Shown here: in pieces, positions 1 through 64,000 of the stretch
How positions within the stretch are numbered: the first letter of the stretch is position 1
Layout: every line of letters begins with the position of its first letter
Source of the DNA: an uncultured Alphaproteobacteria bacterium
Lineage (GTDB): Bacteria > Pseudomonadota > Alphaproteobacteria > Methylaequorales > Methylaequoraceae
Direction: 5' to 3'
Assembly: GCA_902523675.1 (NCBI GenBank)
Contig: CABZAL010000006.1
Span: 1 to 64,000, forward strand
DNA length: 64,000 bases
Notes under the pieces: generated by a model
Databases searched by the model: none
The model's input: the letters and a program-made list of their open reading frames with translations, nothing else
Told to the model about the DNA's origin: nothing
Program-made: the position numbers and the translations under genes

Positions 1-221
1 ATTGATTTTTGACTAACCCTCCTTCTCCAAAGTTTAAAACCTTTTGGCTTTAAATGCTTTCTCATAGTTAAAATTACTTCTTTTTCGGTTTTTCCAGTCT
101 TCGTTTGTATTTCTTCAAAAGTAATTCTATCAGCCCATGCCGCCCAAATTATCCAATCATTATTAATTTTTTTAGGTTCAGGTTTTTTAACTTTTGTTTG
201 AGGGTATAAATCTTTTTTCAT
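1..221 (-). CDS. DUF2805/TIGR03643 family protein (partial, runs off window start)
   Basis: Reverse-strand translation not in ORF track: MKKDLYPQTKVKKPEPKKINNDWIIWAAWADRITFEEIQTKTGKTEKEVILTMRKHLKPKGFKLWRRRVSQKS; matches the remembered family pattern. Confidence 0.75.
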   Translation of the reverse strand, partial: MKKDLYPQTKVKKPEPKKINNDWIIWAAWADRITFEEIQTKTGKTEKEVILTMRKHLKPKGFKLWRRRVSQKS

Positions 222-775
222 TAAAAAAACTCCAAATCTTTTATGTCAAGCTCAGCATTATAATCTTTACCAAAAGCAACAAATGCAATCGATTTAATTT
301 TTGTTGATAAAAATTGTGAAGGTTGTAACTTATGTGATTTTTTAAAATCAGAAATTAAGAACTTTATTTCTGTCCATTCATTTTGAGTGTAAAAAGGATA
401 GAAATAATATTGCCAAGGAAGAAATGTGAAAGGAGTTCTAACATGAACAAAATACTTTTCTCCATTTCCTCTAACCTTAAATTTAATCCCTTTGAGTGAT
501 GTATCACTAATTTCAATTTTTGATCTAAATTGAATAAAACCTCCATTGTTTTCTGTGCTTACCTTTCCTTTAAGTCTATAGAATATTTCTTCTTCATTAT
601 CATTGATCTTTAATTGACCAACAGACTTTCCACCCATCACATCATCGCTCACAAATTCCCACTTATGGTTAAAAATATTTTTATTTGGATTTGTAGGATC
701 TAATATTTGCATGGAAAAGGTTGTTGAAAAAGCAAAGAGAGATAAGCCTGGTAACAGATATTTAATTATACTCAT
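221..775 (-). CDS. CIA30 (complex I intermediate-associated protein 30) domain protein with signal peptide
   Basis: WEFVSDDVMGGKSVGQL and following CIA30-like pattern; N-terminal hydrophobic segment. Confidence 0.75.
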   Translation of the reverse strand: MSIIKYLLPGLSLFAFSTTFSMQILDPTNPNKNIFNHKWEFVSDDVMGGKSVGQLKINDNEEEIFYRLKGKVSTENNGGFIQFRSKIEISDTSLKGIKFKVRGNGEKYFVHVRTPFTFLPWQYYFYPFYTQNEWTEIKFLISDFKKSHKLQPSQFLSTKIKSIAFVAFGKDYNAELDIKDLEFF

Positions 776-940
776 TTTGTAAATATGAATATGTTAAAAA
801 GGATTATCAAGAAAATATTATTCTTCTAACTTTTAAACATCATAATTCTTATGTCTAAAATCAGCGTACATTGAATAAACGAAAAAAATTTTCGAGTCTA
901 AATTAAACTGTGAGAATTATAATTTTAATTAGATGTCTTA

Positions 941-1144
941 TCAAAGAAGTTTTAAATTTGCAGCTGAAATTTTTCCCTTATTTGTTGCTGTCTCAAAGCT
1001 AATCTTTTGTCCTTCATTCAAACTTTGAATTCCAGCTCTTTCCAATGCGCTAATATGAACAAATACATCCTTACTTCCATCTTCAGGTTGTATAAATCCA
1101 TAGCCTTTGTTTGGGTTAAACCATTTTACTGTTCCATTTGCCAT
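941..1144 (-). CDS. Cold shock protein (CspA family)
   Basis: [33 protein letters not shown] is canonical CSD. Confidence 0.97.
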
Positions 1145-1363
1145 TTAATATCCTTTTATGTTTGTTTAGAATAGACTAAACGTTGTTTAATATTAGAGTC
1201 GTTCAAAATGAAGCCACATAGCCAAATAAAAATACTCTTATATTAAACTTGAAAACCAAATAATTAATTTTTAGGCATTAAGTTTAAGAGTAAATAGAAA
1301 ACTCTTACAAAATCATTATACTATTAAATGTAATAAAGCAAAATCATTTTTAATTTAGAATAT

Positions 1364-2041
1364 ATGAACAAAAACTTACTTACCAATATAATTTCTTTTT
1401 CAATAATGATATTTGGAGCTTTTTCACCCTTATACCAAAATATCATATTTTCAATTGGTCTCTTCTCGCTTTCAGGTGGGTTAACTAATTGGTTAGCAAT
1501 TTATATGCTTTTTGAGAAAATACCCTTGATTTATGGTTCAGGAATAATTCCCAACAAATTTGAATTGATTAAAGAGAAGATAAAGAAATTAATCTTTGAT
1601 GAATTTTTTACTGAAAGCAACTTAGAGAAAATTGTAATGTCAGAAATTCAATTCGATCCTGATTATTTAATAGAATCTGTAGGAAAAAATAATCTTTTTT
1701 CAAAGTTTGTCGAAGCAATCGAAGAATCATCTTTAGGAAATATGCTTACATTAGTGGGCGGTAAGGCTGCACTCGACCCCTTAAAAGACCCATTAATTGA
1801 GAAGATGAGAATCATACTTGAAGATTTTTCCAAAATTTCAGTAAATGATAATACTGGTTTAGCCAAATCTATAAAATCACAAGTAGAAGATATAATTGAG
1901 TTTCGGTTAAATGAGTTGTCTTCTGATGATATCACAAAGATTATAAAAGAAATGATTGAAAATCATCTAGGATGGCTTGTAATATGGGGTGCCGTAGTTG
2001 GTGGATTTATTGGTTTTATTGTTGGTTATTTGAATTTATAA
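1364..2041 (+). CDS. DUF445 family membrane protein
   Basis: GGLTNWLAIYMLFEKIPLIYGSGIIPNKFELIKEKI; C-terminal TM VVGGFIGFIVGYLNL. Confidence 0.75.
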   Translation: MNKNLLTNIISFSIMIFGAFSPLYQNIIFSIGLFSLSGGLTNWLAIYMLFEKIPLIYGSGIIPNKFELIKEKIKKLIFDEFFTESNLEKIVMSEIQFDPDYLIESVGKNNLFSKFVEAIEESSLGNMLTLVGGKAALDPLKDPLIEKMRIILEDFSKISVNDNTGLAKSIKSQVEDIIEFRLNELSSDDITKIIKEMIENHLGWLVIWGAVVGGFIGFIVGYLNL

Positions 2042-2054
2042 GTAATTTTTAATT

Positions 2055-3071
2055 ATGAGTAAACAATTTAAAAAAAAAGATCTAAAGTTTTTTTTTTTCC
2101 TAATTATTTTTATGTCTGGATGCGTCAATAAAAACCAAAAATATAGTGATTATTATTTATTAAATAAAGACTATAATTATAATTTTAAAACTTGGAATTC
2201 AAAGCAGGAATCAAAATTTTTAGTTTTAGCAGTTCATGGTTTTAACGACTATGCAAACTCATTTTTAATACCTGCTCAATTTTTGTCAAAATTTCACATT
2301 ACAACAATTTCATTTGATCTAAGAGGATTTGGTTCCAATCAAGACGCAAAAAGATGGTTTCCTCTAGAAGTACATATTTTTGATATAAAAAAAATAATAC
2401 TCAAGTTAAAGAAAAAAAATCCAGAAAAAAAAATTTTTCTTCTAGGAGAAAGTATGGGAGGAGCCATTTTACTTAGTCTATTATCACAAGAAAAGTATCT
2501 GCCAATTGAAGGTGTAATATTGGTTGCTCCTGCGATTTGGAATTTTTCAGAGTTAAATCCCCTGAAAAGTTTTATACTTAAAAGTTTTTCAAAATTATTC
2601 CCAAAATTTAATATTAGCGGAAAAGGTTTACTCAAGGTTCAAGCAAGTGATAACATAGAGATGTTGAAACAGTTATCAAAAGACAAATATTTCATCCATG
2701 AACCAAACCTTGAAAGTATTTACGGTATTACCGAACTTATGGATTCGGCATTCAAAAGTACAAAAGTTTATCTAAAAAACCCGAGCTATAATACATTGAT
2801 TATTTTGCCTCTTCTAGACGAGATTATTCCAAGAAAACCCATCAAAAGTTTATTTGATGAATATGAAATTAGAAGAAATATAGAAAAAAAGATTGATTTG
2901 GCAGTATATGATAAAAACTATCATATGATTTTAAGGGACCTTGATGGAAATAGAGTTATAAGAGAGATTAAAGAATGGATTTTTGATAGAAAAAGGATTA
3001 AGGATCTTTATTCATTTAAAATGAGCTTGGAAAGATTAGAAAGTTCACAATATATTCATCAATTAGATTAA
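2055..3071 (+). CDS. Alpha/beta hydrolase (lysophospholipase-like), putative lipoprotein
   Basis: Lipobox-like MSGC; HGFNDYANSF, LLGESMGGA nucleophile elbow. Confidence 0.85.
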   Translation: MSKQFKKKDLKFFFFLIIFMSGCVNKNQKYSDYYLLNKDYNYNFKTWNSKQESKFLVLAVHGFNDYANSFLIPAQFLSKFHITTISFDLRGFGSNQDAKRWFPLEVHIFDIKKIILKLKKKNPEKKIFLLGESMGGAILLSLLSQEKYLPIEGVILVAPAIWNFSELNPLKSFILKSFSKLFPKFNISGKGLLKVQASDNIEMLKQLSKDKYFIHEPNLESIYGITELMDSAFKSTKVYLKNPSYNTLIILPLLDEIIPRKPIKSLFDEYEIRRNIEKKIDLAVYDKNYHMILRDLDGNRVIREIKEWIFDRKRIKDLYSFKMSLERLESSQYIHQLD

Positions 3072-3192
3072 GTTTTAAAATATTAAATTTATGATAATTT
3101 ATAAGTTTCAGTAGCTCCTAAATTAGCCAACATGTCACATATGTCACCTTACTTAAAAGTCTTACGTAAGGTGACATATCATATTGTATTTA

Positions 3193-3642
3193 TTTTGTTG
3201 TCTCAGGTTTTTCTTCTGAAGTAGGAGAGGTGATATCTGTTTTTATGCTTATATTTTGAGCAGAAACTTTATCTAAGCTCCCATTTGATTTTGTTAAATC
3301 AATTTTTTTTGTTTTTGACATATTTTTGCCAGTGAACTGAGAAGTTTTGGTAGCTTTTTTGTCACTTTTTTGAAGTCGAGTTTTTAACTTTTTATTGTTA
3401 CTTTTTAATTTTTTAATAACTTTTTTAGGTTTATTAAGTTTAGATTCTAATTTCTTATTAACCTTTTTTAATTTACTAACGTTTTTATTAGGTTTCTTAA
3501 GTTTGGACTCTAACTTTTTATTAACTTTTTTTAATTTACTAACGTTTTTATTAGGTTTTTTGAATTTAATTATTTTAGCTTTTAAATTTTTATTTTTCTT
3601 TTTTAAAACCTGAATTTCTTTTTTCTGATCAGACAGAGGCTG
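3193..3642 (-). pseudogene. Lys-rich coiled-coil-like protein lacking an N-terminus/start codon
   Basis: Open reverse frame from in-frame TAG (3643-3645) to TAA (3190-3192): ...KKPNKNVSKLKKVNKKLESKL x2...SPTSEEKPETTK*; no ATG near the 5' end. Confidence 0.5.
3427..3552. repeat. 63-bp tandem duplication (2 copies, 21 aa unit)
   Basis: aggttt.. units begin at 3427, 3490, with a divergent third start at 3553; encodes KKPNKNVSKLKKVNKKLESKL on the minus strand. Confidence 0.85.
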
Positions 3643-3789
3643 CTAATATACTTGGCCTAAAAAGAAGAATGATTCAGTATTATGCAAAGGGTAAAAAAGG
3701 AGAAAAAAATATACAAATACCAAAATATATAAAATTAGCATGTGAAGCGATAGAACTTAGGAAAAAGTTAAAAAAAAACTGGATAAGCG
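3613..3789 (+). pseudogene. Fragment of helix-turn-helix regulator (N-terminus missing)
   Basis: Frame reads SDQTEAANILGLKRRMIQYYAKGKKGEKNIQIPKYIKLACEAIELRKKLKKN; the HTH pattern is recognisable but the usual N-terminus is absent. Confidence 0.5.
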
Positions 3790-3803
3790 TTAATTTTTGT
3801 CTA

Positions 3804-3893
3804 TGGCGGAGAGAGAGGGATTCGAACCCTCGAAACAGTCTCCTGTTTACACGCTTTCCAAGCGTGCGCCTTCAGCCACTCGGCCACCTCTCC
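3804..3893 (-). tRNA. tRNA-Ser (anticodon GGA), CCA encoded
   Basis: GGAGAGG...TCTCTCC-G-CCA acceptor; CTTGGAAAG anticodon loop; long variable arm; GGGTTCGAATCCC T arm. Confidence 0.95.
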
Positions 3894-4160
3894 TAGGTAA
3901 AATGTTTATCTAGAAAATATTTTCAAACCTTCATCAATTTTTACTAGCGAAAAACAATTAAGCATTATTTAATACATTTTTAACGAGCACGCTATTAATA
4001 ATTAGAAAAAAATTAAAAATAACGTTTACTTTTAATACGTCTTAAAAGTAAAAAAATATTTTTATAAAAATCTAAAATTTTCGGATTTTACTTGATGGTC
4101 TTTCTAACTTTATGTTAGTTGATAACAAAATATTCAATTTATTCAGAGGTGATAGAGTTT

Positions 4161-4784
4161 ATGCATGAACTTTTTCTTCAAAATTTTGTAAAATTATTTG
4201 TAGCTATTGATCCGATTGCCTTAATTCCAATTTTCGCTTCTCTTTCATCAAAAATTCCGATTGATAAAATTTTTAAACTTGGAATTACAATTTTTTTAAT
4301 ATCAATTTTTTTATTAATTTTTTTTGTAGTATTTGGAAATACGTTATTAGATATTATTGGCATTTCAATCGCATCATTTCAAATTGCTGGAGGCATTTTT
4401 CTTTTTATAATTGCTTTTGAAATGCTATTTGAAAAAAGATCAAAAAGAAAAGAAAAACTAGTGGATAAAAAAATTAATGAAGATTTTTTGATTGCATTTA
4501 TAATTTTTCCAATCACAATTCCTTTAATTATTGGCCCATCTGCCATAACACTATCGATTCTTATTGCAGAAAACTTTTCTTTTAATTTTTTAAATTTGTA
4601 TACAAAAATTTTGCCGATTTTTGTTGTTATCACTTTCACGGTAATTATTTTTATCACTTCAAAAATTACAGCTTCGTTTTTAGGAAAATTTCCAGTTCTA
4701 ATTTTACAAAAAATTTTTGGCATAATTCTTGGTTCTTTGGCCATTGAATTTATTTTAAATGGAATTAGACTCAGCGAATTATAA
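4161..4784 (+). CDS. MarC family integral membrane protein
   Basis: FVKLFVAIDPIALIPIFASLS..., FPITIPLIIGPSAITLSI; ATG at 4161 preferred over 4119. Confidence 0.85.
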   Translation: MHELFLQNFVKLFVAIDPIALIPIFASLSSKIPIDKIFKLGITIFLISIFLLIFFVVFGNTLLDIIGISIASFQIAGGIFLFIIAFEMLFEKRSKRKEKLVDKKINEDFLIAFIIFPITIPLIIGPSAITLSILIAENFSFNFLNLYTKILPIFVVITFTVIIFITSKITASFLGKFPVLILQKIFGIILGSLAIEFILNGIRLSEL

Positions 4785-4794
4785 ATTATTGTAA

Positions 4795-6591
4795 CTAATC
4801 ATTAGTCTTTAGTACATTTATGAATGCTGATTGAGGTATTTCAACTTTTCCAAACTGTCTCATTCTTTTCTTTCCTTTTTTTTGTTTATCAAGTAATTTA
4901 TTCTTCCTTGTAACATCCCCCCCATAAAGTTTGGCGGTGACGTCTTTTCTAAAACTACTTATCGTTTCTCTAGCAATAATTTTACCGCCAATTGCTGCTT
5001 GTAAAGGTATCTTAAATTGCTGTCTAGGAATTAAGTTTTTTAACTTTTCACAAAATACTTTTCCTCTGCCAGCAGCACTTTCCTTGTGACATATGAATGA
5101 TAGTGCATCAACGGCCTCATTATTTACTAATATTTGAACCTTTACTAAATCGTTTTCACGATTTTTTTCAAACTCGTAATCAAAACTTGCATATCCACTT
5201 GTTATTGATTTTAGCTTATCGTAAAAGTCAAAAACTACTTCTGCCAGTGGAAGAGAAAAGACCAACATCGCTCTATTACCTACATATGTAAGGTTTTTCT
5301 GAACCCCCCTCCTTTCATTGCATAGCTTCATTACAGCACCTAAATATTGATCTGGCAACAAGATTGTTGCACTAATGAATGGTTCACTTATGTTTTTAAT
5401 ATGGGATATATCTGGCAAGTTAGACGGATTATCAACATCAATGATTTCTCCATTAGTTTTTTCAATTTCATAAACCACCGAAGGTGATGTTGTCATCAAA
5501 TTTATATTAAACTCTCTACTTAATCTTTCTTGTATTATCTCTAAATGTAAAAGTCCTAAAAATCCACATCTAAAACCTAAACCTAAGGCCGCAGATGTCT
5601 CTGGTTCAAAAGAAAAACTTGCATCATTCAAGCGCAGCTTACCTAAACTGTCTTTCAAAACATCATAATCATCTGCATCAATTGGATATAATCCACAAAA
5701 CACAACTGGTATACTTGGTTTAAACCCTGGCAATGATTTTTCAGTAGGTTTTAAATCATCAGTTATTGTGTCACCAACCTTACAATCTGAAACATGTCTT
5801 ATGCCAGCAGTAAAAAAACCAATTTCTCCAACTTGTAATTCATTTATATAATTGATTTTTGGTGTAAAAAAACCACATTTTTCTACTGAATAATTTGCCT
5901 GTGTGCCCATCATTCTGATTTTCATACCCTTTTTTAAAGTTCCTGATTTAATCCTTACTAATATAATCACTCCTAAAAAAGCGTCATACCAACTGTCGAT
6001 AAGAAGAGCTACTAAGGAAGAGGAATCAAACAAACAAGGAGCTGGAAGTTTTAAAATTATATCTTCAAGTACTTTTTCAATTCCTTGACCTGTTTTTGCA
6101 GAAACTTCAATCGCTTGTGATGCGTCAATACCAATGACATCCTCAATTTGCTTTTTAACTCTTTCAGGTTCAGCTGATGGTAAATCAATCTTATTTAAAA
6201 TTGGAATTATTTCATGATTATTATCTATTGCCTGATAAACGTTTGCTAATGTCTGAGCTTCAACCCCCTGACTAGCATCAACAACCAACAAAGAACCCTC
6301 ACATGCAGCAAGAGACCGGCTTACCTCATATGAAAAATCAACGTGACCAGGGGTATCCATGAGATTAAAATTATAGATCAAATTATCTTTAAATTTATAT
6401 TGTAAATAAACTGTTTGAGCTTTAATAGTAATTCCTCTTTCCCTTTCAATGTCCATAGAATCTAAAACCTGTTGTTTCATTTCTCTTTCAGATAAGCCAC
6501 CACAGGTTTGAATAATTCTATCAGCTAGAGTTGACTTGCCATGATCAATGTGTGCAATAATTGAAAAATTTCTAATTTTTTCGATTGTCAT
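4795..6591 (-). CDS. lepA: Elongation factor 4 (LepA)
   Basis: [23 protein letters not shown]...[12 protein letters not shown]; full length. Confidence 0.98.
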
Positions 6592-6592
6592 A

Positions 6593-9001
6593 TTAGGCTC
6601 TTAGTTTAGCATGACAATTAGTTTCAACATTATTGATTATCTTCGATGAAATTAAATCAATCTCATCATCTGTGAGTGTTTTTTCTTTTGATTGTATGAT
6701 CACCTCAACCGCAAGTGCTTTTTTATTTTTTCCTACTTCCTCACCACTAAAGAAATCGAAAATTTTTATACTTTTTATTAATTCTTTGTCTACTTTTTTT
6801 ATTATATTAGTAATTTGACTTGAAAGTATTTCTTCATCTAAAATAAAAGAAAAATCCCTCGTTATTGCTTGATATTGTGAAACATCTAAATCAGGTCTGG
6901 AGATTTTTTTTCTTTTAACAAAACTCATAATATTATCAAAATTTAATTCAAACCCTACTAAGTCTGAAGCTATATCAAATTGATTGAGTAAATTTGGATG
7001 TAAAACTCCAAAGAATCCGATTAATACACTTCCTATCTTCACTCTTCCACTTTTACGTGGATGAAAATGTTGAGGTATTTCTAAGTTATCAATAGTTATA
7101 TTATTTTCATCGAAATTACATACGCCCAAAATATTTAAAATATCAACTTTTATATCATATAAATCTACCGATCTTTTTTTTTGCAACCATTCCTTTTTTG
7201 CGCATTCTCCTGATCTTAGACCAGATATTAACTCTGTTTGTTCTCCAGGAGAGAATCCGTTGAATACTGGTCCAATTTCAAATATTGAAATATCTAGATA
7301 TCCTCTATTAAAATTTTTTTTAAACGCACTCATAAGATTTATTAATAAACTTTTTCTCATACATGAGAGTTCAGAACTTATTGGATTGTCAATTTTAATA
7401 ATTTTTCCAAAAAATTTAAAAAAATTTGAACTTTTTTCGTCCACAAATGACCACGTTTTAAGTTCACACATACCTGTTGATACTAAAGTTCTACAAATCA
7501 TTTTTTTGTATTGTTGAGATAAAGAAGTAACCTTTTTATTTAGGCTGCTTACTAATGTCATTGGGGCATCATTGATATTTTCATATCCATATAATCTAGC
7601 TATTTCTTCAATTATATCTTCTTTTATATTCAAGTCGTGTCTCCATGAAGGAGGAGAAACTTTTAAGTCACTTTCCGAGATATCTAAATTGCACCCCAAA
7701 AGTATTAATTTTTCCTCAATAAATTTTGGATCAATCTTTAAGCCAAGTAATTTTTCAAAATCAAAAAAATTTAAAGTAATTATTTTTTCATTTATTTTAG
7801 TTTCTTTGTAACCAATAATTTGACTGAATTCTCCTCCACAAAATTTTTTAACCATATCTGAAGCGTAATGAATTCCGTCAATTGTTGAATATGGATCGAT
7901 CCCTCTCTCAAAACGATACCTAGCATCACTATCAATTAGTAATTTCCTTCCTGCCCATGAAATTTTTGATGGATTGAAATAGGCTGATTCAATTAAAATA
8001 TTCTTCGTTTCAAAATTACATGCTGTTCTGTCTCCTCCCATAATGCCTGCTAAACTAATTATTCCTGAATCATCACAAATGACAATCATTCCTTTTTCAA
8101 GTTTGTAAGTTACACCGTCGAGGCCTTTAAATGATTCATTATCTAAAGAATGTCTGATAACAATTTTTCCAACAATCTTGTCATAATCAAAAACATGTAA
8201 AGGTCTACATTTATCAAAAGTAATAAAATTTGTGATGTCTACTAGTGGAGAAATTATTTTTATGCCACAATTTTCAAACCTTTTTTCATATCCATTAAAT
8301 AAACCATCATTTTTTACATTTTTTACTACCCTTAATAAAAATTGTGGACAGTCTGAATTTTCAATATTATTGGTAATTTTGAAATCGGATTCAAAATCAT
8401 TTCTAATAAGGCATTTTTCTTTTAGTTTAAGTTTTCCAAGTCCTGCTGCAGCTAAATCTCGGGCTATTCCAAACACGCCTGCACAGTCAGGTCTATTTGG
8501 TGTTATAGAAATCTCAAAGACTATCAACTCCTCGTCGATACACTCCGAAAAACTACTACCTATTTCTTGTTTATCATCTAACTCAATAATTCCATTTGAA
8601 TCACTTCCAATTCCCAATTCTTGTTCAGAGCAAAGCATGCCAAAAGAATCAAGGTTTCTAATTTTTCCTTTTTTTATTTTTATTTTTTGCCCATTTTTTT
8701 GTATTGGTAATTCAGTCCCAATTGGAGCTATTACAGTAATTAATCCTTTTTTTGCATTAGACGCACCGCAAACTACTTGTAAAGTTTCTTTTCCATTATC
8801 AACATTACAGACATTTAGTCTGTCAGCCTCAGGATGTTTTTCAATATCTATAATTTTGCAAACTAAAAAACTATCCAACGATTCGAAAGGATTATTCACG
8901 GTTTCTACCTCTAGGCCGATGCTAGTTAATTTTTCAGATATTTCAGAAAATTTACAATTCAAATCTAGATGTTCTCTCAGCCATTTTAATGAAAATTTCA
9001 T
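6593..9001 (-). CDS. pheT: Phenylalanyl-tRNA synthetase beta subunit
   Basis: [16 protein letters not shown]..., tRNA-binding and B3/B4 motifs; next to pheS. Confidence 0.98.
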
Positions 9002-9002
9002 A

Positions 9003-10073
9003 TCATTCCCAATTTAAGTCAGGGTAATTAAAGAATGAGAATCCATAGTGATTTAACCACCTTAAGTCATTATCAAAAAAGTCTCTTAAATCTGGCATGC
9101 CATATTTAAGCATACATAATCTTTCAATTCCAACACCAAAAGCAAATCCAGAGGTTTCTTTATTTTCTAAATTACACGCTTTAAATACATTTGGGTGAAC
9201 CATACCACACCCTAGAATTTCCATCCAGTCGTTACCTTCGCCTAAATAAATTTTATTATTTTTCCTAAAACAATTTATATCAACTTCTGCAGAAGGTTCT
9301 GTAAAAGGAAAAAAAGAAGGTCTAAACCTTAATTTTAAATCCTTTTTTTGGAAAAAAATATTACAAAACTGGGTGATAAACCATTTTAAGTTGGAAAAGC
9401 TTATATTTTTATCTACTATCAGACCTTCTACTTGATGAAACATAGGTGTATGTGTTATGTCAGAGTCACACCTATATGTTCTTCCAGGTGCAAAAATTTT
9501 GATTGGTAAATTTGAGTCTTTTAGAGAACGTATTTGTACTGGTGATGTATGAGTTCTGAGAACATTTTTTTTTTCTTCTTTTGAACTTATATAAAAAGTG
9601 TCGTGCATTTCTCTTGCTGGATGATTCTCAGGAATATTTAAAGCTGTAAAATTATGAAAATCGTCTTCTACATCTGGTCCTTCAACATATCTTAGACCCA
9701 TAGAACCAAGAATAGAAACAATTTCTTCAATCGTTTGAGTAATTGGATGAACTCTTCCTGAATTTAATATATTTTGCCTAGTTGGCATTGTCGGATCTGA
9801 AAATTCAACTTTTATCTTATTTTCAATTTCTTTTTTTTTAAAAAAATCCTTCCTCTCCAAAATGAGTTCTGAAAATTCACGTTTAAATAAATTTAATTGT
9901 TTACCAATTGTTTGTTTGCCTTCGGCATCTAAAGACGAAAGTTTTTTCATCTCATTATTTATTAATCCATTTTTCCCGAAGTATTTAACTTTTATCTTCT
10001 CTAGACTTTCGATCGAATTAGATTTTAAGACTTCATTTTTAGCTGAAAGAATAACATCTCCGAAATTCGTCAT
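9003..10073 (-). CDS. pheS: Phenylalanyl-tRNA synthetase alpha subunit
   Basis: HPARDMHDTFY-like (HPAREMHDTFYI), GFAFGVGIERLCMLKYGMPDLRDFF. Confidence 0.98.
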   Translation of the reverse strand: MTNFGDVILSAKNEVLKSNSIESLEKIKVKYFGKNGLINNEMKKLSSLDAEGKQTIGKQLNLFKREFSELILERKDFFKKKEIENKIKVEFSDPTMPTRQNILNSGRVHPITQTIEEIVSILGSMGLRYVEGPDVEDDFHNFTALNIPENHPAREMHDTFYISSKEEKKNVLRTHTSPVQIRSLKDSNLPIKIFAPGRTYRCDSDITHTPMFHQVEGLIVDKNISFSNLKWFITQFCNIFFQKKDLKLRFRPSFFPFTEPSAEVDINCFRKNNKIYLGEGNDWMEILGCGMVHPNVFKACNLENKETSGFAFGVGIERLCMLKYGMPDLRDFFDNDLRWLNHYGFSFFNYPDLNWE

Positions 10074-10088
10074 GAAACTTTTATTTAA

Positions 10089-10442
10089 TTATTTACTTGC
10101 TTGAATTTTATCAATAATATTTTTAAAAACTTTTGGCTCTCGAGCAGCAAGATCTGCTAATATTTTTCTGTTAAAATTAAGATTTAATTTTTTTAACCCA
10201 TTCACAAAGCTTGAATATTTTAATCCATGCAAACGACAACCAGCATTTATTCTTTGTATCCACAAACTTTTAAATACTCTTTTTTTGACTTTTCTATCTC
10301 TATAAGCATATTGGGCTGATTTTTCAACGGCTTGATTAGCGGCACGGAATGTGTTTTTTCTTCTTCCGTAAAAGCCCTTTGCTTGTTTGATAATTTTTTT
10401 GTGTCTTGATCTTGTTGTTACACCAGACTTAACTCTTGACAT
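10089..10442 (-). CDS. rplT: 50S ribosomal protein L20
   Basis: [33 protein letters not shown]. Confidence 0.98.
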
Positions 10443-10453
10443 TTTCTTACTCT

Positions 10454-10654
10454 TTAAATTTTGGTATTCATATATTTTTTTACAATATTACTATCTTGCT
10501 TTGACATAATGATAGGACCTTTAGCATTTCTTTTCATCTTTTTTGATTTTTGTGATAAGTTATGTCTTTTGTTACTTGCATACATTACAACTTTTCCAGT
10601 TGAGGTAACTTTAAACCTCTTCTTAGTTCCACTTTTTGTTTTTAATTTTGACAT
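10454..10654 (-). CDS. rpmI: 50S ribosomal protein L35
   Basis: [18 protein letters not shown]; upstream of rplT. Confidence 0.97.
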
Positions 10655-10729
10655 AAAATTTCAATATAAATATTGTTAGTTTTAACTTATAAAGATTTTT
10701 AAAATCAAATCAAGAGAGATTTAATAAAA

Positions 10730-11257
10730 TCACTTAGGAGCTATGATCATGGTCATCTGTCTACCTTCTAATTTTGGCACTTGCTCAATTTTCGCTAAAG
10801 ATTCGATTTCTTTTTCAAGTTTTTGTAAAATTTCCATACCTTTTTGATGATATGCCATTTCTCTTCCTCTAAATCTAAGGGTAATCTTAACCTTATCTCC
10901 TGAACCTAGAAATCTTTGAATTGATTTAAGCTTTACGCCATAGTCATGGTCTTCAATTCCAGGTCTTAGCTTAACTTCTTTAACTTCAAAAGTTTTTTGT
11001 TTCTTCTTTGCTTCAGCTAATTTCTTTTGGAGTTGATATTTGTATTTACCGTAGTCGATAATCTTACAAACAGGAGGTTTTGCATTCGGGGAAACTTCCA
11101 CTAAGTCTAATCCTAATTCTGAGGCTTTTTTTAATGCATCTTCGATTTTCAGTACACCCAGCATTTCTCCATTTTCAAGTACTACTCTCACCTCAGCCGA
11201 AGAAATAGATTCGTTAATAGCCGGTCCACGATTATTGGTGCGGCTTACCTTATTCAT
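10730..11257 (-). CDS. infC: Translation initiation factor IF-3
   Basis: GPAINESISSAEVRVV...KPPVCKIIDYGKYKYQ. Confidence 0.98.
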   Translation of the reverse strand: MNKVSRTNNRGPAINESISSAEVRVVLENGEMLGVLKIEDALKKASELGLDLVEVSPNAKPPVCKIIDYGKYKYQLQKKLAEAKKKQKTFEVKEVKLRPGIEDHDYGVKLKSIQRFLGSGDKVKITLRFRGREMAYHQKGMEILQKLEKEIESLAKIEQVPKLEGRQMTMIIAPK

Positions 11258-11326
11258 TTACCATCAATTTTATTTACCTATGATTTTTTCATTTATGTAA
11301 TTCCCGAATTTTTTAAAATAAAGGCA

Positions 11327-13270
11327 TCAGTTGCTCACATTTTCAGAAATACTGCAAGAGTTTTTTATTTTTTTTAAAAAATCCTTTAAATCTAATACTT
11401 GTTGATCTTTTTTTCCGAGGGTTCTTAGAGACACAGTTTGTGTATCAATCTCTTTGTGGCCTGCAACTACAATAAATGGAATCTTTTTCACTGCATGTTC
11501 TCTGATTTTATAATTTATTTTTTCTTTTCTATCATCAATAATAGTTTCTATTCCTAGTAGTTTTAATTCATCATTAATAAGTTTGATATAATTTAAACAG
11601 TCATCATTAATATTTATAAGTGCTACTTGAGTAGGCGCTAACCAATTAGGTAGTTTGCCTGAAAAATTTTCAATTAGAATTCCTATAAATCTTTCAAACG
11701 AACCTAAGATTGCTCTATGAAGTATTACTGGTCTGTACTTTTGTCCATCTTCGCCTATGTAGGATGCATCTAATCTTTCTGGTAAAACAAAATCAACCTG
11801 AAGAGTACCACACTGCCAATCTCTTCCGATTGCGTCTTTTAAAACAAATTCAAGTTTAGGACCATAAAATGCTCCCTCTCCTTTGTTTAATTCATAAGAA
11901 TATCCAGCCTCATTGATTGCTTCTCTTAATGCATTCTCAGCTTGATCCCAAACCCCATCTTCTCCTGCTCTGTTTTCTGGTCTATCAGCAAACTTGATTA
12001 CCACCTCTTCAAAACCAAAATCCTTATAAACTTCCATTAGAAATTTACAGAATTTTTCTGTTTCTGAAACAATTTGTTCTTTTGTACAAAAAATGTGCGC
12101 ATCATCTTGTGTAAATGCTCTCACTCTCATCAAACCATGTAAAGCTCCGGAGGGTTCATTTCTGTGGCATGACCCAAACTCCGCCATTCGAATTGGTAGG
12201 TCTTTATAGCTTTTAATTCCTTGTCTAAAAATTTGAACGTGACATGGACAATTCATAGGCTTAATAGCTAAAGTTTTTTCTTCAGATTCACAAGTAAACA
12301 TATATTCTCTAAATTTTTCCCAGTGCCCAGATTTTTCCCACAATGATCTATCTACTAGTTGAGGGGTGTTGACCTCATGATAACCATTCTTTTCTAACTT
12401 TTTTCTCATATAATTCATAATTTTTCTATATATTTTCCAACCCTTTTTGTGCCAAAAAACTGATCCCGCAGCATGCTCTTGAAAATGAAAAAGATCCAAT
12501 TCTTTACCTACTTTTCTGTGATCTCTTTTCTCAGCTTCTTCAATCATCATTAGATATTTATTTAATTCATTTTCATTCTTCCAAGCAGTTCCATAAATTC
12601 TTTGTAGCATTTCATTTTTGGAATCACCTCTCCAATAAGCTCCTGAAAGTTTCGTTAATTTAAATGCTCCCACAAGATCTAGGGTTGGCAAATGAGGTCC
12701 ATGACATAAATCAATAAATTGAGAATCTCCCTGGGTATAAATTTGGAAAGACTCAGTTTGTTTTGATTCTTCAATTATTTTAATTTTATAATCTTCGTTT
12801 CTATCTTTAAATAATGATATAACTTCTTTTTTCGTATGAAGAGTTTTATAAATATTGGATTTCTCCAATACAATTCTTTTCATTTCTTTTTCAATTACTT
12901 CTAAATCTTCTAAAGAAATTGGTTTTTCGAACATCACATCGTAATAGAAACCATTTTCAATTGTTGGACCAATAGCTAATTTAGATTTGGGGTATAAATT
13001 TTTAATCGCTCTAGCAAGAACTTGAGCGGCAATTGTATGTCTCATTATTTCAAGACCTTCATCTGTACTGACGGTTATTATAGATATCTCACAATCTTTT
13101 AAAATTGGATCGGTTAAATCTTTTTGCTTTCCATCAATTTTTATAGCCACAGCTTGTTTGCTCAAACTTTTAGATATAGTTTTAGCAACATCATAACCAG
13201 AAAAACCACCAGGAAATATTTTTTTACTACCATCAGGAAAAGTTATTGAAATTTTTTTAGATCCATTCAT
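11327..13270 (-). CDS. thrS: Threonyl-tRNA synthetase
   Basis: TGS domain, RDHRKVGKELDLFHF, class II motifs. Confidence 0.98.
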   Translation of the reverse strand: MNGSKKISITFPDGSKKIFPGGFSGYDVAKTISKSLSKQAVAIKIDGKQKDLTDPILKDCEISIITVSTDEGLEIMRHTIAAQVLARAIKNLYPKSKLAIGPTIENGFYYDVMFEKPISLEDLEVIEKEMKRIVLEKSNIYKTLHTKKEVISLFKDRNEDYKIKIIEESKQTESFQIYTQGDSQFIDLCHGPHLPTLDLVGAFKLTKLSGAYWRGDSKNEMLQRIYGTAWKNENELNKYLMMIEEAEKRDHRKVGKELDLFHFQEHAAGSVFWHKKGWKIYRKIMNYMRKKLEKNGYHEVNTPQLVDRSLWEKSGHWEKFREYMFTCESEEKTLAIKPMNCPCHVQIFRQGIKSYKDLPIRMAEFGSCHRNEPSGALHGLMRVRAFTQDDAHIFCTKEQIVSETEKFCKFLMEVYKDFGFEEVVIKFADRPENRAGEDGVWDQAENALREAINEAGYSYELNKGEGAFYGPKLEFVLKDAIGRDWQCGTLQVDFVLPERLDASYIGEDGQKYRPVILHRAILGSFERFIGILIENFSGKLPNWLAPTQVALININDDCLNYIKLINDELKLLGIETIIDDRKEKINYKIREHAVKKIPFIVVAGHKEIDTQTVSLRTLGKKDQQVLDLKDFLKKIKNSCSISENVSN

Positions 13271-13326
13271 GTTAATTAATTTTTGGTTTGAGGTATGATA
13301 TAATATTTTTTTATTTAATTTTGAAG

Positions 13327-14268
13327 TTAATTGTTTTTTTCTTCAAGTATAATTGATACAGTTTTATTTACGAGTGCTGAACATTCATTATTATAATTTA
13401 AAATAGTGACATGTTTACCTAGTGGAGCGCATAATTGTGGATTAGAAAATTTGGTGAAAAATACTACCAGTTTTCTTTTTGCTAGTGAGCATAGGTGCAT
13501 TGCTCCAGTATCATTTCCTACAATGCACAAAGAGTCTTTTGATAGAGAAGCCAACTTGCAAACATTAAGTTTTCCGCAAAAATTTATAATGTTAGGAAAT
13601 TTTTTTTTAATTTCTTCGCATAATTCTAATTCGTCGTTTGCACCTACAATTACAGAGTCAATTTTATGTTCCAATAATTTTTTTGCAACTTCAATAAAAA
13701 CATCAATAGGAATTCTTTTATTCTTTCTTCTTGCAGAGCCTCCTACAACAAATATTACAAATGATTTCTTTTTTAAACTGTGTTTAAATTTGCTGTCAAA
13801 TATCCATTTTTCTTCAAATTTAAAAAAATTTTTAATATTAGCTATTTTAAGTTGTTCTCTTTGTCTATCGATTGTGTGCATCAAGTCCCTATTAGGGTTA
13901 AAATGAAAATAATCTGAATCATTGACAATACCTGACCATTTAGTAATCTTTTTATCGAAAAGATTACTATAACTAGAAGATCTGTTTGAGGTTTGTAAAT
14001 CATATACACACATAAACTCTTTAGCATTTAAGTTCTTTTTTAATTTTATTTTGTCCAAGAAATAAAACATAGACCGTTTAATAACTATTATTTGATCAAA
14101 CCAATTACTTCTTTCAGCAATATCTTTATAAGCAATTTCTGTAATTAAAACTAATTTAGATTTTTTATGAAATTTTCTGATAGAGTACATTGCTGATAAA
14201 GACAATATAAAGTCTCCTAGACCTCCAAATTTAACAATTAAAACTTTTTGATTTAATAAGATTTTCAT
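13327..14268 (-). CDS. Glycosyltransferase family 9 (heptosyltransferase-like)
   Basis: VLIVKFGGLGDFILSLSAMYSIRK...CIVGNDTGAMHLCSLAKRKLVVFF. Confidence 0.85.
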   Translation of the reverse strand: MKILLNQKVLIVKFGGLGDFILSLSAMYSIRKFHKKSKLVLITEIAYKDIAERSNWFDQIIVIKRSMFYFLDKIKLKKNLNAKEFMCVYDLQTSNRSSSYSNLFDKKITKWSGIVNDSDYFHFNPNRDLMHTIDRQREQLKIANIKNFFKFEEKWIFDSKFKHSLKKKSFVIFVVGGSARRKNKRIPIDVFIEVAKKLLEHKIDSVIVGANDELELCEEIKKKFPNIINFCGKLNVCKLASLSKDSLCIVGNDTGAMHLCSLAKRKLVVFFTKFSNPQLCAPLGKHVTILNYNNECSALVNKTVSIILEEKNN

Positions 14269-15403
14269 AAATTTTTGTTTCTTTTTTCAACATATCCACC
14301 ATTTCAAATTTCTCTTTTATTCTTTTTCTAGCAAGATTTCCAATTTTATCTTTTTGATCTTGAGTTAATCTTACTACTTCCATAATTTTCATTGCCAAAA
14401 TATCTGGATCATTTTCTTTTACTAACCATCCAGTTTTTTTATTAATTACAATGTCCTTAGAACCACCAATGTCAGTTGCTATAATTGGTTTTCCCATTGC
14501 ACTTGCTTCAGCTGAAACTCTTCCAAAAGCTTCAGGTTCAATCGAAGAAGAAATAACTACATCGGCAGTTGAATAAATTGATGGCATATCCGTTCGGTTT
14601 CCTAGACATAGCACATGACTTCCAATGTCTAGTTTTTTAATAAATTTTTTTATTTTTTTTAAATATCCTTTTCTGTTTTGTTCTGATCCGACAATCAACA
14701 TCAAGAATTCAAAATCGGGATTGTTTAAAGTTAATATTTTAGCAGCTTCTATTGCAACTAGTTGTCCCTTCCATTCCGTTAATCTTCCCGGAAGCAAAAT
14801 AATATGTTTTTGTTCATTTATAGATATCTCTTTTAAAAAAGACTCTTTTCTAGTCCTAGTAATTGCCTTTAAGTCAAAATATTTTGTATCTATTCCTCTA
14901 TTGACAATCTTTATTTTTTTTAATTTTTCAGGAAAAAATTTCTTTATTTGAGTGTTGATAAAATCTGATATTGCTATAATTACGTCACCCTCAGTCATAA
15001 CGCCATTATATTTTCTTTTAAAAAAATTATTGTTTCCACTGTAAGTTCCATGGTAGGTCGTAATCAAAGGAATTCTAAACTTTTTAACAATTTTGTTAAA
15101 ACAAAAAGCTGGCCATCTGCTCCTTATATGAATTAAATCTGGTTCAATGTGAAGAATAAGATCTACAAAATGCTTTCTTGCTCTAAAAAAATTTATTATA
15201 CCTTTTTTATTTAAAGGTATTTTAAAATGTTCAACCCCCTTGTGTTTATATTTTTCAGACATGTCACCTCCAGATGAAACTATAATTGATCTATAACCTT
15301 TTTCTTTCAAAAATTTTGCTATATCAAGTGTTCCTCTTTCCACTCCACCTCCAGATTGTTCTAATGAGGGTAAAATTTGAATAATTGTCTTCATTGAATT
15401 CAT
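14231..15403 (-). CDS. Glycosyltransferase family 4 (GT-B)
   Basis: LLPGRLTEWKGQLVAIEAA; EAFGRVSAEASAMGKPIIATDIGG. Confidence 0.9.
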   Translation of the reverse strand: MNSMKTIIQILPSLEQSGGGVERGTLDIAKFLKEKGYRSIIVSSGGDMSEKYKHKGVEHFKIPLNKKGIINFFRARKHFVDLILHIEPDLIHIRSRWPAFCFNKIVKKFRIPLITTYHGTYSGNNNFFKRKYNGVMTEGDVIIAISDFINTQIKKFFPEKLKKIKIVNRGIDTKYFDLKAITRTRKESFLKEISINEQKHIILLPGRLTEWKGQLVAIEAAKILTLNNPDFEFLMLIVGSEQNRKGYLKKIKKFIKKLDIGSHVLCLGNRTDMPSIYSTADVVISSSIEPEAFGRVSAEASAMGKPIIATDIGGSKDIVINKKTGWLVKENDPDILAMKIMEVVRLTQDQKDKIGNLARKRIKEKFEMVDMLKKETKIYENLIKSKSFNC

Positions 15404-15415
15404 ATTACTTTTTCC

Positions 15416-16279
15416 TCAATTTTTTAAAAGCTTAAAAATTTCATTTAGTCCAACTTTATAATCCTTTTTTCTTGGTCGCCAATTTAATTTATCTTTAAAT
15501 TTCTTATTTGATACTCTTTTGTTTTCTGTATAAAAACTCCTTGTCATTTCTGAAACTTTCGAATCACTAAGTTCTATATACTTTGGTTTTTTCTTTTTTA
15601 AGAGTTCAAAAGCATATGATGTAACCTCATCGCTTGGACAAGGATAATCATCTGTTAAATTAAAAATCTCTCCTGGAGTAGGTTTTTTAATACTAAATTG
15701 AAGTGCAGTTGCAATATCTTCAACGTGAATCCTTGAAAAAAATTGATCTTTTTTTTTTATAAAGTTTAAATTATCAGTATTAATTCTTTCAAAAATTGAT
15801 CTTTTAGGACCGTAAATACCAGGTAATCTAAAAATATGAATGGGAAGTTTGTGCTCTGAAAAAAGGTTTAAATACTGTTTTTCAGCTGTTATTCTATTTA
15901 GTGACCTTTTATTTTTAGTCTTTAACTCTGATTTTTCATCCACCCAATTACCTCCATGGTCTCCATAAACACCAGTTGTCGACAAATATCCTAGCCATTT
16001 TAAAGAATTTAAATTTATTAAATCTTTTTTTATATGATGGAAAGGTATATCCCCGTAATCGTTTGGAGGGATAGAATTTAAGATATGAGTTACATTTTGT
16101 AGGATTGAATTTTTATCATTTAAAAATTGTTGAAAAGCATATCTTTTTACAAACTCAAAATTAAAATACTTAATTTTAAAAGGTACTTGATTATGTACAC
16201 CTATGATTTCAAATTTATTTTGAATTAAAGGGGTGAGAAATTCTGTGCAATATCCTGCTCCCAGAAAAAGCATCTTCAT
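15416..16279 (-). CDS. NAD-dependent epimerase/SDR family protein
   Basis: LGAGYCTEFLTPLI...YLSTTGVYGDHGG. Confidence 0.8.
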   Translation of the reverse strand: MKMLFLGAGYCTEFLTPLIQNKFEIIGVHNQVPFKIKYFNFEFVKRYAFQQFLNDKNSILQNVTHILNSIPPNDYGDIPFHHIKKDLINLNSLKWLGYLSTTGVYGDHGGNWVDEKSELKTKNKRSLNRITAEKQYLNLFSEHKLPIHIFRLPGIYGPKRSIFERINTDNLNFIKKKDQFFSRIHVEDIATALQFSIKKPTPGEIFNLTDDYPCPSDEVTSYAFELLKKKKPKYIELSDSKVSEMTRSFYTENKRVSNKKFKDKLNWRPRKKDYKVGLNEIFKLLKN

Positions 16280-17175
16280 TTATGCTCTGCCATTATTCTT
16301 TCTCTAATCCAATCATAAGCTGGATGATTAGTTAACTCCTTGTGCCACACAATCTTTGTGTATCTTTTTTCTAATTCTAAAGGAAGTTCAACCATAGAAA
16401 AATTATATATGTTAGCTAGTCTCTTGGCAGTTTTAGAGGGTAATGTGAGTATTAAATCACTGTTTTTCAGAACATTCGGACATAAAGTAATTAAATCAAT
16501 TCTGACAGCAATATTCCTTTCCAACTCCAACTGATTTAATGCTCTATCAACTGGCGATATTGGAGCGCCTGTTGGGGCAACCCTAAGATGTTTAGATGCT
16601 AAATATTGATCAATTGATAGTTTTTTTTCTTTAGAAAATTGATGCTCTTTTCTCATCATGCATAAAAATCTTTCTTCGAATAAAACTTTAGATCCGAATC
16701 TTGAAGGGATAGATTCAAATCTCCCTATAGCATAGTCGATTTCATTGAAGTCAAGAAGTTTTAAGGCATCACTACCTTGATCAGAAATTACCGATAGGCG
16801 AGAATTTGGAGAATTTTTTTCTAAGAAACTTACTAAATTAGGAAGAAGTAGTGGTCCGATGTCATCTGACATGGCTAATCGAAATAATTTTCTTGAAGAT
16901 AAAGGGTCAAATTTTATATCCGTTAATGTTGATTCCAAACTAGATAAAGCAATTTGTATTGGTAATGAAAGTTCTACAGCTCTTGGAGTTGGTCTCATAC
17001 CTTTTGGCCCTCTTATAAACAACTCATCTTTCATTAAATACCTAAGCCTATTTAAAGCATTACTCATAGCTGGTTGTGTAATCCCAACTTTTGAACTGGC
17101 TTTAGTTACATTTCTTTCTTCATACAAGGTTCTAAAAACTACTAAAAGATTAAGGTCAAATTTATTAATATTCAT
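16276..17175 (-). CDS. LysR family transcriptional regulator
   Basis: DLNLLVVFRTLYEERNVTKASSKVGITQPAMSNALNRLR. Confidence 0.95.
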   Translation of the reverse strand: MNINKFDLNLLVVFRTLYEERNVTKASSKVGITQPAMSNALNRLRYLMKDELFIRGPKGMRPTPRAVELSLPIQIALSSLESTLTDIKFDPLSSRKLFRLAMSDDIGPLLLPNLVSFLEKNSPNSRLSVISDQGSDALKLLDFNEIDYAIGRFESIPSRFGSKVLFEERFLCMMRKEHQFSKEKKLSIDQYLASKHLRVAPTGAPISPVDRALNQLELERNIAVRIDLITLCPNVLKNSDLILTLPSKTAKRLANIYNFSMVELPLELEKRYTKIVWHKELTNHPAYDWIRERIMAEHK

Positions 17176-17185
17176 AAAAGAAATG

Positions 17186-17217
17186 ATATAGTATTTTAAT
17201 ATTATTTAATACTATAT
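17186..17217. promoter_or_regulatory. Perfect 10-bp-arm inverted repeat between lysR and uppP
   Basis: ATATAGTATT-N12-AATACTATAT (17186-17195 / 17208-17217). Confidence 0.55.
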
Positions 17218-17243
17218 AATAAAAATATAATATATGCTACGAT

Positions 17244-18098
17244 GTGGTAATGTATCTGTTTATAGCTATATATTGTTTTATTCAGGGATTTACTGAGTTT
17301 TTGCCTATAAGTTCACAAGCACATTTAATAGTTTTTAATAATTTTTTCGAATTAGAAATAAATGAATTGTCCTTAAGAAGTATAAATATAATGGCTCATT
17401 TTGGATCATTGCTTGCTATTGTTGCTTATTATTTTAAAGATTGTCTAAAACTAGCTCTATCATTTAAAAATTTTTTTCAAAGCTACTTAGATCCCTACAC
17501 AATTCTTCTCAACAATATTATTTACGCTAGTCTGCCAATTTTTTTTATTGGCTATTTTGTAGCTAATCAAATATCAACAAATTATTTAGAGTCTCTCACA
17601 CTCATTGGGTGGGTTTCAATTATATTTGGTGTTTTGCTCTATTATATTGATAAATACTGCCTACGGATTAAACATCTCGACAGAATAGGTTTAAAATCCT
17701 CATTAATAATTGGTTTCTTTCAATCTTTAGCAATAATTCCAGGAATTAGCAGATCTGGAGCTGTGCTAACTATAATGAGATTTTTTGGATTTACTAGATC
17801 TGATTCTGTTAGATTTTCAAATTTTTTAAGTATACCAGCAATTAGCGGCGCAACTATTTATCTTATTTTCAATTTAAAGTCTGAATATGATTATGTTGAT
17901 TATTTTAGTTTTTATAATCTGTTAATTATTTTTTTAAGTTTTTTATTTTCAATATTTTTTATTCATTTCTTAGTTACGTGGGTACAAAAGTCTTCTTTAG
18001 CTTTGTTCATGTGGTATAGAATTATATTTGGTACACTTATTATTTTTTATACAAGTATAGATTTAGGTGATGTAGGTTGGAACAATTACTTCCAATGA
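17244..18098 (+). CDS. uppP: Undecaprenyl-diphosphatase
   Basis: IQGFTEFLPISSQAHLI; PGISRSGAVLTIMRFFGFTRSDSVRFSNFLSIPAI. Confidence 0.95.
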   Translation: MVMYLFIAIYCFIQGFTEFLPISSQAHLIVFNNFFELEINELSLRSINIMAHFGSLLAIVAYYFKDCLKLALSFKNFFQSYLDPYTILLNNIIYASLPIFFIGYFVANQISTNYLESLTLIGWVSIIFGVLLYYIDKYCLRIKHLDRIGLKSSLIIGFFQSLAIIPGISRSGAVLTIMRFFGFTRSDSVRFSNFLSIPAISGATIYLIFNLKSEYDYVDYFSFYNLLIIFLSFLFSIFFIHFLVTWVQKSSLALFMWYRIIFGTLIIFYTSIDLGDVGWNNYFQ

Positions 18099-19022
18099 TT
18101 TTGGATTTCTAATATGCTTTGACAAGTTTAAATAACCAGTTTTTGAAATATTATCTTTTTTAAGTAATTTGACTTGATCTTTAGTTAGTATTGGATGTTG
18201 GAACTTTTCCATTAAAGATGCTAAAAGATTAGCTACAAAAAATGGGACTGGTATACACAGCCTTCTAACTTTTTTATATTTTAATATTATCTTGATTATT
18301 TCTTTAAAATTCAAAATATTTGGACCAGCAAGATTATATATTCTAGATTTATGATTTATTGTTTTTATAATAAATTCTGCTAAATCTCCAACATATATAG
18401 GTTGGAATAAGGTGCCCTCAGAAAAATTTAATATTGGTAAAAACTTTTTTTTAAAGATAATTTTTGGATCACCAATAATTGGAAGGAATGGTGAAAGATT
18501 GGATATTTTTGCAAACAAATTAATAAAATTGTCTTCTTTTCCAAAAACGACGCTTGGTCTAATAATATTAGCATCAGGAAATTCAGATTTTAAATTTTTC
18601 TCTCCTAAAAATTTTGATTTTGCATAATGTGATTGTGTATTTTTTTCAACACCTAGTGCCGAAATATGTATTACATTGCTAACACCTTTTTGTTTTGATG
18701 CCCTTCCAATAATACCAGGCAATTCGCCATGAATATTGTCAAATCTTTGAAATTTATTTTCATACAATATTCCAATTAAATTTATCACAATGTCTGAACC
18801 ACTGATCTTTTCAGAAATGCTTTTTTCTGAAAAATTATTAAGTTTGATGATTTCTATTTGACCCAAATTACCCAGAAATTTTAAATTTTTAACTTTTTTA
18901 AAATTTCTAGAAACTACTTTTATAGTACATGAAAATTTTGATAACCTAGAAATCAAATATTTACCAATAAAACCTGAACCTCCAAAGATCACAATTTTTT
19001 TTCCGTTAAGACTAATACTCAT
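18063..19022 (-). CDS. Complex I NDUFA9-like / NAD(P)-binding SDR protein
   Basis: KKIVIFGGSGFIGKYLISRLSK...SNVIHISALGVEKNTQSHYAKSKFLGE. Confidence 0.85.
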   Translation of the reverse strand: MSISLNGKKIVIFGGSGFIGKYLISRLSKFSCTIKVVSRNFKKVKNLKFLGNLGQIEIIKLNNFSEKSISEKISGSDIVINLIGILYENKFQRFDNIHGELPGIIGRASKQKGVSNVIHISALGVEKNTQSHYAKSKFLGEKNLKSEFPDANIIRPSVVFGKEDNFINLFAKISNLSPFLPIIGDPKIIFKKKFLPILNFSEGTLFQPIYVGDLAEFIIKTINHKSRIYNLAGPNILNFKEIIKIILKYKKVRRLCIPVPFFVANLLASLMEKFQHPILTKDQVKLLKKDNISKTGYLNLSKHIRNPKSLEVIVPTYIT

Positions 19023-19090
19023 AAAAATATCTGGTTAATTGGATAATAAAGTTGTATTTTGCTTATTAAATATAAACTTTTTAATAAAAA

Positions 19091-19741
19091 ATGAAATCAT
19101 TAAAATTAAACCATAAAGATTTTTATATCTATGATAACGATTTGCCACAAGATTTTAGACCTGGTACTTCTATAGCTATTGATTCTGAAACCACTGGTCT
19201 TTCGTTAGTAAGAGACAGACTTTGCTTGTTACAACTTTCTTACGAAAAAAATAGTTGTCACATAGTCAAATTTGATTCTGGTTTTTTCAATAAAGATACT
19301 TCTCCTAAAAATTTAATTAAATTATTGAAAAACGATAAAGTAGAAAAAATTTTTCATTATGCTAGATTCGACTTAGCAATGATAAAGAAATTCTTAAAAA
19401 TCGAATGCAAAAATATTTTCTGTACAAAAGTAGCCTCAAAACTTGTAAGAACATATACAGATAAACATGGTTTAAAAGAACTCTGTAAGGAGCTGTTAGA
19501 AGTTGAATTAAGTAAAACACAACAATCCTCTGATTGGTCTCAAAGTACTCTTTCAAATAACCAAATTAAATATGCTGGTTCCGATGTATTTTATCTTATT
19601 GATATAAAAAAAAAATTAATTGAAATGTTACAGAGAGAAAATAGATTGGATCTAGCATATAGAATATTTGATTTTATAAGTACTAGAGTAGACCTAGATT
19701 TACTTGGATGGGATCAAAACGATATATTTTCACATTCTTAA
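19091..19741 (+). CDS. rnd: Ribonuclease D
   Basis: IAIDSETTGLSLVRDRLCLLQLSY; YAGSDVFYLIDIKKKL. Confidence 0.9.
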   Translation: MKSLKLNHKDFYIYDNDLPQDFRPGTSIAIDSETTGLSLVRDRLCLLQLSYEKNSCHIVKFDSGFFNKDTSPKNLIKLLKNDKVEKIFHYARFDLAMIKKFLKIECKNIFCTKVASKLVRTYTDKHGLKELCKELLEVELSKTQQSSDWSQSTLSNNQIKYAGSDVFYLIDIKKKLIEMLQRENRLDLAYRIFDFISTRVDLDLLGWDQNDIFSHS

Positions 19742-19742
19742 A

Positions 19743-20687
19743 ATGATAGAAATTCAAACTGGAAAAATTGTGATTGATACTGAGATTAAAGCTCTAGTTA
19801 AATTGAGAGATGCACTGTCTAACGAATTTAAAGAAGCAATAAATATTTTAAAAAATACTAGAGGAAAAATAGTAGTTTCTGGAATTGGAAAAAGTGGTCA
19901 TATTGCAAAAAAAATTTCTTCAACACTTTCTTCAATTGGGTCCTCCTCCTTTTTTATTCATCCTGCTGAAGCTAATCACGGGGACTTAGGCATGATAACT
20001 AAAGATGAATGTTTAATCTTAATTTCAAATTCTGGTGAGACTGTGGAATTGTCTAATCTAATCGTACATAGCCAAAAACTAAAGGTTCCAATTATCTCAA
20101 TTACGAGTGAAAGAAAAAGCACGTTGGCAAAGAAAAGTGATGTGTGTTTAGAAATTCCAAAAAATATTGAAGCATGTCCACTAGAATTAGCTCCAACTAG
20201 TTCGACTACTTCTTCACTAGTCTTAGGGGACGCATTAGCAATAACGCTTTTAGAAAAAAATGATTTTACTAAAAAAAAATTTTCTGCTTTGCACCCAGGG
20301 GGCAAACTAGGCAGATTGCTTTTAAGAGTTAAAGATATCATGAAAGTTGGGGATGAGATACCCATTGTAAAGAAGAGTCAAGAAATGGGAGAAGCCTTGA
20401 TTGAAATTACCTCTAAAGGTCTTGGTTGTGTAGGAATAATATCAGATAAATCTGGAGATTTAGTTGGTATAATCACCGATGGTGACTTAAGGAGACATAT
20501 GGACAAGAAATTCTTAGAAAAAAAAATTGAAAATGTAATGACCAAAAACCCAAAAACCTTGAGCGGAAATGAATTAATTGCTGATGCTTTAAGTTTAATG
20601 AACAAAAAGTCAATAACTAACTTTTTTATTACTGAAAAAATGAAGCCAGTTGGTGTTTTACATGTTCACAATATTTTAAAATTTTAA
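19743..20687 (+). CDS. kdsD: Arabinose-5-phosphate isomerase (KpsF/GutQ, SIS + CBS domains)
   Basis: VVSGIGKSGHIAKKISSTLSSIGSSSFFIHPAEANHGDLGMI; upstream of lptC; ATG at 19743 preferred over 19704. Confidence 0.93.
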   Translation: MIEIQTGKIVIDTEIKALVKLRDALSNEFKEAINILKNTRGKIVVSGIGKSGHIAKKISSTLSSIGSSSFFIHPAEANHGDLGMITKDECLILISNSGETVELSNLIVHSQKLKVPIISITSERKSTLAKKSDVCLEIPKNIEACPLELAPTSSTTSSLVLGDALAITLLEKNDFTKKKFSALHPGGKLGRLLLRVKDIMKVGDEIPIVKKSQEMGEALIEITSKGLGCVGIISDKSGDLVGIITDGDLRRHMDKKFLEKKIENVMTKNPKTLSGNELIADALSLMNKKSITNFFITEKMKPVGVLHVHNILKF

Positions 20688-20693
20688 TATTAT

Positions 20694-21263
20694 ATGAGCT
20701 TAGATTATAGTTTTTACATTAATTCTCTTAAAAAAATACTTTTCTTTGTTTCATTTATTCTTTTGATATCAATATTCTTAAACAAAGCTGTACAAAAATT
20801 TAATCACAAAGAATTAAATTTTGATGTAGTGACAACAAATGAAGAGCAAGTAGTAATTAGTCCTAAATTCATAGGCTTAGATAAAAATAAGAAACCATTT
20901 ATAATCAGAGCAGAGACGGCAAAAAAAGATTTAAATAATGAAAATCTTTACAAATTAGAAATGCCTTCAGGAGAAATAATTAATAATGATGGTGAAAAAA
21001 TTTTTTTAAAAAGTGAGTTGGGTAATTTTGATCAGAAAAATCAACAAATTTTTTTATATGAAAATGTTCTGCTAAATAATTTAGATGGGTTATCTTTTAA
21101 GACGCAAGCTGCAAATATAGATCTTAATACAAATAATATATATGGTGATAAGGAAATTATTGGCAAAAATAATAAGGGAAATATTAAGTCTAAGGGCTTT
21201 TCAATTACTGAAGAAGGAAATAAGATAATTTTTACTGGTATTACAAAACTTATGATTAAATAG
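20694..21263 (+). CDS. lptC: LPS export ABC transporter periplasmic protein LptC
   Basis: Position between kdsD and lptA; single TM plus LptC-like beta-rich domain. Confidence 0.8.
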   Translation: MSLDYSFYINSLKKILFFVSFILLISIFLNKAVQKFNHKELNFDVVTTNEEQVVISPKFIGLDKNKKPFIIRAETAKKDLNNENLYKLEMPSGEIINNDGEKIFLKSELGNFDQKNQQIFLYENVLLNNLDGLSFKTQAANIDLNTNNIYGDKEIIGKNNKGNIKSKGFSITEEGNKIIFTGITKLMIK

Positions 21264-21266
21264 ATT

Positions 21267-22088
21267 ATGAAAATAACATTACTAAATATCTTTATTTTTA
21301 TTTATGTAATTAGTTTTTTTGAGAAACCGTTACTTTCAAAAAATAAAAATAATATTGATAAAACTCCAATTGAAATTTACGCTGAAGGAGGAATTGAATG
21401 GAATAAAAATAAAAAAGTTTATATTGCAAAAAAAAATGCAGAAGCAACGAAAGGAAAGTTAAAAGTTAAAGCAGACTTGCTTGAAGCTTATTATGATGAA
21501 AGTTCTGATAAGAATAGCGACATAAAAACTTTAAATGCGCTTGGCAATGTTCTTATTAATGATAATGAAACAATTATTAAAGGAGGTAAAAAAGCATCCT
21601 ATAATATAAGAAAAGATCACTTTATTGTGTTTGGGAAAAAAATAAGCTTGGTTTCTCAGAACGATAGTGTTTCATCAAATCGTAAACTAGAATTCTGGAA
21701 AAGTAAAAATATTGCAATTGCAACTGGAGAAGCAGAGGCAATTAGAGATTCAAAGTATGTGATCAATGCTGACAAACTTGTGACACATCTCAAAACGCTT
21801 AAGGATGGAAATTATGAAATAAAAAAGATAATAGCTTACAATAAAGTTATAATTAAAACCAATAATGAGATAGCATATAGTGACAAGGCATTATATAATA
21901 AAGATTCTGAGATTTGTAAATTATTTGGTAACGTTAAACTTAAAAAAGGAGAAAGTTTTCTTACAGGTGAGTATGCTGAAATGAACTTAATAAACGGAAT
22001 AAGTAAACTTTTACCTTATCCTGGTAACAAAATAAGAGAACAAGAAAATAGAGTTAAAGCACTTATAAATACAGATGGAAATGAATGA
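21267..22088 (+). CDS. lptA: LptA/OstA-like LPS transport protein
   Basis: PIEIYAEGGIEWNKNKKVYIAKKNAEATKGKLKVKADLLEAYY; operon position. Confidence 0.88.
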   Translation: MKITLLNIFIFIYVISFFEKPLLSKNKNNIDKTPIEIYAEGGIEWNKNKKVYIAKKNAEATKGKLKVKADLLEAYYDESSDKNSDIKTLNALGNVLINDNETIIKGGKKASYNIRKDHFIVFGKKISLVSQNDSVSSNRKLEFWKSKNIAIATGEAEAIRDSKYVINADKLVTHLKTLKDGNYEIKKIIAYNKVIIKTNNEIAYSDKALYNKDSEICKLFGNVKLKKGESFLTGEYAEMNLINGISKLLPYPGNKIREQENRVKALINTDGNE

Positions 22089-22833
22089 TATTCAGAAACC
22101 TTTCTTAGCTATATCAAATCAAGGGTTAAAAGCTAACAACATTTCAAAATATTTCGAAAAAAAACGTGTTTTGAATAATATATCTCTCGATCTTAAAAAA
22201 GGTGAATCTGTAGCAATTCTTGGTCCAAATGGAGCTGGAAAAACAACCTTGTTTTATATATTGATGGGCTTAATAAAACCTGATTTTGGTGAGATATTCT
22301 TGCATGATAAAAAAATAACTAAACTTCCAATGTACAGAAGAGCCAGACTTGGCCTTGGTTACTTACCTCAAGAATCATCTGTTTTCAGAGGACTTAATGT
22401 TGAGGAAAACATTATGTCTATTCTTCAAATTTCAAACTATAATGAGATTGAACAAAATAAAAATCTAGAAAAATTATTAAGTGAATTTGGTATAGAACAT
22501 CTACGGTTTGCTTCATCGTTGTCTCTCTCAGGTGGTGAGAGAAGAAGGCTCGAAATTGCAAGATGTTTAGCCTCTAACCCTAATTTTATTTTACTTGACG
22601 AACCACTAGCCGGGATTGATCCTATAGCTGTAAACGAAATAAAAGAGCTCATTTCAAACTTAAAAGAAAGAAATATTGGTCTGCTAATAACTGACCATAA
22701 TGTTAGGAGTACTTTGGAAATGGTGGATAGAGCATATATCATTTATGACGGAAAAGTTATTTCAGAAGGAACACCTAATAGTATAATTAACAATAATGAA
22801 GTTCGAAGAGTTTATCTTGGAGATTCATTTTAA
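22075..22833 (+). CDS. lptB: LPS export ABC ATPase LptB
   Basis: GPNGAGKTTLFYILMGLIKPDFGEI...SLSGGERRRLEIARCLA. Confidence 0.97.
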   Translation: MEMNDIQKPFLAISNQGLKANNISKYFEKKRVLNNISLDLKKGESVAILGPNGAGKTTLFYILMGLIKPDFGEIFLHDKKITKLPMYRRARLGLGYLPQESSVFRGLNVEENIMSILQISNYNEIEQNKNLEKLLSEFGIEHLRFASSLSLSGGERRRLEIARCLASNPNFILLDEPLAGIDPIAVNEIKELISNLKERNIGLLITDHNVRSTLEMVDRAYIIYDGKVISEGTPNSIINNNEVRRVYLGDSF

Positions 22834-22837
22834 TTTT

Positions 22838-23413
22838 ATGAATAATATTTTAATTTCAGGAAAACAAACAAAACTAGGCAAAGCACTTACCCAGTATGTT
22901 TCTGAAAATCTTCACTCCTCACTTTCAAAATATTTTAAATCATATGTATCAGCAAATGTACTTTTTTCTAAAAGTAACAACAATTTTAATTGTGAAGTAA
23001 ATATTCACGTTGAAAAAACAACATATGTTCAAAGCCATGGGAATAGTAATGATGCTTATGGATCATTTAACATTGCTAACGAAAAAATTAAAAAAAGAAT
23101 TAGAAGATATCATAAAAAATTAAATGATCATAGAATTCGTTCTAAGAAATCTCTTAAAAATAACGCATATCAATATATTATTAAGAACCCAGAAAGTGCA
23201 AAAAGTATAGAAGACATCGATAATCCATTAATCATAGCAGAGACGGAATTCTTGATAAAAACCCTATCAGTCAGTGAAGCTTTGATGTTGATGGAATTAA
23301 ACGATCAAAATCTTATTTTTTTTAGAAACCAAAAAAATAAAAGATTAAATGTTCTTTACAAAAGAAAAGATGGTAACATTGGCTGGATTGATTCAAAATC
23401 TATAAGAAATTAA
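22838..23413 (+). CDS. hpf: Ribosome hibernation promoting factor (long form)
   Basis: NILISGKQTKLGKALTQYVSENL; C-terminal IAETEFLIKTLSVSEALMLMELNDQNLIFFRN. Confidence 0.93.
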   Translation: MNNILISGKQTKLGKALTQYVSENLHSSLSKYFKSYVSANVLFSKSNNNFNCEVNIHVEKTTYVQSHGNSNDAYGSFNIANEKIKKRIRRYHKKLNDHRIRSKKSLKNNAYQYIIKNPESAKSIEDIDNPLIIAETEFLIKTLSVSEALMLMELNDQNLIFFRNQKNKRLNVLYKRKDGNIGWIDSKSIRN

Positions 23414-23414
23414 A

Positions 23415-23873
23415 ATGAAAATATCAGATATAATTCCTTTAAAAAATATTTTCCTAGACATTAATGCTTCGAGTAAAAAAGCATTGTTTAAATTGATATC
23501 AAAAAAAATATCAATAAGATTTAAAATTGATCAAAATGAAATCTTAGATAATTTAAATCAAAGAGAAAAATTGGGCTCGACAGGGATAGGAAATGGTATT
23601 GCAATACCTCATAGCAAAATAAAAGGTATTAAAAAATTATTCTCTCTTTTTTTAAGATCAAAAAGTCTTGTTGATTTTTCAGCAAGTGATTCAAAAGGGG
23701 TTGATATTATTTTTGTTATCATAGCTCCAGAAACCGCAACAACCGAACATTTACTTGCTTTATCAGAAATATCAAAGTTTCTCAAAATTCAAGGTGTGAT
23801 TGAAAAATTAAGAAAACTAAAAACAAATAAAGAGATTCACCAACTCCTTATTCAAGTCAATGGAGACTTATAG
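23415..23873 (+). CDS. ptsN: PTS IIA-like nitrogen regulatory protein PtsN
   Basis: REKLGSTGIGNGIAIPHSK...APETATTEHLLALSEIS. Confidence 0.95.
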   Translation: MKISDIIPLKNIFLDINASSKKALFKLISKKISIRFKIDQNEILDNLNQREKLGSTGIGNGIAIPHSKIKGIKKLFSLFLRSKSLVDFSASDSKGVDIIFVIIAPETATTEHLLALSEISKFLKIQGVIEKLRKLKTNKEIHQLLIQVNGDL

Positions 23874-24084
23874 GTTCTAATCCGGATTGTAAAATAGCAG
23901 CTAAAGCTGTATCTTTTGTCTCAAATGCAGCCAACAAAGTTCCATCAGCACCATAAACAGAAAATATATCGGTCTTATAACTATCTTCTGAATGAAGTTC
24001 TTTTTTAATAAACGCAAAACCATTGTGGCCATATTCAAAAAAATTCTTTTCAAAGTTTTTATTTTTTTTTTCTAAATCATTCAT
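23857..24084 (-). CDS. DUF1150 family protein
   Basis: DIFSVYGADGTLLAAFETKDTALAAILQSGLEPISLH; next to hsp20. Confidence 0.85.
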   Translation of the reverse strand: MNDLEKKNKNFEKNFFEYGHNGFAFIKKELHSEDSYKTDIFSVYGADGTLLAAFETKDTALAAILQSGLEPISLH

Positions 24085-24550
24085 CGTATTTTTTCTTCTT
24101 TAGGTTGAGGTTTATAAGATTTTTATCTTTTTTTCTGGAAGAATCAGAAATTTCAATTTTTTTTGATTCTTCCTGAGGTACAGGTTGAGTAAGATCAATA
24201 AAAAGCAAACCATTTTCCATTGATGCACCTTCAACTTTAATTCCATCAGCCAGAATGAAATTCCTTTGGAATTGCCTAGTTGCTATGCCTCTATGAATAA
24301 ATATTCTATCATTATTGGGTTCAGACCTACTTCCGTGTATTAAAAGCTGATTTCCTTCTAAACTAATTTCAAGATCTTTTTTTGTAAATCCAGCAACTGC
24401 TATTGATATCCTTAATATTTGTGCAGAAATCTGTTCTATGTTATAGGGGGGATAAGAGTCTGATGATAGTTTACTAATCCTATCAACAGTTCTTTCAAAC
24501 TCATCAAAGCCAAGTAAAAAAGGGCTATTAAAAAGTGATAATCTTGTCAA
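24077..24550 (-). CDS. Hsp20/alpha-crystallin small heat shock protein
   Basis: SYPPYNIEQISAQILRISIAVAGFTKKDLEISLEGNQLLIHG; GIATRQFQRNFILADGIKV; TTG start. Confidence 0.95.
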   Translation of the reverse strand: MTRLSLFNSPFLLGFDEFERTVDRISKLSSDSYPPYNIEQISAQILRISIAVAGFTKKDLEISLEGNQLLIHGSRSEPNNDRIFIHRGIATRQFQRNFILADGIKVEGASMENGLLFIDLTQPVPQEESKKIEISDSSRKKDKNLINLNLKKKKYDE

Positions 24551-24552
24551 TT

Positions 24553-24578
24553 CATCCTCAATCAGTTCAAGAGCGATA
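24553..24578 (-). promoter_or_regulatory. Candidate ROSE-like RNA thermometer hairpin occluding the hsp20 Shine-Dalgarno
   Basis: RNA 5'-UAUC(g)CUC-UUGAACUGAUU-GAGGAUG-3': UCGCU pairs with AGGA with a bulged G, just upstream of the TTG start. Confidence 0.45.
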
Positions 24579-24650
24579 TGTTAAGACCTATAAAAAGCAT
24601 CTATTATTAAAATATAATTTCTGCATAAAATTTCAACCAAAAAAAAAAAT

Positions 24651-24726
24651 TGGTGGAGCTGGTCGGGATTGAACCGACTACCTTCTGAATGCCATCCAGA
24701 CGCTCTCCCAAATGAGCTACAGCCCC
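24651..24726 (-). tRNA. tRNA-Ala (anticodon GGC), CCA encoded
   Basis: GGGGCTG-TA-GCTC..., loop ATGGCAT, CAGCTCC-A-CCA; 76 nt. Confidence 0.95.
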
Positions 24727-24830
24727 CAACTGACTAAAAACAAAAATAGCTCTTGTTGAAACTTAATAAACTATCTTTTCAATTTATTTAATGCTCGAAA
24801 ACAAACTAAATAAAAGAAATGCAAAATTTA

Positions 24831-25160
24831 TTAATTTTCCTCTCTATCTTTTTCAATATCAATAATGTTTTCAACATTTTCATCGTCCTCATCAATTACT
24901 TCCTCAGAAACAACTGATTCTTCGTCAACTTCAATACCTTCTATATCAAGATCATTGTTTTCAACTACATTATTAGCATTTTCATTTTGTTGTTCTTTTA
25001 TTACTTTTGGTGGTCTCCCTCTTTTTGATATGTTGGTAAGCATATTCACATCTGATCCACAGCTTGGACACACAAGCGGCATTTTGTTGAAATCAAAAAA
25101 AAGTGTTTCACAACTTATGCACTTTCTTTTTGTACCCTTATTAATATTATTTAAATTCAA
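24831..25160 (-). CDS. TIGR02300 (FYDLN acid domain) family protein
   Basis: KRKCISCETLFFDFNKMPLVCPSCGSD followed by an acidic tail. Confidence 0.85.
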   Translation of the reverse strand: MNLNNINKGTKRKCISCETLFFDFNKMPLVCPSCGSDVNMLTNISKRGRPPKVIKEQQNENANNVVENNDLDIEGIEVDEESVVSEEVIDEDDENVENIIDIEKDREEN

Positions 25161-25212
25161 ATTATCCCCTTAGTCTATTTACATTATTTTTAATTGTTCT
25201 ATTTTAATTTAT

Positions 25213-26538
25213 ATGAGAAAAATTAATACTCTTAAATCTTACAAAAGTAAATCCCTCATTGGAATTATTAATATACCTGGAGATAAATCTATATCACAAA
25301 GAGCTGTTATTTTTGCCTCACTATGTTTTGGGTTAACAAAAATTTTTGGGTTACTTAAATCAAAAGATGTCTTGAGTACAGTCAATGCTCTAAAAAATTT
25401 AGGTGTAAAAGTTAAATTTAACTCTGATATATGTGAAATTTCAGGAACTGGTGGAACTTTTAAAAAACCAAAAAAACCTTTAGATCTTGGTAACTCAGGG
25501 ACTGGGGTTAGACTATTAATTGGTATGTTATCATCGAAAAATATTGAAACAACTTTTGAAGGCGACAAATCTTTATCAAAGAGACCAATGTTAAGAGTTA
25601 TTAAACCCCTCGAAAAGTTTGGTGCTAAATTCAAAAGTAATAAAGGAAGACTTCCAATAAAAATACTTAAGTCAGATTATTTAAGTCCGTGCACAGTATA
25701 CGAAAAAATTGGTTCTGCCCAAGTAAAATCTGCATTAATTTTATCAGCGTTGAATTTAAATGGAACTACAATAATTAATGAAGTAGTACCCTCAAGAGAT
25801 CATACCGAAAATCTTCTTAAATATTTAGGTGCTGATATTAAAATAAAAAAGAAGAAGTTAGAAAAAAAAATTATTGTTAATGGTCCGCAAACTTTAAGTA
25901 GAAAAAAAATTAAAATTTGTGGGGATTTTAGCTCGGCATCCTTTCTTATAGTTGCCGCAATGATTTGTAAAAGTAGTAAAATAGTTTTAAAAAGCGTTGG
26001 GATAAACTATTTTAGAATAGGTTTATTAGAAGTTCTTAAAAAAATGAATGGTAAATTTAAAATACTAAAAAAATGGACTGAAAATGGCGAGCAAGTAGCT
26101 GATCTTGAAATTAAATCATCAAGTTTAAAAGGGATAAAAGTTTCAGGAGATATTTCTACAAGGCTTATAGACGAATACCCTATTTTATTTGTTGCGGCTT
26201 CATTTGCTAAAGGTACAACTGAATTTATAAATTTGAAAGAATTAAGATATAAGGAAAGTGATCGACTTTCTGCGATGTCTGAAGCGTTGGAAAAATCTGG
26301 AGTTAAATTGAAGCAAGAAAAGGATTATATAAAGATTTTTGGTTCAAAAAAACAGAATGGGGGTGTGAAAATTAAAACATATAATGATCATAGAGTGGCA
26401 ATGTCTATGCTAGTTTTTGGACTTGCATCAGATGAACCAATTAAAGTTGATGACATTAGTATGATTAAAACATCATTTCCTAATTTTGCAGAACTATTAA
26501 AAAAAATTGGGGCAAAAATTAAGTATGTTCAAAAATAA
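25213..26538 (+). CDS. aroA: 3-phosphoshikimate 1-carboxyvinyltransferase
   Basis: IPGDKSISQRAVIFASLCFG; LGNSGTGVRLLIGML; RYKESDRL. Confidence 0.97.
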   Translation: MRKINTLKSYKSKSLIGIINIPGDKSISQRAVIFASLCFGLTKIFGLLKSKDVLSTVNALKNLGVKVKFNSDICEISGTGGTFKKPKKPLDLGNSGTGVRLLIGMLSSKNIETTFEGDKSLSKRPMLRVIKPLEKFGAKFKSNKGRLPIKILKSDYLSPCTVYEKIGSAQVKSALILSALNLNGTTIINEVVPSRDHTENLLKYLGADIKIKKKKLEKKIIVNGPQTLSRKKIKICGDFSSASFLIVAAMICKSSKIVLKSVGINYFRIGLLEVLKKMNGKFKILKKWTENGEQVADLEIKSSSLKGIKVSGDISTRLIDEYPILFVAASFAKGTTEFINLKELRYKESDRLSAMSEALEKSGVKLKQEKDYIKIFGSKKQNGGVKIKTYNDHRVAMSMLVFGLASDEPIKVDDISMIKTSFPNFAELLKKIGAKIKYVQK

Positions 26539-27193
26539 AAAACCTGTAGTTGCAATTGATGGGACTTCGAGTTCTGGGAAAGGAACTTTGGCAAAAAGTA
26601 TTGCTGTTGCAACAAACTTCGATCATTTGGATACAGGTTCTTTGTACAGGTATTTAGCTCATCTAAGTGTTGTAAAAAAACAGAATATAGAAGAAATTAT
26701 TTCTAAAAATCCAAAAATAAATTTATTAGACTTGTGCAAATTAGACCTTAGAAAAGAATCAATTAGCAAGGAATCTTCAATTATTGCCCAAAAAAAGATT
26801 GTAAGAAATTTTTTAATTAAATTTCAACGAGAGTTCGCTAATAATCCTCCCAAAGGATTTGGATCAGTAATTGATGGCAGAGATATATCAAGTAAAATAA
26901 TACCTTGTGCAGAAATCAAATTTTTCGTTGATGCTAACATACAAACAAGAACTAATAGAAGAATAAATGAGATTAAAAAAAATAAAACATCTAAACCTGT
27001 ATTCCAGGAAATTTATACCCAGCTATTGGAAAGAGATAAAAGAGATAAAGAAAGAATAGAATCTCCACTAGTAATAACTCAAGATTCTATTTATATCGAT
27101 ACTTCTGACTTGAAACCAGATGCTGTTCTAGAAATTGCACTTTCTAAATTTCAAAGTATTTTTCCAAATATGCCAATTAAACATTGCACTTAA
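26525..27193 (+). CDS. cmk: Cytidylate kinase
   Basis: VVAIDGTSSSGKGTLAKSIA...HLDTGSLYRYLA...VIDGRDISSKIIPCAEIKFF. Confidence 0.95.
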   Translation: MFKNKKPVVAIDGTSSSGKGTLAKSIAVATNFDHLDTGSLYRYLAHLSVVKKQNIEEIISKNPKINLLDLCKLDLRKESISKESSIIAQKKIVRNFLIKFQREFANNPPKGFGSVIDGRDISSKIIPCAEIKFFVDANIQTRTNRRINEIKKNKTSKPVFQEIYTQLLERDKRDKERIESPLVITQDSIYIDTSDLKPDAVLEIALSKFQSIFPNMPIKHCT

Positions 27194-27231
27194 TAAGAAA
27201 ATTTTGTAATTGTATGTTTGAGATTTAAAAT

Positions 27232-28935
27232 ATGACAGTTGCAAACGAAAATAATTTTAGTGATTTACTTGAACAAAGTTTGACAGGCTTTAATAAAAAA
27301 GAAGGTCAGATCGTTAAAGGAACAGTTTTATTTGTTAAAAATGACAGTGTTGTCATTGATGTTGGGTTAAAATCTGAAGGAAGAATACCTATCAGAGAAT
27401 TTTTCTCCCCAGGTGAGGAACCGAACATCAAACCTGGTGATAAGTTCGACGTTTTATTAGAAAAGCTTGAAAATAAAGAGGGTGAGGCGATGCTAAGCCG
27501 TGAAAAAGCTAGAAAAGAAGAGTCTTGGATTAACCTTGAGAAATGCCTTCAATCTAAGGAACAAGTTACCGGAGTAATAACTGGAAGAGTAAAAGGTGGT
27601 TTCACAGTAGATATCAATGGTGCCGTTGCTTTTTTACCAGGTAGTCAAGTGGATTTAAGACCTATAAATGACATCTCGCCACTGATAAATAAGCCTCAAC
27701 CAATGTTAATTCTAAAAATGGATAAATTTAGAGGAAATATTGTCGTATCGAGAAGAGCTATACTTGAGGAATCAAGAGAAGCAGACAGATCGAAACTTCT
27801 TTCTGACATAGATGAGGGTTCAAAACTCAAAGGTATAGTTAAAAATATTACAGATTACGGGGTTTTTGTTGACTTAGGTGGTATGGATGGTTTGCTTCAT
27901 GTTACTGATCTTTCATGGGAGAGAGTAAACCATCCATCAGAAGTACTAAAGGTAGGTGACGAAATTAATGTGCTGGTAATAAAATACGATAAAGAAACAA
28001 AAAGAATTAGCTTAGGGATTAAACAGTTAACAGAAGATCCTTGGAGTGATATTAAAAAGGATTATAAAGTAGGGGAAAAAATAAGAGCCAAAATATCAAA
28101 TATAACAGATTATGGAGCTTTTGTGGAGTTAAAAAAAGGCGTTGAAGGTCTTATCCATGTTTCAGAAATGAGTTGGACTAATAAAAATGCAAACCCGAAT
28201 ACCATTATTTCTGTCAACGACGAAGTTGATGTGAAAATTCTTGAGGTTGACATTGAAAAAAGACGCATAAGTCTCGGTTTGAAACAATGTCAAGAAAATC
28301 CGTGGGAATCATTTTCTAAAGAAAATAAAGTTGGGGATGTCATCGAAGGAAAAATAAAAAATATAACTGAATTTGGAATATTCATTCAACTTCCAAAAGA
28401 ATTAAATGGGATGATACATTTATCTGACATTAGCTGGGACAAATCTGGAGAAGATGCTATTAAGGATTTCAAACAAGAAGATATTGTTAAATCGAAAATT
28501 TTAGATATCGACATCGAAAAAGAAAGAATATCATTAGGTATCAAGCAACTTATAAAGTCAAAAAACAATACATCTGAATTAATTGGTAAAATTTTCACTA
28601 CGGTTATAAAAAGAATCGAAGAAAATGAAATAGAAGTACTAATAAATGATAAAGATAAAGGAATAATTAAAAAATCAAATTTAGCAAAGATTAGATCTGA
28701 GCAAAAAACTTCAAGATTTGCTGTTGATGAAAAAATCGATGCTAAGGTTATTGGATTCAATAAAAAAACTAAAGTTTATGACCTATCAATCAAAGAAGTC
28801 GAAATTGCAGAAGAAAAGGAAGCACTCAAGCAGTATGGATCATCATCGTCTGGAGCTAGTTTAGGTGACATACTTGGTGCAGCACTCGAAAGTAAAAAAG
28901 ACGATATAAAGAAAAAGCCTGAAAAGGATAAATAA
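27232..28935 (+). CDS. rpsA: 30S ribosomal protein S1
   Basis: Repeated S1 domains (DYGVFVDLGGMDGLLHVTDLSW etc.); downstream of cmk. Confidence 0.98.
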   Translation: MTVANENNFSDLLEQSLTGFNKKEGQIVKGTVLFVKNDSVVIDVGLKSEGRIPIREFFSPGEEPNIKPGDKFDVLLEKLENKEGEAMLSREKARKEESWINLEKCLQSKEQVTGVITGRVKGGFTVDINGAVAFLPGSQVDLRPINDISPLINKPQPMLILKMDKFRGNIVVSRRAILEESREADRSKLLSDIDEGSKLKGIVKNITDYGVFVDLGGMDGLLHVTDLSWERVNHPSEVLKVGDEINVLVIKYDKETKRISLGIKQLTEDPWSDIKKDYKVGEKIRAKISNITDYGAFVELKKGVEGLIHVSEMSWTNKNANPNTIISVNDEVDVKILEVDIEKRRISLGLKQCQENPWESFSKENKVGDVIEGKIKNITEFGIFIQLPKELNGMIHLSDISWDKSGEDAIKDFKQEDIVKSKILDIDIEKERISLGIKQLIKSKNNTSELIGKIFTTVIKRIEENEIEVLINDKDKGIIKKSNLAKIRSEQKTSRFAVDEKIDAKVIGFNKKTKVYDLSIKEVEIAEEKEALKQYGSSSSGASLGDILGAALESKKDDIKKKPEKDK

Positions 28936-28936
28936 T

Positions 28937-29830
28937 TTGAAAAATATTCATTTTGATGATTTTTTAAAGCAAAGAAGAAAAAAATTAATCAGAGGTTTAT
29001 TATTTTTTGTAACCTTTATATTAATATTATTTTTCTTAAATCTTTTTTTAAAAAAAGAATCTCCATTTATAGCAAAGCTATCAATAGATTCAATTATAAT
29101 GAATAATCCTGAATTTATCAGAAAACTTGATTCATTAAAAAATAATAAAAATTTAAAAGCAGTGTTAGTTGACGTTAACAGTCCAGGAGGTACAGTTGTA
29201 GGTAGTAGAGAGATTTATAACAACTTAAAAAAAATAAGTGAAAATATCCCTGTTGCTATTTCCATGAAAGAAGTAGCAGCTTCAGGAGGTTATATGGTAG
29301 CGCTGGCAGGAAATAAAATATTTTGTTACGAAGGTACAATAACTGGCTCAGTTGGTGTGATAATGCAATCTGTAAATATAGAAAAACTTCTTCAATCTTT
29401 AGGAATTGAGCCCGTTATTTTTAAAAGTGGTGAACTTAAGGCAAAACCAAATCCAGTTGAGGGTCTAAATTCTAATGAAAAAGATATAATACAAAACGTA
29501 ATAAAAAGTATTCATGAAAGTTTCCTTACAATGGTTAAGAACAACAGAAAAATTTCTGAAGATAACCTAAAAATTATCTCTGATGGAAGAATTTTTACAG
29601 GAATTGAAGCCAAAAAGATTAATCTAGTAGATGAAATTGGAAGTGAAAAAGATGCACTTGATTGGTTGAAAACAGAAACTAGTGTAGAGAAAGATATAGA
29701 CGTAATCAAAATTGAGAGTGAAACAAATTTTTCGAATATTTTAGATATTTTGTCATTAAAAAGTATACTTAAAAAGAAGATTGCGACAAGTAATGGATTG
29801 TTTGCTATATGGGCGCCATATTATGAATAA
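28937..29830 (+). CDS. sppA: Signal peptide peptidase SppA (short form)
   Basis: VDVNSPGGTVVGSREIYNNLKK...KEVAASGGYMVALAGNKIFC. Confidence 0.92.
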   Translation: MKNIHFDDFLKQRRKKLIRGLLFFVTFILILFFLNLFLKKESPFIAKLSIDSIIMNNPEFIRKLDSLKNNKNLKAVLVDVNSPGGTVVGSREIYNNLKKISENIPVAISMKEVAASGGYMVALAGNKIFCYEGTITGSVGVIMQSVNIEKLLQSLGIEPVIFKSGELKAKPNPVEGLNSNEKDIIQNVIKSIHESFLTMVKNNRKISEDNLKIISDGRIFTGIEAKKINLVDEIGSEKDALDWLKTETSVEKDIDVIKIESETNFSNILDILSLKSILKKKIATSNGLFAIWAPYYE

Positions 29831-30104
29831 GTCTGAATTAATAAACTTTTTATCTGAGAAATTCAAACATTTACCAAGTAGAGAGATTGAAAAAATGTTC
29901 GAAAAAATAATTTCAAGCTTCTCTGATTCTCTCGCTAATGGTGAAAGAATTGAAATAAGGAATTTCGGCTCCTTTTCTATAAAAAATAGAGAAAAACGAG
30001 AAGCTAGAAACCCAAAAAGTGGTGCGAAAATCTTTGTAGAATCAAAAAAATCGATTCATTTTCGGTCAAGTAAAGTAATGAAAAAGATTCTAAATGAAAA
30101 ATAG
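29823..30104 (+). CDS. ihfB: Integration host factor beta / HU family protein
   Basis: NKSELINFLSEKF...NGERIEIRNFGSFSIKNREKREARNPKSGAKI. Confidence 0.92.
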   Translation: MNKSELINFLSEKFKHLPSREIEKMFEKIISSFSDSLANGERIEIRNFGSFSIKNREKREARNPKSGAKIFVESKKSIHFRSSKVMKKILNEK

Positions 30105-30329
30105 TATTAGAAAACTTTTCAATTTTTTTTTTTGTTAATAATACTTATTTTTTTAATCCCGTTTTCAATTGCAAATAAAAAAGCAGTCCTTATAAAGCTA
30201 TTTCCTTTTTCTTACGAAATTGTTATACCCTTGTATTTGTTAATAATAGGAATTTTTTTTATTGCTTTTATTTTTGGGTATGTTTTTTCTAAAATTACGA
30301 ATTTTAAGTTAAAAAAAGATGGAAAGTAA
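30094..30329 (+). CDS. LapA-like (DUF1049) membrane protein, apparent frameshift in a T11 run
   Basis: ATG 30094 frame MKNSIRKLFNFFFC* joins frame LLIILIFLIPFSIANKKAVLIKLFPF... if one T is added at 30123-30133; track ORF 30132-30329 starts inside the run at TTG. Confidence 0.6.
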
Positions 30330-31014
30330 AAAATATATTTACTGTGCACTCGATTTCAAAAAGATAGAGGAATGCGAAAAAATTTTAGTGAAGATAAAAA
30401 ATTATATTGGAGGTATAAAATTAGGTCTTGAATTTTTTATTGCTAATGGACTTCTCGGTGTTCAAGCTTTGAAGAAATATGATCTTCCAATTTTTTTAGA
30501 TCTTAAGCTTAATGATATTCCAAATACTGTAGAAAAAGCAATTGAATCTGCATTAATCGCTAATCCAGATATGATAACAGTTCATATGAACTGTAACTAC
30601 CTTGTTTCTAACTCTATTAGAAAAAAAATAAAAAATATAAAATTAATAGGTGTAACTTTACTAACTAGTTTAAACGATAATGACTTAAAAAAACTTGGTA
30701 TTCACGAAAATAGTGAACAATACGTAAACAGACTCGTGAAAATTGCTATTAAAAATAAGTTTGACGGAGTTGTTTGTTCTCCTAACGAATTAGACATATT
30801 AAAAAATATTTTACCAAAGAATTTCATTATGATTACTCCCGGAATCAGGCTCAGTAATAAAATCAGAGATGACCAAAAGAGAATAATGAGTCCAGGAGAA
30901 GCAGTCAAGAATGGAGCAAATATAATTGTTGTAGGTAGACCTATAACAAAATCTAAAAACCCTGTTAAAATTGTAAAAGATATAATAAAAGATATAGAAG
31001 TTTATAAAAATTAA
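30319..31014 (+). CDS. pyrF: Orotidine 5'-phosphate decarboxylase
   Basis: DLPIFLDLKLNDIPNTVEKAI; VVGRPITKSKNPVK. Confidence 0.95.
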   Translation: MESKKYIYCALDFKKIEECEKILVKIKNYIGGIKLGLEFFIANGLLGVQALKKYDLPIFLDLKLNDIPNTVEKAIESALIANPDMITVHMNCNYLVSNSIRKKIKNIKLIGVTLLTSLNDNDLKKLGIHENSEQYVNRLVKIAIKNKFDGVVCSPNELDILKNILPKNFIMITPGIRLSNKIRDDQKRIMSPGEAVKNGANIIVVGRPITKSKNPVKIVKDIIKDIEVYKN

Positions 31015-31015
31015 A

Positions 31016-31660
31016 ATGTCATTAAAAATAAAAATTTGTGGTATAAATTCAAAAGAGAGTTTTTTGGCTTCAGAAAAAGCTGATTACATTGGTTTTGTTT
31101 TTTTTCCTAAATCCCCAAGATTTATTAATGCAGAGACTGCAAAAGAATTATCTAATTTACGTTCTAAGAACCAGTCAATTGTAGGATTATTTGTTAATAC
31201 AGATGAAAAAGTTATTGAATATATTACTGAATATGTGGATTTAGATTACATTCAACTGCATGGACAAGAAAATATTAATCAAATAAAGAATATAAAAGGC
31301 AGAACAAAAAAACCAGTTATAAAATCCTTGCCTGTATCTTCTAAGGAAGATGTTGAAAATCACAAAGATTATTTAAAGATTTGTGATATGTTGCTTTTTG
31401 ATACGATGCCGTGTGAAAATGATTTGCCTGGTGGAAATGGAAAAAACTTTGACTGGAGGATACTAAAAGATTTTAAATCAAAAAATGATTGGATGCTTGC
31501 AGGAGGTATAAATATTGAAAATGTTAAACAAGCCGTTGAAATAACAAAGGCGCCAATTATAGATTTGTCTTCAGCCTTAGAAATTAAACAAGGACAGAAA
31601 TGTCCAAAAAAGATTAAAAAATTTCTTAATTATGCTAAATCTAATAGGATGTTAACATGA
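31016..31660 (+). CDS. trpF: Phosphoribosylanthranilate isomerase
   Basis: [13 protein letters not shown]...YIQLHGQE. Confidence 0.96.
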
Positions 31661-32877
31661 AAAAAAAAATAAATTATAATCAATATCCAGACGAATCTGG
31701 TCATTTTGGAAAGTTTGGAGGACGGTTTGTTGCAGAAACATTGATGCCATTAATTCTTCAAGTTGAACAGGAATACAAAAAAGCAAGAAAAGATCCAAAA
31801 TTTAAAAAAGAATTAAATTACTATTTAAAGCATTATGTTGGCAGACCTAGTCCTCTTTATTTTGCTGAAAGGATTACAAAAAAAATCGGTGGCCCAAAAA
31901 TATATTTTAAAAGAGATGAATTAAATCATACGGGTGCTCACAAAATTAATAACTGTGTTGGTCAAATATTACTTGCGAGAAAGATGGGAAAAAAAAGAAT
32001 TGTTGCAGAGACGGGAGCTGGTCAGCATGGTCTTGCAACGGCAACTGTTTGTGCTCTTTTTGATCTAGAATGTTTAGTCTATATGGGTGAAGAAGATATA
32101 AAGCGTCAGGCTCCAAATGTTTTTAAAATGAAGCTGTTAGGGGCAAAGATTATACCAGTTAATTCTGGTACATCAACTTTAAAAGATGCCATGAATGAAG
32201 CACTGAGAGATTGGGTATCCAACGTTACAGATACTTTTTATGTTATAGGAACTGTGGCGGGTCCTCATCCCTATCCATTGATGGTAAGAGATTTTCAATC
32301 AGTTATTGGCAAAGAAGCAAAGAAACAAATTTTAAAGGCTGAAAAAAGACTTCCAACTCATTTAATTGCTTGTATTGGGGGGGGGTCTAATGCATTAGGT
32401 CTTTTCTATCCATTTCTAAAAGAAGAAAAAATAAAAATTATAGGTGTTGAAGCTGGTGGATATGGTATTTCCTCGAACAAACACGCCGCTTCTATCTTAA
32501 AAGGCAAGCCAGGTATTCTTCATGGAAATTATACTTATCTTCTTCAAGACAAGAACGGTCAGATATTAGATGCACATTCGATATCCGCTGGACTTGATTA
32601 CCCCGGAATTGGTCCAGAACATTCTTGGTTAAATGAGGTAGGTAGAGTTGAATATGTTAGTTCAACAGATACTGAAGCTTTGGATGCTTTTCAACTGTGC
32701 TCTAAATTAGAAGGTATTATTCCTGCTTTAGAACCATCTCATGCATTGGCTTATATATTTAAGTCATATAAAAAATTTAAAAAGAATGATCTTATAATTA
32801 TGAATATGTGTGGTAGAGGTGATAAAGATATTTTTTCTGTATCAAAAAAATTGAACTTTGACCTTAAAAGCTTTTAA
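31657..32877 (+). CDS. trpB: Tryptophan synthase beta subunit
   Basis: [41 protein letters not shown]. Confidence 0.98.
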
Positions 32878-33695
32878 TGGATAGAATTACAAAAAAATTT
32901 AAAGAGTTAAGAGGCCAAAAAAAAAAAGCATTGATAGGATTTGTTTCTGCCTTTGATCCCGACTATAAAATTTCGAGAAAAATAATTAATAACATGCCTT
33001 CTTACGGAGTAGATATTATTGAGGTAGGTTTGCCATTTTCAGATCCGATGGCTGATGGGCCTACGATTCAAAGATCTAGTTTAAGAGGAATAAAAGCAGG
33101 TTTTAATTTGAACAAAACATTTGATTTAATAAAAGATTTCCGAATAACTAACCATCATACACCTATAATTTTTATGGGTTATTTTAATACCTTATTTCAA
33201 TATGGAATAAAAAAATTTTTTTCAAAAGCAAACAAAAGCGGTGTTGATGGTGTTATTTTAGTTGATTTACCTCCAGAAGAAGATGGTATAATCTTAGATT
33301 ACTTAAGAAAAGAAAAAATTAGTATTATAAGACTTTTAACCCCAACAACAGATAAAAAAAGATTTAAAACAATTATTAATGCAGCAAGTGGTTTTCTATA
33401 TTACGTTTCAATAATGGGAATTACAGGCACTAAAAAACCATCAATAGAGCATTTGAAGAAAAAAGTGAGAGATATTAAAAAAAAAACATTATTACCGTTG
33501 GTTGTTGGCTTTGGGATAAACGAAAGAAAGCAAGTTGAGGCAATTTGTAAATTTGCAGATGGCATCGTTGTAGGATCTTCAATAGTAAAAATCATTGAGG
33601 GATTCTCTAAAAAAAAATATAATGAAGCAATTATGATAGATAAAATAAATAAATTTATAAAATCCCTGAGTGATGGTTGCTATTTAAAAAGTTAA
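32877..33695 (+). CDS. trpA: Tryptophan synthase alpha subunit
   Basis: DIIEVGLPFSDPMADGPTIQRSSLR. Confidence 0.97.
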   Translation: MDRITKKFKELRGQKKKALIGFVSAFDPDYKISRKIINNMPSYGVDIIEVGLPFSDPMADGPTIQRSSLRGIKAGFNLNKTFDLIKDFRITNHHTPIIFMGYFNTLFQYGIKKFFSKANKSGVDGVILVDLPPEEDGIILDYLRKEKISIIRLLTPTTDKKRFKTIINAASGFLYYVSIMGITGTKKPSIEHLKKKVRDIKKKTLLPLVVGFGINERKQVEAICKFADGIVVGSSIVKIIEGFSKKKYNEAIMIDKINKFIKSLSDGCYLKS

Positions 33696-33701
33696 TGTGA
33701 T

Positions 33702-34553
33702 ATGAACTGGATAACTAATTTTGTAAGACCAAAATTACAAGCAATTGTAGGGAAAAAAGAGGTCCCAGATAACTTATGGGAAACATGTAACGTATGTGGT
33801 CAAATGTTGTTAAAAAGAGAATTAGAAAAAAATCTTTTTGTTTGCAAAAGTTGCGATTACCACTTCAGAATTTCAGCCAAACAAAGACTTGATTTTATTT
33901 TAAATCCTGATTATTCATTGATTGATACTCCTGAAATTAAAATTGATCCATTAAAATTTAAAGATAAAAAAAAGTATTCAGAAAGAATAAAAGACTCTCA
34001 GAAAAAATGTAATCAACATGATACAATTCTTCTTGCTTCTGGATTTATTAACCAAAACAATGTAATTGTGGCCGTGTTTGACTTTAGCTTTATGGGTGGT
34101 TCAATGGGTATGGCAGCGGGTGCGGCGATTGTGAAAGCGGCTGACAGTGCATTGGAAAAAAATTGTCCTTTAATTATAATTTCTGCTTCCGGTGGAGCCA
34201 GAATGCAAGAAGGAATTCTCGCTTTAATGCAAATGCCAAGAACAATAATAGCAATAAAAAGTCTGGAAAAAAAAAGATTACCGTACGTATCTATTCTAAC
34301 TGATCCAACTACAGGAGGAGTTTCTGCCTCATTTGCTATGTTAGGAGATATAATTATTGCTGAAAAAGGAGCGATAATAGGTTTTGCTGGGAGTAGGGTA
34401 ATTGAGGAAACAATTAAAGAAAAGCTACCCCAAAATTTTCAAAAATCTGATTATTTAAAAGAGAAAGGAATGATAGATATTGTTGTTCATAGAAAAAATC
34501 TTAAAATTTCTCTTGCAAAAATTATAAAACATCTATCTTCTAATCTAGAATAA
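33702..34553 (+). CDS. accD: Acetyl-CoA carboxylase carboxyltransferase beta subunit
   Basis: CNVCGQMLLKRELEKNLFVCKSCDYHFRI; SASGGARMQEGILALMQM. Confidence 0.97.
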   Translation: MNWITNFVRPKLQAIVGKKEVPDNLWETCNVCGQMLLKRELEKNLFVCKSCDYHFRISAKQRLDFILNPDYSLIDTPEIKIDPLKFKDKKKYSERIKDSQKKCNQHDTILLASGFINQNNVIVAVFDFSFMGGSMGMAAGAAIVKAADSALEKNCPLIIISASGGARMQEGILALMQMPRTIIAIKSLEKKRLPYVSILTDPTTGGVSASFAMLGDIIIAEKGAIIGFAGSRVIEETIKEKLPQNFQKSDYLKEKGMIDIVVHRKNLKISLAKIIKHLSSNLE

Positions 34554-34556
34554 ACT

Positions 34557-35849
34557 GTGAGCAAATCTGAAAAGATATTAAAAAGACTAGAATCTTTACA
34601 CCCAAAACAAATAGATTTATCTTTGAACAGAATTAAAGTCTTATTAAAAAGACTTGGTAATCCAGAAAAAAAACTTCCGCCAACCATTCATGTTGCTGGT
34701 ACGAACGGAAAAGGTTCAACACTAGCATTTTTAAGATCAATTTTTGAAGAAAACAATTACAAAGTACATGTTTATACTTCGCCACACTTAATAAATTTTA
34801 ATGAAAGAATAAGATTGAATTCAAAAATTATCACAAATGATTTTTTAATTGAATTATTAGAGGAGTGCGAATTTTATAATAAAAATGAACCCATAACGTT
34901 TTTTGAAATTACAACTGCAGCAGCATATCTGGCATTCAGCAAAATTCCATCAGATGTTCTTTTGTTAGAAACAGGATTAGGAGGTAAGTATGATGCTACC
35001 AATATCATAAGAACCAGTATGTGTAGTGTGCTAACGCCAATATCAATGGATCACATGAACTTCTTAGGAAATTCTATAAAATCAATTACTAAAGAAAAAG
35101 TAGGTATTTTTAAAAAAAATGTACCAGCTGTGATTTCTAAACAAAATATTGAATCATTCGAAATCATTAATAAAGAATCCAAAAAAAAAAATGTTAAACT
35201 TTATGCTTACAATAAATTTTGGAAAATATCAAAAATTAATCCTACAAATTTCAATATTAAGGTAGGAAGCGAACATTTTTGTATTCCTATCCCTAAACTT
35301 TTTGGTCATCACCAACTGTATAATTCAGGTACAGCTTTAACGGTATCCAAGGTGCAAAATATACTTAAATTGAATGATGGCCTTACATTTTCAGGTATTA
35401 AAAAAACCTTTTGGCCTGCTAGAATGCAGAATTTAAAAAGCGGAAAGCTAAAAAAAATAATAGGTAAGAATTTTGAATTATGGTTAGACGGTGGTCACAA
35501 TAAACATGCCTCAGATATGTTAAAATTTAACTTAGAGAATTGGAAAAAATCAAAGCTTTTTCTTATTTTTGGTATGCTAGGTAATAAAGAGCCCAAAGAA
35601 TTCTTAGATGAAATAATAAAATATTTTACAAATTTATACGTACTTCCTATTCATGGTCATGATTATATCAAATCTAATGATTTGAAAAATATCTACATTG
35701 ATTCTAAACAAAAAATAATAAGTAAAACAAAGGTTGAATACGCTCTAGAAGATATAAAAAATAAATGCACAAAAGGGAAAATTATAATCTGTGGGTCTTT
35801 GTATTTAGCAGGTGAGATTCTAAAAAAAAATGGAACAAAGATAATTTAG
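34557..35849 (+). CDS. folC: Folylpolyglutamate/dihydrofolate synthase
   Basis: HVAGTNGKGSTLAFLRSI; LLETGLGGKYDATNII; GTG start. Confidence 0.95.
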   Translation: MSKSEKILKRLESLHPKQIDLSLNRIKVLLKRLGNPEKKLPPTIHVAGTNGKGSTLAFLRSIFEENNYKVHVYTSPHLINFNERIRLNSKIITNDFLIELLEECEFYNKNEPITFFEITTAAAYLAFSKIPSDVLLLETGLGGKYDATNIIRTSMCSVLTPISMDHMNFLGNSIKSITKEKVGIFKKNVPAVISKQNIESFEIINKESKKKNVKLYAYNKFWKISKINPTNFNIKVGSEHFCIPIPKLFGHHQLYNSGTALTVSKVQNILKLNDGLTFSGIKKTFWPARMQNLKSGKLKKIIGKNFELWLDGGHNKHASDMLKFNLENWKKSKLFLIFGMLGNKEPKEFLDEIIKYFTNLYVLPIHGHDYIKSNDLKNIYIDSKQKIISKTKVEYALEDIKNKCTKGKIIICGSLYLAGEILKKNGTKII

Positions 35850-36169
35850 GTACTTTGACCTATCCAATTTAATAGATCCGTTTTTGACAAAAGTCCTACT
35901 TTTGTATCCTTAAGTTTACCATTTTCAAACAATAACAAAGTGGGTATGCTTTTAATTGAAAATTCTGAAGCTAAGTCTTGATTCTCGTCAAGATTAACTT
36001 TACAAATAAGAATCTTTTCCTCCAGATCTTTAGAAATTTCTTCTAGTATTGGGGCAAGCATTTTGCATGGAGCACACCATTCAGCCCAAAAATCAACTAA
36101 AACAAGTTTATTCTCATTATGAATGATTGTTGAGAAATTACTTTGATTAAGATTTAGTATTTCAGTCAT
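35846..36169 (-). CDS. trxA: Thioredoxin
   Basis: LVLVDFWAEWCAPCKMLAPILEEIS; likely ATG at 36169 (track ORF begins 36217). Confidence 0.95.
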   Translation of the reverse strand: MTEILNLNQSNFSTIIHNENKLVLVDFWAEWCAPCKMLAPILEEISKDLEEKILICKVNLDENQDLASEFSIKSIPTLLLFENGKLKDTKVGLLSKTDLLNWIGQST

Positions 36170-36182
36170 AAAATATCCTTTG

Positions 36183-37661
36183 TTAATAAAAAAGTTTTTT
36201 TGATAATGATTTATCAAATTTAATTACAGATGGATTAGGATCATTATAATATGAATTTAAAAAATTTATATACATATTATATTGTTTCAATTGATTTAAA
36301 TAAAAGCTACTAGTTTCTTCCTCTTCAATGAGAAGAGAAAATGAATCTGCTTCTTCCATTGCTGAGGGCAATGTAGTGAATTTTTCTTTTCTCAGGGAAT
36401 TAAATCTTTCTGATATTTTTTGATGAACTCTTTTAAAAACTTTTTCAGGTAAAAACTCTGGATGGTTTCGGTAAATATGTCTAGCCGCGAAAAATTGAAG
36501 TCTAGGATCCTTGAATTTTGAAGCAAACTTCCATTTTTCTTCCCATTTAATTTTGTCAAAATCTTCCATGATAGCTTTGTCTTGAAATGAAATATTTTCT
36601 GAGTATATTGTTTCTTCTTCAAATTCACAGATATTTTCATAATTCTCTGCCTCGTCAATTAAAATTTTTTGTAGTTCATTAATTAAATTTGAGTTTTTTA
36701 TTAACTCAGCTCTTTTTTTTATCTCAGAAACCTCGATATCTTTATATGGATATTTCTGAATTGAATATTTATAATCTAAAATTGCAGGTTGTTTATTTAA
36801 TTTAAGTTTCCTAAAACAGTTGAAATTCTTACCTTCAAATTTTTTATCATAGTATAGATTTTTTAGAGTTCTTGGATCAAAGTCTAGAATAATCCTTGGG
36901 TCAAACTTTAGGTCGAATGCAATAAGGTAGTTATTATAAATTGGATGATCAAATAAATAGGTCATTAAGTAATAATAATGATTATTAAAGAAATAACCAT
37001 AATGTGAAAAAATCTCTTCTTGTTTTATTTTGTTTGTAATTTTAATATTTTTTGTATTTTCAATGAAATTTAAATATAAACTTGGTGAGTTATTCTTAAT
37101 TATTTCAAGCACACCTTTTGTAGCTTCAACATCTGATATTGCCTCATGAGCATTTTCAATTTTAATATTATTTATTGAGGCAATGCTTTCTAATTTAAAA
37201 AGCATTTTTCCTTCATCATTTTTTTCAACATTAATTGAATTTGGTTCAAAAGCATGAGACATGGTAACCAAGTTAAACACATCTCCTCTAAAATTATTAT
37301 TTGTACTTGTTAAGTAAGGATACTGGAAAAACTCCCAGAGTGATTGTCTCAAAAACTCTTCATCAAAATGAATAGAATTATAGCCCAAAAATGTAACAGG
37401 TTTATATTGAGTAAGATAATTTCTCAATAGCTTAATCATTTGATATGAGGTATTTTTCTCTTCAAGTAAATCTGAGATTAAAAGTTTATTAACCCGTAAA
37501 GCGCCAAGTGATGGAATTGTATCTGGGTTAAGTCTTGACTTAAGGTTCAATCTACTAATTTCTTTTAATTCACTATCATAACAAATCATACCTGCTTGTA
37601 AAATTTGGTCAAAGCGAGATGATCTTCCAGATGTTTCAAAATCATATACTATGAAGTGCAT
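36183..37661 (-). CDS. sbcB: Exodeoxyribonuclease I
   Basis: FIVYDFETSGRSSRFDQILQAGMI; LGYNSIHFDEEFLRQSLWEFFQYPYLT. Confidence 0.85.
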   Translation of the reverse strand: MHFIVYDFETSGRSSRFDQILQAGMICYDSELKEISRLNLKSRLNPDTIPSLGALRVNKLLISDLLEEKNTSYQMIKLLRNYLTQYKPVTFLGYNSIHFDEEFLRQSLWEFFQYPYLTSTNNNFRGDVFNLVTMSHAFEPNSINVEKNDEGKMLFKLESIASINNIKIENAHEAISDVEATKGVLEIIKNNSPSLYLNFIENTKNIKITNKIKQEEIFSHYGYFFNNHYYYLMTYLFDHPIYNNYLIAFDLKFDPRIILDFDPRTLKNLYYDKKFEGKNFNCFRKLKLNKQPAILDYKYSIQKYPYKDIEVSEIKKRAELIKNSNLINELQKILIDEAENYENICEFEEETIYSENISFQDKAIMEDFDKIKWEEKWKFASKFKDPRLQFFAARHIYRNHPEFLPEKVFKRVHQKISERFNSLRKEKFTTLPSAMEEADSFSLLIEEEETSSFYLNQLKQYNMYINFLNSYYNDPNPSVIKFDKSLSKKLFY

Positions 37662-38387
37662 TTAGGATTCTAATCCCTTTGCTGTATTAAGATCGTTAAC
37701 AGTACCTAAATGTAACCATCTTTCCTCATCTGTCAAACCAAACAATTTATTTTTTTTTATCATTAAATTAAATATATCTAAAAGTGGAAATTCAATACGT
37801 TGATTTTTCATAAATGTATCTGGTTTTAAAAGAGTGATACCAGAATATACATATTTTTTCTTAAGATTTCTATTATGAACTAAACCAGATTGAGAGTTTT
37901 TTTCAAAGTCAAAATCTCCGTGACCATTATATCCAAAAAGATTTTTTTTTTTTTTTAAAATTATAAGAGCTCCCATTTTATTTTCCCAATTATTTGATAG
38001 TCTTTTTAAAACTAAGAAATTTTTTTTTGTTAGATAAATATCTCCATTTATTAAAAAAAAAGGCTTCTCAAGATCTTCAAAGTAACCTGCATGAATTGCA
38101 TTTTTTACCCCACCACCTGTGTTGAGAATTTTTTTTTCGACTATGACTTTAACATTTGAACCAAAGTTATTTTTTATATATTTACTCATAATCTCATGTA
38201 AATGATGAGAATTAATAATTATTTCATTGACATTTAAGTATAGTAAATTCTCAATTAAATGATGAATTAATGGTTTGCCTTTGAATTCTACAAGTGGTTT
38301 GGGACAAAATTTTGTAATTGGATACATTCTTTTCCCAAAACCGGCTGCTAAAATAAATGCTTTATTAGTAATAATTTTATTCGTCAT
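37662..38387 (-). CDS. Sugar nucleotidyltransferase (MurU-like)
   Basis: AFILAAGFGKRMYPITKFCPKPLVEFKGKPLI; next to AmgK-like kinase. Confidence 0.85.
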   Translation of the reverse strand: MTNKIITNKAFILAAGFGKRMYPITKFCPKPLVEFKGKPLIHHLIENLLYLNVNEIIINSHHLHEIMSKYIKNNFGSNVKVIVEKKILNTGGGVKNAIHAGYFEDLEKPFFLINGDIYLTKKNFLVLKRLSNNWENKMGALIILKKKKNLFGYNGHGDFDFEKNSQSGLVHNRNLKKKYVYSGITLLKPDTFMKNQRIEFPLLDIFNLMIKKNKLFGLTDEERWLHLGTVNDLNTAKGLES

Positions 38388-38392
38388 AATTA

Positions 38393-39350
38393 TTAGAATA
38401 TCAGTGGTTTTAGAATCTTTCCAATTTCATGAAAATTTTTATCATTAAGTATATCTCGTAAATAGTCTTTAATCCTAGGCAAATGAAGTAAATAAGTTGG
38501 TATTGAATCACGTGAATTTATTCTGCAAAATATTCCCAAAACTTTTAAGTGTCTCTGCAATGCGAGAATTTTAAAAGAGACTCTAAACAGAGTGTCATTT
38601 TTAAAATTCATATTTTCTAAGTAATAATTTAATAATTCTTCTCTTACTTTATTATTTAAACATTTTCTAGCATCTTCTAGTAATGACATTAGATCGTAAG
38701 AAATTGGTCCTAACAACATATCTTGATAATCAATCCAAGCACATTTTTTTATGCCTTCTTCATTTTTCAAATAAAAAAGATTATCGACATGGAAATCCCT
38801 ATGAACTAGAACTTTTTGTAGTCCCTGTAACTTAGAAAATAGTTCAGAAAAAAGATTTACTAAAATCTTTTTTTGGGATACTGATATGTTTTTATTATTA
38901 AAAGGTAAAAACCAATCAAAAAAAATATTTAATTCTTTAAATAAAATATTGTTATCAAAACTTTTAATTTTATATCCTTTTTTATTTTTATGAATAAAAA
39001 CAAGCGTATCAATCGCAAGCTTATAAAGTTTAATTTTATTTTTTTTATTTAAAATACTTCCATATTTATTTTCTCCAAAATTTTCAATTATTAATATCCC
39101 GCACTGAGAATAATCATTGTAAATTTTTGGTACCTTTATACCACATTCTTTTAAAATCTTTGTGGCTACAATAAATTTATTTAAACCAATTTCTTGAGTA
39201 TTATCATACATCAATACATTTTTAGTTTTTTTTAGAAATAACTTGGAAATATTTTCTATTAGATGCATCACCAGCTAAAAATACAATTTCATTAAAATTA
39301 TATTTTTTTTTTAATAATATATTTTCCAGTTCTTTTATTAAAATTTTCAT
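38393..39350 (-). CDS. Aminoglycoside phosphotransferase/AmgK-like kinase, apparent frameshift in an A8 run
   Basis: ATG at 39350 frame MKILIKELENILLKKKYNFNEIVFLAGDASNRKYFQVISKKN* joins KKTKNVLMYDNTQEIGL... if one A is removed at 39226-39233; HRDFHVDNLFYL catalytic motif in the downstream part. Confidence 0.75.
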
Positions 39351-39354
39351 TAAG

Positions 39355-39807
39355 TTAAAGATCCATTTTCAATTTCAAACCACCAACAAAAAAAATCTTC
39401 ATAAATAAATTTTTATCAGAATCTTCTTTGAAATGTATTTCTATTCTTTTTTCTGGTAATAACGGCTCAATTATTTCAGGCCACTCAATAAGCACAAGGT
39501 TATTCAAAGCTTCTTCGTAATCTAATAGAAAAATTTCTGATGATTTTGTTAGTCTATACAGATCAAAATGCCATATATCAAACTTTTTAAAGTTATAGAT
39601 TTGTAACAATGGAAATGTTGGACTAACAACATTTATTTTTTTTTGTGAAAAATAATTAATAAAATACCTAGTGAAGGTTGTTTTTCCAGTACCCAACTCG
39701 CCTCTTAAGGAAATAAAAAAACCATTTTTGGCTTGTCTCGCTAACAATTCTGCTACATTTTTAGTAACATTTAAGTTAGGTAAATATATTTTAAATTCAT
39801 CTTTCAT
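39355..39807 (-). CDS. tsaE: tRNA threonylcarbamoyladenosine biosynthesis protein TsaE
   Basis: SLRGELGTGKTTFTRYFINYF; VSPTFPLLQIYN; HFDLYRL. Confidence 0.93.
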   Translation of the reverse strand: MKDEFKIYLPNLNVTKNVAELLARQAKNGFFISLRGELGTGKTTFTRYFINYFSQKKINVVSPTFPLLQIYNFKKFDIWHFDLYRLTKSSEIFLLDYEEALNNLVLIEWPEIIEPLLPEKRIEIHFKEDSDKNLFMKIFFVGGLKLKMDL

Positions 39808-39860
39808 TTTAAATAAAATTACTCATATACTTAGTAACCACTATAAACTACAAAATTAAT

Positions 39861-40877
39861 ATGAATAATGAAAATTTAGAAACTGACGTTTTAATAATTG
39901 GATCAGGACCAGTTGGGCTTTTTTGTGTTTTTGAATTAGGCCAATTAGGAATTAAAAGTTTACTGATCGACTCATTAGACGAAATTGGTGGACAATGTAC
40001 TGCTCTATATCCTGAAAAACCAATTTATGATATACCTGCTTATCCTAAAATTTCAGCACTTGATTTAATTAAAAATTTGAGCTTACAAATTGAACCATTC
40101 AAACCAATTATTGAGTTAAATCAGAAAGTTATAGAACTGAAAAATATTGATGACAAATATGAAATTCGGACTACCGCAAACAAAGTAATTAAAGCAAAAT
40201 GTATCATTATAGCCGCAGGTTCGGGTGCTTTTGGACCTAACAAACCACCTGTAGAAAATATTTCTAAATTTGAAAATAAATCCATATTTTATTCAGTTAA
40301 AAATAAGTCAATTTTTAATAAAAAAAATGTAGTAATCGCTGGTGGAGGTGATTCAGCAGTTGATTGGGCAATTGAGTTGTCAAAAATTTGCAAGAAAATC
40401 TATTTTGTTCACAGAAGAGAAAAGCTTAGAGCTGCTCCTAATAATGTTTCAAAACTTAAAGAGATATGTACTACTGGAGTGGTAGAAATGATAATACCTT
40501 TTCAGGTTTCTAATTTAGTAGGTAAAGACGGAAAGCTTGATGAAATTGTCGTGAAAAATTTTGATAATAATTCACTTAATCTTAAAGCTGACTATTTTCT
40601 TCCATTTTTTGGATTGTCCTCAGATCTTGGGCCAATTAAAGATTGGGAGTTAAGCATTGAAAATGGCAATTTAAAAGTTGATCAATCCAGTTGTCAAACC
40701 TCTAAAAAGGGTATTTTTGCAGTTGGAGATGTCTGCACATATTCTGGAAAATTAAAACTTATTCTTACTGGTTTTTCCGAAGCGGCTATTGCTGCACATT
40801 CATGCTACAATAGAATTTTCCCAAACAAAACTCTTCGATTCGAATATTCTACTTCAAAAGGAATTAACAAACTCTAA
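39861..40877 (+). CDS. Ferredoxin/thioredoxin-type NADP reductase (FAD-dependent)
   Basis: [22 protein letters not shown]...[20 protein letters not shown]. Confidence 0.92.
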
Positions 40878-42160
40878 TATCTATATTCATCATTTTTAAA
40901 TGGACCATTAATAGGTACATTTATATAATCGCCTTGTTTTTTTGATAACTGTGTAAGCATAGCTCCAATTTTATCTAAATGAAGTTTTGCAACTTTTTCA
41001 TCCAATTTTTTAGGCAAAACGTAAACCTTATTTTCATATTCTTTGCTATTTTGCCATAGTTCAATTTGGGCCAATACTTGATTACTAAAAGAAGCAGACA
41101 TTACAAAACTTGGATGACCTGTTGCACAACCTAAATTGACTAGCCTTCCTTCAGCAAGCAGAATAATTTTTTTACCATCAGGAAACTCAATTTCATCAAC
41201 CTGAGGTTTAATATTTTGCCATTTAAAATTCCTCAATGATTCAACTTGAATCTCAGAGTCAAAATGTCCAATATTGCAAACAATCGATCTATCTTTCATA
41301 TCTCTCATATGGTCTATTGTTATAACATCTATATTTCCTGTAGCAGTTACGAATATATCCGCTTTTTTTGCACTATTTTCCATTGTAGACACTTCATAAC
41401 CGTCCATCGCAGCTTGTAATGCACAAATAGGATCAACTTCGGTAATTATTACTCTACACCCAGCTTGTCTTAGACTTTCTGCTGAACCTTTTCCTACATC
41501 TCCATATCCAGCTACTAATGCAATCTTACCAGCCATCATTACATCAGTCGCTCTTCTTATACCATCAACCAAACTTTCACGACATCCATACTTATTATCA
41601 AATTTCGACTTTGTTACTGAGTCATTAACATTTATGGCTGGAACTTTTAATAAATTTTGCTTTTCCATTTCTATAAGTCTTAAAACACCAGTAGTTGTTT
41701 CTTCTGACAATCCTTTAACTACATCTAAATATTTTGAAAATTTTTCATGCATTACTTTTGTCAAGTCCCCCCCATCATCGAGTATTAGATTAGGCTTCCA
41801 ATTATTTGGACCATTAATTGTTTGCTCAATACACCACCAGAATTCTTCCTCTGTTTCTTCTTTCCATGCGAATATAGGTACATTAGCTTCTGCCATGGCA
41901 GCTGCAGCGTGATCCTGAGTTGAATATATATTACAAGAACTCCATCTTACTGTTGCACCTAATTCTAAGAGTGTCTCGATTAATACAGCTGTTTGAATTG
42001 TCATATGTAAACAACCAGCAATTCTTGCCCCACTAAGTGGCTTTGACTCTCCAAATTCTTCTCTTAATTTCATAAGTCCTGGCATCTCTGTTTCAGCAAT
42101 TGATATTTCTTTTCTCCCCCACTCTGCTAAACTAAGATCTTTAACCTTAAAATCATTCAT
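40874..42160 (-). CDS. ahcY: Adenosylhomocysteinase
   Basis: [56 protein letters not shown]. Confidence 0.98.
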
Positions 42161-42178
42161 AATTTTCTCCTTTTATTT

Positions 42179-44239
42179 TTAGATTCTATTTTCAATCTGC
42201 TTTTTAAAATTTTCTAAATACCTTTTAATATCTTCACTGTTAGCTCGCTCGATTACTTTTTGTGATAATTCAAGGCATTCTTTTAATGAAATAAAATTAA
42301 TAAATTGTTTGACCTTTAATATTCTTGATGTACTCATTGACAGTATATCTATTCCCATTCCAATAAGCAAAGCTGTAAAAAAAACGTCACCAGCCATCTC
42401 ACCGCAAATACTCACAGGTATATTAGCATTTTTTCCAGCTTCAGAAGTCATTTTGATTAATTTAAGTACAGATAAGTGCCCAGGATCATATATTTTTGCC
42501 ACAGTTTCATCTCCCCTGTCAATTGCTAATGTGTACATTGTCAAATCATTAGTACCAATGGCAAAAAAATCACAATGCTTCGCTAAAGAGTCTGAAATTA
42601 ATGCAGCTGCCGGTGTTTCTATTAAAACTCCGATCTCAGGAATTTTATTTGAGATTTTTATTTTATTTTTTTTTAATTTTTTTCTTACATTTAAAATTAT
42701 CTTCTTGGCTTCTAGAAATTCGCTCACATTTGAAACCATTGGAAGCATGATTCTTAAGTTACCATAAAAACTTGCTCGTAAAATTGCTGAAATTTGTTTC
42801 TCAAAAATTTTTGGAAATGCAAGAGTTAATCTTATTGCTCTTAGACCTAAAGCTGGATTAGGTGAAGGAGGAATGAGTTTTTCAAAAGATTCTATTTGCT
42901 TATCATTACCTATATCCAAAGTTCTGATTGTAAGCTGTTTATTTTTAAGTCCATACAAAGAATCTTTTATGAGCTGGAATTGTTCATTTTCTGAAGGAAA
43001 ATTTTTTCTGTTCATATATAAATATTCACTTCTAAAAAGTCCAATTCCATCAATTCCCTTTTCCATGGCATCCTTTACCTCCTGAGATGTGTCAACATTT
43101 GCCTCAACAAAGATTCTTTTTTTATCGATTGTTAGTGGTGAAATATCTTTGAATGAAGTTAATTTTAGATTTTGATTATTTTGATCCTCAATGATATTTG
43201 AATATTTTCTTATAGAAGTGTTACTTGGATTTCTAATTACAAATCCATTATCACCATCAATAATTATTTTTTCACCATTTTTAAGAACTTCTAAAATACC
43301 TTTAACACCAACCACAGTTGGAATTGATAACGAACGAGCAATAATTGCAAAATGTCCTTCTGGTCCGCCCTGCTCACTTATCAAACCGGAAATTTTATTT
43401 TTTTGAAGTACCATTAAATCTGCTGCACTTAATTCTTCAGATATAACTACTTTATTGTTTAAATCATGTTTTATTTTTTTTCCTAATTTATCCAATTTCA
43501 AATTATTTATAATACGTTTACAAACGTCCTTAACATCATCAAATCTCTCTCTAAAATAACTATCTTTTATTTTTTTATACTGTTCTTCGTGCTTTCTATG
43601 CTCATCAACAATTGACCATTCAGCATTTATTAATTTTTTTTGTATATTTTTTCGTGCATCATTAACAAGACTAGAAGATCTCAACATTAAAACATGGGCT
43701 TCCAATATAAATTTCATCTCGTTATTACCCGACGAGTTTTTTGATTGAATACTTTTAATTAATTTATTTAGTTCAAATACCGACTTTTTCACGGCACCAT
43801 TAAATCTTTCAATCTCTTTCTTAATATCATCCTTGCTAATTTTGTAGTGAGAAAAAGCCAACCCAACTGATTCTTTTAAAAAACACTCTCCAATAAATAC
43901 ACCTGAAGAGACACCTATACCCTTATAAATTTTTTCTTTAATGTTGGCTTGTTTGATTTTTTTTTCTTCTCCAAAGTTATTTTTTATTAACTCAGTCAGT
44001 TGCTGCAAATCTGAAGAAGACCTTTTTCCTCTACATTTAATTTCTATATTTGAACCTTGTTTGGCAGCTAAAGACATCAAGCCTAAAATAGAAGTGCCGC
44101 AAACTGAATACTTTCCAGATTTAACAGATACCCTAGAAGAAAGCTTTGAAGAAATTTTAACAAATTTAGCAGCTGCTCTAGCATGAAGACCAAGCTTATT
44201 TGTTATTTGAATTTTTTTAACTGATAATTTATCAGTCAA
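42179..44239 (-). CDS. HPr-Enzyme I fusion phosphotransferase
   Basis: N-terminal HPr (GLHARAAAKFV; CGTSILGLMSLAA) then EI (GGPEGHFAIIARSLSIPTVVG; GTNDLTMYTLAIDRGDE). Confidence 0.93.
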   Translation of the reverse strand: MTDKLSVKKIQITNKLGLHARAAAKFVKISSKLSSRVSVKSGKYSVCGTSILGLMSLAAKQGSNIEIKCRGKRSSSDLQQLTELIKNNFGEEKKIKQANIKEKIYKGIGVSSGVFIGECFLKESVGLAFSHYKISKDDIKKEIERFNGAVKKSVFELNKLIKSIQSKNSSGNNEMKFILEAHVLMLRSSSLVNDARKNIQKKLINAEWSIVDEHRKHEEQYKKIKDSYFRERFDDVKDVCKRIINNLKLDKLGKKIKHDLNNKVVISEELSAADLMVLQKNKISGLISEQGGPEGHFAIIARSLSIPTVVGVKGILEVLKNGEKIIIDGDNGFVIRNPSNTSIRKYSNIIEDQNNQNLKLTSFKDISPLTIDKKRIFVEANVDTSQEVKDAMEKGIDGIGLFRSEYLYMNRKNFPSENEQFQLIKDSLYGLKNKQLTIRTLDIGNDKQIESFEKLIPPSPNPALGLRAIRLTLAFPKIFEKQISAILRASFYGNLRIMLPMVSNVSEFLEAKKIILNVRKKLKKNKIKISNKIPEIGVLIETPAAALISDSLAKHCDFFAIGTNDLTMYTLAIDRGDETVAKIYDPGHLSVLKLIKMTSEAGKNANIPVSICGEMAGDVFFTALLIGMGIDILSMSTSRILKVKQFINFISLKECLELSQKVIERANSEDIKRYLENFKKQIENRI

Positions 44240-44643
44240 TTTTTTTTGTCCTCAAAAAAAGTAGATGCTGCGTTAATATACTTTCTTCCTGATTCTTGAG
44301 AAATTTTTACAAGTTGATCTAAGTTTAATTTTGTTCTGGAGGATACCATTTTTATGAGCATAGGCAGGTTGACTCCAGCTATAACCTCTGTTTTTCCATC
44401 AATAATTGTTGAGATAGCTAAATTTGAAGGTGTGCCTCCAAACATATCCGTGGTAACGATGACGCCCTTACCACAATCAACTTTATCAATGGCCTCCAAT
44501 ATTTCTGATCTTCTTTTTTCCATATCATCTTCTGGAAATATACAAACATCGATGATATTCTTTTGCTGACCGACAACATGTTCTAAGGCTACAATAAATT
44601 CCTTAGCAAGTTTTCCATGGGTTACAATAACAATACCTATCAT
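44236..44643 (-). CDS. PTS mannose-family EIIA-like protein
   Basis: IGIVIVTHGKLAKEFIVALEHVVG; VIVTTDMFGGTPSNLA. Confidence 0.92.
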   Translation of the reverse strand: MIGIVIVTHGKLAKEFIVALEHVVGQQKNIIDVCIFPEDDMEKRRSEILEAIDKVDCGKGVIVTTDMFGGTPSNLAISTIIDGKTEVIAGVNLPMLIKMVSSRTKLNLDQLVKISQESGRKYINAASTFFEDKKN

Positions 44644-45488
44644 TTTTTTAAGTCTCTATGCTCTAAAGAAATCTCAATTTTTGTGCTAAAAATATCTTTA
44701 CTAAATTTTTCAGCCATCATGACTGATCTATGTATACCACCAGTGCAACCAAAAGCAATAGTGAGAAATTTTTTACCTTCAATTAAAAAGGCTGGTATTA
44801 TTTTTTTGTGTGTTTCTAAAAAGAGTTTATAAAAGTTTTTAAAGTTTATTTGTCCAGAAATATAATTAATAACCTTACGATCTTTTCCAGTTAATTTTTT
44901 TAGTTCGCTTATATAAAAGGGATTTTTTATAAAACGCATATCTACCACTATATCAGCTTCTCTTGGTATTCCGTACTTATAGCCAAAAGAAAGGATTCTT
45001 AAATTTAGTTTTAAATGCTGGCTAGTAGAATAATTGGTCTCTAAAATCCTTCTTAAATTTGGCAAATTTAAATTTGTTGTATCAATTATATTATCTGCAA
45101 TCTCTTTTAATGGTTTTAACCAAAATTTTTCTTGTTCAATGATATCGTTAATCGGGATATCAAGTTTTAATGGATGAGGACGTCTTGATTCTTTAAATCT
45201 GTCAATCAGTGTTGAAGATTCACAATCAAAATAAACTAAATGAATGTTAAATGATTTTCTATTACATTTAATAAATGTTGAAATATCTTTACCATTAAAA
45301 TCTCTACTTCTAACATCGATACCAAATGAAAAAAATCCTGCTAATTTTTTTTCGGTAATTATTGGTAATAAAGAAAAAGGTAAATTATCAACAGCCTCGT
45401 ATCCAAGGTCTTCAAAAATTTTCAAAGCTGTGGATCGCCCAGCACCTGAAAGACCTGTAACAATTATTAGTTTGCTCTTTTCATCCAC
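44640..45488 (-). CDS. rapZ: RNase adapter protein RapZ
   Basis: VTGLSGAGRSTALKIFEDLGYEAVDNLP; AFGCTGGIHRSVMMAE. Confidence 0.96.
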   Translation of the reverse strand: MDEKSKLIIVTGLSGAGRSTALKIFEDLGYEAVDNLPFSLLPIITEKKLAGFFSFGIDVRSRDFNGKDISTFIKCNRKSFNIHLVYFDCESSTLIDRFKESRRPHPLKLDIPINDIIEQEKFWLKPLKEIADNIIDTTNLNLPNLRRILETNYSTSQHLKLNLRILSFGYKYGIPREADIVVDMRFIKNPFYISELKKLTGKDRKVINYISGQINFKNFYKLFLETHKKIIPAFLIEGKKFLTIAFGCTGGIHRSVMMAEKFSKDIFSTKIEISLEHRDLKK

Positions 45489-45903
45489 TAAATCTCTCGT
45501 TAAGTTTCAATTTAATTTTTGCAACTGCAGAAATTTCATTCGGTTCAAGTTCCAAATGTGGAAAATTTAAACCTAATAATCTTTTTATATTTTTTGGATA
45601 CAATCGCTCAGTTTTTTTTTGCACAAGGCTAACTATTATTTTCATCTTCACATTCTCAACATAAGGAACTTTTATTATTCCCATACCTCTTACCTCAAGA
45701 AGGCCATATATTGCCTCAATAGAAAAAAGAAAAATTTCATCTTGTCTTTTCAAACAAAGAGTCTGATCATCACTAATTAATGTTCCTCCTGAATCAATTA
45801 ATCTCAAAGCTAAATCTGACTTTCCAGAACCTGAATGCCCAATAATTAGAATTCCGTTATCTTCCACTGCTACAGAAGAACCATGTATTCTTTTTGAAAC
45901 CAT
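45481..45903 (-). CDS. hprK: HPr kinase/phosphorylase (short alphaproteobacterial form)
   Basis: HGSSVAVEDNGILIIGHSGSGKSDLALRLID; LEVRGMGII. Confidence 0.93.
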   Translation of the reverse strand: MVSKRIHGSSVAVEDNGILIIGHSGSGKSDLALRLIDSGGTLISDDQTLCLKRQDEIFLFSIEAIYGLLEVRGMGIIKVPYVENVKMKIIVSLVQKKTERLYPKNIKRLLGLNFPHLELEPNEISAVAKIKLKLNERFSG

Positions 45904-45905
45904 TT

Positions 45906-46385
45906 CTACATTTTATCTAATTGATTAGATTTTAACTTCTTGTTCAAAACTTTTATTGTGGTTTTGTAATTAAATTTAGTAGTAGAAGAAAACTTTAAGT
46001 CAAACTCATCAAAATCTTTTAATGCTTTGTTTAATCCAAATAACATAATATGCAGACCCTGAGGTTGTAAGTAGAGTTCACTTCGGGCATTAATTTTAAT
46101 TTGTTCTAATTTTTTCATCACTGAAATATCATTTTTTAAAATCCTTGTATGAAATTCACCCTTTTTAGCACAATCGCACGAAACTGAATCTAAAACTATA
46201 TCCTCATTAGAGTTATTAAAAATGGATATGTAAATTGAAGTACTTTTTTGAGTTGGAAAAGTCTCAAAAGTGTATCCTCCATGAAGACTTAAACCTTCAT
46301 TTGCGAAAGTAAATTTATAAAATAAAAAAAAGAAGAGAAAAATCAGCTTTTTTAAATCAAGGAATTTTTTAGTTAAAAAAATCAT
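45906..46385 (-). CDS. Copper chaperone PCu(A)C
   Basis: Signal peptide; SIYISIFNNSNEDIVLDSVSCDCAKKGEFHT...LQPQGLHIMLFGL. Confidence 0.85.
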   Translation of the reverse strand: MIFLTKKFLDLKKLIFLFFFLFYKFTFANEGLSLHGGYTFETFPTQKSTSIYISIFNNSNEDIVLDSVSCDCAKKGEFHTRILKNDISVMKKLEQIKINARSELYLQPQGLHIMLFGLNKALKDFDEFDLKFSSTTKFNYKTTIKVLNKKLKSNQLDKM

Positions 46386-46433
46386 TTTTAATCACCACAT
46401 ACTATATTATCACTAATTTAAGATTTTGTACTT

Positions 46434-47237
46434 ATGGATAATAAAAATATCAATTTTATTTCAAGACAATTAATGAGATCCTCAACAAAGGGATATCTTT
46501 CTACTGAATTTTGTAAAAAAAATAAGGAGAAAGTCAAAATCACACATTTAAAAAAACCTATTCCATTTTGTTCTTTTATAATGACTGCTTTTGATTATGA
46601 CGGAACTCCTTTATTATTATTGTCAGAATTATCGGAACATACGAATAATTTAAAAGATAATAATATCGCTTCATTGATGTTCTACGAAGAAATAAAAAAT
46701 GAAAGTTTTTTTCCAACGTTTAATTATAAAAAAATTAGATTCAGATGTAGTTATGAAGATCCAATGTCTAGACCAAGACTCACCCTTCTGGGTAAATTAG
46801 AACTATCTTCCTCAATCAATCATAAAAATCGGTTCATTAATAGACATCCAGCTTCAAAACTCTATGCAAATTTTGCTGATATGAAAATGTATAAGTTTAA
46901 TATCATTAAAGGTCACCTTACTGGAGGTTTTGCAATGGTTAAGTGGTTCGAAAAAGATGACCTAATATACAAAATTACAACGGGTTTTGAAGAAAATGAG
47001 TTTGGGGTAATGCAACATATGAATGAAGAACATCAAATGAGTATTAATCTATATGCAAATAAACTATTAAATGAAAAAAAGAAAAGAAATTGGAAAATCA
47101 CAGGCATTGATCCCGAAGGGTTTGACATCAGAAATGGTAAAAACTTCAATAGGTTAATTTTCCAAAAATCTTTGAAAAATTCAAAGCAATTAAGGAAAGA
47201 ATTTGTCTTGCTTCATAAGAAGGCATCCACTCTTTAG
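46434..47237 (+). CDS. HugZ-like pyridoxamine 5'-phosphate oxidase/DUF2470 protein
   Basis: RQLMRSSTKGYLST; FSALL-like split-barrel; C-terminal MQHMNEEHQMSINLYA. Confidence 0.88.
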   Translation: MDNKNINFISRQLMRSSTKGYLSTEFCKKNKEKVKITHLKKPIPFCSFIMTAFDYDGTPLLLLSELSEHTNNLKDNNIASLMFYEEIKNESFFPTFNYKKIRFRCSYEDPMSRPRLTLLGKLELSSSINHKNRFINRHPASKLYANFADMKMYKFNIIKGHLTGGFAMVKWFEKDDLIYKITTGFEENEFGVMQHMNEEHQMSINLYANKLLNEKKKRNWKITGIDPEGFDIRNGKNFNRLIFQKSLKNSKQLRKEFVLLHKKASTL

Positions 47238-50062
47238 TGGGCCTCAGCCCAATTCAAACCATTTCCAATTTCAGCTCTCAATGGAACCGAAAAATTTAGA
47301 ACTGGCTTGTAACAGACCTCCATTATAGAAGCTATTTTTCTAGGAACACTCTCAATTTCACTTTTGGGAATCTCAAATATTAATTCGTCATGAACCTGTA
47401 ACAACATTTTTGTCTTTAAATTGTTTGAGGAGATGTATCTGTCAATTTGAATCATTGATCTTTTTATCATGTCAGCAGCACCACCCTGAATAGGTGCATT
47501 TATAGCAGATCGTTCACCAAAATTTCTTCGTGCGGTATTTTTGTCATTAATAAATGGTATGAAAATTTTTCTGCCAAAAAGGGTCGAAACAAACCCATTA
47601 TCTTTACAATACTTAATCGTTGAACTCATATAGTTTTCAATTCCGGGATATCTTCTGAAATATTTTTTGATATAATCTTTGGCTTCAGAATTTGAAATAT
47701 TTAATTGGTTAGCTAGACCATACGGCGAAATTCCATAAATAATGCCAAAATTAATTGTTTTTGCTCTTCTTCTAAGTTCTGCGGTTAATTCAGATTCATT
47801 AACCTGAAATACTTCCATTGCAGTCAAACTGTGTATATCGTTATTATTTTTAAAACCTTTAATTAGATTCTCAATTTTTGCAACATGAGCCAAAATTCTA
47901 AGCTCAATTTGAGAGTAATCGATTGAAACTAATTTGTGATCTTTTTTTGAAATAAATGAACTTCTAATTTTTTTTCCCTCATCTGTTTTAATTGGTATGT
48001 TTTGTAAGTTTGGATCATTCGATGATAATCTTCCAGTTGTAGTGCTAGCTAGACCGAAAGAAGTATGAACTCTCTCTGTCTCCTTATTAACTCTTATAAT
48101 TAAACCTTCACAATATGTCGTTTTTAATTTATTAAATTGTCTCCAGTCAAGAATATTATTTGCAATAGCTACATTTTCGTTTTTTAGCTTTTCAAGTATA
48201 GCTACATCTGTTTGATAATTTCCACTCTTTCCCCTTTTTCCGAATGGAAGCTTCATTTTTTCAAATAAAACTTCACCTAATTGCTTAGGGGAGCCTACAT
48301 TAAATTTTTCTCCAACTTTATCAAAAATAATTTTTTCAATTTTGGAAATTTTTTCTTCAAACTCACATGTTAATTGTTTTAATTTTTCAATGTTAATTTT
48401 AATTCCATTTAACTCCATGTTTAAGATTATTGATATAAGGGGTTTTTCCATGTAAAAATAGAATGAATATTGTTTGTTTTTAAGAAGTTTATTTCTAAAT
48501 ATTTTCCATAATCTAAAAGTAATATCTGCATCCTCTGCAGCATATGTAGCCGCTGTGTTGATATCAACATAATCAAAAGTCTTTTTTCCCTTATCTTTCA
48601 ATATAACTGAAGAAAACTTTAGTGTATCATGGTGAAGATATAACTTTGATAAATCATCGAGTTTATGCGAATGTTTTCCAGAATTAAGAACATACGACAT
48701 TAACATTGTATCATCAAAATTTTGGGTCTTAATATCAAGGCCATTTAAAATTATTAGATCATACTTTATATTTTGACCGATTTTTAATATTGCATTATCT
48801 TCCATAATTGGTTTTATGATTTTAGTGAAAGTTTCCAGATTGAGTTGATTATCTAACAGTCCTTGATCATTTTTATGAGATAGAGGTATGTAACACGAAT
48901 TACTTTCCTCTAAAGACATGGAAAAACCTACAATATCAGCTTCCTTTGCTGATAAACTTGTAGTTTCACAATCAATGGCAACCATTCCTACTTTATAAAT
49001 TTCTTGTATCCATAAGTTTAGTTGCTCCTCATTGTTAATTAGTGAATATTTGTTTTGATCAATTTCATGATAGGTTTCAAACGGTTCACTTTTTTTAACA
49101 TTTAAATCTATTTGATGCTTTTTTTCTTCTGATTTTGTATATTTCGGGGATTCAATAATTTTTTTCTGATCAGGATTCCCAAATTTTGATATAACTTGTG
49201 ATTTAATTCTTGAAAATTCCATACTATCCAAGAAAGTAATCAACTTATTAACTTCCAAGGGTTTAAATCTTAATTTTTCAAGCGAAATTGGTAGTTCTAC
49301 ATCTTCCTTCAAAGTGACTAATTTTTTCGATATTATTGCTAAGTCCTTATTGGATCTAATTTTTTCTCTTCGTTTTACCTGAGGTATTGAAGAGCATTTT
49401 TCTAGTAAATTTTCTAAATTATCAAATTCATTAATTAGCAATGACGCAGTCTTTACACCTATTCCTGGTATGCCTGGGATGTTATCAGACTGGTCACCAG
49501 CCAGTGCTTGAACATCTATTACTTTTTTGGGTTCTACTCCAAATTTTTTTATTACATCCTTTGGGCCAATATCTTTCCTCTTTATTGGATCAAAAAGTGT
49601 AACTTTATATTTTAACAACTGCATCAAATCTTTATCTGAAGAAACTATTGTAACTTTTATTTTCTCATCTATAGCCTTCTTTGAATATGAAGCAATCAAG
49701 TCATCAGCTTCAAAACCCAATGATTGTATAGAGGGAATATTAAACAATTCAGGTACTGTTTTGATTATGTCAAACTGTGGTACTAAATCCTCAGGAGGAT
49801 CTGATCGATTAGCCTTATAATCTTTGTAAATATCATTTCTAAATGTCTTTCTAGCAGCGTCAAAAATAACTGCAACACAAATTCCTCCACCTTTTTCTTT
49901 TTGAATATCCTCTAATAATTTTAAAAGCATATTACAGAATCCAAAAATGGCATTTACAGGTAATCCATCAGATCTTGTCATCATTGGGAGGGCATAATAC
50001 GCTCTAAAAATATAACCTGACCCGTCAACTAGAACTATTTCATCAATATCCTTCTTATTCAT
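47234..50062 (-). CDS. polA: DNA polymerase I
   Basis: 5'-3' exo, 3'-5' exo and pol A motifs (SIDYSQIELRILAH; RRRAKTINFGIIYGIS). Confidence 0.98.
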   Translation of the reverse strand: MNKKDIDEIVLVDGSGYIFRAYYALPMMTRSDGLPVNAIFGFCNMLLKLLEDIQKEKGGGICVAVIFDAARKTFRNDIYKDYKANRSDPPEDLVPQFDIIKTVPELFNIPSIQSLGFEADDLIASYSKKAIDEKIKVTIVSSDKDLMQLLKYKVTLFDPIKRKDIGPKDVIKKFGVEPKKVIDVQALAGDQSDNIPGIPGIGVKTASLLINEFDNLENLLEKCSSIPQVKRREKIRSNKDLAIISKKLVTLKEDVELPISLEKLRFKPLEVNKLITFLDSMEFSRIKSQVISKFGNPDQKKIIESPKYTKSEEKKHQIDLNVKKSEPFETYHEIDQNKYSLINNEEQLNLWIQEIYKVGMVAIDCETTSLSAKEADIVGFSMSLEESNSCYIPLSHKNDQGLLDNQLNLETFTKIIKPIMEDNAILKIGQNIKYDLIILNGLDIKTQNFDDTMLMSYVLNSGKHSHKLDDLSKLYLHHDTLKFSSVILKDKGKKTFDYVDINTAATYAAEDADITFRLWKIFRNKLLKNKQYSFYFYMEKPLISIILNMELNGIKINIEKLKQLTCEFEEKISKIEKIIFDKVGEKFNVGSPKQLGEVLFEKMKLPFGKRGKSGNYQTDVAILEKLKNENVAIANNILDWRQFNKLKTTYCEGLIIRVNKETERVHTSFGLASTTTGRLSSNDPNLQNIPIKTDEGKKIRSSFISKKDHKLVSIDYSQIELRILAHVAKIENLIKGFKNNNDIHSLTAMEVFQVNESELTAELRRRAKTINFGIIYGISPYGLANQLNISNSEAKDYIKKYFRRYPGIENYMSSTIKYCKDNGFVSTLFGRKIFIPFINDKNTARRNFGERSAINAPIQGGAADMIKRSMIQIDRYISSNNLKTKMLLQVHDELIFEIPKSEIESVPRKIASIMEVCYKPVLNFSVPLRAEIGNGLNWAEAH

Positions 50063-50202
50063 TTTCTTTTGAATTTCATACTACAATATGGACAAGTTGT
50101 AACCTTTGTATTCGATACCTCAAGATAGATTCGTGGGTGACCGTCGGATTTGTCTTTTCCATCACAAAATATTTTATTTTCTTTAACTAATTTTAAATCC
50201 AT
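50059..50202 (-). CDS. Zinc-finger (zf-CHCC) domain small protein
   Basis: Not in ORF track: MDLKLVKENKIFCDGKDKSDGHPRIYLEVSNTKVTTCPYCSMKFKRK*; C..GHPRIYL..CPYC pattern; overlaps the polA start by 4 bp. Confidence 0.85.
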   Translation of the reverse strand: MDLKLVKENKIFCDGKDKSDGHPRIYLEVSNTKVTTCPYCSMKFKRK

Positions 50203-50279
50203 TTGAAAAAATGCTTTCTTATATTTAAATTTATATCAATATATTTATCTTAACATAAACTTTTTTTATCTCTAATCTA

Positions 50280-51203
50280 ATGTCAAGGCCTAAAAATTTT
50301 GTAATTGAAGTTGAAAATTTATTTAAAAAATATAATGGTGAAATTATTGCTTTAAATAATATTAACCTAAAAATTCCTCAAGGTTCTATTTTTGGACTTT
50401 TAGGTCCAAACGGAGCAGGAAAGAGTACTTTTATAAATATTTTAGCAGGACTTGTAAATAAAACATCTGGGAAAGTAAAAATTTGTGATGTAGACATAGA
50501 TGTCAATCCTAAAACCGCTAGAGGATCAATAGGGGTAGTTCCTCAAGAAATCAATATAGATCCATTTTTTACACCGATTCAAATTTTAAATTTACAGGCA
50601 GGCTTTTATGGTCTGAAAAAAAAGGATATGAATAATAATCTGATACTAAAAGAAATCAATCTGTCTGATAAGGCTAATGCATATTCTAGGAGTTTGTCAG
50701 GTGGTATGAAAAGAAGATTAATGGTAGCTAAAGCAATGGTACATTCACCACCTGTTTTAGTTTTAGACGAGCCTACTGCTGGGGTAGATATTGAATTAAG
50801 AAAAAAATTATGGGCTTATATTAAAAAATTAAATACGTCCGGAACAACTATAATTCTTACTACACATTATTTAGAAGAGGCTGAAAATTTGTGCGATAAT
50901 ATTGCAATTATAAATCGAGGGAGTCTTGCAGCATGTGATACAACTAATAAGTTATTGGCTACAATTCAAAGTAAAGAAATCAATGTTGAAGTGGAAAAAA
51001 TTTTTAATAAGGTTCCTTCTAACTTGAAGGATTACTTAATTACTTCAAATGAAAACACTTTTACACTAAAATACAAAAAAAATGAAATTAGCACTGGACA
51101 AATGATTGATTTAATAAAGCAAAATGGATTAAAAATAATTGAAATCTCTACTCGAGAAACAGATTTAGAAGAAATTTTTTTAAAACTTCTAAATAAACAA
51201 TGA
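50280..51203 (+). CDS. ABC transporter ATP-binding protein (ABC-2/YadG-like)
   Basis: LGPNGAGKSTFINILAGLVNKTSGKV; SLSGGMKRRLMVAKAMVHSPPVLVLDEPTAGVDIELR. Confidence 0.93.
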   Translation: MSRPKNFVIEVENLFKKYNGEIIALNNINLKIPQGSIFGLLGPNGAGKSTFINILAGLVNKTSGKVKICDVDIDVNPKTARGSIGVVPQEINIDPFFTPIQILNLQAGFYGLKKKDMNNNLILKEINLSDKANAYSRSLSGGMKRRLMVAKAMVHSPPVLVLDEPTAGVDIELRKKLWAYIKKLNTSGTTIILTTHYLEEAENLCDNIAIINRGSLAACDTTNKLLATIQSKEINVEVEKIFNKVPSNLKDYLITSNENTFTLKYKKNEISTGQMIDLIKQNGLKIIEISTRETDLEEIFLKLLNKQ

Positions 51204-51247
51204 TTTTTGATAATTGATAAATAATTTTTTAATGGTATTTTTAATTT

Positions 51248-51532
51248 ATGTTAAATCTTATGTGTTTTTTAGTAATTACAGCCTTTTCAAAAATAAGTGT
51301 TTCAGATGAAATAATTAGAGACAGAAGTGGAAATTATTATTTAATGAAGGATGATGGTTCATTTAAAAGATTACCACCACCAAAACCAGGAAAAAAATAT
51401 ATAATTAAAAAAAATACTAAACATTATGAAAATGAAACTAAGAATCCTAGAAGAAGTAAACCTAAGTCAAGATTTGATACTCGGTCTGCAAGAAAGCATT
51501 TGCCTGGGAAAAATACACCCGGAATCCAATAA
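51248..51532 (+). CDS. Small secreted hypothetical protein
   Basis: Hydrophobic N-terminus then basic/proline-rich DGSFKRLPPPKPGKKYIIKK. Confidence 0.5.
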   Translation: MLNLMCFLVITAFSKISVSDEIIRDRSGNYYLMKDDGSFKRLPPPKPGKKYIIKKNTKHYENETKNPRRSKPKSRFDTRSARKHLPGKNTPGIQ

Positions 51533-51607
51533 CTTTAAAAATACAGTAAAAAAAAATTTTAAGCCATATATATTGCAATTTTTATTGTTTTATTATAGAT
51601 TTTTAAA

Positions 51608-52342
51608 ATGGAAAAGTTAGAATTCTCAAAAAAAGAATTAAATAGATTTTTGCTACTCGGAGAAAATAATTCTTATATAACTGATCAGAATTATCCACTT
51701 ATCAGAGCTTTTAAGAGAAAAAATCTTCTTGCTATTTTTTGCACGTTAAGAATAAAAAGAGAAACAACTACAATTAAACTAGGAACTTATCCTAATAATT
51801 CCATGGAAGAGATATACATAAAGTTTGCAGTAGCACAAAAAATAGCCAAAGCTGGTAATAACCCAAATCATGTTTTTGTTTCCAATAAGATTGAAGAAAA
51901 TATATCTAATGATAAAACACTACTAAGTATCACTAACATTTTTCTTAAAGAAAAGAATCTGAATACAAAATACGCAAAAGATTTTGTAAATACCCTTAAA
52001 AAGAATTTACATGAAATATTTGAGAGTCCATTGAAAGAATTTAATAAAACTTATTTATCGCAAAAGATAGATGATTTATTACTGAGAGAAAAAAGAGGAA
52101 CAGCTAAAAATCTATTAAATTATTTGTCTACGTTGCTTAATTTTTCTCTAAAAACAAGATATTTTGGAGATATTGACGAAATATTAAAAATTCTAAACCA
52201 TTGTAGTACTTTAAAGGATAAATATAAAAAAAAATTCGGGAATGAAAAAAATTTAGAAAAATATGAAATTATAAAAATGATAAATAAACTTAATAATAAG
52301 CAATTGCTAAAACTAAAAAAAATGTTGAAGGAATTTAATTGA
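51608..52342 (+). CDS. Integrase arm-type DNA-binding + core-binding (SAM-like) domains, no catalytic domain
   Basis: LRIKRETTTIKLGTYPNNSMEEIYIKFAVAQKIAKAGNNPNHV resembles the P4-type integrase arm domain; NYLSTLLNFSLKTRYF resembles core-binding; ends with no R-HxxR-Y domain. Confidence 0.6.
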   Translation: MEKLEFSKKELNRFLLLGENNSYITDQNYPLIRAFKRKNLLAIFCTLRIKRETTTIKLGTYPNNSMEEIYIKFAVAQKIAKAGNNPNHVFVSNKIEENISNDKTLLSITNIFLKEKNLNTKYAKDFVNTLKKNLHEIFESPLKEFNKTYLSQKIDDLLLREKRGTAKNLLNYLSTLLNFSLKTRYFGDIDEILKILNHCSTLKDKYKKKFGNEKNLEKYEIIKMINKLNNKQLLKLKKMLKEFN

Positions 52343-52557
52343 ATTCAAAAAAAAGAAAAATTATTTGGAGTTTTATACAAATTAAGGGAAAACAACTTTT
52401 GAATAAATTGCCGCATGATATCAGACATCCTAAAGGAAGAAATCCATATGCTCACATTTGCTCAGAAATTAAAAAAAAATTTAAGTGTTCTTATAGAGAT
52501 GTTGAAGATAAAAATTTTGAAAACCTTATTAGATACATAAACGATATACAAGAATAA
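52339..52557 (+). CDS. Small ORF6C-like (phage antirepressor C-terminal-like) protein
   Basis: RNPYAHICSEIKKKFKCSYRDVEDKNFENLIRYINDI resembles the ORF6C pattern; TTG start overlaps the preceding stop (TTGA). Confidence 0.4.
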   Translation: MNSKKRKIIWSFIQIKGKQLLNKLPHDIRHPKGRNPYAHICSEIKKKFKCSYRDVEDKNFENLIRYINDIQE

Positions 52558-52558
52558 A

Positions 52559-52606
52559 AGGAAACCTAAATTAAAACAAAGGGAGGAATTAAATTTAAGG
52601 TTTCCT
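52559..52606. terminator. Strong hairpin, possible terminator of the 51.6-52.6 kb pair
   Basis: AGGAAACCTAAATT (52559-52572) / AATTTAAGGTTTCCT (52592-52606), one bulged base; no U-tract. Confidence 0.45.
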
Positions 52607-52681
52607 AATATTCATTTCTGATTTTTCAGAAAGGGTCTTATAATAAGTAGCAAAATTCATACCAAAAAGATAATTGATAAA

Positions 52682-52825
52682 ATGAGGGAATTTTTCCAGA
52701 ATCTAAATAATTATAACTTAACTTGTGCGGCTCTGCTTTTTCCAGCAATTCCTTTAATGATGATATCCTTTAGGAATGGATATAGCATATTAAGTTTATT
52801 AATTAGAAGATCTAAAAAAATCTAA
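52682..52825 (+). pseudogene. Truncated DUF2721-like membrane protein fragment
   Basis: MREFFQNLNNYNLTCAALLFPAIPLMMISFRNGYSILSLLIRRSKKI*; resembles the ALLFPAISLLLLAYTNRF..LIR start of DUF2721, rest missing. Confidence 0.5.
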
Positions 52826-52835
52826 ATATTAGAAA

Positions 52836-54149
52836 ATGATTCAAAAGTTAATTATAGATAATTTTAATAAACATCCAAAAGGTCTGATCTTTTTATTTTT
52901 CGCTGAATTGTGGGAGAGATTTAGTTACTACGGAATGAGATCTATTTTAGTTTTATATCTTATTTCAGATTCTAATTCACCTGTTCCAGGTATGGGATGG
53001 ACAAAAGTTGAGGCTATTAGTCTCTATGGTTGGTACACTGCACTAGTATATTTTGCATGTATACCAGGAGGAATTATTGCTGACAAAATGTTTGGTTCAA
53101 AGAAATGTGTAATAATTGGGGGTGGGCTTTTGTGTATTGGTCATCTTTTGTTATCGATTTCTAATAACTTTTTTTTCTTCACAGGCCTTGGATTTATAAT
53201 TATTGGAGTAGGACTACTTAAACCTAATATATCTGCTCTTGTAGGAGCTTTATACCAAAAAGAAAGCAACATAAGGGAACAAGGATTCACAATTTTTTAC
53301 GTAGGAATAAATATTGGAGCCTTTTTAGCAAGTATAATGGTTGGCTTAGTTGGAGAAATTTATGGTTGGCATTATGGTTTCTCATTAGCAGGAATTGGCA
53401 TGATAATAGGTCAAATTGTATTTGTAAGCGGGAGAAATTATTTACCAGAAACAAAGATAAAAAGAAAATTAATAACTCCAAAGAAAAAACTCTCAAGTAT
53501 TGAAATTGATAGAATAAAAGTTTTACTGATTTCATTTCTAATTATTCTTTTTTTCTGGGCTTCATTTGAACAAGCAGGAGGACTAATGAATATTTATATT
53601 TTTGAGAAAACTAATAGAACTATATCTTGGCTTGGATCTTGGCAAATACCTGCTGGATGGTTTCAATCAATTAATCCACTTTTAATTATTATTCTAGGCA
53701 TACCAATTTCAACAGTCTGGTTAAGATTAAATCAAAAAAGAAAGAAATTTAGTTCATTGTTTAAAATGACGACTGGCATTATGATTATGGGCTTAGGTTT
53801 TATTTTTATGTTTTTTGCTAGTTTAGAATTCGAAAAAGGTGGAAGCTCAGCAATGTATTGGATTTTTCTTGCGTTTCTATTTCATACAGTTGGTGAACTA
53901 TGTGCCTCTCCAGTAGTCTTGTCGTTTATAACAAAACTTTCTCCTGAAAAATACATATCTTCAATAATGGGAATATATTTTGCAACTATGGGATTAGGAA
54001 ATAAGCTTGCTGGTACGATTGGACAATTTTCTCAGAGCTTTGGTGAATCAAAAACATTTCTAGGAATCACAATTTTTTGTTTAACATTTGGAATGATTGT
54101 TATGTTATTCTTAAAAAGATTAGAGAAGTTAAGCCATAATGCAGATTAA
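52836..54149 (+). CDS. POT/PTR family peptide MFS transporter
   Basis: HPKGLIFLFFAELWERFSYYGMRSILVLYLI; FTIFYVGINIGAFLASIMVG. Confidence 0.95.
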   Translation: MIQKLIIDNFNKHPKGLIFLFFAELWERFSYYGMRSILVLYLISDSNSPVPGMGWTKVEAISLYGWYTALVYFACIPGGIIADKMFGSKKCVIIGGGLLCIGHLLLSISNNFFFFTGLGFIIIGVGLLKPNISALVGALYQKESNIREQGFTIFYVGINIGAFLASIMVGLVGEIYGWHYGFSLAGIGMIIGQIVFVSGRNYLPETKIKRKLITPKKKLSSIEIDRIKVLLISFLIILFFWASFEQAGGLMNIYIFEKTNRTISWLGSWQIPAGWFQSINPLLIIILGIPISTVWLRLNQKRKKFSSLFKMTTGIMIMGLGFIFMFFASLEFEKGGSSAMYWIFLAFLFHTVGELCASPVVLSFITKLSPEKYISSIMGIYFATMGLGNKLAGTIGQFSQSFGESKTFLGITIFCLTFGMIVMLFLKRLEKLSHNAD

Positions 54150-54157
54150 AAGTTTTT

Positions 54158-54234
54158 GCGCCCGTAGCTCAATTGGATAGAGCATTTGATTTCGGCTCAA
54201 AAGGTTAAGGGTTCGAGTCCTTTCGGGCGCGCCA
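54158..54234 (+). tRNA. tRNA-Arg (anticodon TCG), CCA encoded
   Basis: GCGCCCG-TA-GCTC...TTTGA-TTTCGGC-TCAAA...CGGGCGC-G-CCA. Confidence 0.95.
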
Positions 54235-54238
54235 AAAA

Positions 54239-54979
54239 CTATATCGATAAGAGCGCACCATTTTTCTTTAGCCACAAAATATCATTTTTATAGTCCTTCT
54301 TAATTTTGTAAATTTCTTTCCAAAAATTTGAAGAGTGATTGGGTTCAACTAAATGGCAAAGCTCGTGAATAATCACATAATCTATAACAGATACTGGTGC
54401 CATTATTAATTTCCAATTAAGACAAATATTTTTTTTTTCATAATAACACAACCCCCATTTTGATTTATATTCCTTGATAAAAGCATTATTAAAAGCAATT
54501 TTTACTTTTGAAGAAATTTTTTTGGTTCTTGCTAACAAAAAATTATAAGCAGAAAGTTTGAACCAGTTTATTAAATTTTTTCTAATTTTATTATCAGATA
54601 AGCTATTATCTTTATAAATAATATTTGTCTTGCTAAGACTAATACTAAAACTATTTGCTGACTCGAGTTTTAATTTTTTTTTAGTTCCTAAATAAAAATA
54701 AATTTTTTTTCTTCTTCTCTTATCTAATAAATACCTATTTTTTAATTGAATTTTTAACTTTTTATCAATCCAAGTTTTTTTTTTATCTAGAAAACTTTGT
54801 AATTTTAAATCTGATATTCTATAAGGACACCTTATTGTCAGTTTTGCGTCCTCAACTTTAATCTCTATCGAATGTCTAAAACTTTCGAATACCTCAATTA
54901 TTTGATTTTTAAAACAAATAGTTCTCTCAAGATCTTCATTTTTTGGATAATAATTCTTAAGTTTCTTTATGAAGTTCAT
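54239..54979 (-). CDS. YgjP-like (DUF45) metallopeptidase
   Basis: LIMAPVSVIDYVIIHELCHLVEPNHSSNFWKEI. Confidence 0.9.
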   Translation of the reverse strand: MNFIKKLKNYYPKNEDLERTICFKNQIIEVFESFRHSIEIKVEDAKLTIRCPYRISDLKLQSFLDKKKTWIDKKLKIQLKNRYLLDKRRRKKIYFYLGTKKKLKLESANSFSISLSKTNIIYKDNSLSDNKIRKNLINWFKLSAYNFLLARTKKISSKVKIAFNNAFIKEYKSKWGLCYYEKKNICLNWKLIMAPVSVIDYVIIHELCHLVEPNHSSNFWKEIYKIKKDYKNDILWLKKNGALLSI

Positions 54980-55560
54980 TAATGACCTATGAATTCTATT
55001 GTAAATTTAGAATAGTTTTTTTTTATAAGTGTTAAGGATCCATAACCAATTTTTTTCCAATTTTCCTCTACAAACTTATCAAATGATATTTTACTAAGAC
55101 TTGATAATATACAATTTATGGAACCAGCATGTGCAACAATAAAAATATCATTTTTGCAGTTCAAAATAATTTCTCTGCAAAAAGATTCACATCTTTTAAA
55201 AAACTCCGAGTTAGATTCTCCATTAGGAATTTTATAGTTGATGAGATTATCTTGCCATTTTTTTATCTCTTTTCTTGAAATTTTGCTAAAAGGCTTCAAT
55301 TCCCAGTCTCCAAAATATAATTCCTTTAATCTTTCATCAATTTTATAGTTTTCGCAAACTTGGGTAGCTAATTTAGTGCACCTTTTCAATGGACTAGAAA
55401 AAGATACGATATTTTTGAAGTCAATATTTTCTTGTTTTAATTTAATTTTAATATCATTTACTTCGTTCATAAAATTACTTGAAACATCAACGTCCGATTG
55501 TCCATAAAATGTATCCGCAGGAACATTTAATGAGGTATGTCGTAATAAGTAAATTTTCAT
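54979..55560 (-). CDS. Histidine phosphatase family protein (CobC-like)
   Basis: MKIYLLRHTSLNVPADTFYGQSDVDVS; VAHAGSINCIL. Confidence 0.88.
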   Translation of the reverse strand: MKIYLLRHTSLNVPADTFYGQSDVDVSSNFMNEVNDIKIKLKQENIDFKNIVSFSSPLKRCTKLATQVCENYKIDERLKELYFGDWELKPFSKISRKEIKKWQDNLINYKIPNGESNSEFFKRCESFCREIILNCKNDIFIVAHAGSINCILSSLSKISFDKFVEENWKKIGYGSLTLIKKNYSKFTIEFIGH

Positions 55561-55602
55561 ATATATAACAGAAATTAAAAGAAATTTAATAAAAAATTTA
55601 TA

Positions 55603-56004
55603 CTATCTATCTAGGTCTTTAAAATCACCTTCAATTATTTTAGAATTTTTAGATCGATTTCTCGAACTCGAAAAGTTAAAATTGTTACTAAAGTTTTTAA
55701 TTTCATTGGGAAAAAATGAATATACAATTTTTCTCAATGGTTTTACTAAAACAATCAAACCAAAAATATCTGTTATGAAACCTGGTATCAATAATAAAAT
55801 ACCCGCTAACCTCCCGAATATCCAATCAATTGGCGATTTAATGTCTTTTTCAACATCAAACTTAAAGGAAACTATTAACCAAAAACCTAATAAACCAGTT
55901 AAAATCACTAGTAAAAGCGCATTCAAAAAACCCAATAAATCTCCAAATAAGATAAAAAACATTATTTCGAGAAAAGGTAGAGCAAATAAAAATTTAATAC
56001 CCAT
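55603..56004 (-). CDS. FxsA family membrane protein
   Basis: FLFALPFLEIMFFILFGDLLGF; LAGILLLIPGFITDIFGLIVLVKPLR. Confidence 0.88.
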   Translation of the reverse strand: MGIKFLFALPFLEIMFFILFGDLLGFLNALLLVILTGLLGFWLIVSFKFDVEKDIKSPIDWIFGRLAGILLLIPGFITDIFGLIVLVKPLRKIVYSFFPNEIKNFSNNFNFSSSRNRSKNSKIIEGDFKDLDR

Positions 56005-56050
56005 ATTTCAAATTAGCACTAATTACAATTTTATTAAATAATTAAAATCT

Positions 56051-56467
56051 ATGATTGAATTTATCCAAACACACTCATCAAATCAAATTTCAATTTTTTT
56101 ATCTTCTTTTTTATTAGGTAGCTTAATATTTTTTTCAGCAATTATCGCACCTAATGTTTTTAAAACGCTACCTGAAAAAAACGCTAGATCTTTTATAAGA
56201 AGTGTGTTTCCAAAATTATATTTATGGGGAATTGTGATAAGTTTAATCAATTCTGTAAGTTTAATTTTTTTATCACAAAACGCCTTTTATATTTCGATAA
56301 TAATTTTTTTAGGTTTTTTATTTAGTAGAGAAATATTGACGCCAAAAATTAATGCGTTAAGTGACGCAAAGAACCAAAAAAAATTTCAGCAATACCACAC
56401 CTTAAGTGTTTCAATTTTTATAATTCAACTAGTATTAATATTTTCAATAATTTTATTAATTAGATGA
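56051..56467 (+). CDS. DUF4149 domain membrane protein
   Basis: FFSAIIAPNVFKTLPEKNARSFIRSVFPKLYLWGI. Confidence 0.75.
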   Translation: MIEFIQTHSSNQISIFLSSFLLGSLIFFSAIIAPNVFKTLPEKNARSFIRSVFPKLYLWGIVISLINSVSLIFLSQNAFYISIIIFLGFLFSREILTPKINALSDAKNQKKFQQYHTLSVSIFIIQLVLIFSIILLIR

Positions 56468-57229
56468 AAATACCATTTTTAATAACTCAACATCTACGAA
56501 TTTTTTATTAAAAGATTTTCCCTTTAAAATTTTAAAAGGATTGTTGGGTTCTCCTAAATCTGAAACAACCAAACTTGCTAACTCAAATTTTTCCTCTTTA
56601 GTATATTTAGATGGTGTAACAATTACTTTTAAACCAGCTTCATGGGCAGACAGCATTCCTCTTGGTGCATCCTCAATAGCTAAACATGAGTTCGGATGAA
56701 GTTGTAATTTTTCTAAAGCCCACATGTAAAGATCTGGTGATGGTTTTTTATAATCTACACAATTGCCATGGGCTATCACCTCAAACCATTCTGTAGGATC
56801 AATATCTAAACCCTTTTTAAATAGATTTAAAAGGTTCTGCTCTAATGTATCTGAAACAATAGCCAATCTAATTTTAGCTTTACGTAATTCATTTAATAAT
56901 CTTAAAACTCCTGGCCTAGCTTTGATTTTTATCTCATTCAAATGTTCAACATAAATCTGACTTTTTAGTTTGTGAAGAGTGTTTACATAATTTGAAAAGT
57001 TTTTTTGTTTCAGCATTTCAGGCCAAGCCCTTTTTATATAATAGTTTATTCTTTCTTTCCCTCCACCAACAAATATGAGTTCTTTATAAATAGCTTCGTC
57101 CCAATACCAAGATAAACCATATTCTTTAAAAGCTTCATTAAAAGATATTCTGTGAATTTCCTCACTTTCAGCAATTGTCCCACCAACATCAAACAGAACT
57201 GCACTAAGATTCATTTTTGATCCTTTCAA
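56456..57229 (-). CDS. HAD hydrolase (CbbY/beta-phosphoglucomutase-like)
   Basis: AVLFDVGGTIAESEEIHRISFNEAFKEYGL; AIEDAPRGMLSAHEAGLKVI. Confidence 0.9.
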   Translation of the reverse strand: MKGSKMNLSAVLFDVGGTIAESEEIHRISFNEAFKEYGLSWYWDEAIYKELIFVGGGKERINYYIKRAWPEMLKQKNFSNYVNTLHKLKSQIYVEHLNEIKIKARPGVLRLLNELRKAKIRLAIVSDTLEQNLLNLFKKGLDIDPTEWFEVIAHGNCVDYKKPSPDLYMWALEKLQLHPNSCLAIEDAPRGMLSAHEAGLKVIVTPSKYTKEEKFELASLVVSDLGEPNNPFKILKGKSFNKKFVDVELLKMVFSSN

Positions 57230-58649
57230 TTATGCTTGAAGTAGATTTTCCTACCTCTAAATCTATCAACTTAACTTCACCACCCCATTTTTTGATTTCA
57301 GTGTACCCCACGACATCTTTTAATTCATAATCTTGTCCTTTGAATAAAATATCAGGTTTTAAGTATTTTATTAATTTAATCGGCGTTAACTCGTTGAATA
57401 CTATAATTAAATCTACAAAAGAGAACTTCGAAAGAATAAAAACTCTTTCTTCCTCGTTAATAATTGGTCTATTTTTTCCTTTAATTTTTTTCACTGACGA
57501 GTCACTATTTAAAGCTAGAATTAAATAATCACAATTTTCTCTTGATTTTGATAAATATTTTACATGTCCAGAGTGAATAATATCAAAACAACCATTAGTA
57601 AAGCCTATTTTACTACTAGTTTTTATTTGATTAATTTTAAATTTTGCTTGATTAACCGTACATAATTTTTTTGTAGCTTGGGAATTATTGACCACCTCAT
57701 CATAATTAACACTTGCTGTTCCAAATTTTGAAACTGCAATACCAGCTGCTTTATTTGCTACTTTTGCAGAATCGACTATATTCATTTTTGTCGCTAAACA
57801 TAGACCTAAATAAGATACTACTGTATCACCTGCACCTGATACATCAAATACCTCAAGTGCATTAGATGGTAAACTTACAGAAGGTCTATTTATTTGCGAA
57901 ATTGTCATGCCTTTAGAACTTTTAGTTGTTATTAAACATTTCAACTTAAAACATTTAATAAGTTGTTTTGAAATTTCTTCAATTTTATCTTTTCCCTCAA
58001 AGTCTTTCATTTTTAACCTCTTTGAAGCAACAAGTAGTTCTTTTAAATTTGGAGTTAAGATGGTTGCACCTTTATAATGATCAAAAGACTCTTTTTTTGG
58101 ATCTACTATGATAATTTTTTTATATTTTTTTGATAATTTTATAATCCTCTCAACTAAGTCCCGCGATAATAATCCTTTATTGTAATCTGATAATATAACT
58201 AAATCAGAATCTTTTAATTTATTGGTAAAACAATCTAATATTTTCTTTTTCAGAGAACTTTTAATCTTAATATTTTTTTCTGAATCTACTCGAAGTATCT
58301 GTTGTTGACCCGATATATATCTTTGTTTTTTTGTAGTCATTGAGTTCTTTTCAATTAAAAAATTTACTGTTAACCTTTTCTCAACTTTGCTTAATTTTTT
58401 TAGAATTCTATAGTTTATGTCATCACCAACAACGGATATTAAATAACATGATCCTCCACCTGAACAAATATTTCTGGCTACATTTCCTGCTCCTCCTAAC
58501 ACAAAGCTTTCTTTTATAGTTTTTAGTATTGGGATAGGAGCCTCGGGTGAAATTCTTTCAACATCTCCATAAACATAAGAATCCAGAATTACATCCCCAA
58601 TACATAAAATTTTTACATCCTTAAATTTATTTTTTATGTAATTTCTCAT
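57204..58649 (-). CDS. hldE: Bifunctional heptose 7-phosphate kinase/1-phosphate adenyltransferase
   Basis: [49 protein letters not shown]. Confidence 0.95.
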
Positions 58650-59592
58650 TTCTATTGTTTTTTAAAATTTTTTCAAAGTATTCAATAGTTTTTTTCAGAC
58701 CATCAATTCGATTAACCGATGGTGACCAGTTAAGCTGATTTTTTGCTAATGTTATGTCGGGACACCTTTGTTTTGGATCGTCTTGAGGAAGTTTCTTAAA
58801 CATTAATTTTGCTGCACTTCCTGTTATTTCTAAAACTTCATTTGCTAAATCTTTAACTGAAATTTCAACTGGATTACCTAAATTTATTGGTCCAATTAAA
58901 TTTTCCTTGTTCATCATAAGAATCGTACCATTTATTAAATCAGTTACATAACAGAATGACCTTGTTTGTTCTCCATCACCATAAATAGTTATGTCTTTAT
59001 TGGTTAATGCCTGAATAATAAAATTTGATACAACTCTCCCATCATTTAATTGCATTCGAGGACCAAAAGTATTAAAAATTCTTATAACCTTAATATTAAC
59101 TTTATGCTGCCTGTGGTAATCCCAAAAAATTGTTTCCGCACATCTTTTGCCCTCGTCATAACAAGCTCTTGGTCCGTTAATACTTACTGAACCTTTATAC
59201 GACTCATTTTGTGGATGAATCTCTGGATCACCATAAATTTCTGAAGTAGACGCTTGAATTATTTTTGCATTAGTTCTCTTTGCTAGTCCAAGCATATTTA
59301 TTGCTCCGTTAACACATGTTTTAATTGTTTGAACGGGATCATTCTGGTAGTGTATTGGGGATGCTGGGCAAGCAAAGTTAAAAATTTCATCAACTTCAAG
59401 AAATAAAGGAAACGTTATGTCATGTTTTAAAACCTCAAAATCTTTGTTATCTATTATTTTTTTAAGATTATCTTCATTCCCAGTATAAAAATTATCACAA
59501 CATATTACATAATTGCCATTTTTTAATAATTCCTCGCACAGATAAGATCCTAAGAAACCAGCTCCACCAGTTACTAATATTCTTTTATTCAT
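58627..59592 (-). CDS. UDP-glucuronate decarboxylase-like SDR
   Basis: [55 protein letters not shown]. Confidence 0.92.
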
Positions 59593-60047
59593 TTTAACTC
59601 AATTTCGATAATTTTTTTTTCATTTTGTCTCAAATCAAAAGATGACTGCTCAAATTTTGGCGCACTCAAAAAAATTGAAGGGTTATTACTAAATCCATAT
59701 TTTTCATTTGGAATACCAAAAAATGAATCGAATTTATCATTGCTATTCTCATCATGAAAAATTGCTACAGCGTAAATACCTTCTTTTAAATTATTAATCT
59801 CATAATTATTCTCAATAATTTTTGAAGTTTTTTCTTTAAATCCTAAAAATTTTCCTTCTTTTTTTGGAAACTTTTCTTGTTCATTATATATAGCTATATG
59901 AATTAAACCACTTTGATTATCAAAATTTTTTATTTTTAAAATCAAGTCTCCTGATTGTACATTTTTGAAATTCAATATAGGTAAAAATACTAGGAAAAAT
60001 AAAAAATTTGAAAAGTATTGCACTAAATTAAAGGTTTGAGATATCAT
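59589..60047 (-). CDS. DUF2141 domain protein
   Basis: [58 protein letters not shown]. Confidence 0.88.
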
Positions 60048-60084
60048 TAATTATATTTTAAATACCTTTTATGGATATTTTTAA

Positions 60085-60780
60085 TTGATAATAAATTACA
60101 TGTATAAAATTACTTTATCTATATTTTTATTATTTTCTTTTTTGAAAGACGATCTTCATTCTTCTGAAAATGATAAAATTAATGTAAAGCAGCTTATTGT
60201 AAATTCAGAGTTTGCACTAGAAAAAATTTCTAACACCAAAGATCTCGCTAACTTTCAAGATTACTTAAAGAACTCAAAAGCTATTTTGATTTTTCCAGAG
60301 TTATATGAGGGAGGTCTGTTTTTTGGTGCGAAAGGTGGAAATGGAATATTATTGATAAAAAAAACTAATAATTGGTCAGGACCTTTCTTTTATACAATGG
60401 GAGGTTTAAGTGTTGGTCTGCAGGTGGGAATAAAATCTGGAACTATGATCATGACAGTTATGTCAGATAGAGGGCTAAAGTCGATTATTAAAGAACGGGT
60501 AAAATTTGGAGTTGATATCGATGTTGCAGTTGTTGATGAAGGAGTTGGTTTTTCTGCAGACAGTACATTGCGTCTGGCAGATATTTTTTCTTTTTCAGAT
60601 AATTCTGGTCTATTCTTAGGTAGTTCACTAGAAGGATCTTATCTGCAACCAAGAAATGACTATAATAAAAAATTACATAACAAGTCATTAACATCAGGCG
60701 ATATACTTAATAAAGGTTTTAGTACTAAAAGTTCAGAAAAATTTTCATCATTAATCAACGATATTTTACTTTCTAAATGA
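60085..60780 (+). CDS. Lipid-binding SYLF domain (Ysc84-like) protein
   Basis: SKAILIFPELYEGGLFFGAKGGNGILL; GGLSVGLQVGIKSGTMIMTVMSDRGL. Confidence 0.88.
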   Translation: MIINYMYKITLSIFLLFSFLKDDLHSSENDKINVKQLIVNSEFALEKISNTKDLANFQDYLKNSKAILIFPELYEGGLFFGAKGGNGILLIKKTNNWSGPFFYTMGGLSVGLQVGIKSGTMIMTVMSDRGLKSIIKERVKFGVDIDVAVVDEGVGFSADSTLRLADIFSFSDNSGLFLGSSLEGSYLQPRNDYNKKLHNKSLTSGDILNKGFSTKSSEKFSSLINDILLSK

Positions 60781-61517
60781 GTGAGAAAAATACTGAGTTA
60801 TTAATTGTTTTCTGTGGACATGGCTCTAGGAGTAGCGAATTTATGAATTCTTTTTTATGTTTCTTCAGGAAAATGAAAAGAAAATTCGATATCAAAATGA
60901 AATATTGTTTTATAGAAATCAATAACCCCCTAATAGATTTTATTTTAGAAACATCTTGTAAAAAATATAAGTCGATAATTTTTGTTCCTGCACTTATTTT
61001 TAAAGGAAAACATTATTTGAAAGATATAAAAAATAAAATAGATACTTATTCCAAAAAATTTGAGAAAAAAATTATTTTAACAAAAAATCTTAACTTAAAT
61101 AACGAATTAGTAGCGATCTTTAAATCGAAAATTAATGAAAAAGTTACTAATCGAAAAAAATCTATGCTTCTTACTTGTGCTTCCTTTTCGAAGGAAAAAA
61201 ATAATGTTCAAATGCTCAGTCAATATTCTAAAAAATTATCAATGGATTTAGAAATTAAAAACTTTAATTGCTTTTTGTTTGGAAGTGAATCAAAGATTAT
61301 ATCCAATCTAGAAAAAGAGATAAAAATTGGTAGTCTAAATTTTATTGTTTTACACCCTATTTTTTTATTTGACGGATTTTTATACAGTAAAATAGTTTCT
61401 AAGTTTAAACAAGTCTTTGATAAAGATCTATTTGTTACAGAACCATTATTGGATGAAAAAAAAGTTTTTGATATTTTCTACAAAAAAATTATAAAGAAAT
61501 TAACATTACTTGAATAG
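60777..61517 (+). CDS. CbiX/sirohydrochlorin chelatase-like protein
   Basis: LLIVFCGHGSRSSEFMNSF; IIFVPALIFKGKHYLKDI. Confidence 0.75.
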   Translation: MSEKNTELLIVFCGHGSRSSEFMNSFLCFFRKMKRKFDIKMKYCFIEINNPLIDFILETSCKKYKSIIFVPALIFKGKHYLKDIKNKIDTYSKKFEKKIILTKNLNLNNELVAIFKSKINEKVTNRKKSMLLTCASFSKEKNNVQMLSQYSKKLSMDLEIKNFNCFLFGSESKIISNLEKEIKIGSLNFIVLHPIFLFDGFLYSKIVSKFKQVFDKDLFVTEPLLDEKKVFDIFYKKIIKKLTLLE

Positions 61518-62057
61518 TTGCCTAATCTCTGACTTTCTTGAAAACTTTGCATAATCATGAACTGATCTACCAGAGTAGTCTAAAATATCTTGATCTGCAC
61601 CTAAAAAAATTAGTTCTTTAACAGAGTTAACATTTTCACGTTCTACAGCTATCATTATTGATGTTCTACCCATACTGTCTTGAAAATTTAAATCTGCTCC
61701 TTTATCAACTAAAAATTTTATTAATTCAGATTTTTCTAACATTACAGAATACAATAAGGGTGTAATTTTTTCCAAAAAGACAGAGTTGATATTTGCTTTA
61801 TGTTTTAACAAAAGTTCGATCATCTTCTTATTATTGTTTTTAACAGCATACCCTAAGGGAATCATTTTATCTGAATCAATTTTCGAGCTAGATTGTCCTT
61901 CCTCTAAAAGTTGTTCAAGTCTTTCCAGATTTGCTTCTTTTAGAGCTGATTTATAGACTAATTCAGGAAATACTTCGCTCTCTACTAAAGGATATAGATT
62001 ATTAAAAAAACAAAAGAATATTAAAAACTTAAAAGATATTAACTTTTTCATAACCAA
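61506..62057 (-). CDS. Ankyrin repeat protein with signal peptide
   Basis: MIPLGYAVKNNNKKMIELLLKHKANIN; TPLLYSVMLEKSELIKFLVDKGADLNFQDSMGRTSIMIAVE. Confidence 0.9.
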   Translation of the reverse strand: MVMKKLISFKFLIFFCFFNNLYPLVESEVFPELVYKSALKEANLERLEQLLEEGQSSSKIDSDKMIPLGYAVKNNNKKMIELLLKHKANINSVFLEKITPLLYSVMLEKSELIKFLVDKGADLNFQDSMGRTSIMIAVERENVNSVKELIFLGADQDILDYSGRSVHDYAKFSRKSEIRQLFK

Positions 62058-62072
62058 AAGTATATTATAATA

Positions 62073-62682
62073 ATGATTATAAGAAAAAGTATTTTCTTAA
62101 TTAGAGCGAATCCATAAGATTTTAACGAAATTACATATGAAGCTTTATCAAATTTAAAAAAAGTCTGATTGTATAATTATTTCAGAAATTTTTAAAAAAA
62201 ATTTTTAAAAAGTTTTAGAGCAGTTTAATATTCTGATCCTTTTTGAAGAAAAAATTTCTTACAAAAAAAAGTGAACGAAAAAATTTATGAAAAAATATTG
62301 AATTATTTTTTAAAAAAAATTAATGTTCAATTATAGCCGAGAATTATTAATGTTGTTTCATTTCTTAACAAACTAAAACTTTCATTAACCAATAAAAGGC
62401 TACATTCAACTGTTTATTTTTATGATTTTATTAATGAAGGGTTGAATTTCAATTTTTCTGGTTTAGGATTTGAAAAAATTATTTATGAGAATTGATAAAA
62501 CGATGGATATTAGAAAATTGTTTAATGAACTTAACAAACTAAAGCCTAATTATGAAATTTCAATTTTATTTTTTGACAAAAATTTATGGTTAAATGTTTT
62601 CGATAAAAATTTAAGCGAGAAAATCAAGTATAATTTATCCAAAAAAAGTAATGTCTTCTTAATTTTTAGTAAAAGAAAATGA
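62073..62682 (+). pseudogene. Decayed uroporphyrinogen-III C-methyltransferase (SUMT/CobA)-like gene
   Basis: Across frames: KSIFLIRANP*DFNEITYEALSNLKK / SDCIIISEIFKKNF*KVLEQFNILILFEEKI / VVSFLNKLKLSLTNKRLHSTVYFYDF / LFNELNKLKPNYEISILFFDK; nonsense codons and frame changes. Confidence 0.5.
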
Positions 62683-63287
62683 ATCGATTTAGACCCAGTA
62701 TAGCTAAGAATATAATCTTAATATTATTTATTGGATTATTTTTGTTCTTAACAAATTACTTCACCAATGAAATAATTAAACCAAACAAAAAAATTGATAA
62801 TCAACCTGATATCGGAGGAAAGTTTATACTTTTGGACCAAAATGAAAGGGTATTTGACTCTAGTACAATTAATAAACATAAACTAATTTATTTTGGATAT
62901 ACATACTGCCCTGATGTTTGCCCATTTGATATTTTAAAATTAGACAGACTTTTTACTGAAAATATAGAAATCAATCAAAAAATTATCCCAATTTTTATAA
63001 CTGTTGATCCGAAGAGAGATTCGACTGATGAAATCAGAGATTTTCTTAAAAATTTTAATAACAAAATCGTAGGGCTTACTGGTAATGTAAATCAAATTGA
63101 TGCAATTCTTAAACAATATAGAATTTACAGGAAATTTTCTAAAGATCCAGATTCGAGTGATGATTATTTAATAAATCATACTTCTTTATTTTATCTAGTA
63201 GATGAAAATGATAAATATGTACAACATTTTAGTTCACAAGATTTTTTTGGGTCTACTAAAAAATTCTTCACTGATTACAAATTTTAA
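62679..63287 (+). CDS. SCO1/SenC family copper-binding protein
   Basis: LIYFGYTYCPDVCPFDILKLDRLF; PIFITVDPKRDS. Confidence 0.95.
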   Translation: MNRFRPSIAKNIILILFIGLFLFLTNYFTNEIIKPNKKIDNQPDIGGKFILLDQNERVFDSSTINKHKLIYFGYTYCPDVCPFDILKLDRLFTENIEINQKIIPIFITVDPKRDSTDEIRDFLKNFNNKIVGLTGNVNQIDAILKQYRIYRKFSKDPDSSDDYLINHTSLFYLVDENDKYVQHFSSQDFFGSTKKFFTDYKF

Positions 63288-64000
63288 TTATCTAAAAAGA
63301 TTATCAATTAATTTATCAAATAAATTTTCTTCATTTTTTGTTTTATTTTGTTTCTTTATTTTCTCACTCTTAATTGTTAGATTCTCATTTAATTTTGAAA
63401 TTGGCTTGTTTTCGTGAGCTTTTTTCATAAAATCACTCCACAATATTGCAGGTGCATTTCCTCCAGTAATTTTACGCATAGGAGAATCGTCGTCATTACC
63501 AAACCATACGCCTGTAACCATGTCTGACGAAAAACCGATAAACCAAGCATCTCTTAAAGACTGACTAGTTCCTGTTTTGCCTGCAGCTGGCCGTCCAATT
63601 TTTGCGTTCTTTCCCGTTCCTGTTCTAATTGTTTCTTTTAGCATCTGAGTCATATCAAAAGTTATATTTTCTTCTAGTAATCTTCCCGGACCAAAACCTT
63701 TTCTCAAATACAATAAATTTCCATCTACATCCTCAATTAATCTAACACCATGAGTCCATACTCCATTTCCACCGTTAGCTAAAACATTGTAAGCACCAGT
63801 AAGTTCTAATAAATTTACTTCTGAAGTTCCCAGTGCTAAAGATGGTGAATTGATAAGTTTACTTTTAATACCTAAAGATTTTGCTTTTTTTATTACTTCT
63901 TCTCTACCAACACTCTCAGAAATTTTTACAGCAACAGTATTTATAGATTTAGAAAAAGCTTCAGATATTGAAATATCTCCTAGAAATTCTTTTTTGTAAT
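63288..64000 (-). CDS. Penicillin-binding protein 1A-like (C-terminal part, runs off window end)
   Basis: Upstream in-frame translation ...SISEAFSKSINTVAVKISESVGREEVIKKAKSLGI...LALGTSEVNLLELTGAYNVLANGG; KTGTSQSLRDAWFIGFSSDMVTGVWFGNDD. Confidence 0.93.
   Translation of the reverse strand, partial: YKKEFLGDISISEAFSKSINTVAVKISESVGREEVIKKAKSLGIKSKLINSPSLALGTSEVNLLELTGAYNVLANGGNGVWTHGVRLIEDVDGNLLYLRKGFGPGRLLEENITFDMTQMLKETIRTGTGKNAKIGRPAAGKTGTSQSLRDAWFIGFSSDMVTGVWFGNDDDSPMRKITGGNAPAILWSDFMKKAHENKPISKLNENLTIKSEKIKKQNKTKNEENLFDKLIDNLFR

Follow-up and report, generated by a model that had tools for sequence, protein, structure and literature searches.

Can the DNA-binding half of a tyrosine integrase persist as a gene of its host once the catalytic domain is gone, and does such a gene form a functional unit with the small reading frame that it overlaps? 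The question is raised by a locus in the 64,000-nucleotide stretch of contig CABZAL010000006.1 that we refer to as the window. A first-pass annotation had proposed that two overlapping reading frames at this place, here named ORF1 and ORF2, represent a coupled pair of phage- or integrase-derived DNA-binding domains that is retained as one module and followed by a strong hairpin. Both reading frames are present, and the overlap of the ORF1 stop with the TTG start of ORF2 was confirmed. The window belongs to a 1.1-Mb assembly that is 74% complete (G000), to which G001 (CABZFH010000001, 'uncultured Alphaproteobacteria AG-337-E20') is most closely related. Both were included in a comparison of 32 genomes of the same family (f1). 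The features of the locus are, in positions of the window:

51248 to 51532, plus strand: sp94, a small secreted-type protein upstream of ORF1, direct neighbour of ORF2 in relatives
51608 to 52342, plus strand: ORF1, 244 aa, ATG start; by homology the stand-alone arm-binding and core-binding half of a tyrosine integrase
51608 to 51883, plus strand: arm-binding (N-terminal) region of ORF1, residues 1-92, from the alignment to the Arm-DNA-bind_3 region of full integrases
51884 to 52159, plus strand: core-binding region of ORF1, residues 93-184, from a Phage_int_M match and the alignment to the Phage_int_M region of full integrases
52160 to 52339, plus strand: tail of ORF1, residues 185-244, at the position where the catalytic domain starts in full integrases; most variable part
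52339 to 52557, plus strand: ORF2, a conserved small protein (72 aa) with a weak resemblance to ORF6C, found in streamlined marine alphaproteobacteria
52552 to 52672, plus strand: structured element comprising, besides the hairpin noticed in the first-pass annotation, another hairpin and conserved 3' sequence; match to covariance model R1 with E 1.9e-5

ORF1 corresponds to the DNA-binding half of a tyrosine integrase

A genome search with ORF1 retrieved full-length integrases of 451 aa from two members of the same family, G010 and G015 (31-33% identity, E 3.6e-17 and 1e-15). Residues 3-180 of ORF1 align with residues 5-194 of such an integrase at 32% identity (E 1e-17). In Pfam, the 451-aa proteins contain Arm-DNA-bind_3, Phage_int_M and Phage_integrase domains, and they score 2e-6 to the core-binding domain PF22022. 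The Arm-DNA-bind_3 region aligns with residues 3-92 of ORF1, and the copy of ORF1 in G004 reaches E 0.055 to the arm domain PF13356. The core-binding domain is indicated by the alignment with the full integrases as well as by Phage_int_M, the only Pfam domain found with ORF1 alone (E 0.11 over residues 114-184). ORF1 stops short of the PF00589 region of its full-length relatives, the 60 residues of its tail are aligned by MAFFT only with the linker preceding the catalytic domain, and no match to a catalytic domain follows ORF1 at the locus in the window. On the basis of this homology, ORF1 is an integrase-derived arm- and core-binding protein without catalytic domain, just as it had originally been read.

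No family match of ORF1 or ORF2 passed a curated cut-off. Relatives were not detected among viral contigs with ORF1, the full integrase or an alignment of both as queries; phage records returned a single chance-level match to ORF1, and a sequence search of solved structures returned none. An AlphaFold model of ORF1 calculated from a two-sequence alignment has a mean pLDDT of 39.6, and the fold is thus assigned solely from sequence homology. When 385 genomes of the class were searched with profile A2, 19 were positive besides the window's own genome. The matches in these 19 genomes reside in open frames of 383-658 aa, with the single exception of a 252-aa frame in G221, which marks the stand-alone half as an unusual form.

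ORF1 resides at a single locus in three sister genera

The same chromosomal position is occupied by ORF1 in five genomes from three sister genera, namely G000 and G001 (genus g1), G002 and G013 (g2) and G004 (g4), and the catalytic domain is absent in all five. Among the family genomes with the locus, these are the only carriers. Where the locus is held, the family gene order is polA, ABC, sp94, ORF2 and POT, with an additional hydrolase-type gene in g2. ORF1 is placed between sp94 and ORF2 in every carrier, and the other genera carrying the locus exhibit sp94-ORF2 synteny without it. No mobile-element genes were seen around ORF1; it has conserved genes of the chromosome as its neighbours, namely polA, ABC, sp94, ORF2, POT and tRNA-Arg. 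The frame is intact in four of the five genomes (two genera). The copy in G004 contains one 1-nt frameshift at a run of 11 A, beyond which homology continues to the end; the shift may reflect either a mistake in the assembly or genuine decay.

The additional gene of g2, of the alpha/beta-hydrolase type (L033:7596-8612), lies between ABC and sp94 and is absent there in the window. A similar gene is found at 2055-3071 of the window (plus strand), apparently as the result of a relocation or as a paralogue.

In a concatenated tree, the five ORF1 genomes are split from all others with 100% support. An outgroup-rooted PolA tree unites the three ORF1 genera in one clade (bootstrap 82) next to an ORF1-free sister clade (99), a grouping that fits a single gain. 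The simplest history is therefore one gain of ORF1 in the ancestor of g1, g2 and g4, while the bootstrap value of 82 for the ORF1 clade leaves an early loss in the sister clade as a possible alternative. The locus has been kept in three genera whose PolA proteins diverge by about 37% of amino acids.

ORF1 is under purifying selection

Purifying selection acts on ORF1 and is strongest in the arm domain. For G000 versus G001 and G002 versus G013, dN/dS amounts to 0.20 (p 5e-6) and 0.11 (p 1.5e-19), respectively, values in the same range as those of neighbouring genes (about 0.06-0.26). The arm region differs between G000 and G001 by 0 nonsynonymous and 8 synonymous changes (Fisher p 2e-6), and its dN/dS is 0.06 for G002/G013. 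For the two pairs, the core-binding region reaches 0.27 and 0.12 and the tail, as the least constrained part, 0.35 and 0.18. ORF1 has hence lost its catalytic domain, and what remains is under purifying selection (both p < 1e-5). The dN/dS comparison suggested in the first-pass annotation speaks for retention of ORF1, and the opposite finding, an intact integrase at this place in relatives together with relaxed selection on ORF1, was looked for and not encountered.

ORF2 is a separate gene of the host lineage

ORF2 starts with TTG, shares ATTGA with the ORF1 stop and has an in-frame TAA directly before its start codon. It is present in 26 of the 32 family genomes. It was not found in G005, G006, G012, G024 and G029, three of whose contigs end before the locus while two assemblies are without polA, and for this reason a loss is not claimed. 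Outside the family, ORF2 occurs in other gene surroundings in G060 and G287 (f30), G128 (f98), G190 (f141) and G220 (f75). An alignment of 15 members contains 13 invariant columns including the start, among them RN-YAH. In most ORF1-free family genomes, the start of ORF2 and the in-frame stop of sp94 overlap or touch each other, the frame being read from coordinates. As an observation in its own right, proteins of about 72 aa with the pattern HPxGRNxYAH thus make up a family without Pfam entry that is found in unrelated contexts in four other marine families of alphaproteobacteria.

In two of the five ORF1 carriers, ORF2 has suffered damage. In G001 it contains a 1-nt insertion and has lost its stop, and the otherwise invariant residues R34, Y37, H39 and Y52 are changed. 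It is also broken in G002, and ORF1 is intact and under selection in both genomes. The homologous frame shows a near-neutral dN/dS of 0.73-0.89 for G000 versus G001, and nucleotide divergence between these two is 13.4% in ORF2, 10.7-15.4% in flanking non-coding DNA and 5.1% in ORF1. ORF2 is intact in those ORF1-free members that were read and broken in two of five ORF1 genomes, which is suggestive of a displacement of ORF2 by ORF1, with two events as its basis.

The proposed ORF6C-like character of ORF2 holds as a weak resemblance. The last 40 residues align with the ORF6C profile of phage antirepressors (PF10552), the best E value being 0.038 in one of 21 members, and hhalign against eight phage ORF6C sequences gives a probability of 67% over 40 of 72 columns. 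The curated cut-off is not reached by ORF2, and ORF6C was not found above it in any of 142 genomes, the window's own included. Unlike ORF6C antirepressors, ORF2 is a chromosomal gene of 72 aa, lacks the rest of an antirepressor and has no phage match: tblastn with the G015 orthologue did not reveal a homologue in 50,697 phage records (E up to 1). AlphaFold predicts an all-helical structure for ORF2 alone (pLDDT 68), to which no PDB entry matched below E 2.9. A relationship of ORF2 with the ORF1 family was considered and rejected, as none was found.

Judged from its distribution and conservation, ORF2 is an old host-lineage gene, older than and independent of ORF1. On the evidence above, ORF2 does not originate from phages, nor is it obligatorily tied to ORF1, and a separate gene that lies downstream of ORF1 by chance is the best explanation. 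The idea of a coupled pair of phage- or integrase-derived domains has consequently to be given up: ORF2 occurs without ORF1 in other genera and in four further families, and since it adjoins sp94 in relatives, is broken in G001 and G002 and drifts near-neutrally, the frame overlap is no proof of a retained unit. Retention itself stands for ORF1, with its single locus in three genera and its purifying selection.

A conserved structured element follows ORF2

The hairpin noticed behind the two reading frames is real (z -2.8) and part of a larger conserved element, in which a stem with a large conserved loop is followed by a second hairpin and then by a conserved AGCAA..TGCCA. The loop of the main stem carries AAGGGAGGAAATATTAT, near-invariant in relatives. 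Between G000 and G001, the element differs by 1 change in 123 nt versus 11-15% in flanking non-coding DNA. A covariance model (R1) built from 11 relatives detects 25 family loci including the window, with one strong copy per genome that is always situated just 3' of ORF2. The main stem exhibits compensated variation at 6 of 9 pairs, with 23 double changes versus 2.8 in shuffles and 0-4 in sliding controls, in an alignment that was fitted to the model and is therefore biased towards the structure. Rfam contained no match. A plain intrinsic terminator was rejected as an identity of the hairpin, because there is no terminator-like site within 51200-52900. The next gene is tRNA-Arg in g2 and a POT or DUF2721 gene elsewhere. 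That the hairpin belongs to the locus of ORF2, and not to that of ORF1, is the best explanation, and the element is a candidate for a new structured RNA of this marine lineage, either a small RNA or a leader.

Downstream of the element, positions 52682-52825 of the window (plus strand) contain a remnant of a DUF2721 membrane protein gene, 47 codons long and truncated in comparison with the 138 aa encoded in G004 (L034:5363-5779).

Related integrases in the family

The 451-aa integrases of G010 and G015 adjoin a tRNA-Thr gene in an island-like setting. In both cases (L036 and L037), panD-like and helicase genes are found across the tRNA from the integrase. Island cargo differs between the two genomes, and McrB/McrC-like genes adjoin the integrase of G015. 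None of the ORF1-bearing genomes, whose assemblies are 54-96% complete, was found to contain an intact related integrase. A search for a catalytic domain elsewhere in G000, as had been advised, led only to a frameshifted remnant of the catalytic domain of a tRNA-Thr-type island integrase (G000:C7:9159-9562, corresponding to L075:5160-5563) with 58-61% identity to the tRNA-Thr island integrases (G010 residues 315-448). It adjoins Z1/HNH-type genes resembling a defence island. We rejected the notion that ORF1 is the missing half of this remnant, as ORF1 is common to three genera and the remnant shares 58-61% identity with the island integrases.

What ORF1 may do

The homology of ORF1, the lack of a catalytic domain, the shared position, the single-clade distribution and a purifying selection that is strongest in the arm domain together lend good support to its interpretation as a retained, domesticated DNA-binding protein. 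In this reading, the ancestor of g1, g2 and g4 would have acquired an integrase gene, or only the 5' half of one, at the sp94/ORF2 junction, everything from the catalytic domain onward would have been lost, and the arm- and core-binding half would have been kept by selection once mobility was gone. ORF1 is probably an ordinary DNA-binding protein today. We lean, by a small measure, towards the full statement that it has kept its binding to specific arm-type DNA sites and functions for the host as a regulator, possibly a local one, or as a DNA-architectural factor.

It is conceivable, if rather unlikely, that ORF1 serves as an anti-integration factor, which would occupy arm or core sites of incoming islands or form dead mixed complexes with their integrases and so protect the chromosome. 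Intact integrases of related islands next to tRNA-Thr do occur in the family, the genome of the window has no more of such an integrase than the broken catalytic remnant, and constraint within ORF1 is highest in the arm domain. Against this stand the failure to find an intact related integrase in any ORF1-bearing genome and an identity of only about 31% to the nearest island integrase, which makes shared sites doubtful; furthermore, nothing links ORF1 to att sites. Still more speculative, and doubtful in our view, is the idea that ORF1 is the founder of a class of integrases which are encoded by the host, lack catalysis and act by occupying integration sites or poisoning foreign integrases, a form of island defence suiting streamlined genomes, and that it displaces ORF2 in part of the clade.

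That ORF1 and ORF2 act as one functional unit, either as a complex or as a coupled pair, would agree with the stop/start overlap in G000, G013 and G004 and with the intactness of both frames in G000 and G013. This reading is very improbable and largely refuted by the breaks of ORF2 in G001 and G002 next to an intact, selected ORF1, by the occurrence of ORF2 alone in other family genera as well as in four additional families, and by its equal adjacency to sp94 in relatives. There is even less reason to believe in an accessory factor which works with a full integrase, as a helper or as a directionality protein, for a mobile element remaining in these genomes: the domains of ORF1 normally fold the integration complex, but mobile-element genes were not seen around it and the ORF1 genomes (54-96% complete) yielded no intact related integrase. 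Decaying integrase debris with a frame kept open by chance, for which the origin from a mobile-element gene, the missing catalytic domain and the frameshift in G004 might be cited, is hardly credible in view of open frames in four genomes and a locus kept across three genera, and it is refuted by the dN/dS values for both species pairs tested.

Comparison with known systems and significance

The domesticated DNA-binding protein that we favour shares the order of arm and core domains with the arm-binding-domain tyrosine recombinases of phages and ICEs, to which it aligns along this whole half. It differs from them by the lack of the catalytic domain and its residues, by the absence of a surrounding mobile element and by its vertical inheritance at one locus. 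The closest precedent for this kind of event is found in plants, where the N-terminal DNA-binding domain of DIRS1-type tyrosine recombinases was recruited for transcription factors in the form of ALOG domains (PMC3537659). In both cases, the DNA-binding half of a recombinase is kept without the catalytic domain and a role as regulator is proposed. The ALOG domain is eukaryotic, stems from a retroposon and comprises the core-binding-type domain only, with a zinc-ribbon insert (PMC3537659), whereas ORF1 is bacterial and has kept the arm domain as well. Mobile-element recombinases are described as having arisen through acquisition of the arm domain (PMC8138268), so that retention of the arm without catalysis is the point worthy of note.

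ORF1 thus represents a new instance of a domesticated DNA-binding half of a recombinase, of moderate novelty, while the element behind ORF2 adds the candidate structured RNA. ORF1 provides a bacterial case with measured selection in which, in a manner comparable to plant ALOG proteins, the targeting half of an integrase outlives the catalytic half as a host gene. If its binding sites were found, they would show whether dead integrases serve genome-streamlined ocean bacteria as regulators or in protection against islands.
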